A DNA stretch of 38,867 nucleotides. Origin: Nitrospirota bacterium. GTDB lineage: Bacteria; Nitrospirota; Thermodesulfovibrionia; Thermodesulfovibrionales; UBA6898. Both the position numbers and the translations under genes were made by a program. Shown one piece after another: positions 1 to 38,867 of this stretch. The DNA is taken from positions 1 to 38,867 of the forward strand of contig JAJZPM010000035.1 of NCBI GenBank assembly GCA_021811105.1. Direction: 5' to 3'. Under the pieces are notes generated by a model. It saw only the letters and a list, made by a program, of their open reading frames with translations. It was not told where the DNA came from and made no database searches. Each line of letters begins with the position of its first letter. Within the stretch, counting starts at the first letter, position 1.

Positions 1-40
1 CGAGGTTCTCAGTCGGGCATCCATGTTTTCTTAAGAATGG

Positions 41-65
41 ATTCCCGCCTAAAGACTGCGGGAAT
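41..65. repeat. REP-like intergenic palindrome
   Basis: Perfect 8-bp arms ATTCCCGC (41-48) and GCGGGAAT (58-65) enclose a 9-nt loop. GATTCCCGC/GCGGGAATGAC palindromes of this style are common scattered intergenic repeats in many bacteria. It could also act as a terminator for a gene left of the window, but no T-run follows it. Seen directly; the family assignment is inference. Confidence 0.5.
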
Positions 66-130
66 GACGGCCTAAATACACACACTTTATGCAACGTTAG
101 GGTAAACAACATTGCGGCAATATTTCTTTT

Positions 131-184
131 GGTGAAGTGTCCGTTTCGCCGCGTTATACTGTTGCATGGAACGGACACTTCACC
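131..184. promoter_or_regulatory. 15-bp inverted repeat straddling the cas2 start
   Basis: The left arm at 131-145 (GGTGAAGTGTCCGTT) is the exact reverse complement of the right arm at 170-184, which is codons 2-7 of the first cas2. The 24 nt between them hold the likely -10 box and the ATG. As DNA it could be an operator. As RNA from an upstream promoter it would fold into a 15-bp stem presenting or hiding the start codon. Confidence 0.6.
155..160 (+). promoter_or_regulatory. Putative -10 box of a leaderless cas2 transcript
   Basis: TATACT lies 5 nt before the ATG at 166, so a normal start site would fall on or next to the start codon. No Shine-Dalgarno is visible upstream. No convincing -35 is seen at 16-18 nt. 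The same geometry recurs before several other genes in the window. Confidence 0.45.
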
Positions 185-447
185 TCATCGCCTATGACAT
201 CACGAGCGACAAGCGGCTGGCCGGCGTCCGGCATTTTCTCAAGGGCTACAGCACCGGGGGCCAGAAGTCCGTATACGAATGCTTTCTCACCGACGGCGAA
301 CTGAAGGAGGTCACTGCGCAGCTGGAGAGGCTTATCGACACGGAAGAGGACAGGCTCCATATATTCAGGATGGACGGCCGGAGCAGGACACACGTTCTCG
401 GCATCGCACATCAGCCTAAAGACCCTGCTTATTTTTACGTGGGATAA
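166..447 (+). CDS. cas2: CRISPR-associated endoribonuclease-like Cas2 (first copy)
   Basis: A 93-residue ferredoxin-fold Cas2, the bridging subunit of the Cas1-Cas2 spacer integrase. The N-terminal beta strand HLIAYDI carries the conserved Asp, followed by DKRLAGVRHFLKGYSTGGQKSVYECFL, here split by the family pattern R-x-x-x-V-x-x-F-L and Q-x-S-V-Y/F-E-C. Length is normal for the family (85-100). The ATG at 166 is chosen because it places the YDI strand at the usual distance from the N terminus; there is no ribosome binding site, so the message may be leaderless. It opens a cas2-cas1-cas1'-cas2' operon, with only 4 nt to cas1. Codons 2-7 are part of a perfect inverted repeat. Family identity is firm; integrase function is from family knowledge. 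Confidence 0.93.
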   Translation: MERTLHLIAYDITSDKRLAGVRHFLKGYSTGGQKSVYECFLTDGELKEVTAQLERLIDTEEDRLHIFRMDGRSRTHVLGIAHQPKDPAYFYVG

Positions 448-451
448 CGCA

Positions 452-1408
452 ATGGGCACACTCTATGTAGACAGGAAGGACCTTCACATCAAGCTGAACG
501 GCAATGCGCTTGCCTTCTATAGCCGCGGTTGTCATGAGGGTGTGGTGCCGGTCAATCCCCTCAAGCGGGTAGTCATCGTCGGGAATGTCCTGATCGAGAC
601 GCCGGTCCTGCACAAGCTCGCCTCAGAAAACGTGAGCGTGGTATTTCTCTCGGGCAAGCGGCTCCATTTTTCGGGAATGCTCCACGGTCGCCTGCATCAA
701 AATGGCATCCTCAGGGTGAGGCAGTACGAAAAGACGCTCGGCAACGCTGTTGTTGAGATGGCAAAGGCGCTTGTCGAAAGAAAGCTCGCCAAGCAGCGGG
801 CCTTTATTGAGGAAGCCAAGGGAGGCCGCCCGGACCTTGGAATGGGACTATCTGCAGCCTCCAAGACCCTTGAACGCTCCGCGGCCGCCCTTGGAGACAG
901 CGCAGGACTCGAAACAATAAGGGGACTCGAAGGCGCGGCAGCTGCAGCCTATTTCAGCGCGTATATCGCGCTGTTTCCCTCTTCGCTTCGCTTTGTGAAA
1001 AGGACAAGGCGGCCTCCCGAAGACCCGGTGAACGCGCTCCTTTCACTCTGTTATACGCTCCTGCATTATGAGATGGTGCGGGAGATCGAGATGATAGGGC
1101 TGGACTCCGTGATAGGGTTTTATCATCAGTTCGAATACGGCCGGGAGTCCCTGGCATGCGACCTGATAGAGCCCTACCGGCCTGATGTGGACAGGTTGGT
1201 TTATGAGCTTTTCAGGACGCGGCAGTTTGCCGCGCGTGATTTTTCTGAGGATGACGACCGGCCGGGATGCTATCTGAAGAAAGGCGGCAGAAAGAGGTTC
1301 TATCCAGTATATGAGGAATGGGCGCGGCAGCAGAGGCGTCTTTGGGCGGAAGAGGCGCGAACCTTTGCGAGGTGGATCGGTGACGGGCAGATCGCTTTAT
1401 CTGAGTGA
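452..1408 (+). CDS. cas1: CRISPR-associated integrase Cas1 (first copy, catalytic type)
   Basis: A 318-residue Cas1, the metal-dependent integrase that inserts protospacers at the leader-repeat junction. An N-terminal beta domain opens with TLYVDRKDLHIKL and runs into VPVNPLKRVVIVGNV (about residues 2-100). The alpha-helical catalytic domain has all expected ligands: E160 in RGLEGAAAAAYF, the RPPEDPVNALLSLCY helix, H225 in GFYH, and D237/E240 in SLACDLIEPYRP. Length is typical. The gene follows cas2 by 4 nt, and its last 29 nt overlap the second cas1. No reverse transcriptase or Cas6 domain is fused. The full active site suggests this is the catalytic Cas1 of the locus. The CRISPR subtype cannot be set because no effector gene lies in the window. 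Confidence 0.95.
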   Translation: MGTLYVDRKDLHIKLNGNALAFYSRGCHEGVVPVNPLKRVVIVGNVLIETPVLHKLASENVSVVFLSGKRLHFSGMLHGRLHQNGILRVRQYEKTLGNAVVEMAKALVERKLAKQRAFIEEAKGGRPDLGMGLSAASKTLERSAAALGDSAGLETIRGLEGAAAAAYFSAYIALFPSSLRFVKRTRRPPEDPVNALLSLCYTLLHYEMVREIEMIGLDSVIGFYHQFEYGRESLACDLIEPYRPDVDRLVYELFRTRQFAARDFSEDDDRPGCYLKKGGRKRFYPVYEEWARQQRRLWAEEARTFARWIGDGQIALSE

Positions 1409-2204
1409 CGGCGCTAACGCGCCTGTGGTGAGGAGGGACGGTCCCTCTGTCTGGATAGAGCGCAAGGGATCTGCCGGTCAGCGGGTCCCAGCGCGGCTCC
1501 TGGGCAGGGTCGTCATCATCGGAAATGTACGTCTGGATGCGGAGGCGTTAACGCTCTTTACCGAGAGCGATATACCGGTGATCTTCCTGAACCGGCGGGC
1601 CGAGGAGTCGGCCGTGGCCATGTCCTACAATCACCGGCTGCCGGGACTTTACGAAAGCCAGCGCGCGCTTGCAGACGACCCGGCAAAGGCGGGCAGATAC
1701 AGACAATGGGCGCAGTTATGGCGCGAGCGCCTCCAGCACGGCATCCTGCGGAGGTTATACAAGCCGATTAGCCCGCAGTTCCGGGCCGGCGTAAAAGAGA
1801 GTGACTATCAGGAGGTGATTTCTTACCTTAAGCCCAATGATAAGGAGAAATGGGCTGTGGTTTCAGACTTCGTCAATAATCTCATGAGGGGCATTATCCT
1901 GGAACGCATAATCAAGGCGGGCCTCGACCCCCATCCGGGCATTATCCATCGCACGCACCTTTTTGGGTTCGCCCTGGACATGTGCTATATCCTCGGGGCC
2001 GAGACAGACTGCCAGTGCGTCCAGTTCTTTCGCTCTTCGATAAATGCCCCGGCGCTTGACCATAACTACCGGATCAGCGGCCTCACCGAAAGCGCGGTGA
2101 AGAATCTCGTTCACAGATTCGAAAATAAAAGGATAGCGATCCAGGTCCTTATCCGGGACATCATCAACGAGTTTATGGATATGCTACCGGCTGGCAGGCA
2201 ATGA
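1380..2204 (+). CDS. cas1: Divergent second Cas1 with an incomplete active site
   Basis: 274 residues from the GTG at 1380, chosen because GAGGTGG (1369-1375) sits 4 nt upstream and the protein then begins TGRSLYL, like other Cas1 proteins. It overlaps the first cas1 by 29 nt. The N-terminal beta domain is recognisable (ARLLGRVVIIGNVRLD). The C-terminal part aligns with Cas1 through KAGLDPHPGIIH (H190) and FGFALDMCYIL (D200). The helix that normally carries the catalytic Glu (E-x6-Y-F, followed by F-x-x-R-x-R-R-P-P) is reduced to a short KESDYQEVISYLKP stretch, and I cannot assign the Glu. H-to-D spacing is 10 rather than about 12. It may be a non-catalytic partner in a heteromeric integrase. 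Pairing with its own cas2 argues for real function rather than decay. Confidence 0.85.
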   Translation: MTGRSLYLSDGANAPVVRRDGPSVWIERKGSAGQRVPARLLGRVVIIGNVRLDAEALTLFTESDIPVIFLNRRAEESAVAMSYNHRLPGLYESQRALADDPAKAGRYRQWAQLWRERLQHGILRRLYKPISPQFRAGVKESDYQEVISYLKPNDKEKWAVVSDFVNNLMRGIILERIIKAGLDPHPGIIHRTHLFGFALDMCYILGAETDCQCVQFFRSSINAPALDHNYRISGLTESAVKNLVHRFENKRIAIQVLIRDIINEFMDMLPAGRQ

Positions 2205-2494
2205 AGGCCGCGTATCTTGTCTGCTACGATATAACACTGCGGCGCCGGCTTTCGCGGGTGCTGAAGCTCATGAAAGGCAGCGGCATCCACCTGCAGTACT
2301 CTGTATTCTACTGCAAACTCTCATGGCCGCAGCTGCAGCAGCTCAAAACGGCCCTCTCCGCGTTGATCGAGCCGGCTGAGGATGACATCAGGATTTATCC
2401 GCTGCCTGCCGCCGGTGAGGTCGTTAGTATGGGGCGCGGGGACAAGATCCCCAAAGGGGTCGAAATATTTCTTCCTGGGGAAGGAGGTGATTAG
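2201..2494 (+). CDS. cas2: CRISPR-associated Cas2 (second copy)
   Basis: A 97-residue Cas2 starting at ATG 2201, which overlaps the cas1' stop by 4 nt (ATGA), so it is probably translationally coupled to it. Family signatures are AYLVCYDIT with the conserved Asp, then RLSRVLKLMKGSGIHLQYSVFYC, and DDIRIYPLP near the C terminus. It is clearly different in sequence from the first Cas2. The locus therefore holds two complete Cas1-Cas2 pairs in mirrored order rather than a recent duplication. The CRISPR leader begins directly after its stop. Function in the integration complex is from family knowledge; which Cas1 it partners is unknown. Confidence 0.92.
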   Translation: MKAAYLVCYDITLRRRLSRVLKLMKGSGIHLQYSVFYCKLSWPQLQQLKTALSALIEPAEDDIRIYPLPAAGEVVSMGRGDKIPKGVEIFLPGEGGD

Positions 2495-2572
2495 GTTGAT
2501 CTGCAAAGTTGGAAAAAGTTGCACAAGTGTGGAAGCAAGCGGTTGGATTATAATAGCATTTAGAGGGATGCA
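2495..2572 (+). promoter_or_regulatory. CRISPR leader (short), with a TATAAT box
   Basis: 78 nt between the second cas2 and the first repeat. It contains a perfect -10-like TATAAT at 2549-2554, about 20 nt before repeat 1, which would start pre-crRNA inside or next to the first repeat. No good -35 lies at 17 nt. The array decays at the opposite end, so this cas-proximal side is the leader and insertion side. Confidence 0.6.
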
Positions 2573-5074
2573 GAAAGAAAGAAGACCTTAAGAAAAAGGG
2601 ATTGAGACGCCCGTTGAGGATTGACTTGTACTCTTCTACTATGAAAGAAAGAAGACCTTAAGAAAAAGGGATTGAGACCCTCCGTAAACCTCTATGCCGT
2701 GCCGGTCAGTAGAAAGAAAGAAGACCTTAAGAAAAAGGGATTGAGACGCTGCAGTTCGGAAAAATATGTCTGTTTTCATGATGAAAGAAAGAAGACCTTA
2801 AGAAAAAGGGATTGAGACCTCCATGTCGGGGTTGTATTTCCTCCTCCACTGTGTGGAAAGAAAGAAGACCTTAAGAAAAAGGGATTGAGACAGACGTGGC
2901 GCTACCACCACGTCTCCCGAGGTCAGAGAAAGAAAGAAGACCTTAAGAAAAAGGGATTGAGACTTTCACAGGTAGGAAGTTTCCGTGCTGTGAACGAAAG
3001 AAAGAAGACCTTAAGAAAAAGGGATTGAGACACCACCTGCTTTTGTTCTTTCCCGCTGTCAGAAAGAAAGAAGACCTTAAGAAAAAGGGATTGAGACGAG
3101 CCTTGCCTGAAGCGGGAAGTAGAGGCGTTTACGAAAGAAAGAAGACCTTAAGAAAAAGGGATTGAGACGGCACTATCAGGCAGCGACATCCATAGGGCAT
3201 GCGAAAGAAAGAAGACCTTAAGAAAAAGGGATTGAGACTCCTCCAGCACGGCAATCTCGTCTGCGGTGAGAAAGAAAGAAGACCTTAAGAAAAAGGGATT
3301 GAGACTGTGGCCGCACTCCCATTGTATCGGCTAGACCCTGAAAGAAAGAAGACCTTAAGAAAAAGGGATTGAGACCGGTGTTTCGTCAGAGGTGGTATTG
3401 TCTTTTGAAAGAAAGAAGACCTTAAGAAAAAGGGATTGAGACTGGACTCCCGTGAGAGATATCCTCACGGGGATGAAAGAAAGAAGACCTTAAGAAAAAG
3501 GGATTGAGACCTATTGGTTTGAGGCCTTTTCCTTTGAGTATAGGAAAGAAAGAAGACCTTAAGAAAAAGGGATTGAGACCGTGTTTGCCATTCTGTGGTA
3601 ACTCGAAAATTCCTGGAAAGAAAGAAGACCTTAAGAAAAAGGGATTGAGACTGGCGTATTCAACATCGTTTACTCCTGCAGACTGAGAAAGAAAGAAGAC
3701 CTTAAGAAAAAGGGATTGAGACACTCACCCCAAAAACGGATAGGGGCATGATTGCTGAAAGAAAGAAGACCTTAAGAAAAAGGGATTGAGACTCGGCCCT
3801 TCGGGAGGGCCATTTTCGCCTCCTCGATGGAAAGAAAGAAGACCTTAAGAAAAAGGGATTGAGACGGCATCCCAAAGATACTCAACGTAATCATCGGAAA
3901 GAAAGAAGACCTTAAGAAAAAGGGATTGAGACCGTAATCACCGGCGACGTTCCATCTCCGGTGATCGAAAGAAAGAAGACCTTAAGAAAAAGGGATTGAG
4001 ACGGTGAGCCTGCTCTGCACGAGGACTACGTTGTCGGCGAAAGAAAGAAGACCTTAAGAAAAAGGGATTGAGACACAACTCGTCGACAGCCGTGGTACCG
4101 GCGATTTTCCGAAAGAAAGAAGACCTTAAGAAAAAGGGATTGAGACGGTGGTGTTTCATCCATTGATGTCCAGCCCACAGGGCGAAAGAAAGAAGACCTT
4201 AAGAAAAAGGGATTGAGACTTCTGCGGGTGATTGCCGTACTTGTCGCAGGCGGTGGAAAGAAAGAAGACCTTAAGAAAAAGGGATTGAGACTCGGTTCCT
4301 GGCACAAGGTTCCGAAAAACTGAAAGGGAAAGAAAGAAGACCTTAAGAAAAAGGGATTGAGACGCCATATGCCCTATCAACGTAGTTCTCTATCTTGAAG
4401 GAAAGAAAGAAGACCTTAAGAAAAAGGGATTGAGACAGGGTCGCATTCCCGCTGACGTACTGGATGGTCGCAGAAAGAAAGAAGACCTTAAGAAAAAGGG
4501 ATTGAGACTTTCCCCTCCAAGGGAGGGGTTGTAAATGTGACTCAGAAAGAAAGAAGACCTTAAGAAAAAGGGATTGAGACATGTGCGGCAGGCCGCGGAG
4601 ATCCACTGGGTCGAGGAAAGAAAGAAGACCTTAAGAAAAAGGGATTGAGACTTGGCGATGAGGGTGGGTTTCATGCTGCCACCTCAGAAAGAAAGAAGAC
4701 CTTAAGAAAAAGGGATTGAGACAGGAAGGCTGGCTGCCGGGCGTCGAGGACGGTATTGGAAAGAAAGAAGACCTTAAGAAAAAGGGATTGAGACTTCTCA
4801 GTGTTGACCACCATTTTTTCCTCCTGTCTGAGGAAAGAAAGAAGACCTTAAGAAAAAGGGATTGAGACTCCCCGGACTCGACCACCATCTGGCCGCTGCG
4901 GATTGAAAGAAAGAAGACCTTAAGAAAAAGGGATTGAGACTTCTACTTTCGCCCGCTTCATTGCCCTGGCTGCGTCTCCGGAAAGAAAGAAGACCTTAAG
5001 AAAAAGGGATTGAGACGAAGGCGCGTTTATTCATGGGAGGAGGCCTCTTTAGAAAGAAAGAAGACCTTAAGAAA
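2573..5074 (+). CRISPR. CRISPR array: 35 full 36-nt repeats, one degenerate terminal repeat, 35 spacers
   Basis: The repeat begins GAAAGAAAGAAGACC and ends AAAGGGATTGAGAC, 36 nt in all; full copies start at 2573, 2643, 2712 and so on to 4981 and look identical by eye. The last copy (5052-5074) keeps only the first 23 nt, marking the old, leader-distal end. Spacers are 30-40 nt. The repeat is purine-rich on the plus strand, has only a weak CCTT/AAGG stem, and ends ATTGAGAC, resembling the 8-nt 5' tag (ATTGAAAC type) of many type III and I-B repeats. Plus-strand transcription is therefore likely. No Cas6, Cascade, Cmr/Csm or other effector gene is in the window; they may lie left of position 1 or elsewhere. 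Several spacers carry inverted repeats or translation-start signals. Many minus-strand open frames here are artefacts of the repeat. Confidence 0.98.
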
Positions 5075-5149
5075 GTTGCAATTGCATAGTGTTTGGCGCG
5101 TGAATTCGTGATTATTATACTTTTACCTTTTCACCCTGACTTTGTTGCA

Positions 5150-5178
5150 TTGGCGCAAGCAAAGGGCTAAAATAATAT
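5150..5178 (+). promoter_or_regulatory. Putative promoter of the FKBP gene
   Basis: TTGGCG (5150-5155), a 17-nt spacer and TAATAT (5173-5178) lie about 60 nt before the ATG. An overlapping TATAAT at 5176-5181 has a 20-nt spacing. Weak-to-moderate match; no other signal is obvious between the array and the gene. Confidence 0.35.
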
Positions 5179-5238
5179 AATGACCTCGGGTCGTTTGTAA
5201 ACAATTCATAAAAAAAATGTGTTTTGAAAGGAGTAGGT

Positions 5239-5955
5239 ATGAGAGTATTGTGGGCAGTGGTCTTATGCACCTTGCTCGTTACGGTGCAGGCGTACGGGGA
5301 GGAACAGACCCCGCTGAAGGACAAGAAAGACAAATTGAGCTATGCCATCGGGCTCGATGTCGGGAACGCGCTGAAGAGGCAGTCAATCGATGTCAACACT
5401 GACATATTCCTGCAAGGGGTAAAAGACGCCTTGTCCGGTGGAAAGAAGTTGCTCACGGATGAGGAAGTCCGCGAGACCATGACCGCCTTCAGCAAGGAGT
5501 TGGCTGCGAAGCAGGGGGAGGCGATGAAAAAGCTTGGCGAAAAGAACAAGGAAGAGGGTGAGGCGTTCCTCGCCGAAAACAAGAAAAAAGAAGGGGTGAA
5601 GACCCTTCCCGACGGCCTGCAATACAAGGTGATCACCGAGGGCAAGGGCGGGAGCCCCAAGGCCACGGACACGGTGACCGTTAATTATCGCGGGACTTTT
5701 ATCGACGGAAAAGAGTTCGATAGCTCCTATAAGCGCAATCAGCCCGCAACGTTTGCGGTAAACGGGGTCATCCCGGGATGGACAGAGGCGCTGCAGATGA
5801 TGAAAGAGGGATCAAAATGGGAGATCTTTATCCCGTCTAAGCTCGCCTATGGGGAGAGAGGCGCCGGAGGTGTCATAGGACCGAATGCGACCCTCATATT
5901 CGAAGTAGAATTGCTCTCGATAAAGCCGACGGAAAAGGAAAACGGCAAGAAGTAG
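5239..5955 (+). CDS. Exported FKBP-type peptidyl-prolyl isomerase (FkpA/Mip-like)
   Basis: A 238-residue cis-trans prolyl isomerase/chaperone expected in the periplasm. The ATG at 5239 is chosen over upstream starts because AAAGGAG (5227-5233) precedes it by 5 nt and it opens a signal peptide (MRVLWAVVLCTLLVTVQAYG). Residues about 25-120 form the helical FKBP_N dimerisation domain (SYAIGLDVGNALK, then a lysine/glutamate-rich long helix). The FKBP_C domain follows from about residue 125 (LPDGLQYKVITEGKG, then VTVNYRGTFIDGKEFDSS, VIPGWTEALQMMKEGSKW, IPSKLAYGERGAGGVIGPNATLIFEVEL), with the usual active-site aromatics. It is a single gene ending in a strong bidirectional terminator. Domain content and length match the FkpA/Mip group. 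Confidence 0.93.
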   Translation: MRVLWAVVLCTLLVTVQAYGEEQTPLKDKKDKLSYAIGLDVGNALKRQSIDVNTDIFLQGVKDALSGGKKLLTDEEVRETMTAFSKELAAKQGEAMKKLGEKNKEEGEAFLAENKKKEGVKTLPDGLQYKVITEGKGGSPKATDTVTVNYRGTFIDGKEFDSSYKRNQPATFAVNGVIPGWTEALQMMKEGSKWEIFIPSKLAYGERGAGGVIGPNATLIFEVELLSIKPTEKENGKK

Positions 5956-5962
5956 CGCACAG

Positions 5963-5993
5963 GAGAAAGGCCGGTATATTGCCGGCCTTTCTC
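5963..5993. terminator. Bidirectional intrinsic terminator between convergent genes
   Basis: A perfect 12-bp stem (GAGAAAGGCCGG, 5963-5974, with CCGGCCTTTCTC, 5982-5993) closes a 7-nt loop. A/T tracts lie in the outer stem on both strands. It sits between the FKBP gene and the convergent OB-fold gene. Confidence 0.85.
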
Positions 5994-6005
5994 ATCGCAC
6001 GGAGA

Positions 6006-6701
6006 TCATTTTTTGAGGGAGGCGTTCTCCATAATCACCTTGTACTTGTAGTTGCTTCCAAAATCCTTGTTCATGGCGATCTTACCGGAGGCTGTCACAA
6101 CGTCCCCGACCGATGCGGTTTCTTTCGTGGTGACGACGAGGTCGTGGGTCCCTTTCTTCTGATCGCCGGTACCGTCCTGGATATGGAGCCAGTTCATCCC
6201 CATGATACCTGAAGAGACCTTCACCACCTTCCCCTTTACGCTAACGACCTTTTTGTTGAGCTTCTTTGCATTGCTGAAGACCCCGGCAACGGTATAAGCG
6301 TAGGGCCCGGCCGCCTTCTCAACCTTCACCTTCTCAGCGGGAACGACTATCGTCCCTTTGCTCGCCGCTGCACCGGCGGCGGGCTGTCCTGCCTTGCCGT
6401 CTGCCACGCCGTCGGAAAATACAATCCTGTCGAACTTTCTCTTCAGTGTTTTGCTCTCGAAGTTCTGCATTTCCACGCCGGGCTTGAACGTAATCTCCTG
6501 GCCCTTTACTATTTTGGTCTGGGGGACGGCAACCCACGTCTTTGCGCTGCCGTTGTCGATCAGCGCGTAAGTATAGCCCCCGCTGTTCATTGTTTCGATC
6601 ACTTTACCCGAGAGTTCACCGGAGGCAATGGCGGAAACCGCACCGGTCAGCAAAAACGTACACAAAGCAACAACACAAATTACTGCATTCAGGCTTTTCA
6701 T
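6006..6701 (-). CDS. Exported two-domain OB-fold protein (NrfJ-like)
   Basis: A 231-residue secreted protein. The start at 6701 follows AAGGAG by 5 nt and opens a signal peptide (MKSLNAVICVVALCTFLLTGAVSAIAS). Residues about 28-100 (GELSGKVIETMNSGGYTYALI, then TWVAVPQTKIVKGQEITF and DRIVF) form a small beta-rich domain like those in NrfJ-type cytochrome-associated proteins. An alanine-rich linker follows. The C-terminal half (KKVVSVKGKVVKVSSGIMGMNWLHIQDGT, then HDLVVTTKETASVGDVVTASGKI) resembles an OB-fold with a repeated V-x-G-K-V pattern. There are no metal or catalytic motifs. Role unknown; it is often seen near respiratory genes, and hydrogenase operons lie downstream, but no operon links them. 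Confidence 0.7.
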   Translation of the reverse strand: MKSLNAVICVVALCTFLLTGAVSAIASGELSGKVIETMNSGGYTYALIDNGSAKTWVAVPQTKIVKGQEITFKPGVEMQNFESKTLKRKFDRIVFSDGVADGKAGQPAAGAAASKGTIVVPAEKVKVEKAAGPYAYTVAGVFSNAKKLNKKVVSVKGKVVKVSSGIMGMNWLHIQDGTGDQKKGTHDLVVTTKETASVGDVVTASGKIAMNKDFGSNYKYKVIMENASLKK

Positions 6702-6733
6702 GGAGACTCCTTTATCATGGTATTTTAAGTTAT

Positions 6734-6753
6734 GCACGGCACAAGTACCATGC
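6734..6753 (-). promoter_or_regulatory. Imperfect hairpin in the 5' region of the OB-fold gene
   Basis: On the minus strand GCATGGTAC and GTGCCGTGC pair over nine positions (two G-U) around a TT centre, between a TATAAT-like box and the start at 6701. It could be an operator or an mRNA leader stem. Weak evidence. Confidence 0.25.
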
Positions 6754-6825
6754 GAGGTTAGATTTATTATAAAGCAATTACACGCACATTTTCCCGTGTT
6801 TTAGGTTGGGGGATCTCCTTTCGTT

Positions 6826-6831
6826 TATAAT
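6826..6831 (+). promoter_or_regulatory. -10 box close to the methyltransferase start
   Basis: TATAAT ends 10 nt before the ATG at 6842. No Shine-Dalgarno lies between them, implying a leaderless or near-leaderless message. The -35 region is not convincing. Confidence 0.5.
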
Positions 6832-6841
6832 ATCGGGTAGT

Positions 6842-8026
6842 ATGATAAAGAAAACGAGCAGTATAGTCATTACCTGTGCTAAAGGCCTTATGCCTTATCT
6901 TTCGGCGGAAGTGCGCTCGCTTGGGCTGCCGGTCGTCGGGGAGACCCCGTCGGGAGTCACCACGCAGGGGACGTTGGACGATACTATGATGCTCAACCTG
7001 CGGATAAGAACGGGGCATCGGGTATTATTTCTTCTGCGGGAATTCGAAGCTAAAAATGCCGATGACCTTTATCGCGAAATGCTCGGGGTGAGCTGGGAAG
7101 AATTTATCCCTGCCGGCGGCAGCATCACGGTGCAATCGAGCGTCGACAACGATAGCGTGAGAGATTCGCGTTACCCTAACCTCAAGTGCAAAGACGCGAT
7201 AGTAGATCGCATGCGGAGCAAATACGGCAGCAGGCCGGATTCGGGGCCGGGGCGGGGAGGCGCGGTAATATTTCTTTACTGGAAGAACCTTTACTGTGCG
7301 GTCTATCTGGACACGTCGGGAGATCCGCTCTCGAAGAGGGGGTACAGAACGATGCCGTGGATGGCGCCGATGCAGGAGACGCTTGCCGCCGGGGTGATCC
7401 AAGCCGCCGGATGGGACGACCGAAAGAACTTCATCAACCCGATGTGCGGCAGCGGCACCCTTGCGATCGAAGCAGCGCTTATCGCGACAAGATGCGCCGC
7501 GGGGTCATTGAGAAGCAATTACGCTTTTCGCCACCTCAAAGGTTTCGATGAGGCAGCATGGAAGAGAATGCGGGACGAGGCGGCTGGGGAGCGGCAGGAA
7601 AGGGTTCCTGGAAGAATCATCGCGAGCGACTCGGACCGCCGGGCGGTTGCGGCGGCAATGAAGAACGCCGCGGCCGCGGGCGTGGCGGGCCTGATAGAAT
7701 TTGCGGTTTGTGATTATTCCGATACCACTGTGCCGGAAGGAGGCGGGGTGGTTATCGTGAACCCTGAATACGGTGAAAGAATGGGGACGGCGAAAGACCT
7801 TCATGCCCTGTATAAGGGTATCGGCGATTTTTTCAAAATAAAATGCAAAGGGTATACCGGATATGTCTTCACCGGCAACAGCCGGCTTGCCAAGGCGGTG
7901 GGACTCCGGGCACAAAAAAGAATAGTTTTTTTTAACGGCCCGATAGAGTGCAGACTGCTACAGTACGACCTCTATGAAGGTTCTAGAAAGGAAGGAAGAA
8001 GCGAGCTCAATGGCGAAAAAAGATAA
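6842..8026 (+). CDS. THUMP-domain class I SAM-dependent RNA methyltransferase (RlmL/YpsC-like)
   Basis: 394 residues from ATG 6842. The N-terminal part (SSIVITCAKGLMPYLSAEVRSLGLPV, read in pieces, then NLRIRTGHRVLFLLREFEAKNADDLYREM) is the ferredoxin-like plus THUMP RNA-binding module of RlmL-type enzymes. The C-terminal Rossmann methyltransferase has motif I in NPMCGSGTLAIEAALIA and the catalytic motif IV as NPEYGERM, a variant of the usual NPPYGER. The likely reaction is N2-methylation of a guanosine in 23S rRNA or a tRNA. The start is leaderless-looking, and the 3' end overlaps the next gene by 17 nt, suggesting co-transcription. The P-to-E change in motif IV is odd but occurs within this family group as far as I know. 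Substrate not determinable. Confidence 0.88.
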   Translation: MIKKTSSIVITCAKGLMPYLSAEVRSLGLPVVGETPSGVTTQGTLDDTMMLNLRIRTGHRVLFLLREFEAKNADDLYREMLGVSWEEFIPAGGSITVQSSVDNDSVRDSRYPNLKCKDAIVDRMRSKYGSRPDSGPGRGGAVIFLYWKNLYCAVYLDTSGDPLSKRGYRTMPWMAPMQETLAAGVIQAAGWDDRKNFINPMCGSGTLAIEAALIATRCAAGSLRSNYAFRHLKGFDEAAWKRMRDEAAGERQERVPGRIIASDSDRRAVAAAMKNAAAAGVAGLIEFAVCDYSDTTVPEGGGVVIVNPEYGERMGTAKDLHALYKGIGDFFKIKCKGYTGYVFTGNSRLAKAVGLRAQKRIVFFNGPIECRLLQYDLYEGSRKEGRSELNGEKR

Positions 8027-9824
8027 AACCGGCAGGAACGAGTGGGACCTATTGCCGCTTTTCAGCGGTGACGGGGACCCGCGTATCGAAAGAGAGATGC
8101 AGCGCGTCGAGACCGAAAGTTATCGCTTTATCCACAAATGGAAAGGACGGAAGGACTACCTTTCCGAGCCGCGCGTGCTGAGGGAAGCGCTTGACGAATA
8201 CGAGCGGTGGAGGAGAGCCTGCGGATTCGACGGAGACGCGGGATATTATTTCTGGCTGAGGACCGAGCAGGACCAGAACAGCCCGGGACTGAAGGCAAGG
8301 CTCAACAAGATCGAGGAGTTCGGCAGGCGGATAGAAAACGATATGCAGTTTTTTCAGCTGAGGATCGGCAAGGTCCCGCGACGACGCCAGAGGGAGTTTC
8401 TGGCCTACCGCGGGCTCGCGCCGTACAGACATTTCCTCGAACGGATTTTTGCCGAGGCAAAATATCTGCTGAGTGAACCGGAGGAGAGGATCCTCAACCT
8501 CAAGTCTTCGACCTCGTATTCGAACTGGATAAAGATGACCTTCGGCTTTCTCGCCAGGGAGGAAAGGAGGGTCTTGCTCGAAGGAGGCGGCGCCGGGGCC
8601 AGAACGTTGCCTGAAATACTGAGCCTTCTGAGCAGCAGGGAGAAAAAGGTGAGAGATTCGGCCGCGAGGACATTCAACGCCATCCTGGCCGGATACGCCG
8701 ATGTCGCTGAGGCGGAAATCAACTCGGTCCTTGCCAATAAGAAGACGGACGACGAGCTCCGTAAGGTCTCCCGGCCCGACCTGTCGAGACATATTGCGGA
8801 CGATGTAGAAAGCAAAGTGGTCGATGCCCTCGTGAAGACCGTGTCCGGCAAATTTGATATCCCGGCGCGTTTTTACCGGCTCAAGGCGAGGCTGATGGGA
8901 GTGAGAAGGCTGCGATACCATGAGAGGAATGTGCCCTATGGAAAGATCGGTGCGAAGTATCCCTTTGCCGCGTCACGCGATCTGATACTCAGGGTTTTGC
9001 GGAATCTGGACGCGGGCTTTTCCGCGATCTTCGAAGGATTTCTCGCAAACGGGCAGATAGATGTCTATCCCCGAAAGGGGAAGGCAGGGGGTGCGTTCTG
9101 TGCCCACCATCTTATGTCACAACCTACCTACATCCTTCTCAACCATACGGATGAGCTGAGCGACGTGCTGACGCTTGCCCACGAACTCGGCCACGGCATC
9201 AACAACGAGTTGATACGAAAAAGGCAGAACGCGCTCAACTTCGGAACGCCCACGTCCACCGCCGAGGTGGCCAGTACGTTCATGGAGGACTTTGTGCTGC
9301 AGGAGATCATCGGCAAAGCGGACGACGAATCGAGACTCGCGATTATGGTGAAGAAACTCGATGACGATGTATCGACGATATTCAGACAGATCGCCTGCTA
9401 TCTGTTTGAGAGCGAACTCCATGCGGAATTCAGAAAGAAGGGATATCTTTCGAAGGACGAAATCGGGAGAATGTTCAGCCGGCATATGGCGGCTTACATG
9501 GGCGAGGCGGTCGAACAGTCGAAGGGGTCTGAGAACTGGTGGGTCTACTGGAACCACATACGGTATTTCTTCTACGTCTATTCCTATGCCGGAGGCCTCC
9601 TCATATCAAAGTCGCTGCAGAATTCGGTAAAGGCCGACCCCCGCTTTATCGTTAAGGTGAAGGATTTCCTTTCGGCCGGTCTTTCTGACTCGCCCCGGAA
9701 CATCTTTCTCAGGCTCGGTATCGACATCGGAGACGCTGTCTTTTGGGAGAGGGGACTTACCGAGGTGGATCATCTGCTCCGGGAGACGGAGTCACTGGCG
9801 CGGGGGCTGGGAAAGATACGGTAA
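8010..9824 (+). CDS. M3-family zinc oligoendopeptidase (PepF-like)
   Basis: A 604-residue cytosolic zinc metallopeptidase that trims oligopeptides. The ATG at 8010 is preferred over the one at 7974 because GGAAGGAAG precedes it and MAKKDKTGRNEWDLLPLF is a typical PepF-like start. The gluzincin motif HELGH is at residues 391-395 in LTLAHELGHGINNEL, and the third ligand is the Glu in VASTFMEDFVL about 30 residues later. The C-terminal NHIRYFFYVYSYAGGLL region matches the substrate-binding helices with the conserved His/Tyr pair. Length is normal (about 600). It overlaps the methyltransferase by 17 nt and probably shares its transcript. Peptide specificity is unknown. Confidence 0.9.
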   Translation: MAKKDKTGRNEWDLLPLFSGDGDPRIEREMQRVETESYRFIHKWKGRKDYLSEPRVLREALDEYERWRRACGFDGDAGYYFWLRTEQDQNSPGLKARLNKIEEFGRRIENDMQFFQLRIGKVPRRRQREFLAYRGLAPYRHFLERIFAEAKYLLSEPEERILNLKSSTSYSNWIKMTFGFLAREERRVLLEGGGAGARTLPEILSLLSSREKKVRDSAARTFNAILAGYADVAEAEINSVLANKKTDDELRKVSRPDLSRHIADDVESKVVDALVKTVSGKFDIPARFYRLKARLMGVRRLRYHERNVPYGKIGAKYPFAASRDLILRVLRNLDAGFSAIFEGFLANGQIDVYPRKGKAGGAFCAHHLMSQPTYILLNHTDELSDVLTLAHELGHGINNELIRKRQNALNFGTPTSTAEVASTFMEDFVLQEIIGKADDESRLAIMVKKLDDDVSTIFRQIACYLFESELHAEFRKKGYLSKDEIGRMFSRHMAAYMGEAVEQSKGSENWWVYWNHIRYFFYVYSYAGGLLISKSLQNSVKADPRFIVKVKDFLSAGLSDSPRNIFLRLGIDIGDAVFWERGLTEVDHLLRETESLARGLGKIR

Positions 9825-9857
9825 GCGGCCTGTTTCGTTCCGCGCTTCTTTTTTTGC

Positions 9858-9863
9858 TATACT
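9858..9863 (+). promoter_or_regulatory. -10 box directly before the CoA-transferase start
   Basis: TATACT lies 6 nt before the ATG at 9870. The intervening nucleotides are all T, so there is no ribosome binding site. A leaderless message is likely. A T-rich stretch upstream may double as the end of the preceding transcript. Confidence 0.5.
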
Positions 9864-9869
9864 TTTTTT

Positions 9870-11756
9870 ATGGAGATAGCTGAATTACTCGGCGCATTGA
9901 TGAGGGCATACCCGGAGAAGTTTCTACCGGAAGAAAGGATATTCGGCAACATACATCCGGGAGACAGGATATTCGTCGGCACCGGTTGCGGGGAGCCGCA
10001 GTGTCTTGTTCGCGGCCTTATAGAGTACGTTCGCTCCCACCCTAAGGCATTTTTCGATGCCGAGGTGCTTCAGGTCTGGAATCTCGGTGTTTCAGCGTAT
10101 TCCGACGATAAGTTCAAGGATAACTTTAGGTATAACGCCTTCTTTATCGGGGAAAATACGCGAGAGGCTGTTAACCGTGGATTCGCCGACTACACGCCGG
10201 TTTTCCTGTCGGCAGTGCCGGAGATGTTCGCCAAGAGACGTATCCCCGTTGATGTTGCCCTCATCCAGGCCTCGCTTCCGGACGCGCACGGCTATATGAG
10301 TCTGGGAATCAGCGTAGACATAGTGAAGGCGGCTGCGGAAAGCGCATCGCTCGTCGTCGCCCAGATTAATTCTCATATGCCCCGTGTACACGGCGACACC
10401 TTCATTCATATCAGGGATGTGGACTTTGTCGTGCCGTGCGAGGAGCCCCTTCTCGAATTCAGGACGTCGGTCCCTGACGAGATCGCGGGCAGGATCGGCA
10501 GATACGTTGCGAGGATCGTGCAGAATGGCGACACCATCCAGGTCGGCTACGGAAGTATTCCCAACGCGATACTTGCGCACCTGAGAGACAAAAGGCATCT
10601 CGGGGTGCATACAGAGCTCCTGACCGACGGGATCGTCGATCTGATGCAGAGGGGCGTAGTCGACAATACGCTGAAGTTGCTGAACCGGGACAAGACCGTG
10701 GCGGCCTTCTGCATGGGCAAGCGGGAAACCTACGACTTCATCCATGACAACCCGAGCATAGAGTTCAGGCCTGTCAGTTATACTAACAACCCGCTGACCA
10801 TCGCCCGGAACAGGAACGTCACCGCGATCAACAGTGCGCTCGAGATAGACCTTACCGGCCAGGCGACTGCTGAGTCGCTCGGGAAGTATTTCTTCAGCGG
10901 GATTGGGGGACAGGCGGATTTCATGCGCGGAGCAATACTTTCTCAGGGCGGAAAGACGATCCTTGCGATGCAGTCCACGGCAGAACAAGGAAAGGTATCC
11001 CGAATAGTGCCTTTTCTCAAAGAAGGGGCCGGCGTCACTTTGACGAGAGGCGACCTCCACTACGTCGTAACGGAATTCGGCATCGCCTACCTCCACGGCA
11101 AGAACATCAGGGAAAGGGCGATGGACCTGATCTCGATTGCACATCCCGAATTCAGGACGTGGCTCATCGAAGAGGCGAAGAAGCTTTCGCTGATCTATGA
11201 GGACCAGGCGTTCATACCGGGGGAAAAGGGTGAGTACCCCGAGACCCTCGAGACATACCGGACTACGAAGAGCGGGGTGAAGATATTTCTGAGGCCGATA
11301 AAGATTACTGATGAGCACATATTGAAGGATTTTTTTTATTCCCTCTCGCGGGACTCGATGTACCACCGGTTTATCTCGACCCGCAAGGACATGCATCACG
11401 ACCGGCTCCAGGCCTTCGCGGTAATAGATTATACAAAGGAAATGGTGATCCTGGCAGTTGTCGAAAAAGAAGGGACGGAAGTGATTGCGGGAATGGGTCA
11501 GTACTTTACAGACGAGGCAACGCATACAGCTGAGGTGGCCTTCGTCGTTCGCGACGACTATCAGGGCCGCGGCATCGGCGCCGAACTGCTTTCCTATCTC
11601 ACTTACCTCGCAAAGAAAGCGGGTCTCCACGGCTTCACCGCCGAGGTGCTTGCGGACAACAAACCGATGCTCCAACTCTTCGAACATATGGGGTTCGGGA
11701 TCGAAAAAAGTGCCGAAGGCGGCATGTACGAGCTGAAGATGTCGTTCAGGGAATAA
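9870..11756 (+). CDS. Acetyl-CoA hydrolase/CoA-transferase fused to a GNAT acetyltransferase
   Basis: A 628-residue fusion. Residues about 1-460 form an acetyl-CoA hydrolase/transferase (4-hydroxybutyrate or acetate CoA-transferase type), with IQVGYGSIPNAI, the TELLTDGIVDLMQ segment, FSGIGGQADFMRGA and TEFGIAYLHGKNIRERA near the end of the domain. Residues about 470-628 are a GNAT N-acetyltransferase with the acetyl-CoA loop VRDDYQGRGIGAELL. This arrangement is known in other anaerobes and may couple acyl-CoA/acetate metabolism to regulation by lysine acetylation, but that is inference. The preferred acyl group cannot be read from sequence. The gene stands alone between an M3 peptidase and a convergent response regulator, with a leaderless-type start. 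Confidence 0.9.
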   Translation: MEIAELLGALMRAYPEKFLPEERIFGNIHPGDRIFVGTGCGEPQCLVRGLIEYVRSHPKAFFDAEVLQVWNLGVSAYSDDKFKDNFRYNAFFIGENTREAVNRGFADYTPVFLSAVPEMFAKRRIPVDVALIQASLPDAHGYMSLGISVDIVKAAAESASLVVAQINSHMPRVHGDTFIHIRDVDFVVPCEEPLLEFRTSVPDEIAGRIGRYVARIVQNGDTIQVGYGSIPNAILAHLRDKRHLGVHTELLTDGIVDLMQRGVVDNTLKLLNRDKTVAAFCMGKRETYDFIHDNPSIEFRPVSYTNNPLTIARNRNVTAINSALEIDLTGQATAESLGKYFFSGIGGQADFMRGAILSQGGKTILAMQSTAEQGKVSRIVPFLKEGAGVTLTRGDLHYVVTEFGIAYLHGKNIRERAMDLISIAHPEFRTWLIEEAKKLSLIYEDQAFIPGEKGEYPETLETYRTTKSGVKIFLRPIKITDEHILKDFFYSLSRDSMYHRFISTRKDMHHDRLQAFAVIDYTKEMVILAVVEKEGTEVIAGMGQYFTDEATHTAEVAFVVRDDYQGRGIGAELLSYLTYLAKKAGLHGFTAEVLADNKPMLQLFEHMGFGIEKSAEGGMYELKMSFRE

Positions 11757-11783
11757 GAGTTGGCTTACAATTCCTGGCGGCTA

Positions 11784-12464
11784 CTAGCTCTTGACTGATC
11801 TTTTTTCGATAAAAGTCGCGATGGCCGCCTTGAAAGAGGGGCGGAGATCCAGGAACCTCACGCCGTATGACATCGAGTTCTCCGCGCCCCTGACGGTCCT
11901 CATTACCTCGGCGTCGGTGACGATGCATTCGGAGCCCGGCAGGAAGAAAGAGCAAGACAGAACATCGCCTTTTTCCAGGACCTTTTCGGTCTCTATGAGC
12001 AGCCCCGAGACGCTTATGTTCTGCGAGGAGCAGTAGAAGGGTTCGTTGCCGAATTTCCCTTCCACTCTTGCCTTCAAAAGGACCCGGTAACTTTTTCTTT
12101 CGGGCACGTCGAGGAACCGGCCGACGCTCTCAAGGAATTGAACGGGCCGTATCGGCTTGGTAATGTATGAGTTGGCCTTGCACTGGCGTATCCGTGCAAT
12201 ATCGGATTCAGTGCCGTCGCATGTGATGATTATCGAAACCCGTTTAAGCACTTCATCCCGGCGGATGATGCTGCAGAATTTGTCGCCGTTCATGCCGGGC
12301 ATATCAAGGTCGACGATAATGAGGTCGACCTTCTCGGCCTTATGGACTGCGAGAGCCTCCCCGCCCGACGTGGCGGTAAATATTTTGATGTCCGACCTGT
12401 CCAGGATGCTCTTTTCCTTATCTATAAATGTCCTGAGGTCGTCCACAATAAGCACCTTCTTCAT
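11784..12464 (-). CDS. Response regulator with C-terminal PilZ (c-di-GMP) domain
   Basis: A 226-residue two-domain regulator. The REC domain (residues 1-118) has the acidic pocket D8/D9, the phospho-acceptor D52 in IIVDLDMPGMNG and K103 in SYITKPIRP. The PilZ domain (about 120-222) has the c-di-GMP motif R123-K-S-Y-R127 and N149-I-S-V-S-G154, close to the D/N-x-S-x-x-G consensus. It should integrate phosphorylation and c-di-GMP, with output through protein contacts rather than DNA binding. A diguanylate cyclase gene lies in the same minus-strand cluster. It has its own promoter and a GGGAG ribosome binding site. The cognate kinase is not adjacent. Domain calls are secure; the target is unknown. 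Confidence 0.9.
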   Translation of the reverse strand: MKKVLIVDDLRTFIDKEKSILDRSDIKIFTATSGGEALAVHKAEKVDLIIVDLDMPGMNGDKFCSIIRRDEVLKRVSIIITCDGTESDIARIRQCKANSYITKPIRPVQFLESVGRFLDVPERKSYRVLLKARVEGKFGNEPFYCSSQNISVSGLLIETEKVLEKGDVLSCSFFLPGSECIVTDAEVMRTVRGAENSMSYGVRFLDLRPSFKAAIATFIEKRSVKS

Positions 12465-12526
12465 CGGATTGCGATCTCCCTGATAAAAAAAGGATCTACC
12501 GTAGTACTGTTCATCGGTTGCGGACT

Positions 12527-12555
12527 ATTATACAAAGATCACTTTCCGATGTCAT
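12527..12555 (-). promoter_or_regulatory. Sigma-70 promoter for the REC-PilZ gene
   Basis: On the minus strand ATGACA (plus 12550-12555), a 17-nt spacer and a perfect TATAAT (plus 12527-12532) precede the gene by about 60 nt. The -35 overlaps the stop codon of the upstream DUF1189 gene. Confidence 0.65.
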
Positions 12556-13328
12556 GTCCCGCTTTCTTCCGATGCAGCCTTTATGCCGTAATAGAGAAAC
12601 GCAAGTGTAATCGGGATTCCTGCAACCCACCAGAAGGGCACGGCTACGCCGGTCACATTGAAAACGGCGCCGACCATCATCTGCGGAGTCAGCGCAACCG
12701 CCGAAAGCCGCATGAGAGCAGGGTAAGTGAGACGGGCATTCACCGACTTCGCGAAGACTCTGCCTGATGCAGCAAAGACAACGACCTCGAAGATGCGAAA
12801 TATCAAGGAAAGCGCCACTGCGAAAGGGTAAAGGACCATCGCCATGGATTCGTCCAGGGTATCAAGCCATTCGTAAAGGAGACGCCTGTCCGAGTGGAAT
12901 CCATCGACATCCGAAAGGGCGAGATGTCTGACTTGCCCGCCTTCTCCCCGGACGATAATTTCCGAGCGCAGGACCAGTATCGGCACCTTTGCCCTGTCCT
13001 TGGGGTCCGCCTTGTCATCCGCATCGAACAAGATGAGGGGTTCTCCCGTCTTTTCGTCCCTCACAAAATATGGCTCCGGCCGGTCGATAGAGAGTTTTCC
13101 CTTGCTTATAGTGACGTCCGGCATCTGTCTTATGATTTTCGGCGCCTCTTTACGGAGAAAGTCCGAAATGGCCGACTGCGTCATAAGTACAAAGGGTATC
13201 ATACAGAATGCGACAAGGGCCAGCAGGTATGCAAGCCCGTGCCCTTTCCAGTTCCGCCCGACGTCACGGTAGAGCGCCTTCGAGAAAAAGGCCATATAAA
13301 ATGGATGGATTATCGTGAAACGTTGCAT
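12552..13328 (-). CDS. DUF1189-family integral membrane protein
   Basis: 258 residues from the ATG at 13328 (MQRFTIIHPFYMAFFSKALYRDVG), chosen because this N terminus is the DUF1189 signature; longer frames run into lspA. No ribosome binding site is visible, so the start is a little uncertain. Predicted topology is one membrane segment near residues 25-50 (GLAYLLALVAFCMIPFVLM), a large hydrophilic extracytoplasmic domain about 55-160, then four hydrophobic segments to residue 250. The family is unannotated and found in many bacteria. It follows lspA by 49 nt on the same strand and may be co-transcribed. No function should be assigned. Confidence 0.75.
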   Translation of the reverse strand: MQRFTIIHPFYMAFFSKALYRDVGRNWKGHGLAYLLALVAFCMIPFVLMTQSAISDFLRKEAPKIIRQMPDVTISKGKLSIDRPEPYFVRDEKTGEPLILFDADDKADPKDRAKVPILVLRSEIIVRGEGGQVRHLALSDVDGFHSDRRLLYEWLDTLDESMAMVLYPFAVALSLIFRIFEVVVFAASGRVFAKSVNARLTYPALMRLSAVALTPQMMVGAVFNVTGVAVPFWWVAGIPITLAFLYYGIKAASEESGT

Positions 13329-13377
13329 ATCAGGGGTATGGGAATGCCGGATACTCCATTTAAATATGGTTACCTCT

Positions 13378-13827
13378 TCATTTCCTGCCGAAGGCCGTCC
13401 TGATAATAAGAAGTCCGATTCCCACCGTGAGAGCGGAATCGGCGACATTGAATGCAGGCCAGTAAAAGCTCCCTGCATAGACCTCGAGAAAATCAACCAC
13501 GTAGCCGTGAATGATCCTGTCGGCAAGGTTCCCGGCGGCGCCGGCAAGGATCAGGGAAAGACCAAGCCTCGCCTCCGCGTCCTTAATGATAAACACCGAA
13601 ATCGCCACGATCGCCCCTAACGAAACGACAATAAAAAAAGCGTTGCCGAGACTCTTGAACATGCCGAAGGCGGAGCCGACGTTCCGGTAATATACTATAT
13701 TGAAAGAAGGAAGTATCTTCACGACCTGATAAAGATTAAGGTGATGCATGATAAAGTACTTGGTCGCCTGATCCAGCAGAAAGATGCCAAGGGCAAGAAG
13801 AAAGTAGGGGAGATATCGTCTGTGCAT
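13378..13827 (-). CDS. lspA: Lipoprotein signal peptidase (signal peptidase II)
   Basis: A 149-residue aspartic protease in the inner membrane that removes signal peptides from prolipoproteins after diacylglyceryl transfer. It has four hydrophobic segments and all family motifs: FLLDQATKYF near the N terminus, YYRNVGSAFGMF, the catalytic Asp in GAAGNLADRIIHGYVVDF, and the second catalytic Asp in FNVADSALTVG. Length is normal. A TGAGGAT ribosome binding site precedes the start. It lies 15 nt after the GNAT gene and before DUF1189 in the minus-strand cluster. Assignment is firm. Confidence 0.96.
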   Translation of the reverse strand: MHRRYLPYFLLALGIFLLDQATKYFIMHHLNLYQVVKILPSFNIVYYRNVGSAFGMFKSLGNAFFIVVSLGAIVAISVFIIKDAEARLGLSLILAGAAGNLADRIIHGYVVDFLEVYAGSFYWPAFNVADSALTVGIGLLIIRTAFGRK

Positions 13828-13842
13828 GATCCTCAGCCGTCC

Positions 13843-14295
13843 CTAAAAACGGTAGATCAGTGCGTGCTCGTCGCACTCAGGGAATTTGGGACATCTCACG
13901 CAATCGCCCCATATCTTCTGCGGGAGGGAGGATTTATCGATCTCTTCGAAGCCCATTTTCTTAAAAAAAAGCGGCTGGTAGGTGAGGGCAAAAACCCTTT
14001 TTATACCGAGGGACTTTGCCTCGGCGACACAGCGTTTGACCATTTTTTTCCCGAGGCCCATCCTCTGCGATTCTTTCCTTACCGCCAGTGAGCGGATCTC
14101 CGCAAGGTCTTCCCATAGGACGTGCAGAGCGCACGTCCCTTTGAGCACTCCCTGCTCTTCACAGACGACAAAATCCCTCACGTTTTCGTAAAGCTCGTTG
14201 ATCGATCTGGGGATCATCTCTTCGCGGCGCGCAAAATCGTTCACCAACTTCTGTATCTCCTTGACGTCAGCGATTTTTGCCTTTCGTATCCTCAA
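13843..14295 (-). CDS. GNAT acetyltransferase resembling short-form N-acetylglutamate synthase
   Basis: 150 residues from the TTG at 14295, which overlaps the 3' end of korC by 29 nt and gives the expected start MRIRKAKIADVKEIQKLV. The GNAT fold is clear: LAEIRSLAVRKESQRMGLGKKMV carries the acetyl-CoA loop (Q/R-x-x-G-x-G) and FFKKMGFEEI the C-terminal signature. The tail CVRCPKFPECDEHAL, with paired cysteines, is typical of the short ArgA-like enzymes that acetylate glutamate in arginine synthesis. That makes ArgA activity the leading guess, but no other arg gene is nearby. The TTG start without a separate ribosome binding site implies translational coupling. Confidence 0.8.
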   Translation of the reverse strand: MRIRKAKIADVKEIQKLVNDFARREEMIPRSINELYENVRDFVVCEEQGVLKGTCALHVLWEDLAEIRSLAVRKESQRMGLGKKMVKRCVAEAKSLGIKRVFALTYQPLFFKKMGFEEIDKSSLPQKIWGDCVRCPKFPECDEHALIYRF

Positions 14296-14824
14296 TGTAC
14301 TGTATCCCTTTCAAAAGCGAATTGGTGTTTGCGCGGATTCCGTTTCCCCCGGCGGATTTCGTCGGGCCCTCGATCACTTTCAGCACCGAAGACCTTTTGA
14401 GGAGACCCGTCCCGGCCAGCACCGCACCGAGCATTACCATGTTCGCCGATTTTGTGTTCCCCGCAGAGCTGGCAATTTCCGTGGCCGGCACGGGCACGGC
14501 CAGGACGTCATCTCTCACTGCCGGATCTTTGATCAAAGAAAGATCATAAAAAACGAGCCCGTGCTTCTTCACCCTCGGCTGGAACTTATCTAAGGAGGCC
14601 TTGTTCATGCTCACAAGTATGTCGGGATTCAATACCACAGGCGAGCCGATCATAGTGTCGGATATGATGACCGTGCAGTTTGCGGTACCGCCCCTCATTT
14701 CCGCCCCGTAAGAAGGGAACCAGGTCACCTCCTTTTCTTCCAGCATGCCGGCAAAAGAGAGGACCTTCCCCAGGAAAAGGATGCCCTGTCCGCCAGAGCC
14801 CGCTATGATGATGTGCGTCTCCAG
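14267..14824 (-). CDS. korC: 2-oxoacid:ferredoxin oxidoreductase gamma subunit, CTG start
   Basis: 185 residues if translation starts at the CTG on plus 14822-14824, immediately after the TAA of korB. No ATG, GTG or TTG occurs in frame between that stop and an internal ATG at 14746. The region between encodes the conserved family N terminus, ETHIIIAGSGGQGILFLGK, followed by VLSFAGMLEEKEV, so the internal ATG would remove a required part. GGGGGA in the end of korB can act as the ribosome binding site. Downstream signatures are TWFPSYGAEMRGGTANC and the Ile/Val-rich core of gamma subunits. The gamma subunit completes the thiamine-pyrophosphate enzyme that makes acyl-CoA and reduced ferredoxin from 2-oxoacids. 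The exact substrate is unknown. Confidence 0.85.
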   Translation of the reverse strand: METHIIIAGSGGQGILFLGKVLSFAGMLEEKEVTWFPSYGAEMRGGTANCTVIISDTMIGSPVVLNPDILVSMNKASLDKFQPRVKKHGLVFYDLSLIKDPAVRDDVLAVPVPATEIASSAGNTKSANMVMLGAVLAGTGLLKRSSVLKVIEGPTKSAGGNGIRANTNSLLKGIQYIEDTKGKNR

Positions 14825-15574
14825 TTAGGAATCCCCCATGTATTTGTCTTTCAGCAGGCCAGTGGGATATACCTTCAGGAGCGCTGTCCGAATCCATTCA
14901 AGGGAGGCCTTTGGCGAAAGTCCCCAGTCGGTAGGGCAGGGGGAAAGGATCTCGACGAAACTGAAGCCTTTACCCTCCATCTGATAGCGGAATGCTTTTT
15001 CTATTGCGGCCTTTGCGACCGTGAGCTCGCGATACGAGTCGAGCGATACCCTCTGGATAAAAGCGACGCCCTCGATCGTGGCAAGAAACTCGGAGACGCG
15101 AAGAGGATATCCCTCCGTTGCAACGCACCTTCCTCCGGGGGTCGTGGTAGTGCGCTGCCCCAGGATAGTCGTAGGCGCCATCTGTCCCCCGGTCATGCCG
15201 TAGTTGGCATTATTGACGAAAAAAACAGAGATGTTTTCTCCGCGCGCCGCAGCATGGACGATCTCGGAGGTGCCGATTGCCGCAAGATCACCGTCGCCCT
15301 GATAGGAAAAAATAATCCTGCTGGGCATGACCCTCTTCAGTGCCGTCGCGACCGCCGGGGGTCTGCCGTGGGCGGATTCGAGGATATCGAAGTTGAAGTA
15401 GTCATACGAAAAGACGGCGCAACCCACCGGAGCGATACCGACGACCTTCTCCCTTATCCCCATCCCGTCGATGCATTCTGCAATAAGCCGGTGGATGAGG
15501 CTGTGGCCGCAACCCGGACAATAACGAAAGGGAGCCGCCTTCAGGCTCCGCGGTCTACCGAAAGTCTTTTCCAT
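14825..15574 (-). CDS. korB: 2-oxoacid:ferredoxin oxidoreductase beta subunit
   Basis: A 249-residue thiamine-pyrophosphate-binding beta subunit. Motifs are YCPGCGHSLIHRL near the N terminus, GIAPVGCAVF, HGRPPAVATALK, the TPP/Mg motif GDGDLAAIG followed by NNANYGMTGGQMAPTT, and SPCPTDWGLSP. These match the KorB/VorB group rather than pyruvate-specific PorB, so 2-oxoglutarate or branched-chain 2-oxoacids are plausible. Its first 20 nt overlap the end of the upstream GGDEF gene, and it is followed at once by korC. The alpha subunit and the small ferredoxin subunit, normally adjacent, are absent from the window. The complex must be completed from elsewhere or be incomplete. Confidence 0.92.
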   Translation of the reverse strand: MEKTFGRPRSLKAAPFRYCPGCGHSLIHRLIAECIDGMGIREKVVGIAPVGCAVFSYDYFNFDILESAHGRPPAVATALKRVMPSRIIFSYQGDGDLAAIGTSEIVHAAARGENISVFFVNNANYGMTGGQMAPTTILGQRTTTTPGGRCVATEGYPLRVSEFLATIEGVAFIQRVSLDSYRELTVAKAAIEKAFRYQMEGKGFSFVEILSPCPTDWGLSPKASLEWIRTALLKVYPTGLLKDKYMGDS

Positions 15575-16946
15575 TTATGATTCCCTTATAACAGAGCACT
15601 CTGTTCTTCCCCGATGCCTTCGCCGCATAAAGTGCCCTGTCAGCCGCATTGAGGAGCGATCGCGCGTCCGAAGCATTGAGCGGATACGAAGCGATCCCCC
15701 CGCTCAGCGTCACCGAAGCGCCGCCCTCTTTGTCAGCCAAAAAAATATTCTGCCCCACGTCTCTCCTTATCCTGTCGGCAAGATAGATTGCATCTTCCTC
15801 GTACGTATTCGGCAGGATGATGATGAATTCCTCGCCTCCGTATCTTACCACGATGTCGGTCTCACGCGAAACCCTGCGGAAGATCTCGGCCAATTCATGG
15901 AGAACATCATCGCCGGCCTGGTGGCCGTATGTATCGTTCAGTGTCTTGAAATTGTCGATATCGAAAAGGACCACCGAACAGGAGCCCCCATACCGGTTTA
16001 CCCTGGCGATCTCGACGTCGAGCTGGCCGTAAAGGTAGCGCGTGTTGAACAGACCGGTGAGACCGTCCGTGATTGACAACCGCCTCGTCTCCTCGAACAC
16101 CCTGACCTTGTCGATGATCAGGGATATGTGGTTCCCCAGCAGGGAGAGAAGCGACGCGAGGTCGAAATCGAATTGCTTTTCGCGCTCGCTTTTGCTTGCC
16201 AGAAGGAGAAATCCGACCGTCCCCTTTTCGGATGCAAGGGGGACCGCGAGGAGGAAGACGACCCCTTCTCTGACGAGCGGCTCGATCTTCACAAGACGGG
16301 AGGATTCGATGATGTCGAGCGGCTCTCCCCGCCTGAGTGTTTCAGAACAAAGTTCCTGCAATACGCCTTCTTCGACCGCGCGTTGCAAGTCCGCCGACAG
16401 TCCGCCGGATGCTTTAAGCCTGAACGAATCATTCTCCCTCAGTAAGAGCATTCCCATGCCGAAATCCGTGATCAGGAGCAATTTTCTCAGAATGTTTTCG
16501 ATAACAAAGTCCATGTTGTCCGAGGAGATGAAGGCCCCGGACAGAGTGTTGATCATCATCAGCTCTCTGTTTCTTTTTACGAGCTCCCGCTCGAGATTCA
16601 CGAAATTGGTTATGTCTTTCAGGAGAACGCGGATAAAGGTCGACTTGTCAGGGGCTTCGAAGGGAAGAAAAAAAACCTCATAATGTTTGTTTCCGAGGGT
16701 GACCAGCTCAAAATCTTCAGATCGGGAAGTGAGTGAAGCGACTATTTTCTTGCCGATAGTCCTTAGGAGTTCGATATCGTCAAAGTGCCGCCCGATAACG
16801 TCTTTGGCTTCGGCCTTCATCAGTTTGGCGCACAGGGAATTGAGGTCGAAGATCCTGCCGTCGGTCCGCAGCACTATCAGCGGCTCGGGGATCAGGTCCA
16901 GCGAAAAATAACCGGATACCTGTTCAGAATTAAGCTGCGTAGTCAT
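15555..16946 (-). CDS. PAS-GAF-GGDEF diguanylate cyclase
   Basis: A 463-residue soluble signalling enzyme that makes c-di-GMP from two GTP. A PAS domain spans about residues 12-118 (LIPEPLIVLRTDGRIFDLNSLCAKLM). A GAF domain spans about 140-290 (LLITDFGMGMLLLRENDSF, then AVPLASEKGTVGFLLLASK). The GGDEF domain runs from about 300, with DGLTGLFNTRYL and the active-site YGGEEF. The product-inhibition I-site RETD lies five residues upstream, so activity should be feedback-limited. It is transcribed from a good promoter divergent from the cytochrome c gene, and its 3' end overlaps korB, an unusual operon neighbour. REC-PilZ, a candidate c-di-GMP reader, is in the same cluster. The sensed signal is unknown. 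Confidence 0.94.
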   Translation of the reverse strand: MTTQLNSEQVSGYFSLDLIPEPLIVLRTDGRIFDLNSLCAKLMKAEAKDVIGRHFDDIELLRTIGKKIVASLTSRSEDFELVTLGNKHYEVFFLPFEAPDKSTFIRVLLKDITNFVNLERELVKRNRELMMINTLSGAFISSDNMDFVIENILRKLLLITDFGMGMLLLRENDSFRLKASGGLSADLQRAVEEGVLQELCSETLRRGEPLDIIESSRLVKIEPLVREGVVFLLAVPLASEKGTVGFLLLASKSEREKQFDFDLASLLSLLGNHISLIIDKVRVFEETRRLSITDGLTGLFNTRYLYGQLDVEIARVNRYGGSCSVVLFDIDNFKTLNDTYGHQAGDDVLHELAEIFRRVSRETDIVVRYGGEEFIIILPNTYEEDAIYLADRIRRDVGQNIFLADKEGGASVTLSGGIASYPLNASDARSLLNAADRALYAAKASGKNRVLCYKGIINGKDFR

Positions 16947-16972
16947 TTCCTCTTGCCCTGATGCATATTTTC

Positions 16973-17001
16973 ATTTTAGATTCGGTCGCCTGTTTTATCA
17001 A
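16973..17001 (-). promoter_or_regulatory. Sigma-70 promoter for the GGDEF-korBC cluster
   Basis: On the minus strand TTGATA (plus 16996-17001), a 17-nt spacer and TAAAAT (plus 16973-16978) lie about 30 nt before the GGDEF start. An AGAGG ribosome binding site follows it. Confidence 0.7.
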
Positions 17002-17002
17002 G

Positions 17003-17017
17003 TTCCCTTTTTGGGAA
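17003..17017. promoter_or_regulatory. Palindrome between divergent promoters, candidate operator
   Basis: TTCCC (17003-17007), 5 nt, GGGAA (17013-17017). It abuts the -35 of the GGDEF promoter and overlaps the -35 of the cytochrome c promoter, so one regulator could control both. Short arms, so only suggestive. Confidence 0.35.
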
Positions 17018-17039
17018 ATCACCCGGTTATCGCTATAAT
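17011..17039 (+). promoter_or_regulatory. Sigma-70 promoter for the cytochrome c gene
   Basis: TTGGGA (17011-17016), a 17-nt spacer and a perfect TATAAT (17034-17039) precede the start by 23 nt. GAGGAGG (17051-17057) is the ribosome binding site. Confidence 0.65.
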
Positions 17040-17062
17040 TGGATCAAAAAGAGGAGGCAAGG

Positions 17063-17371
17063 ATGGACAGACGGCTGATTGTTGTCGTTGCAGTGTTGAT
17101 AGTAGTGGGTGTCGTTTTGTTTATGGTTCAGCCGCAGCCTGACGGCAAGGAGCTTTTCCGGTCCGAAGGATGCATCAACTGTCACAGTTTCAAGGGCGAG
17201 GGCGGGGAAATGGCGCCCGACCTGACGAGCGTCACGCAGCGAAGAAGCGACGAATGGATCAGGCAACAGATAAGAAACTCAAAAAAACACAATCCGGATT
17301 CGAGGATGCCCAGCTTTGACTACCTCTCTGGAAGGCAGATAAATGCGATCATCCGATATCTGAAATCCTGA
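17063..17371 (+). CDS. Small membrane-anchored mono-heme cytochrome c
   Basis: 102 residues. An uncleaved or signal-anchor segment (RLIVVVAVLIVVGVVLFMV, about residues 4-22) is followed by a class I cytochrome c domain with one heme site C37-I-N-C40-H41. A likely axial Met is in SRMPSF, and ALINAIIRYLKS-like C-terminal helix residues (QINAIIRYL) complete the fold. The ATG at 17063 has a strong GAGGAGG 5 nt upstream. It should carry electrons on the outer face of the membrane. It lies directly before the hydrogenase operon but 363 nt away and with its own promoter, so a link to hydrogen oxidation is possible but unproven. Confidence 0.9.
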   Translation: MDRRLIVVVAVLIVVGVVLFMVQPQPDGKELFRSEGCINCHSFKGEGGEMAPDLTSVTQRRSDEWIRQQIRNSKKHNPDSRMPSFDYLSGRQINAIIRYLKS

Positions 17372-17733
17372 TGGATCTCCAGGAACGCCTGAAATGGCAA
17401 AATTTAAATAAAATCGTGGAGCTTGACAATGCCCCAAATATGGGCTATCTTGTTACCATATGTTACATCACGGTGACGAAGTGTGGCACTAATAGTTCAA
17501 CCGATTAAAAAAAGTAATGAAATCATATAGCGTATAAAGGCATTAATATTGCTATTATCTTAAAGTAATAGTAAAGCCAAATGTATTGAATAGCTCTATT
17601 GACTTTGAAGTTGCGGAAAGGATTCATGAGGTGAATGACTTATTCTGCACATGCTTCAAAAGATCGACGCTTACACGACTGCCTGCCTTTTTTGACCCCA
17701 TCATATTTCCAATAATCAGCGAGGAGGTGCCGC
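17372..17733 (+). promoter_or_regulatory. Intergenic region with the hydrogenase operon promoter
   Basis: An AT-rich 362-nt gap. It holds a strong promoter: TTGACA (17423-17428), 17 nt, TATCTT (17446-17451). The spacer contains GCCC/GGGC arms around an AT core (17431-17445), a possible operator. Just downstream are two TGTTAC copies and a TCAC-G-GTGA palindrome. The implied leader to the ATG at 17734 is about 275 nt, and I see no recognised riboswitch or gene in it. A TGGCAC at about 17484 lacks a proper sigma-54 -12 element. Confidence 0.6.
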
Positions 17734-18891
17734 ATGGATGAGTTTCACAGGGAGAGCGATATTTCAGGTGATGCCCTCGACAAGATGCTCGCAGGGGGCG
17801 TCTCGCGAAGAAATTTCTTGAAGTTTTGTACGGGTGTTGCGGTCGCAATGGGCCTTCCCTTCGGAATGGGGGCAAAGATCGCAGAGGCGGTTATGAACCC
17901 TAAACGTCCGCCGGTCATCTGGCTTTCCGCGCAGGAATGTACGGGGTGCACGGAATCGCTTTTGCGGACAAACCATCCTACCGTGGAGAAACTGATACTC
18001 GAACTCGTATCGCTCGACTATCACGAAACATTGAATGCAGGCGCCGGCAGGCAGGCAGAGGAGGCCCTCAGGAAGTCCATGCAGGAGAACAAGGGCAAGT
18101 ACATTTTGGTTGTCGACGGGTCAATCCCAGTGAAGGACGGGGGGATTTACTGTAAGATAGGCGGGAAGACCGCACTTTCTCTCCTCGAAGAGCAGGGCTC
18201 TCAGGCTGCTGCGGTTATCGCGATCGGGTCCTGCGCATCCTGGGGTGGCGTCCCATCCGCAGATCCCAACCCGACCGGAGCAACACCGGTGCATGAAGTA
18301 TTCAGGAGCAAGGGCATTAAGACGCCTGTGGTAAATATCCCAGGTTGTCCGCCTAATGGGTATAACTTCCTCTCAACAGTTCTCTACTTCCTCACTTTCA
18401 AAAAACTCCCGGAACTCGATGACCAGGGGAGACCAAAGTTTGCCTACGGTAGAATCATACATGAAAACTGCGAACGCCGGCCGCATTTTGACGCGGGAAG
18501 GTTCGCCATGGAGTTCGGAGATGAAGGACATAGAAAGGGCTATTGCCTGTACAAACTCGGCTGCAAGGGGCCCGAAACCTTCAATAACTGTCCCACGTTG
18601 CTCTTTAATGACGTCGGTTCCGGTGCGTGGCCCGTGGGAACGGGTCATCCATGTTTCGGATGCTCTGAAAAAGGGGTCGGATTTACCGCGCCGCTCCACT
18701 CGCCTGCCCGGCCGCTCTATATTACGCCGCCTTCCTTCTTCACCGAAATATATCCGGGCAAGGAAGAGGTATCCTCGGGCACGAAGGCCCTGGCTGCAGG
18801 AGTCGCGGGTGCGGCAATAGGAGCTGCGGGGGCAGCAATAGTAGCCGGACTCGGGAAAAAGGGCGAAGACAAAAAAGACAAGGAGGAGTAG
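17734..18891 (+). CDS. hybO: Hyd1 [NiFe] hydrogenase small subunit (HybO-like)
   Basis: 385 residues. The Tat signal SRRNFLKFCTGVAVAMGLP (about 24-42) directs export of the folded heterodimer. The iron-sulfur ligands are complete: proximal cluster C69 and C72 in QECTGCTESLL, GSCASWGG and IPGCPPNGYN; distal/medial ligands in [30 protein letters not shown] and GHPCFGCSEKG. A C-terminal Ala/Gly-rich hydrophobic helix (about 350-372) anchors it in the membrane, followed by a charged tail. It passes electrons from the NiFe site in HybC to HybA/HybB. The sequence and the gene order small-hybA-hybB-large-protease-hypC mirror E. coli hydrogenase 2 (group 1c). GAGGAGGTG precedes the ATG. Confidence 0.95.
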   Translation: MDEFHRESDISGDALDKMLAGGVSRRNFLKFCTGVAVAMGLPFGMGAKIAEAVMNPKRPPVIWLSAQECTGCTESLLRTNHPTVEKLILELVSLDYHETLNAGAGRQAEEALRKSMQENKGKYILVVDGSIPVKDGGIYCKIGGKTALSLLEEQGSQAAAVIAIGSCASWGGVPSADPNPTGATPVHEVFRSKGIKTPVVNIPGCPPNGYNFLSTVLYFLTFKKLPELDDQGRPKFAYGRIIHENCERRPHFDAGRFAMEFGDEGHRKGYCLYKLGCKGPETFNNCPTLLFNDVGSGAWPVGTGHPCFGCSEKGVGFTAPLHSPARPLYITPPSFFTEIYPGKEEVSSGTKALAAGVAGAAIGAAGAAIVAGLGKKGEDKKDKEE

Positions 18892-18894
18892 GCC

Positions 18895-19899
18895 ATGAGC
18901 ATGAACAGGCGAGATTTTCTCAAGACAGCGGCTGCGGGAAGCGGCATGCTGCTTGCCTCACAGGCAATGCCTGCCGGCGCCGCCATGCCGAAGGAACTTC
19001 CGCCGGAAGCGGTCGGCATCCTCTATGACGCGACCCTCTGTATCGGCTGCAAGTCCTGCATGGTCAACTGCAAGAAGTACAATAGTGAACCGGAGGGGGC
19101 ACTTCATTCCTCGCGCCGGATTTCACCGCCGTACGAATTTTCGACACCTGAAAGAATATGGGATGACCCCCATGATCTTTCAGGAAAAACCCTTAACATT
19201 ATCAAGGCGTATAAAAATGGAACCGGTGCGACAAAGGACGTTGCCGAAAACGGCTACTCATTCGTCAAACAGCACTGCCTGCACTGTATTACGCCGGCAT
19301 GCGTTTCGGTTTGTCCTGTCGGTGCTCTGAGGAAGGACCCGTCTAACGGCGTCGTATACTACGTCGAAAACAGATGCATCGGCTGCCGTTACTGCCTTCT
19401 TGCCTGCCCGTTCAGGATCCCGAGGTACGAGTGGGATACTGCATTTCCGCAGGTGAGAAAATGCCAGCTCTGCCGTCACCGTTACGCTGAGGGCAAGTAT
19501 TCCGCCTGCTGCGAATTCTGCCCGACGGGCGCCTCTATCTTCGGCAAGGTGGCGGACCTTCGCAAGGAGGCCGAGAAGCGCCTGACTCTCAAAACGGGTG
19601 ACCAGTATGATTTTCCTCTCCAGACAGTCGGCTCGAAGGACAAGAGCAGGCGCACTGTCTCTAAATACATCAACCACATCTACGGCATGAAAGAGGCCGG
19701 CGGCACCCAGTATATGCTTCTGGCAGGCGTGCCTTTTGAACTCCTGGGGTTCGACAAGAATATCAGGAATGATGAATTTTTCCCCGACTTTACATGGGCC
19801 TATATCTCGAAGATACCGGCCGTCATCGCGACGGTGCTGATCGGCGGCGCCGCAACATGGGCGTTCACAAAGGGAAAAAACAAAGATAAGGAGAAATAG
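18895..19899 (+). CDS. hybA: Periplasmic four-cluster ferredoxin of Hyd1 (HybA-like)
   Basis: 334 residues. The Tat signal MNRRDFLKTAAAGSGMLL leads to four cysteine groups for 4Fe-4S clusters: CIGCKSCMVNCKKY, CLHCITPACVSVCPVGAL, CIGCRYCLLACPF and CQLCRH with CCEFCPTGAS. A C-terminal hydrophobic segment (VIATVLIGGAATWAF) anchors it on the outer membrane face. It relays electrons from HybO to the quinone-reactive HybB. It starts 3 nt after the hybO stop with AGGAGTAGG as ribosome binding site. Assignment is firm by motifs, neighbours and length. Confidence 0.94.
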   Translation: MSMNRRDFLKTAAAGSGMLLASQAMPAGAAMPKELPPEAVGILYDATLCIGCKSCMVNCKKYNSEPEGALHSSRRISPPYEFSTPERIWDDPHDLSGKTLNIIKAYKNGTGATKDVAENGYSFVKQHCLHCITPACVSVCPVGALRKDPSNGVVYYVENRCIGCRYCLLACPFRIPRYEWDTAFPQVRKCQLCRHRYAEGKYSACCEFCPTGASIFGKVADLRKEAEKRLTLKTGDQYDFPLQTVGSKDKSRRTVSKYINHIYGMKEAGGTQYMLLAGVPFELLGFDKNIRNDEFFPDFTWAYISKIPAVIATVLIGGAATWAFTKGKNKDKEK

Positions 19900-19904
19900 C
19901 GGCT

Positions 19905-21035
19905 ATGAACCAGAAAGATATAAAGATGATGACTCCCATGACCTTGGGATTGATCCTCGTTATGGCTGCCGCGGGCGTTGTCGTGGTGTACCGGCTGCTG
20001 TTCGGTCTCGGCGCGGCGACGCACCTCAGTGACATCTGGCCCTGGGGTTTCTGGATAGGCATGGATGTCCTCGGAGGGGTGGCTATGGCTGCGGGCGGTT
20101 TCATTATCGCCGGAGCGGTCTATATATTGAACTGGAAAAAGTACAAGGTCATCGTAAGGCCGTCGATCCTGAATGCTTTTTTCGGGTATGTTCTTGCGGC
20201 CACCTCGATCACTCTTGATATCGGCGTTCCCTGGCGCATCTGGCATCCCATTGTCATGTGGCAGATAAACTCGATCATGTTCATAGTGGCGATCCATGTA
20301 GTCCTCTATACATCGACGCTCGCCACGGAGTCGAGCCCTATGGTGTTCGAGAAGCTGAAAATGACCGGCGCGTATCGGGCGGTAAGCAAGATCATGGTCC
20401 CCATCGTGCTCTTCGGCGTGCTCCTTTCGACGCTCCACCAGTCTTCTCTCGGTGCGGTATACCTGATAGTTCCCACAAAGTTGTCTCCGCTATGGTACAG
20501 CAAGAGTCTCCCATACATGTTCCTCATCTCGGCGGTGCTGATGGGCCTGTCGATGGTCAGCTTCGAGACGATCCTCAGCTCGAGGATCTTCAAACACAAG
20601 GTCCCGATGGATGTAATTACCGGCCTTGCGCGGGGTTCGCTGATTGTCGCAGCTATCTATTTCGCGATCAAGGTCTGGCTCCTCGTATCAGGACCCGGTA
20701 TCGGTGCGGCCTTTGACGGCAGCTTTACGGCGAACATGTATCTTCTGGAGATGGCCATAGGCGTTGTGCTGCCGCTGGCGCTTCTTTCCGTTAAGGACTT
20801 CAGGACGCGGATCAGCAGCATCTTTACTGTGAATATCCTGGTTATCATCGGCACCCTTCTTAACAGGCTGAACGTCGGCATTTTCGGTTTGGCGGAATAT
20901 GCCAGCAAGTTCGGGGTGGACTACTTCCCGTCGGCGATGGAGTTTATTCTCACTGCCGGTATGGTGGCCTTTGCGTTCTTCGGATTCAAGGTTTCCGCGA
21001 AATATCTGAATCTGTTCCCGGAGACAGAGCACTGA
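19905..21035 (+). CDS. hybB: Hyd1 membrane quinone-reactive subunit (HybB, NrfD/PsrC family)
   Basis: 376 residues and about ten hydrophobic segments of the NrfD/PsrC type. Characteristic parts include the WPWGFWIGMDVLGGVAMAAGGFIIAG start, GVPWRIWHP, STLHQSSLGAVYLI and the final AFFGFKVSAKYL helix. It has no heme; it exchanges electrons and protons with menaquinone. It lies 5 nt after hybA. Its presence means Hyd1 is a quinone-coupled enzyme of the HybOABC design, which can in principle run in both directions with membrane energy. Family assignment is firm. Confidence 0.93.
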   Translation: MNQKDIKMMTPMTLGLILVMAAAGVVVVYRLLFGLGAATHLSDIWPWGFWIGMDVLGGVAMAAGGFIIAGAVYILNWKKYKVIVRPSILNAFFGYVLAATSITLDIGVPWRIWHPIVMWQINSIMFIVAIHVVLYTSTLATESSPMVFEKLKMTGAYRAVSKIMVPIVLFGVLLSTLHQSSLGAVYLIVPTKLSPLWYSKSLPYMFLISAVLMGLSMVSFETILSSRIFKHKVPMDVITGLARGSLIVAAIYFAIKVWLLVSGPGIGAAFDGSFTANMYLLEMAIGVVLPLALLSVKDFRTRISSIFTVNILVIIGTLLNRLNVGIFGLAEYASKFGVDYFPSAMEFILTAGMVAFAFFGFKVSAKYLNLFPETEH

Positions 21036-21090
21036 ATTTGTGCCGTCGCACTGACGAATCAGAAAAATAAAACTTAGTGAGGAGGTTCAA

Positions 21091-22791
21091 ATGGCTAAAA
21101 GGATAACAGTAGATCCCATAACCAGGATAGAGGGACACCTGCGGATAGACTGCGAAGTGGACGGAGGAAAGGTCACTCATGCGTGGTCATCGGGACAGAT
21201 GTGGCGCGGCATCGAAGTCATCCTCAAGGGAAGAGACCCGAGGGATGCCTGGTTATTCACGCAGCGCTTCTGCGGCGTTTGAACTTCGGTCCACGCACTG
21301 GTTTCAGTGCGTACGGTCGAAAACGCACTCGGGATGGAAGTACCCCTGAATGCGCAATACATCAGGAATATGATCATGGGCGCACATGCGACTCATGACC
21401 ACATCGTTCATTTCTATCAGCTTGCGGCACTCGACTGGGTGGACATCGTCTCCGCCCTCAAGGCGGACGCAAGAGCGGTGGCGAACCTCGGACAGAAACT
21501 CTCGTCCTGGAGCGGCAACAGCTACAGCGAGATTAAGGCCTCCCAGGACAAGCTGAAGACCTTTGTGGGGTCGGGACAACTGGGGGTGTATGCGAGCGGC
21601 TACTGGGGACACCCCGCAATGAAGCTCTCGCCCGAAGTGAATATGCTTGCGGCACATCATTATCTTCAGGCGCTCGAGTACCAAAGGGAAGTAAACAAGG
21701 TGGTTGCCATCCTCGGATCCAAAACCCCCCATATACAGAATGTCGCCGTAGGCGGCGTCGCCAACGCGATCAATCTCGACAGCCCGGAGACCCTGAACAT
21801 GGAGCGGCTCTACTATATCAAGACGCTGATAGACAAGGTGGGGGATTTTGTCGAGAACGTGCTGCTCGTAGACACCGCCGCCGTCGGCGCCTTTTACGCC
21901 GACTGGACCCAGTACGGTTCGGGGGTTACCAATTATCTTTCTGTGCCGGACATGCCGATGGATACGAAAGGGACGGTATTCGCTTTGCCCGGCGGATATA
22001 TCCCAGGCGGCGATATAGGTGAATTTGTATCCTTCAAGAGCTACCAGGATCCCTTCTTCAGGGACAACGTCAAAGAGAGCATCAAGCATTCCTGGTACGA
22101 CGGCGACTGGGACCGTCATCCGTGGGAAGAGGACACGGTTCCCAAGTATACCGATTTTCAGGACAAGGGGAAGTATTCCTGGGTAAAATCCCCGACGTTC
22201 AAGGGCAAACCCGCCCAGGTGGGGCCGCTTGCAAACGTCCTTTGCATGTATGCCGCCGGTCATGCTCCCACGAAGAAATACGTGGATCGAACGCTCGCCC
22301 TGGTGAGCTCTCTGGCAGGTGCCAAGGTCGGCATCGCTGCGCTCCATTCGACCATAGGCCGGATAGCGGCACGTTCTGTGCGTTGTGCCGTGCTCTTCGA
22401 CACATTGAAGGGCCAGTGGCAGGCGCTTGTCGACAACATATCGAAGGGGGATGTCAGGACATTCAACCGTCCCACGTTTCCTGCAGGAGTGCAGAAGGGT
22501 TTTGGTTTTCACGAAGCCCCCAGGGGTGCCCTTTCACACTGGATTGTGATCGAGGATGGCCGGATCAAGAACTACCAGGCCGTCGTGCCGTCCACGTGGA
22601 ATGCCGGCCCGCGGAATAGTGAAGACGCCCCCGGCCCCTATGAGGCATCGCTGGTCGGCAACCCGGTGGCGGACCCGGAAAGGCCTCTCGAGGTTTTGAG
22701 GACCGTGCACTCTTTTGACCCCTGCCTCGCCTGCGCCATCCATATGGTGGATCGGCAGAATAGGGAGATAGTGAAGGTCAGGGCTGTATGA
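21091..22791 (+). CDS. hybC: Hyd1 hydrogenase large subunit with an in-frame TGA (probable selenocysteine) in the L1 motif
   Basis: 566 residues if the TGA at 21280-21282 is read through as residue 64. The frame before it ([15 protein letters not shown] to RFCGV) and after it ([18 protein letters not shown]) is one continuous group 1 large subunit. The TGA stands for the second Cys of the R-x-C-G-V-C motif, the bridging ligand of Ni and Fe. The C-terminal L2 motif is ordinary (DPC545-L-A-C548-A-I-H551). A 15-residue tail after H551 should be removed by a HybD-type protease. A stem-loop 10 nt after the TGA looks like a bacterial SECIS. TGA acts as a normal stop in other genes here, such as cas1. 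A premature stop is the alternative, but the downstream frame is fully conserved. AGGAGG precedes the ATG. Confidence 0.9.
21293..21312 (+). promoter_or_regulatory. Candidate bacterial SECIS stem-loop for the hybC TGA
   Basis: ACGCACTG (21293-21300) pairs perfectly with CAGTGCGT (21305-21312) around the loop GTTT. The loop starts with G and begins 18 nt after the TGA. As I recall the bacterial SECIS consensus (a G in the first two loop positions, loop 16-37 nt after UGA), it fits. It lies in coding sequence for HALVSV. Confidence 0.7.
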
Positions 22792-22831
22792 AAGTGGTGA
22801 ATCACGCATGCGTATGTCACAAGGGGGCTGA

Positions 22832-23350
22832 TTGAGGGTCCTCGTTCTGGGCATTGGTAACGTTCTGATGGGTGATGACAGCATCGGCGTCAGGGTGGTC
22901 GAAGAGATGGAGAGGAGATTCCGCCTTCCGGAGTGGATCGAGTTGCTCGATGGCGGCACATCCGGCATCGAGCTTCTCTCTTACGTTCGGGACAGGGACT
23001 GTCTGATAATCATCGATGCCATAAAAAGCGGCTTTCCACCCGGTACTGTAGTCAGGGTCGAAGGGAGTGATATCCCTGCAAAGTTTATGACTAGGATTTC
23101 TCCTCATCAACTGGGCCTGTCGGACATGCTTGCCGCTGCCTCTCTCACGGGCGATCTGCCCGACAATATGGTTTTATTCGGCATCGAGCCGAAGCGGGTT
23201 GCGCTTGGCTTAGAACTTTCCGAAGAGGTGAGGGCGAATTTCGACAAATTAGTGGAGACAGTTCTGGCGGAGCTGCGGAGCATGGGCGCCTCTCCGGAGC
23301 CGGTGGAAGGGGTCGGCCGATCACGAAGTTTCTGGGAAAACGTGGGGTAA
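22832..23350 (+). CDS. hybD: Hydrogenase maturation protease (HybD/HyaD family)
   Basis: 172 residues from the TTG at 22832, which has GGGGG about 7 nt upstream and gives the family start RVLVLGIGNVLMGDDSIGVRVVEEM. Nickel-sensing ligands are the acidic residue after GVRVVE (the HyaD-type Glu), Asp in LLDGGTSG, and the His in ISPHQLGLSDML. It clips the C-terminal tail of a large subunit after nickel insertion. It sits 40 nt behind hybC, its obvious substrate. Because the equivalent gene of the second operon is decayed, it may serve both. The last 20 residues include SPEPVEG, a peptide often produced where scattered DNA repeats run into genes. Confidence 0.92.
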   Translation: MRVLVLGIGNVLMGDDSIGVRVVEEMERRFRLPEWIELLDGGTSGIELLSYVRDRDCLIIIDAIKSGFPPGTVVRVEGSDIPAKFMTRISPHQLGLSDMLAAASLTGDLPDNMVLFGIEPKRVALGLELSEEVRANFDKLVETVLAELRSMGASPEPVEGVGRSRSFWENVG

Positions 23351-23354
23351 AGGT

Positions 23355-23621
23355 ATGTGTCTTGCGATCCCATCGAGAATCGTCCGGATAGATGACCTCA
23401 GGGCAATAGTCGACGTCTACGGGGCGAGAAGAGAGATAAACCTCATGCTCCTAAATGACAATGCCGAGATTGGCGACTATGTCCTTGTCCACGCGGGCTT
23501 TGCGATCCAGAAGGTTGAACGGGAGGCTGCACAAGATGCGTTGAGAGTCATCTCCACGATTATCGAGGAAGTTGAACGAGAAGACCGTTCCGAGGGGTCG
23601 TCGGACATTCATTCGGGCTGA
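23355..23621 (+). CDS. hypC: Hydrogenase assembly chaperone HypC/HybG
   Basis: 88 residues with the diagnostic N terminus MCLAIPSRIVRID, whose Cys2 (after Met removal, the N-terminal Cys) binds the Fe(CN)2CO precursor together with HypD and delivers it to the large subunit. The core VDVYGARREINLMLL and GDYVLVHAGFAIQKV matches the family. It starts 4 nt after hybD. The other hyp genes (A, B, D, E, F) are not in the window. The C-terminal 20 residues are acidic and family-atypical but not alarming. Confidence 0.93.
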   Translation: MCLAIPSRIVRIDDLRAIVDVYGARREINLMLLNDNAEIGDYVLVHAGFAIQKVEREAAQDALRVISTIIEEVEREDRSEGSSDIHSG

Positions 23622-23896
23622 TCCTCTTTTTGGGCCTTTTGCCCATGCCGTATTCTGATGTATTTCCCTGCCAGGATAAATTCCCCCTTATCATGTTAAC
23701 TCTCTTTATAATTTCAGGTTGACGAGTCAAAAATCTCCTGTTAAGGTGTACTCAGTGATAGCAGGAGTATGAGGAATTATCATCTGGCCGAAGAGTTGCG
23801 TATGTGTAAACGGGTACGACATTGGGCCTGCGCCCATTCATCATCCAACCGTAAGCCTTTCCCCCCGCATTACAAATCCGAGCATGGAGGTGCCTT
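23622..23896 (+). promoter_or_regulatory. Intergenic region with a weak hairpin and the second hydrogenase promoter
   Basis: A small GGGC-CTTTT-GCCC hairpin (23631-23643) after a T-run may end the Hyd1 transcript. A promoter candidate, TTGACG (23719-23724), 17 nt, TAAGGT (23742-23747), includes the 12-bp palindrome TTGACGAGTCAA (23719-23730) over its -35, a possible operator. A TATAAT at 23708-23713 is a competing -10. No gene is seen. Confidence 0.4.
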
Positions 23897-25003
23897 ATGC
23901 GCGACGAAGATGAAATAGTCCGCGAATCAGCCGGAGGCCCTTATCGACAGATAGTGGCACGCGGCGTTTCGAGGAGGGATTTTCTGAAATTCTGTTCTGC
24001 GATGGCGGCGGTCCTCGGACTGTCAGGAACATTCGCCGGCAAGATCGCCGAGGCGATCGAAAAGGCCGAAAGGCCGATCCTGGTATGGCTTGAGTTTCAG
24101 GACTGCGCAGGAAACACCGAGGCCCTTCTCAGGGCAACGAAGCCTACCATTGCCGAGATCGTGCTCGATGTGCTTTCAGTCGATTACCACGAGACGATCA
24201 TGGCGCCTGCGGGGAAGCAGGCCGAAAAATCCCTCGAGGATGTGGTGAAGAACCACAAGGGGAAGTATATCGCCTGCGTGGAAGGTTCAATACCTTTAAA
24301 GGACAACGGCGTTTATTGCTGCGTTGGAGGAAGGAGTGCGATAGACATAGCGAAAGAGGTCTGCGGCAATGCCCTTGCCACAATCGCCGTGGGCACATGC
24401 GCCACCTCCGGCGGGATCCCCGCGGCAGCGCCGAATCCTACGGGCGCTATTGGCGTGAAGCAGGCCCTTCCCAATGTCACGGTCCTGAACCTTACCGGCT
24501 GCCCGATGAACGTCGAGAACCTCACCGCTACAGTGGTCCATTTTCTGACCTTCGGCGGCCTTCCCGCGACCGACAGTATCGGCAGGCCCTTATTCGCATA
24601 TGGAGAACGGATCCACGACCACTGCGAGAGGCGGGCGCATTATGACGCGGGCCAGTTCGTGAAACAGTGGGGCGACGAAGGCCACCGGCAGGGATGGTGC
24701 CTCTACGAGATGGGATGCAAGGGACCGGAGACATTCGGAAACTGCCCCGTCGTCAAATACAATGAAGGAACAAGCTGGCCGGTGCAGGCCGGACACGGCT
24801 GCATCGGGTGTTTTCAGCCCGAGTTCTGGGACAAAATGACACCTTTCTACCGGAGGCTGCCGAAAGTGCCGGGATTCGGAGTTGAGGTTACGGCGGACAA
24901 GATCGGGGCAGGAGTGGCGGCGGTCGCGGCGGTCGGAGTGGCGGCGCATAGAATAGCGCGGGCGATACGAGGTAAACAGGACAAGAAAGAAGATACTGAA
25001 TAG
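23897..25003 (+). CDS. Hyd2 [NiFe] hydrogenase small subunit with an altered proximal-cluster motif
   Basis: 368 residues. Tat signal [18 protein letters not shown] (about 25-42), C-terminal hydrophobic anchor ([18 protein letters not shown]) and a charged tail. Other ligands are present: [49 protein letters not shown] and GHGCIGCFQ. The first motif reads QDC70-A-G-N73-TEALL, so the second Cys of the proximal-cluster CxxC is Asn, where Hyd1 has C72. The proximal cluster may have a non-cysteine ligand or a different makeup. It is paired with a large subunit whose L1 motif has two TGA codons. AGGTGC/GGAGG lies upstream of the ATG. Some hydrogenase subgroups may share the Asn; I cannot check. 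Confidence 0.93.
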
Positions 25004-25023
25004 AAAAAAGAAGGAGAGCTAAG

Positions 25024-26733
25024 ATGACAAAGATCGCGATTGACCCGATCACGAGAATCGAGGGGCATCTGAGGATAGAGGCCCAGGTGGATGGCGGCAA
25101 AGTATCCGACGCCTGGTCTTCGAGCACAATGTTCAGGGGCATAGAGATCGTGCTGAAAGGCAGAGACCCCAGGGACGCCTGGGCATTCACGCAGCGGATA
25201 TGAGGCGTCTGAACAACGGTTCACGCCACCAGCTCCGTGAGAGCTGTAGAGAATGCGCTCGGCATCACTATCCCGGATAACGCAAGGCTGATCAGAAATC
25301 TTATCAGCGGGATCCAGTATATTCAGGACCATGTAATACATTTTTACCATCTGCATGCGCTCGACTGGGTGGATATCGTCAGTGCGCTCAAGGCCGACCC
25401 CGCCAGGACATCAGCCCTTGCACAGTCGATCTCGGACTGGCCGATATCGAGCACCACATACTTCAGGGGGGTCCAGAACAAACTGAAGACGTTCGTGGAA
25501 AGCGGTCAGCTCGGCATATTTGCAAATGCCTACTGGGGACATCCCGCCTACAAACTTCCTCCTGAGGCCAACCTCATGGCAGCAGCCCATTACCTTGAGG
25601 CCCTTGACTGGCAGAGGGACGTAATACGAATACAGGCACTGCTCGGGGCGAAGAACCCTCATGCCCAGACGTATCTGGTCGGCGGCATGGCGATCCCGAT
25701 CGATGTCAACAGTGAAAACGCCTTGAATGACGGCAGCTTTGCCTTCATATCGGAAGCCTCGAGGCGGGCGAAGACATTTGTGGAACAGGTGCTCATCCCG
25801 GATATCCTTGCGGTCGCCTCTTTCTACAAAGAATGGGCGGGATACGGTTCCGGCATTGGAAATTATCTTGCCTACGGCGAGTTTCCAAATGACAATGTAT
25901 CCAACACTGAAAATCTCTGGCTTCCCCGGGGGATAATACTGAACAGGGACCTCGGGAAGGTACACCCCGTCGATCAGACGAAGATCGAGGAATACGTAAC
26001 CCATTCCTGGTATGTTTACGGCGAGGGCGACTCTGCTTCGAAACATCCCTGGAACGGCGTTACCGATTACAAGTATACGGGGCCTCAGCCGCCGTATGAG
26101 TTCCTTGATACCGACAGGAAGTACAGCTGGCTCAAGGCGCCGCGCTACGAGAATATGCCGATGGAGGTGGGGCCTCTCGCAAGAATGCTTGTTGCCTATG
26201 CATCGGGACATAAGAGGATAAAGGAGGTGGTCGACTCTGTCCTGAAGAAACTGTCACTCGGGCCGGAGGCGCTTTTCTCCACGCTTGGAAGGGTCGCTGC
26301 GCGGGGCATCGAGACGCTGGTAACCGCTGAGATGATGTCCGTCTGGCTCGGCCAAGTGATCGCGAATGTGAAGCGGGGTGACCTGAAGATCCACGAGGGG
26401 AGTATGTGGGAGCCTTCAAAATGGCCCAAAGAGGCCAAGGGATACGGTCTCTATGAAGCGCCGCGCGGCGCCCTAGGTCACTGGGTGAAGATCAGGGACC
26501 AAAAGATCGAAAACTACCAGTGCGTGGTGCCGAGCACATGGAACGGATCGCCGAGGGACGCTGCGGGGCAGCGCGGCCCTTATGAGGCGGCACTGATCGG
26601 CACGCCTGTTGCTGACCAAACAAAGCCGGTCGAGATACTGAGGACCATCCATTCCTTTGACCCCTGTATGGCCTGTGCGGTACATGTGCTCGACGCAAAC
26701 GGGAAGAAAGTGACGAGGATAAGAGTTGTGTAA
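25024..26733 (+). CDS. Hyd2 hydrogenase large subunit with two in-frame TGA codons (UxxU) in the L1 motif
   Basis: 569 residues if TGA at 25201-25203 (residue 60) and 25210-25212 (residue 63) are read through. The frame runs from [17 protein letters not shown] through [31 protein letters not shown] to the end without other stops. Both TGA codons replace exactly the two L1 cysteines that bind nickel (one terminal, one bridging). L2 is ordinary: DPC548-M-A-C551-A-V-H554, followed by a 15-residue tail for proteolytic removal. A stem-loop at 25230-25246 could serve both codons. Selenocysteine is the natural reading, since random nonsense mutations would not hit only these two codons. AGGAG precedes the ATG at 25024, 20 nt after the small subunit. 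Its own maturation protease is decayed. Confidence 0.9.
25230..25246 (+). promoter_or_regulatory. Candidate bacterial SECIS stem-loop for the Hyd2 TGA pair
   Basis: CAGCTC (25230-25235) pairs with GAGCTG (25241-25246) around the loop CGTGA, which has G in its second position. The loop starts 23 nt after the second TGA and 32 nt after the first; both fall within the distance I recall for bacterial SECIS elements. The stem is shorter than in Hyd1. Confidence 0.55.
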
Positions 26734-26745
26734 AAGGAGACCGTC

Positions 26746-27399
26746 ATGGAAAAAAGGATATACGTATGGGAAGCGCCGGTACGTGTTACTCACTGGATAA
26801 GCGTTTTTTGTCTTGTCACGCTTGCCCTCACCGGCGTATATATCGGTAACCCCTTTATTACGGCGACCTCCGCAGATCAGTATATAATGGGGTGGGTGAG
26901 GTTTGTTCATTTCGTTGCAGCCTATATTTTCGTGGTAAACCTTGCGGTCCGCATCTACTGGTCTTTCGCCGGAAACAAATATGCCACCTGGAAAGCGCTC
27001 TTCCCGTTCAGCCAGGAGCGGATAATAACGCTTTTCAGACAGATGTCGTTTTACGCCTTAATCAGCACGAAGCCTCCCCAAGAGATAGGTCACACGCCTC
27101 TCGGGGGGATTGTCTATTTCCTCATACTCGTCCTCTGTGGTATCTCCGCGATAACCGGCTTTGCGCTCTTTTCGCTCTACAATCCCGCCGGACCGATGCA
27201 CATTCTCTTCGGCTGGGTCTTTTCTCTTGCAGCGATAGCTACGGTGAGGCTCATACACCATCTCATCATGTGGTTCCTTATTTACTTCGTTATTGTGCAT
27301 ATCTATGTCGTGCTGTTCCTGGATTCGGTCGAAAAGAACGGCTTGCTGAGCAGTATATTCGACGGATACAAGTTTGTTGAGGAGGAAAAGACTAATTGA
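26746..27399 (+). CDS. Hyd2 membrane cytochrome b subunit (HydC/HyaC family)
   Basis: A 217-residue di-heme b-type cytochrome that passes electrons from the small subunit to menaquinone. Motifs are YVWEAPVRVTHWISVF with the first heme His, RFVHFVAAYIFVVNLAVRIYWSFAGNKYA in helix 2, GHTPLGGIVYFLILVLCGISAITGF, and ATVRLIHHLIMWFLIYFVIVHIYVVLF with the C-terminal His ligands. Four to five membrane helices. AGGAGACCGTC precedes the ATG, 12 nt after the large subunit. Unlike Hyd1, this operon uses cytochrome b rather than HybA/HybB, so the two enzymes enter the quinone pool by different routes. Confidence 0.94.
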   Translation: MEKRIYVWEAPVRVTHWISVFCLVTLALTGVYIGNPFITATSADQYIMGWVRFVHFVAAYIFVVNLAVRIYWSFAGNKYATWKALFPFSQERIITLFRQMSFYALISTKPPQEIGHTPLGGIVYFLILVLCGISAITGFALFSLYNPAGPMHILFGWVFSLAAIATVRLIHHLIMWFLIYFVIVHIYVVLFLDSVEKNGLLSSIFDGYKFVEEEKTN

Positions 27400-27641
27400 G
27401 GACAGCAGTTCTCGGAGTCGGCAATATTCTTCTCAGCGACGAGGGCGTCGGGGTCCGGGCGATACAGCCGGAAAAACTTGGAACAGGTCTCAGTCTCTCG
27501 GATGTCGTTTCGGCCCATTTCAATGATCTTGTCCCTGCGGTGATCACAAATCTAGCGGAATGGAGGATAGAAGCGAGAGAGACCTGTTGTTCCTGTCCCG
27601 CAGGGTTGACAAAAAAGTTCGAGCGACCTTACATTACCTGA
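27396..27641 (+). pseudogene. Remnant of a hydrogenase maturation protease (internal deletion)
   Basis: An 81-codon open frame starting at TTG 27396, overlapping the cytochrome b stop. The first 23 codons match the protease N terminus (TAVLGVGNILLSDEGVGVRAI), and the next words, QPEKLGTGLSLSDVV, match the family C-terminal GI-x-P-E-x-L-E-x-G-L-x-L-S region. About 90-100 central residues are missing, including the metal-binding Asp and the His of the HQ motif. After that the tail (CCSCPAGLTKKF) is unlike the family. The frame stayed open, so it could still be translated, but protease activity looks impossible. The junction lies near 27463. Full-length relatives are about 150-170 residues. Confidence 0.8.
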
Positions 27642-27642
27642 C

Positions 27643-28872
27643 ATGCAGAGAGGGAACCGCCGGCAGATAGTCAGTTGGTGCCTGTTTGACTTCGCAAATT
27701 CAAGCTATTCGGCGGTCATCGCCGCGGTGGTCTTCCCCGTCTACTACGTGCAGGTTATAGTGGGCGATGCGTCCGGGCTCGGCGATCTGTGGTGGGGAAG
27801 GGCCATCTCTTTCAGTATGGCGTTCGTGGCGGTCACTTCCCCTTTCCTTGGAGGAATAGCTGATTACAGCGGAAGGCGCAAGGGGTTTCTGCTTTTCTAT
27901 ACGCTTCTTTGTGTGGGCTGCGTTTCGGCCCTGGTCCTGCTCAGGAAGGGCATGGTGACAGAGGGGTTTCTTCTTGTAATGGCGGCGAACGTGGGTATGG
28001 AGGGCGGACTGGTGTTCTACAACGCCTTCTTGCCGGAAATAGCCGCAAGAGAATTTCAGGGCAGGGTCTCGGCCTGGGGATACGGGATCGGGTATGCAGG
28101 GTCGATTGCCTCACTGCTCATCGCGCTTCCGCTCATAAAGAGCGGTCAGTACAACGCTGCATGGCTGATGGTGGCTGTCTTTTTTTCCCTTTTCTCCCTC
28201 CCCGCCTTTATTTTTCTCAGCCAGGGAAGCCGGAAGGGGCTTTCTTTGTGGCGGTCCGCAATAAAGGGAGGCAACCATTCCTGGACTACCTTGAAAGCGA
28301 TATGGGGGAGACGGGATGTCCGGAGATTTCTCCTCGCCTTTCTTATTTACGACGACGGGATTAATACCGTCATCGTCTTTTCGAGCATCTTCGCTGCTGC
28401 CACCCTCGGATTCGGAGCAAAGGAACTCGTTGGCCTCTATATGGTCGTTCAGGTGACGGCACTCTTCGGGGCCTTTGTGATGGCCCGTCCGATTGACTAC
28501 TGGGGACCGAAGAGGGTCGTGACGCTGTCATTAGTGTTGTGGTCAATCGTTGCGGTCGCTGCCTACGTGATCTACAAGAAGGTCTATTTCTGGGCGCTCG
28601 CCTGCTGTGCCGGCCTCGGGCTCGGCACGGTGCAGGCGGCCAGCAGGGCCTTCTTTGCACAATTTATCCCGCCGGGACGCGAAAGCGAATATTTCGGGGT
28701 CTTTTCTCTTGTCGGCAAATCCTCCGCTGTTGCAGGGCCGCTTCTGTTCGGATATATTTCCTCGACGTTTGGGAGCCAACGGCCGGCCATACTTGCGATA
28801 TCCGCATTCTTCATAACGGGGCTGCTGCTGATAAGGGGCGTCAGAGGCGGCGGTCCGAACATCGTCGAGTAG
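27643..28872 (+). CDS. MFS transporter, UMF1/Atg22-like family
   Basis: 409 residues with about 12 hydrophobic segments. The N terminus RQIVSWCLFDFANSSYSAVI is the family hallmark (W-x-x-Y/F-D-F/W-A-N-S), followed by a first loop GGIADYSGRRKGFLL, the MFS motif A-like G-x-x-x-D-x-x-x-R-R-K. The PIDYWGPKRVV loop is the matching second-half motif. Related proteins are implicated in efflux of amino acids or small molecules, but the substrate is unknown here. It starts 2 nt after the protease remnant and may be read through from the hydrogenase operon, though a functional tie is doubtful. Confidence 0.88.
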   Translation: MQRGNRRQIVSWCLFDFANSSYSAVIAAVVFPVYYVQVIVGDASGLGDLWWGRAISFSMAFVAVTSPFLGGIADYSGRRKGFLLFYTLLCVGCVSALVLLRKGMVTEGFLLVMAANVGMEGGLVFYNAFLPEIAAREFQGRVSAWGYGIGYAGSIASLLIALPLIKSGQYNAAWLMVAVFFSLFSLPAFIFLSQGSRKGLSLWRSAIKGGNHSWTTLKAIWGRRDVRRFLLAFLIYDDGINTVIVFSSIFAAATLGFGAKELVGLYMVVQVTALFGAFVMARPIDYWGPKRVVTLSLVLWSIVAVAAYVIYKKVYFWALACCAGLGLGTVQAASRAFFAQFIPPGRESEYFGVFSLVGKSSAVAGPLLFGYISSTFGSQRPAILAISAFFITGLLLIRGVRGGGPNIVE

Positions 28873-28908
28873 TCTCCCTAAAAGGAGATTTTTGTCCCTC
28901 AATCACGA

Positions 28909-28914
28909 TATAAT
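28909..28914 (+). promoter_or_regulatory. -10 box directly before the response regulator start
   Basis: A perfect TATAAT lies 5 nt before the ATG at 28920, with no ribosome binding site between. A leaderless message is likely. The -35 region is unconvincing. An upstream AAAGGAGA at about 28881 is too far away to serve this ATG. Confidence 0.55.
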
Positions 28915-28919
28915 TAAAT

Positions 28920-29597
28920 ATGCGCGTATTACTTGTAGAAGACGAACAGAATGTGGCCAATTTTCTGAAGAAAGGTCTGGAGGAGGAGTTTTATACCGTA
29001 GACGTGGCCGAGGACGGCGCCGAAGGATATAACATGGCCACGTCAAAGGAATACGACTGCCTCATACTCGACGTCATGCTCCCTCAACTCAGCGGCATAG
29101 AGATATGCAAGAAGCTGAGGGCGGCGGGTCTGAAGACCCCGATACTCATGCTTACGGCTCTCGATTCCATCGGGAACAAGGTGGAAGGGCTTGAAAGCGG
29201 CGCGGACGACTACCTTACAAAGCCCTTCGCTTTTTCGGAACTCTTGGCCCGGATACGGGCCTTATTGCGAAGGGCCCCCGACTCCCTGAGTGAACTGACC
29301 CTGCAGGACCTGAGGATGGACCTCCTGTCGAGGAGGGTCTTCAGGGGAGACCAGGAGATACTCCTTACCCAGAAGGGTTTCGCGATACTCGAGTATTTTT
29401 TGCGAAACAAGGGAAGGGTGTTGTCGAGGACGCAGATCATCGAAAACATCTGGGGATATAATTTCGATCCGAACACGAATGTCGTCGATGTGCATATAAA
29501 ATTTTTGCGGGAGAAGATAGATAAGGGATTCCCGAAAAAATTGATCCATACAGTGAGGGGAGCGGGATACGTTCTGAAAGCCGAGGATGATCAATAG
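28920..29597 (+). CDS. OmpR/PhoB-family DNA-binding response regulator
   Basis: 225 residues. The REC domain (1-115) has E8/D9 in VLLVEDEQ, phospho-acceptor D51 in LILDVMLPQLSG, and the conserved Lys in DYLTKPFAFSELLARI. The C-terminal winged helix (about 128-222) has the usual pattern LRMDLLSRRVFRGDQEILLTQKGFAILEYF, read in parts, then VDVHIKFLREKID and IHTVRGAGYVL. It should bind direct repeats upstream of target genes once phosphorylated by the kinase encoded next, whose ATG overlaps its 3' end. The closest family style is CusR/copper or heavy-metal type, but the stimulus is not determinable. Confidence 0.95.
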   Translation: MRVLLVEDEQNVANFLKKGLEEEFYTVDVAEDGAEGYNMATSKEYDCLILDVMLPQLSGIEICKKLRAAGLKTPILMLTALDSIGNKVEGLESGADDYLTKPFAFSELLARIRALLRRAPDSLSELTLQDLRMDLLSRRVFRGDQEILLTQKGFAILEYFLRNKGRVLSRTQIIENIWGYNFDPNTNVVDVHIKFLREKIDKGFPKKLIHTVRGAGYVLKAEDDQ

Positions 29598-30957
29598 GAC
29601 ATTCAGACTAAGGCTTACTGTCTTTTACACGCTGGTGGTTGTCGGAATCGTCACCTCCTTTGCCGTCGGGATATATCTCCAATATCGTTATAGCCTTTCG
29701 AAGACAATCGACAGTTACCTTATGAGGGAGGCCAACGAAGAGATCCTCTTTGAGGTCGATCCCAAACTGCCTTCGAAAAACACCGAGGTGATCAAGCGGT
29801 TCGGCGACGAATACTTCGAAGTCCTGGACAATCACGGCCAGGTCGTTATCACCTCTCTGAACGCGAAGAACCAGCGCTGGCCTCTGGACAAGGAGTTGAT
29901 GACCAGGACGTTCAAGGGGGTTCCCCAGTTCAGCAGCATAAACTTTCGGGGGGTGAATTACCGGATCCTCTATTTCCCTATCAGCGCTGAGAAGATACTC
30001 CGCATCGCTCTTTCTCTGAGGGAGATAGATGAGAGCATGAAAAGTCTGCGGGGCCTTTTTTTTCTCTTCCTGCCGCTTATCATCGTGATATCATCGGGAG
30101 CAAGCTGGTTTCTCTCCGGCAAAGCGCTTGCACCCGTCGTAAAGATCAAGGAGCTTGCCGGCCAGGTGAGAGACGGGCGACTGGGCAAGCGAATAGAGAT
30201 GGAGGCTAAGGGGAAGGAAATCGAGGACCTCGTGCATATGTTCAACGGGATGCTTGACGGGATCCAGGAGTCGGTCGAGGCGCAAAAACGATTTACTGCG
30301 GCGGTCTCCCACGAGGTGCGATCGCCCCTCACGTCCCTGCGCGGCAGCATTGAGGTGGCGCTGAGGAAGACGAGGACGCCGGAAGAATACGAAGACCTGC
30401 TTAAGACAAATCTCTCCGACATCATACGGCTCTCGAAGATCACGGACAACCTCCTTTTCTTTTCAAAGGCCGACAACAATATCGTCGAACTAAAAAAGCA
30501 GTGGTTTGATGTGTCTCATCTGCTGGAGACCATTGTCGAGCGGATGCGCTACAAGGCCACTTCTGCCGGAATAACGATAGCCGAGTCTTATGGAGAGGGA
30601 ATTGAAATGAACGGCGATATCTCCCTTCTGGAGCAGGCGTTCTCAAACATTATCGATAATGCGTTAAAATATACGCCTTCGGGCGGTACGGTAGACGTGA
30701 CGGTGAAGAGCGGAAACGGCAGGATAGTGGTTGCGGTAATCGATACCGGTATCGGTATCCCGGAAAGTGAAGTCTCGCAGATATTCGAACGATTTTATCG
30801 CGTGAGCAAGGAACGGTCCAGAAAATTGGGAGGAACCGGGCTCGGGCTTTCGATAGCGCAGTGGGTCATACAGGCCCACGAGGGAAGGATCGACGTGAAA
30901 AGCGCGGTCGGTGCCGGCAGCGAGTTTGTCACGTCGTTCCCGGTTCCGGCGGACTAA
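29587..30957 (+). CDS. Membrane sensor histidine kinase
   Basis: 456 residues, overlapping the response regulator by 11 nt. Two membrane helices (about 8-30 and 156-177) flank a periplasmic sensor of about 125 residues. HAMP follows from about 178 (GKALAPVVKIKELAGQVRDGRLGKRI). The HisKA domain has the phospho-acceptor H242 in AAVSHEVRSPLTSLRG. The ATPase has the N box NIIDNALKYTPSGG, G1 DTGIGIPESE and G2 GGTGLGLSIA. The layout resembles heavy-metal sensor kinases (CusS-like). The 3' end overlaps the convergent dus gene by 29 nt. Pairing with the upstream regulator is almost certain; the signal is unknown. Confidence 0.95.
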   Translation: MINRTFRLRLTVFYTLVVVGIVTSFAVGIYLQYRYSLSKTIDSYLMREANEEILFEVDPKLPSKNTEVIKRFGDEYFEVLDNHGQVVITSLNAKNQRWPLDKELMTRTFKGVPQFSSINFRGVNYRILYFPISAEKILRIALSLREIDESMKSLRGLFFLFLPLIIVISSGASWFLSGKALAPVVKIKELAGQVRDGRLGKRIEMEAKGKEIEDLVHMFNGMLDGIQESVEAQKRFTAAVSHEVRSPLTSLRGSIEVALRKTRTPEEYEDLLKTNLSDIIRLSKITDNLLFFSKADNNIVELKKQWFDVSHLLETIVERMRYKATSAGITIAESYGEGIEMNGDISLLEQAFSNIIDNALKYTPSGGTVDVTVKSGNGRIVVAVIDTGIGIPESEVSQIFERFYRVSKERSRKLGGTGLGLSIAQWVIQAHEGRIDVKSAVGAGSEFVTSFPVPAD

Positions 30958-31945
30958 AGCCGCAAAGGCGGGGCTCAGGACTTTCCTGTGATGCCCGCAG
31001 TTCGCGGATAATACAGGCCATCTGCTCCTTCGTCGAAGCATGAAACGCTTTTTCCCTCAGAGGTTTTGCTCCGCGGAGGCTTCTGGTATACCAGGCGAAG
31101 AATTTTCTGAAGAGCGTCGTCCCTCTGGCCTCTCCGTGATAATCGCAGCACATGCCGAGATGGACTATCATGGTCTCTGTAATCTCTCCGATGGTCGGCC
31201 TGTCCTGGATTTTTCCCGTCCTCAGGAATTCTTCCGTCTCTCTGAAAATCCAGGGGTTCCCGAATCCCCCCCTGGCGATTAGGACCCCGTCGCAGCCCGT
31301 TTCATCGAACATCTTCTTGATCAGTTGAGGGGATAGTGCGTCGCCGCTGGCGATGACCGGGACATCAAGCGCCTCTTTGACCTCCCTGATGATACGGTAG
31401 TCCACGGCCCCGGCGTATCGCTGCTCCCTCGTGCGCCCATGGATAAACAGACCTGCGATTCCGGCATCGCGGGCATATAGCGCTACTTCCCTTGCATTGA
31501 CCGAAGTCCCTTCCCATCCCGAACGAATTTTTACGGTCACGGGTATTCCGGAGCTTTTTACCATGACGCGTAAGAGGTCCCTCAATTTGCGTGGTTCCCT
31601 GAGCATCCCCGCACCTTCGCCCTTCCGCGTCACCTTCTCGACGGGGCAGGCGGCGTTGAGGTTCACAATATCATATGTATTGTCTTTCAGCACCGACAGC
31701 GCATGTCGTATGACATCCCTGTCTTCTGCAAGAAACTGCAACCCCAAAGGCCGGTCGTCAGGCCCGGTGGAAAGCATTTTGAGCGTCTGCCGGCTTTGAT
31801 ATAGGAGAGAGCGCGCGCTGATCATTTCCGCGAAGGCAAAACGACACCCGAACGAGCGGTTCAGCATCCTAAAGGGAAGGTCACTTATGCCCGCCAGCGG
31901 GGCGAGTATCAGCGGCGGCAATTCTCTGTCACCGATTTTGATCAT
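30929..31945 (-). CDS. dusB: tRNA-dihydrouridine synthase (DusB-like)
   Basis: A 338-residue flavoenzyme that reduces specific uridines in tRNA. The FMN-binding TIM barrel starts LILAPLAGISDLPFR. The catalytic Cys is in NLNAACPVEKVTRKGEGAGMLR, where the usual NxGCPxxKV is slightly altered. Later motifs are VTVKIRSGWEG, FIHGRTREQRYAG, PVIASGDA and GVLIARGGFGNPWIF, with the FMN-phosphate site, and a C-terminal helical domain follows. No ribosome binding site precedes the ATG at 31945; a TAAAAT box lies 5 nt before it. It is convergent with, and overlaps, the histidine kinase gene. Confidence 0.93.
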   Translation of the reverse strand: MIKIGDRELPPLILAPLAGISDLPFRMLNRSFGCRFAFAEMISARSLLYQSRQTLKMLSTGPDDRPLGLQFLAEDRDVIRHALSVLKDNTYDIVNLNAACPVEKVTRKGEGAGMLREPRKLRDLLRVMVKSSGIPVTVKIRSGWEGTSVNAREVALYARDAGIAGLFIHGRTREQRYAGAVDYRIIREVKEALDVPVIASGDALSPQLIKKMFDETGCDGVLIARGGFGNPWIFRETEEFLRTGKIQDRPTIGEITETMIVHLGMCCDYHGEARGTTLFRKFFAWYTRSLRGAKPLREKAFHASTKEQMACIIRELRASQESPEPRLCGFSPPEPGTT

Positions 31946-31950
31946 GCTTT

Positions 31951-31956
31951 ATTTTA
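31951..31956 (-). promoter_or_regulatory. -10 box directly before the dus start
   Basis: On the minus strand TAAAAT ends 5 nt before the ATG at 31945. This is leaderless geometry like that of cas2 and the response regulator. No -35 is evident. Confidence 0.4.
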
Positions 31957-32015
31957 CCTGAGTAGAATGCCGGGAGGGAAAAAACTGAAACGGCGGTCTG
32001 TCAGTCGTTTCAGGA

Positions 32016-32044
32016 TTGTGTATATTACAAAGAGCGGATATAAT
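32016..32044 (+). promoter_or_regulatory. Sigma-70 promoter for the zinc-ribbon gene
   Basis: TTGTGT (32016-32021), a 17-nt spacer and a perfect TATAAT (32039-32044). The start is about 38 nt downstream, with GGAGGA as ribosome binding site. Confidence 0.65.
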
Positions 32045-32082
32045 AAAAAAAATGAGATTGTTGAACGCGGAGGAACAGTCTG

Positions 32083-32352
32083 ATGGCAAAAGTCATTACG
32101 TATGAGTGCAATCAGTGCGGCTGCGAAATCACGGTAAGCGAAGGGCATGAGTCCCATCTCATGCCGATTTACTGCTGCGGGGTCGAGGTCTCCAGGGTGT
32201 CGGCTTCCCCCAAAAAAGCCGGCTCGGCGAAGAAAAAGCCGCCAGCAGCGGCACCGAGGAAGACTGCGAAGAAAGCTGCAGCAAAAAAGTCGGCAGGCAA
32301 GGCGACGCAGAAGAAAATAGGACCTGCCCGGAAGAAAACCTCGAAGAGATAG
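32083..32352 (+). CDS. Small zinc-ribbon protein with histone-H1-like lysine/alanine tail
   Basis: 89 residues. The N terminus has one FmdB-like zinc ribbon (ECNQCGCEITV, then MPIYCCGVEV), enough for one zinc site. From about residue 40 the protein is a low-complexity Lys/Ala/Pro tail (KKPPAAAPRK, KKAAAKKSAGKATQKK) like the tails of bacterial H1-like proteins, so nucleic-acid binding is plausible. It has its own strong promoter and GGAGGA ribosome binding site. The next small gene, also a zinc ribbon, starts 8 nt later. No specific function can be assigned. Confidence 0.8.
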   Translation: MAKVITYECNQCGCEITVSEGHESHLMPIYCCGVEVSRVSASPKKAGSAKKKPPAAAPRKTAKKAAAKKSAGKATQKKIGPARKKTSKR

Positions 32353-32360
32353 CCTGCGGC

Positions 32361-32549
32361 ATGTGTACCGGCTGTTTCCCGGATGATATCGTCGTCTGTC
32401 CCCGTTGCAAGAGGGACGATGAGGGCTACAAGTCAGGCGAGTCCGAATCTCCTTTTCGGGCGATGGAAAACGGACTGTTTCAGTGTCTCTGCGGAGAGGT
32501 CTTCCGAATCGACCAACATGAAAAAAGCGCTACCACAGGGCATTCTTGA
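32361..32549 (+). CDS. Hypothetical small zinc-ribbon protein
   Basis: 62 residues, not recognised as a named family. Cys pairs C2-x-x-C5 and C13-x-x-C16 at the N terminus (CTGCFPDDIVVCPRC) and a CLCG near residue 44 suggest zinc binding. It starts 8 nt after the previous gene and its end overlaps the next membrane-protein gene by 32 nt, an arrangement suggesting a small operon. Its ribosome binding site is poor. It is short enough to be fortuitous, but the cysteine spacing and the neighbouring zinc-ribbon gene support it. Confidence 0.5.
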   Translation: MCTGCFPDDIVVCPRCKRDDEGYKSGESESPFRAMENGLFQCLCGEVFRIDQHEKSATTGHS

Positions 32550-32868
32550 GGTCGGCGGGCTTTTGGCCCTATATCGTTTCTGGGGCACGGCGGCAATGGC
32601 GTCTTTTGCTGCGTTCCTTTTCCTGCTTGCCGCAGCATTGCGAAGTCCGGCAGTAAACTATACGCTCCTCGTCATGAACCTTTTTGCCGGTTTTCTCTGG
32701 CTCGGCACTACTTCGATCAGTCGCCATTCGCTCATCCGCCTCAAAGACACTATCGGCAAAAAAGTGGGGCTCCTGGAGTTCCTGTCGACCCAGTTCGTCT
32801 TCATCCTCTTTCCCTTTAGCTACAGAAAGGTGAAAAAAGAAGTGGAGAGATACAATGATAAGTGGTGA
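32518..32868 (+). CDS. Hypothetical small membrane protein
   Basis: 116 residues from the ATG at 32518 (MKKALPQGILEVGGLLALYRFWG). A longer frame begins at 32383, but that region belongs to the zinc-ribbon gene in another frame. GCGGAGAGG about 25 nt upstream is too far to be its ribosome binding site, so translation may be coupled to the overlapping gene. Two hydrophobic segments (about 25-45 and 50-66) are followed by a third near LLEFLSTQFVFILFPFSY and a basic tail. I do not recognise the family. Confidence 0.6.
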   Translation: MKKALPQGILEVGGLLALYRFWGTAAMASFAAFLFLLAAALRSPAVNYTLLVMNLFAGFLWLGTTSISRHSLIRLKDTIGKKVGLLEFLSTQFVFILFPFSYRKVKKEVERYNDKW

Positions 32869-32892
32869 CGATGGAGCAGAGCATGTAAAAAA

Positions 32893-33810
32893 TCAGGCCT
32901 GGAGGAGTTCTTCTATCGTGATCACCACGGAGTCGCCGAGGGCAACAAGATTGTATCCGCCCTCGAGGCAGAAAACGTAGGGGATTCCCTTCCAGCAGTG
33001 GAGAATGGCCCTGACGATGCTCCGGATTCCCTCGTTTGTCACCCTGAGGCCCGCGAGCGGGTCCCTGCCATGGAGGTCATAACCCGCTGACACGAGGACA
33101 ATGTCGGGTCTGAAACTATCTACCAGGCCGGGCAAAAAATCATGAAAGGCCGTAAAATAATCCTTGTCCCCTGCTCCGTAATGCATGGGGACGTTATAGG
33201 TAAATCCATTGCCGTTTCCTCTTCCCCTTTCGGTGTCGCTGCCTGTCCCCGGATAATGGGGGTACTGATGGGTGCTGAAATAAAATACCGTTTGATCCTC
33301 TTCGAATATGTGTTGCGTCCCGTTGCCGTGATGGACATCAAAATCGACCACAAAGACCTTCTTGTAACCTACTTTTTGCGCATGGCGGGCGCCGACCGCG
33401 ACGTTATTAAATATACAAAATCCCATGGCACGGTTCGCCTCGGCATGATGGCCCGGCGGCCGTACTGCGCAGAATGCCCTGTCAAGGGCTCCGTTCCTGC
33501 ACATGTCGACTGCACCGACCGCAGCGCCCGCGGCATAGAGCGCTGCCTCGGCGGAGCCGGCCGAAAGGTAGGTATCCGCATCGAGGTAGCCGGCAAATCC
33601 GAGGGCTTTTTCGTAGTATGGGGCCGTGTGGACCGCAAGGATATCGTCCTTCGATGCCTTCCCGGGTTTCATGTGAATGAGTCGATCCCATAACCCTTTT
33701 TTCATGATTGCATTGTTTATGGCAATCAGTCTGTCTTTGCATTCGGGGTGGCCGGGCGGCGTCTCATGATGCAGAAAAATATCGTCATAGAAATAGCCCA
33801 CCTTCATCAT
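32893..33810 (-). CDS. Histone-deacetylase-family protein (AcuC/acetylpolyamine amidohydrolase-like)
   Basis: 305 residues from the ATG at 33810 (MMKVGYFYDDIFLHH); the ATG one codon later is equally possible. All zinc-hydrolase motifs are present: PPGHPECKDRL, the His dyad in RPPGHHAE, zinc ligands in DFDVHHGNGTQ and SAGYDLHGRDPL, and EGGYN near the C terminus. It should remove acetyl groups from lysine side chains or small amines. A GNAT fused to a CoA-transferase is encoded elsewhere in the window, which would allow an acetylation cycle, but that link is speculative. TAGAAT lies 5 nt before the ATG with no ribosome binding site. Confidence 0.94.
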   Translation of the reverse strand: MMKVGYFYDDIFLHHETPPGHPECKDRLIAINNAIMKKGLWDRLIHMKPGKASKDDILAVHTAPYYEKALGFAGYLDADTYLSAGSAEAALYAAGAAVGAVDMCRNGALDRAFCAVRPPGHHAEANRAMGFCIFNNVAVGARHAQKVGYKKVFVVDFDVHHGNGTQHIFEEDQTVFYFSTHQYPHYPGTGSDTERGRGNGNGFTYNVPMHYGAGDKDYFTAFHDFLPGLVDSFRPDIVLVSAGYDLHGRDPLAGLRVTNEGIRSIVRAILHCWKGIPYVFCLEGGYNLVALGDSVVITIEELLQA

Positions 33811-33815
33811 TTTCA

Positions 33816-33821
33816 ATTCTA
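33816..33821 (-). promoter_or_regulatory. -10 box directly before the HDAC-like start
   Basis: On the minus strand TAGAAT ends 5 nt before the ATG at 33810, leaderless geometry as at cas2, dus and the response regulator. The -35 candidate TTCAAT is weak. Confidence 0.4.
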
Positions 33822-34021
33822 ACACGGGCCATCGAAAAATTGAATGTCCTGTGAGGACAGAATTTTTGCTGCGCTCGCTCTTTCACCCTACCGCCTTTTG
33901 TATTTTGCATACCTGCACTTTTTTCTTTCACTATTTTTCACTATTTTCTTGACATGAAAATAATACTTATGGTTCAATTCTTCTCGGGTATCATCAAACT
34001 GCGGTGGAAAGGGGACATGTA

Positions 34022-37000
34022 ATGGGAGGGGTTGCCTTAGTCAATCATTCTTCACGATTGACTCAAAGGATATCAAAAGCGATTTCTTTTCTGCTTATCC
34101 TCTTAAGCATCCTCTTTTTTTCATACAATTCATTTGCTGACGAGGACGACCACTCGGGCAAACAGCGCCCCCCGGGACCTCCTCCTGGAAGCAGAGGAAA
34201 ACCAACTGAACCGACCTCACCCTTAATTGGGACACAGGAGGTAGTCAAAGTAAGCGCACAACTCTCCGCTGGTACCGGCGCAACCGTCTCGACATTGGGC
34301 AATTCCGGTGCGGCAGGCGCAAGCATACCTATAGAAGTTCCTCCAGGCAGAAACGGCATCGCACCTAATCTCACCCTTTCATATAACTCCTCAAAAGGCA
34401 ACGGATGGATAGGTGTTGGATGGGATATTAGTCTTGGTGCGATATCGCGGTCCACAAAAAGAGGCGTGGCTTACAACAGTAACGATTATGTTTTCTCCCT
34501 TGGCTTATCCACGACTGAGCTTATTGCGAGAAACGACTGGGGAGGCAACTATTACGGCGCAAAAATAGAAGGCCCTTTCACAAAATATTACTTCAGCCAT
34601 TCCAGCGGAGGCTGGGAAGTAACGACTAAAGATGGAACGAAGTACTATTACGGCACAACAGCCGCCTCAAGACAGGACAATGCTTACGGGACATTCAAGT
34701 GGTGCCTTGATAAAGTCCAGGACTTAAACGGCAACTACATGACCGTGACATACTTGAAAGACAACGGCGATATATACCTTTACAGGATAGACTATACGGG
34801 AAACACCCATGGGCTCAGCGCGACAAACTATGTGCAATTTTATTACGAAGGAAGATCTGATATTGTGCCAATGTACACTACAAATTCGCCTGTCCAGACT
34901 ATATACCGTCTGAAAACTATAGACGTCGTAGCTAACGGAAACAGGGCCCGTACATACCGGCTTAATTACACTCAGGGTCCAGTAATAGGGCGAACTCTTC
35001 TTCAAAGTATCCAGCAGTTCGGAGATAACGCTAATATCGATGCCTCCGGTAACGTTCTAAGTGGAAGTTCCCTCCCTCTAACTTCTTTTGAGTGGAGCCA
35101 ACCACAGTCCATACAGTCTTCCGACAATCCCAATACGGGACAGGGCGCTAACGCAATAGCTTGGCTAACAGGAGATTTTGACGGCGACGGGAAGACAGAT
35201 TTAGTACAAATATTTGACGATGGCAGTCGCGGGGCATTACTTTATAAGTCAAACGGCACCGGCTACGCATCGCCGACTTATAGCCATCTTATCAACGTGA
35301 CGGGTGGCGCTTCAGGGGAAACTTGGCTGACAGGCGATGTCGACGGGGACGGAAAAACAGACTTGATTTACGCCTATTGGGATGCTTTCGGCGGATACCA
35401 ATATCTGAAGGTCTTTCTTTCGAATGGCACAAACTTTACTTATACAAACCCAGGCAGCAACTACGAACGGCAGGGACAGGTAGCCCTTACTCACTGGTTG
35501 ACTGCCGACGTGGATGGTGACGGCAAAATAGATTTAGTGAGTGTGGGATCATCGCTGCAGGTTTCCAAACCTTCCCCATCAGGACAGTATTATTCACCGA
35601 CCTGGAGCGGCGGATCGAATTACTATACCACCGATGATACCTGGCTGACCGGCGACTTCGACGGCAACGGAAAGACAGATATCCTTGCGATATATGAAGA
35701 CCCTTCAGGCGTCTTTTGGTATACCGTGTTTCTATCAGATGGTAATGGCTATTCATATCCGCCGAATTGCGATAATAGTTGGGTCTGGAGCACGGGCACG
35801 AATGCCCTCATCACTGCCGATGTCAACGGGGACGGCAAATCTGACTTGGTCAGGGCAAACTCTGGAATCGTTACGGCGTACCTATGGGGTGGGAGCTGTT
35901 TCCTTTTTGGCAGCCCCTGGAATTCTTCGGTATCTTCTTACTGGGGACAGTGGACGGCGGGAGACATCAGTGGGGACGGAATGATAGATCTCTTCCAATG
36001 GAACCCCTATGGCGGGAACCAGGTTTCAGAATACGTCTCAAACGGTACAACGTATAGCACCGCCGCGGTAATAAGCAATATTGCACCTGATTTTTCCTCT
36101 GGAGGCGGCAACCTCCTGCCCGCCGATGTCAATGGGGAAGGGAAAACCGGACTTGTACGCCCCTACGTCAAGACCGATGGCACCCTCGGCATAAGCGCTT
36201 ACAGAACAGATGGCGAACCGGCAGACCTTCTTACAAAGATAACCAGAGGCAATGCTTACACAACCATTGCTTATGCGCCCTCATCGCAGTACAGCAATAC
36301 TTTGATGCCTTTTGTCGTCCAGACTGTCTCTTCTATCACCGTCTATGACGGAAACGGCATTACCTCCCCGACGTATTACTCGTATTCAGGGGGGCTTTTT
36401 GATTATGCAAGCAGGGAATTCAGGGGATTCAGTGTCGTAACGCAAACAAATCCCGACGGTACATATATTGAGTCGGGATACCTTCAGGATGATATATATA
36501 AGGGCCTGCTATGGGCACAAGTGGTCTATAACAGTACCGGGTTTATATATACGGCAGCTGTCAATACCTACCAGGCGGCTTCATATTCTGGTGCGAGCTT
36601 TCCATATCTGAATAAGACAGACAATTATCTATGCGATGGAATCGCAACCCTAAACGATCTTGCGGCACAGGCGCAGAATCAGGCCACTTCGCCCTGCAAG
36701 TGGTCTCAGACCGCGTTCGTTTACGATAGCTATGGCAACATTACTCAACGGTTTTCTTACGGTGATATGGGATTCTCCGGAGATGAGAAGTATGAGTATA
36801 TTGACTACGCATACGATACAAATAATTGGATAGTCTCCACCCCCTCCAGCACTTACACTTATGATTATACTTGGACCCTGAAATCGCGGACTTGGTTTGA
36901 CTACTGGCCAGGAACGAGCAATCTCAAGACAAAGACTTTTGGCTGGAATGTCAGCAATAAGCTCGATGCGAACAATCCTAAAATCGGCTATGAGTACGAT

Positions 37001-38867
37001 CAATATGGCTACGGCAACCTGTGGAAAGTAACTGACGCCCGATCTTGCACGACCACTACGACCTATGACACTTCTACCTATACTTATCCGAATACAATAA
37101 CGAACTGCCTCGGCCATCAGGCAATTAAGACTTACGATTACAGGTTCGGCAAGGTTGCCAGCGAGACAGACCCCAATCTTAATGTTACCAGTTACCTTTT
37201 TGACCCCTTCGGCAGAGTAAACAATTCATCGAACCAAAATAATGGGACCAACGCCTTCAAATGGAAGGAAACGTACTATGACGGCCTTGGAAGGACGACA
37301 AAGGTACGGACTGCCGGGCCTGACAACAAGGTTATTGTCCAAGAGACGAAGTATAACAGCATGGGCAGGGTATACCAGACATCTTTGCCTTATTTCGAAA
37401 ACATTGAATCCCCCCGCTGGTCAACTAACTATTACGACGCTGTTGGAAGAGTGACGCAGACAACAAACCCGGATGGCACATATCTAACGGCAAGTTATTT
37501 GTTGGGACAGACTACGATGATAGATGCCGACGGACATCAAAGAGTGGAGACAAGGGACGTATACGGACGTCTGGTTAACGTGCAGGAATACACAGGGTGC
37601 GAATATGCAAGGTGCGGGGTTCCGAATCAGCCGTTTGCCCTTTACGCTACGACGACATACGTATACGATGCATTGGGAAATCTCACGGATGTCTGGGACG
37701 CAAGGAGCAATCATACGCAAATCCACTATGACTCCCTTTCCAGAAAAGACTGGATGAGCGATCCTGATATGGGCTACTGGCAGTATGGCTATGACGCAAA
37801 CGGCAACCTCACCTCACAAAGTGACGCAAAGAGTCAGAATATACAGTTTCACTACGATGAAATCAACAGAATCCAGTGGAAGCAATACATGAGCTGCGCC
37901 TCGTGTACAGACGTTCACCACACCTATGATGAAATTTGGTCCACAAATTCTAAAGGGAGACTCACAACCGTTACGGACGCTTCCGGCATGCAGAAATTTT
38001 ATTATGACAAGCTTGGACGCGTGACAACGACGATAAAGACTGTGGATAGCATCAACTATACGATTGAGACCTCCTATGACAGCCTCGGAAGAACGGAGAG
38101 CATCACCTATCCTGACGGTGAAATAGTTTATTACACTTATGACGACGGCGGGAATCTCACAAACGTTTCAAATATCATAAACTTCTCGGGCTATTCGGCA
38201 TTTAACGCTCTTGGACAGCCCACTTATACAGCCTATGGAAACGGCGTACTTACGACGTATCAGTACTATCCATCAAATAACCGTCTCTACTCCATCACAA
38301 CCAGCAGTTCCGCAGGGCTTCAGAATATCGCATACGGATATGATAATGCCGGGAACGTGACCGGGATAACGGATTATCTTGACGGATCGCGGACACAAAC
38401 ATTTGTTTATGATGAACTGAATAGGATAAAGACGGCGACGAGCACCGGCTATGGGACGATAAGCTATCAATATGACCAAATCGGCAACATCACTTCCAAC
38501 TCGCGGGTTGGCACCTACGCTTACTGGAAAGACTACTTTGGAACAAAGCCTCATGCCGTCTATATAGCTGGCTCAAATACATATCAATATGACCCCAACG
38601 GCAATATGTACAGCGGGGGTGGAAGGTCTATTACTTACGATTTCGACAACAGGCCGGTAAGCATGACAAAGAACGGGACGATTACGCTCGTTTATGATTA
38701 TGCAGGGCGGCGGGTAAAGAAGAATTCTACCGTTTATATCGGGAAGCTTTACGAATGCACTGGCGGGGTTTGTACGAAGCATATTTTTGCGGGGTCCAGC
38801 CGCGTGGCGTCGAAGACTGGAACAACTATCAGCTATTATCATACAGACCATCTCGGAAGCAGTTCCG
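34022..38867 (+). CDS. Giant exported SpvB / FG-GAP / RHS-repeat protein, 3' end outside the window
   Basis: At least 1615 residues, open to the last base. AAAGGGG precedes the ATG by 7 nt. A long signal peptide ends near A39 (SFLLILLSILFFSYNSFA). A proline-rich linker and an SpvB/TcdB-N-like domain follow (about 70-330: GASIPIEVPPGRNGIAPNLTLSY, SKGNGWIGVGWDISLGAISR). Seven FG-GAP/VCBS calcium motifs lie at about 384-712 (GDFDGDGKTDLV, GDVDGDGKTDLI, ADVDGDGKIDLV and variants). YD/RHS repeats then run from about 890 (YDGLGRTTKV, YDANGNLTS, YDELNRIKT) to the core end YYHTDHLGSS. In this family a variable, often toxic, C-terminal tip follows that motif; it would start just past the window. The DNA looks more AT-rich than its neighbours, suggesting transfer. 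Confidence 0.92.
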   Translation, partial: MGGVALVNHSSRLTQRISKAISFLLILLSILFFSYNSFADEDDHSGKQRPPGPPPGSRGKPTEPTSPLIGTQEVVKVSAQLSAGTGATVSTLGNSGAAGASIPIEVPPGRNGIAPNLTLSYNSSKGNGWIGVGWDISLGAISRSTKRGVAYNSNDYVFSLGLSTTELIARNDWGGNYYGAKIEGPFTKYYFSHSSGGWEVTTKDGTKYYYGTTAASRQDNAYGTFKWCLDKVQDLNGNYMTVTYLKDNGDIYLYRIDYTGNTHGLSATNYVQFYYEGRSDIVPMYTTNSPVQTIYRLKTIDVVANGNRARTYRLNYTQGPVIGRTLLQSIQQFGDNANIDASGNVLSGSSLPLTSFEWSQPQSIQSSDNPNTGQGANAIAWLTGDFDGDGKTDLVQIFDDGSRGALLYKSNGTGYASPTYSHLINVTGGASGETWLTGDVDGDGKTDLIYAYWDAFGGYQYLKVFLSNGTNFTYTNPGSNYERQGQVALTHWLTADVDGDGKIDLVSVGSSLQVSKPSPSGQYYSPTWSGGSNYYTTDDTWLTGDFDGNGKTDILAIYEDPSGVFWYTVFLSDGNGYSYPPNCDNSWVWSTGTNALITADVNGDGKSDLVRANSGIVTAYLWGGSCFLFGSPWNSSVSSYWGQWTAGDISGDGMIDLFQWNPYGGNQVSEYVSNGTTYSTAAVISNIAPDFSSGGGNLLPADVNGEGKTGLVRPYVKTDGTLGISAYRTDGEPADLLTKITRGNAYTTIAYAPSSQYSNTLMPFVVQTVSSITVYDGNGITSPTYYSYSGGLFDYASREFRGFSVVTQTNPDGTYIESGYLQDDIYKGLLWAQVVYNSTGFIYTAAVNTYQAASYSGASFPYLNKTDNYLCDGIATLNDLAAQAQNQATSPCKWSQTAFVYDSYGNITQRFSYGDMGFSGDEKYEYIDYAYDTNNWIVSTPSSTYTYDYTWTLKSRTWFDYWPGTSNLKTKTFGWNVSNKLDANNPKIGYEYDQYGYGNLWKVTDARSCTTTTTYDTSTYTYPNTITNCLGHQAIKTYDYRFGKVASETDPNLNVTSYLFDPFGRVNNSSNQNNGTNAFKWKETYYDGLGRTTKVRTAGPDNKVIVQETKYNSMGRVYQTSLPYFENIESPRWSTNYYDAVGRVTQTTNPDGTYLTASYLLGQTTMIDADGHQRVETRDVYGRLVNVQEYTGCEYARCGVPNQPFALYATTTYVYDALGNLTDVWDARSNHTQIHYDSLSRKDWMSDPDMGYWQYGYDANGNLTSQSDAKSQNIQFHYDEINRIQWKQYMSCASCTDVHHTYDEIWSTNSKGRLTTVTDASGMQKFYYDKLGRVTTTIKTVDSINYTIETSYDSLGRTESITYPDGEIVYYTYDDGGNLTNVSNIINFSGYSAFNALGQPTYTAYGNGVLTTYQYYPSNNRLYSITTSSSAGLQNIAYGYDNAGNVTGITDYLDGSRTQTFVYDELNRIKTATSTGYGTISYQYDQIGNITSNSRVGTYAYWKDYFGTKPHAVYIAGSNTYQYDPNGNMYSGGGRSITYDFDNRPVSMTKNGTITLVYDYAGRRVKKNSTVYIGKLYECTGGVCTKHIFAGSSRVASKTGTTISYYHTDHLGSSS

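Follow-up and report, generated by a model that had tools for sequence, protein, structure and literature searches.

In [NiFe] hydrogenases, the second Cys of the L1 motif bridges Ni and Fe, and the first is a terminal ligand. Two of the four ligand Cys bridge in the NiFe site, according to an excerpted review (PMC9961374). The hydrogenases known to contain selenocysteine (Sec) swap one ligand, in L2, and their oxygen resistance and catalytic bias have been explained by that single position. These [NiFeSe] hydrogenases (the Desulfovibrio HysAB type and the archaeal VhuU/FrhA) carry Sec as a ligand of the NiFe site and need Sec machinery and a SECIS element. Selenoprotein reviews describe hydrogenases by the motif UxxC, which we take to be that of L2. 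The alpha subunits appear in this form in excerpts of prokaryotic selenoprotein reviews from 2022 (PMC9312934) and 2026 (PMC13188914, with one Sec), and an excerpted older survey includes the [NiFeSe] large subunit of Desulfovibrio among selenoproteins (PMC1914089). Sec has entered L1 by engineering: E. coli Hyd-2 was given one Sec, via UAG, at Cys61, Cys64, Cys546 (the L2 proton-relay cysteine) or Cys549, and all four single-Sec variants were active in H2 oxidation, below the native level; the excerpted text contains no double L1 variant (PMC11212049). In the open-licence PMC literature searched (as excerpts, with subscription papers outside the scope), no report of natural Sec in L1 was found. 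Single-Sec variants of E. coli Hyd-1 at the same positions are reportedly described in a 2021 PNAS study.

The hydrogenases described here are encoded in a 38,867-nt contig (hereafter the window) of a Nitrospirota genome of 3.94 Mb in 93 contigs. Two clusters, Hyd1 and Hyd2, lie one after the other. Like the [NiFeSe] enzymes they would have Sec as a NiFe ligand; unlike those, which carry one Sec in the C-terminal L2, both have a Cys/Cys L2 and a predicted Sec/Sec (Hyd2) or Cys/Sec (Hyd1) L1. The Hyd2 cluster (23897-27641) holds the following features:

23897..25003, + strand: Hyd2 small subunit, with a Tat signal (TIGR01409 over cut-off), the proximal-cluster motif CAGN as against CxGC, and a Cys pair, VYCC
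25024..26733, + strand: large subunit of the Hyd2 [NiFe] hydrogenase, 569 codons, two of them in-frame TGA; Pfam NiFeSe_Hases (PF00374), 795.7 bits
25201..25203, + strand: first TGA, codon 60, at the first L1 position (corresponds to Cys61 of E. coli Hyd-2)
25210..25212, + strand: second TGA, codon 63, at the second L1 position (corresponds to Cys64 of E. coli Hyd-2)
25230..25246, + strand: predicted Hyd2 SECIS hairpin (CAGCTC, loop CGTGA, GAGCTG), starting 17 nt after the second TGA
26665..26676, + strand: Hyd2 L2 motif, both ligand codons TGT (Cys)
26746..27399, + strand: b-type cytochrome subunit (TIGR02125, 166 bits against a cut-off of 121.5)
27396..27641, + strand: truncated HyaD/HybD-type maturation protease, 81 aa, of which only the first ~24 residues match

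Direct reading of the large-subunit frame bears out the original prediction that its 569 codons are broken only by TGA at 25201 and 25210, both of them L1 ligand codons (R-I-U-G-V-U, or RIUGVU, where U is TGA). The span given for the pair, 25198..25212, was right in its codon content and not in its exact bounds, the codons being 25201-25203 and 25210-25212. L2 is ordinary, as had also been claimed, with TGT at 26665 and 26674. The first L1 position (the Cys61 equivalent) is presumably the terminal Ni ligand, and the second (the Cys64 equivalent) presumably the Ni-Fe bridging ligand. TGA is the genuine stop of 6 of the 18 window genes checked and is therefore not a general sense codon here. The two UGA positions are those of the engineered E. 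coli Hyd-2 variants, from which Hyd2 differs in that the former are man-made and hold a single Sec each (PMC11212049, excerpt). UxxU at L1 appears to be without natural precedent in the open-licence excerpts, where L1 Sec occurs only as engineered E. coli variants. The earlier description of a doubly Sec-ligated geometry as undescribed accordingly holds for nature within that literature and not for designed enzymes, single-Sec variants at the same positions existing in Hyd-2 and Hyd-1.

Full-length homology places the Hyd2 large subunit among the group 1 [NiFe] hydrogenases, though its L1 conforms only when UGA is accepted as coding for a Cys-type ligand. Matches to PDB entries run end to end; residues 60 and 63 align with the L1 Cys pair of the A. 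vinosum hydrogenase (3myr), and the predicted model resembles solved hydrogenases (TM 0.90 to 3myr_B by Foldseek). The AlphaFold model (mean pLDDT 72) backs the fold, with an active site too uncertain for use: it is silent on metal geometry because pLDDT falls below 50 at residues 60-62 and 533-557. E13, R481 and D546, which we take to be the Glu, Arg and Asp known as active-site residues, do not vary in an alignment of 29 homologues that includes both Sec and Cys forms, so that the Sec/Cys change appears confined to the ligands. The residues flanking those ligands (R58, G61, V62 and T64-H67) are likewise invariant in the 29. Downstream of the TGAs, dN/dS was 0.12 against L051 and 0.02 against L056 (synonymous sites were saturated in the other four pairs compared), and purifying selection also acts on the 59 codons upstream.

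Likeness to homologues in Geobacteraceae and Acidobacteria, together with gene order, suggests that Hyd2 is a membrane-bound group-1 hydrogenase of the 1f, or Hya-like, kind. Its genes run small subunit, large subunit, cytochrome b, with a protease that is present but truncated and is longer in relatives (a 152-residue match lies 3' of the large subunit in L051). For group 1f in Geobacter, a role in oxidative-stress defence was reportedly proposed by Tremblay and Lovley in 2012. The same order of small subunit, large subunit, third subunit and protease is found in the group 1f cluster of Deferribacter, and uptake of scarce H2 has been proposed for the group (PMC6896113, excerpt). Since H2 production has been suggested for Geobacter Hya as well (PMC7894505, excerpt), the direction of Hyd2 catalysis could go either way. 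With the Hyd2-cluster protease truncated, Hyd2 maturation may rely on the Hyd1 protease, or may fail.

The small subunits of the Hyd2 family hint at an unusual proximal cluster. The motif CxG[N/D] occurs in 66 of 74 readable loci and CxGC in 8 (in the range L051-L130), so Asn or Asp replaces the usual second Cys of the proximal cluster in most members. In 73 of 75, the position corresponding to the additional Cys of the C. necator enzyme (presumably C120) is also a Cys, as in O2-tolerant enzymes. Both traits accompany Sec and Cys large subunits alike.

The neighbouring Hyd1 cluster (17734-23621) comprises a small subunit, HybA-like and HybB-like proteins, a large subunit, a maturation protease and HypC:

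17734..21035, + strand: Hyd1 small subunit, HybA-like Fe-S protein and HybB-like membrane subunit (profile matches)
21091..22791, + strand: Hyd1 (Hyb-type) large subunit, one in-frame TGA, CxxU in L1
21280..21282, + strand: TGA at the second L1 ligand (R-F-C-G-V-U, or RFCGVU; first L1 codon TGC)
21294..21311, + strand: predicted Hyd1 SECIS hairpin (CGCACTG, loop GTTT, CAGTGCG)
22832..23621, + strand: full-length maturation protease (TIGR00072, 157.8 bits) and HypC-type chaperone (TIGR00074, 80.3 bits)

Here lies the third TGA that the original prediction had placed on a ligand codon of a second gene, at the second L1 position. Hyd1 resembles the group 1c Hyb enzyme (E. coli Hyd-2), to which it aligns end to end (781 bits) and whose HybA- and HybB-like partners it shares; it differs in having UGA at the Cys64 position. 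In the alignment to 6en9, residue 58 corresponds to Cys61 and residue 61 (the TGA) to Cys64, with no gaps upstream, and L2 is Cys/Cys. Hyd1 would thus use a single-Sec version, CxxU, with selenium at the bridging position.

A search of GTDB species genomes yielded 578 confirmed places related to the Hyd2 large subunit, the best 80 of which form a list that favours TGA/TGA (UU), the query for its similarity ranking being itself UU. L1 is readable in all 80: 56 are UU, 23 Cys/Cys (CC), one Cys/TGA (CU) and none TGA/Cys (UC), that is, an in-frame UGA aligns with Cys in homologues, as in bacterial selenoproteins. None of these 80 has another in-frame stop in the matched part, and they span many projects, including a record titled chromosome (L089, CP070632.1). 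Relatives with stops at these positions, for which a search had been proposed, are thus numerous in genome DNA. Direct reading confirmed TGA/TGA at every one of 30 loci, one of which is the window's own, and at five others from a set of 40 stretches chosen to represent every state. The nearest relative among the fetched loci, L051 from a Nitrospirae MAG, has a large subunit 96% identical to that of Hyd2. Cys homologues with 68-71% identity occur in Geobacteraceae, Roseiflexus and Acidobacteria genomes, whose entries within the best 80 of 578 are all CxxC, and Cys-type copies exist further down the ranking in the window's own order (L157-L160).

A draw of 395 genomes across the phylum (with at most three candidates scored per genome) gave 154 with a match at 1e-60. 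Exactly two TGA were present, among the matches listed, in the window genome and in 70 of the 394 others, which are largely the same species as the best-80 loci, the two sets overlapping. At 64% identity or more, the matches listed comprise 69 genomes with two TGA, four with one (G231, G184, G160 and G109) and 17 individual matches with none, several of these in one genus. A scan of viral contigs for the L1 pattern found none. A single TAA or TAG lies inside TGA-free homologue matches in G047, G052, G072, G168 and G489, four of the five in one genus (g14), where the alignment perhaps overran the gene's own stop.

The genome encodes a Sec machinery of its own. SelA (614 bits) and selB (373 bits) lie on one contig about 0.5 kb apart, selD (343 bits) has its own in-frame TGA in CAGUAAK, and a tRNA-Sec carries the UCA anticodon. 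All four genes expected of a genome with bacterial selenoproteins (selA, selB, selC and selD) are therefore present, and absence of the machinery, which had been named as grounds for rejecting the idea, is ruled out. Among the other two-TGA genomes, selA exceeds its curated cut-off in 68 of 70, a count that, like the others here, ignores kinship; the exceptions are G349 (none found, 91% complete) and G275 (a fragment under the cut-off). SelA also passes in 4 of 4 genomes with Hya-like CxxU, and in 20 of 21 with a listed one-TGA match at 50-54% identity (none in G217). The proportion is 27 of 48 in hydrogenase-bearing genomes without TGA among the matches listed, again ignoring kinship and leaving out 10 genomes with unlisted matches, 6 of which have selA. 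This contrast rests on the larger genome set, since the 19 genomes behind the named loci show none (9 of 11 UU, with 5 of 7 in Chloroflexota, versus 6 of 8 CC).

The window genome has a second SelC-like tRNA of 95 nt, read as tRNA-Cys with a GCA anticodon and scoring 62 bits to the tRNA-Sec model:

L002:1497-1591, - strand (contig C10:25953-26043 of the window genome): SelC-like tRNA-Cys, matched by the tRNA-Sec model

It adjoins a YedF/SirA-like and a LysR-like ORF (both named by eye) and fits the selC* tRNA-Cys class, which an excerpted review reports from Nitrospirae and others, certain members carrying a UCA anticodon (PMC7609411).

A hairpin is predicted just downstream of the L1 UGAs in both genes. 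The distance from TGA to loop in bacterial SECIS elements is 16-37 nt, and the distances in Hyd1 (18 nt) and Hyd2 (23 nt from the second TGA, 32 nt from the first) all fall within this range. Folding energies were compared with synonymous re-codings that kept each gene's own codon use, in a 21-nt window picked post hoc, after the sequences had been viewed. There, 69 distinct UU sequences averaged -8.8 kcal/mol versus -3.7 when re-coded (55 of 69 in the lowest 5%), and 30 Cys homologues averaged -4.5 versus -3.5 (3 of 30). The CU set gave a mixed picture (10 of 24 ranked 0.05 or lower), since many Hyb-like copies have their hairpin further upstream. When the whole 42 nt after the second TGA were folded, UU sequences were unexceptional (mean z -0.44, with 2 of 69 ranked at or below 0.05), with Cys homologues at a mean z of -0.85 (8 of 30) and the single-TGA (CU) set at -2.11 (17 of 24 in the lowest 5%). 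The covariation analysis took in 23 distinct UU hairpin windows out of 24, leaving aside a Hyb-like UU copy (L152). In these, 87% of cells were paired, versus 33-55% with a slid partner; 17 double changes were found against a shuffled mean of 6.5; and the covariation score was 0.294 versus 0.139, matched in 0 of 500 shuffles. Two of the five measures, both-side-changed pairs and further pair types, did not beat the shuffles (75 and 486 of 500). The hairpin downstream of the second TGA thus appears conserved and covarying, is mostly absent there in Cys homologues, and is a predicted SECIS element. It stands just 3' of the UGA, as in selenoproteins, by the 21-nt test, the 42-nt test being negative for UU.

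We consider it probable (roughly 0.87) that both L1 UGAs of this group-1 hydrogenase are read as Sec, which would give a NiFe site with a terminal and a bridging selenolate and two L2 Cys. The doubly Sec-ligated site put forward in the original prediction draws support from the codons, their conservation, the machinery and the predicted hairpin; the case is strong at the level of gene and RNA, and Sec in the protein is predicted. Machinery and hairpin alone cannot separate Sec from Cys at a UGA, and the most serious competitor is decoding as Cys, by a selC*-type tRNA-Cys or by tRNA-Sec mis-charged with sulfur, which would leave an ordinary CxxC enzyme with odd codons. The SelC-like tRNA-Cys in this very genome and the UCA anticodon of certain selC* tRNAs (PMC7609411, excerpt) lend this idea some substance. 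The tRNA here carries GCA rather than UCA, however, which makes the reading less likely than Sec, and only one match to the SelB model exceeds the cut-off in the window genome. The conserved SECIS-like hairpins and the near-universal selA of carriers (68 of 70) also fit Sec, and with TGC or TGT serving in the Cys versions (23 of the best 80 loci), the retention of UGA for Cys would have no obvious purpose. We regard Cys decoding as unlikely.

Far less probable still is that translation stops at the first UGA and restarts. A plain-code ORF of 498 residues does begin at GTG 25237, but its product would lack L1 and with it two of the four metal ligands, and neither the purifying selection on the 59 codons before the UGAs nor the invariant surroundings of L1 in 29 homologues would be expected of it. 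Premature stops are common in drafts, this assembly has 93 contigs, and the Hyd2 protease gene is truncated, all of which might point to sequencing error or a decaying gene. The original prediction judged error or decay very unlikely, and we concur: the same two codons recur in 56 of the best 80 loci, in many assemblies including the chromosome-titled record, no other stop interrupts the 80 matched frames, and purifying selection continues downstream, so that conservation refutes this account for the family and leaves it almost no weight. Equally little attaches to the idea that Hyd2 belongs to the established [NiFeSe] (HysA) class, whose Sec lies in L2. The name of the Pfam model (NiFeSe_Hases) invites it, as does a rice-paddy Nitrospirae hydrogenase called [NiFeSe] HysLS in an excerpt that does not give the Sec position (PMC5812927). 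An ordinary [NiFeSe] enzyme is ruled out by the TGT/TGT codons of L2, there being no Sec at the first L2 Cys; the NCBIfam HysA model reaches 422 bits against a cut-off of 780, and none of the 14 models in NCBIfam release 20.0 that match the large subunit exceeds its cut-off.

If the Hyd2 UGAs are indeed read as Sec, the genome's own selA, selB, selD and tRNA-Sec would decode both, aided by the predicted hairpin. A single hairpin would probably serve the pair, SelB with Sec-tRNA reading both UGAs before the ribosome unwinds it. Hyp proteins would then build and insert the NiFe site, after which a HyaD/HybD protease would trim the C-terminus. The heterodimer would presumably be exported via the Tat signal of the small subunit and oxidise H2 in the periplasm, with electrons passing through the b-type cytochrome to quinones. 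Two selenolates may render the metal site less prone to irreversible oxidation, the proton-relay Cys of L2 staying sulfur; the likely gain from selenium at both L1 ligands would be reversibility of oxidation, rather than proton transfer.

With only slightly less confidence than for Hyd2 itself, we propose that [NiFe] hydrogenases whose active site has two selenolate ligands (L1 UxxU) form a natural class, accompanied by a Hyb-like sister form with a single bridging selenium (CxxU), in Thermodesulfovibrionia-type Nitrospirota and some Chloroflexota, with several switches to or from the Cys form that usually involve both residues. A quick maximum-likelihood tree built from 82 large subunits, with the L1 columns masked for 80 loci, requires at least 7 changes of the Sec/Cys label, or at least 8 if three states are scored. 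Within the best 80 of 578 loci, 41 of 42 Nitrospirota-titled entries are UU and one is CU, and the 15 Chloroflexota entries comprise 7 UU and 8 CC, interleaved. A draw of 400 Chloroflexota genomes gave 43 with a match at 1e-150, two of them (including the query's own genome) with two TGA, and two further matches with one. Distinct L1 stretches number 123 (69 UU, 30 CC, 24 CU and no UC), with CU members partly sought out. The Cys64 position carries UGA in 21 of 21 stretches fetched for a one-TGA match at 50-54% identity to Hyd2, and in all 25 fetched single-TGA copies the lone TGA sits at the second L1 position; the bridging position would therefore be the first, or the more important, one for Sec. 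In the Hya-like branch, both L1 residues seem to be selected as a pair. One copy (L152, G261:C63:5870-6364), just 52% identical to Hyd2 and Hyb-like in its SECIS stretch, nevertheless reads RFUGVU, so that the Hyb-like branch may have acquired UxxU as well. Two genomes hold Sec and Cys copies of the same hydrogenase type, CU with CC in G184 (L154 and L164) and UU with CC in G291 (L161 and L162), perhaps as a selenium-dependent switch.

Should Sec decoding in Hyd2 hold, a natural enzyme that spares L2 and replaces both L1 ligands, including the bridging one, would represent a new metal-ligand set in biology and permit a direct test of the role of selenium at each of the four ligand positions, for which the engineered single variants of E. 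coli Hyd-2 offer a ready comparison. Uncultured Nitrospirota commonly carry this hydrogenase, and standard-code annotation would then be truncating its catalytic subunit, so that the H2 metabolism of these organisms is likely under-counted.

Elsewhere in the window, 452-2494 holds a cas2 and a pair of neighbouring cas1-like genes, one of which (the second) matches the Cas1 model only partially; a CRISPR array follows at ~2573-5051, with 36-nt repeats in at least 36 copies. The coding region at 34004-38866, which runs off the window end, specifies a large RHS-repeat protein whose Pfam domains include SpvB-like and TcdB-middle-like ones.
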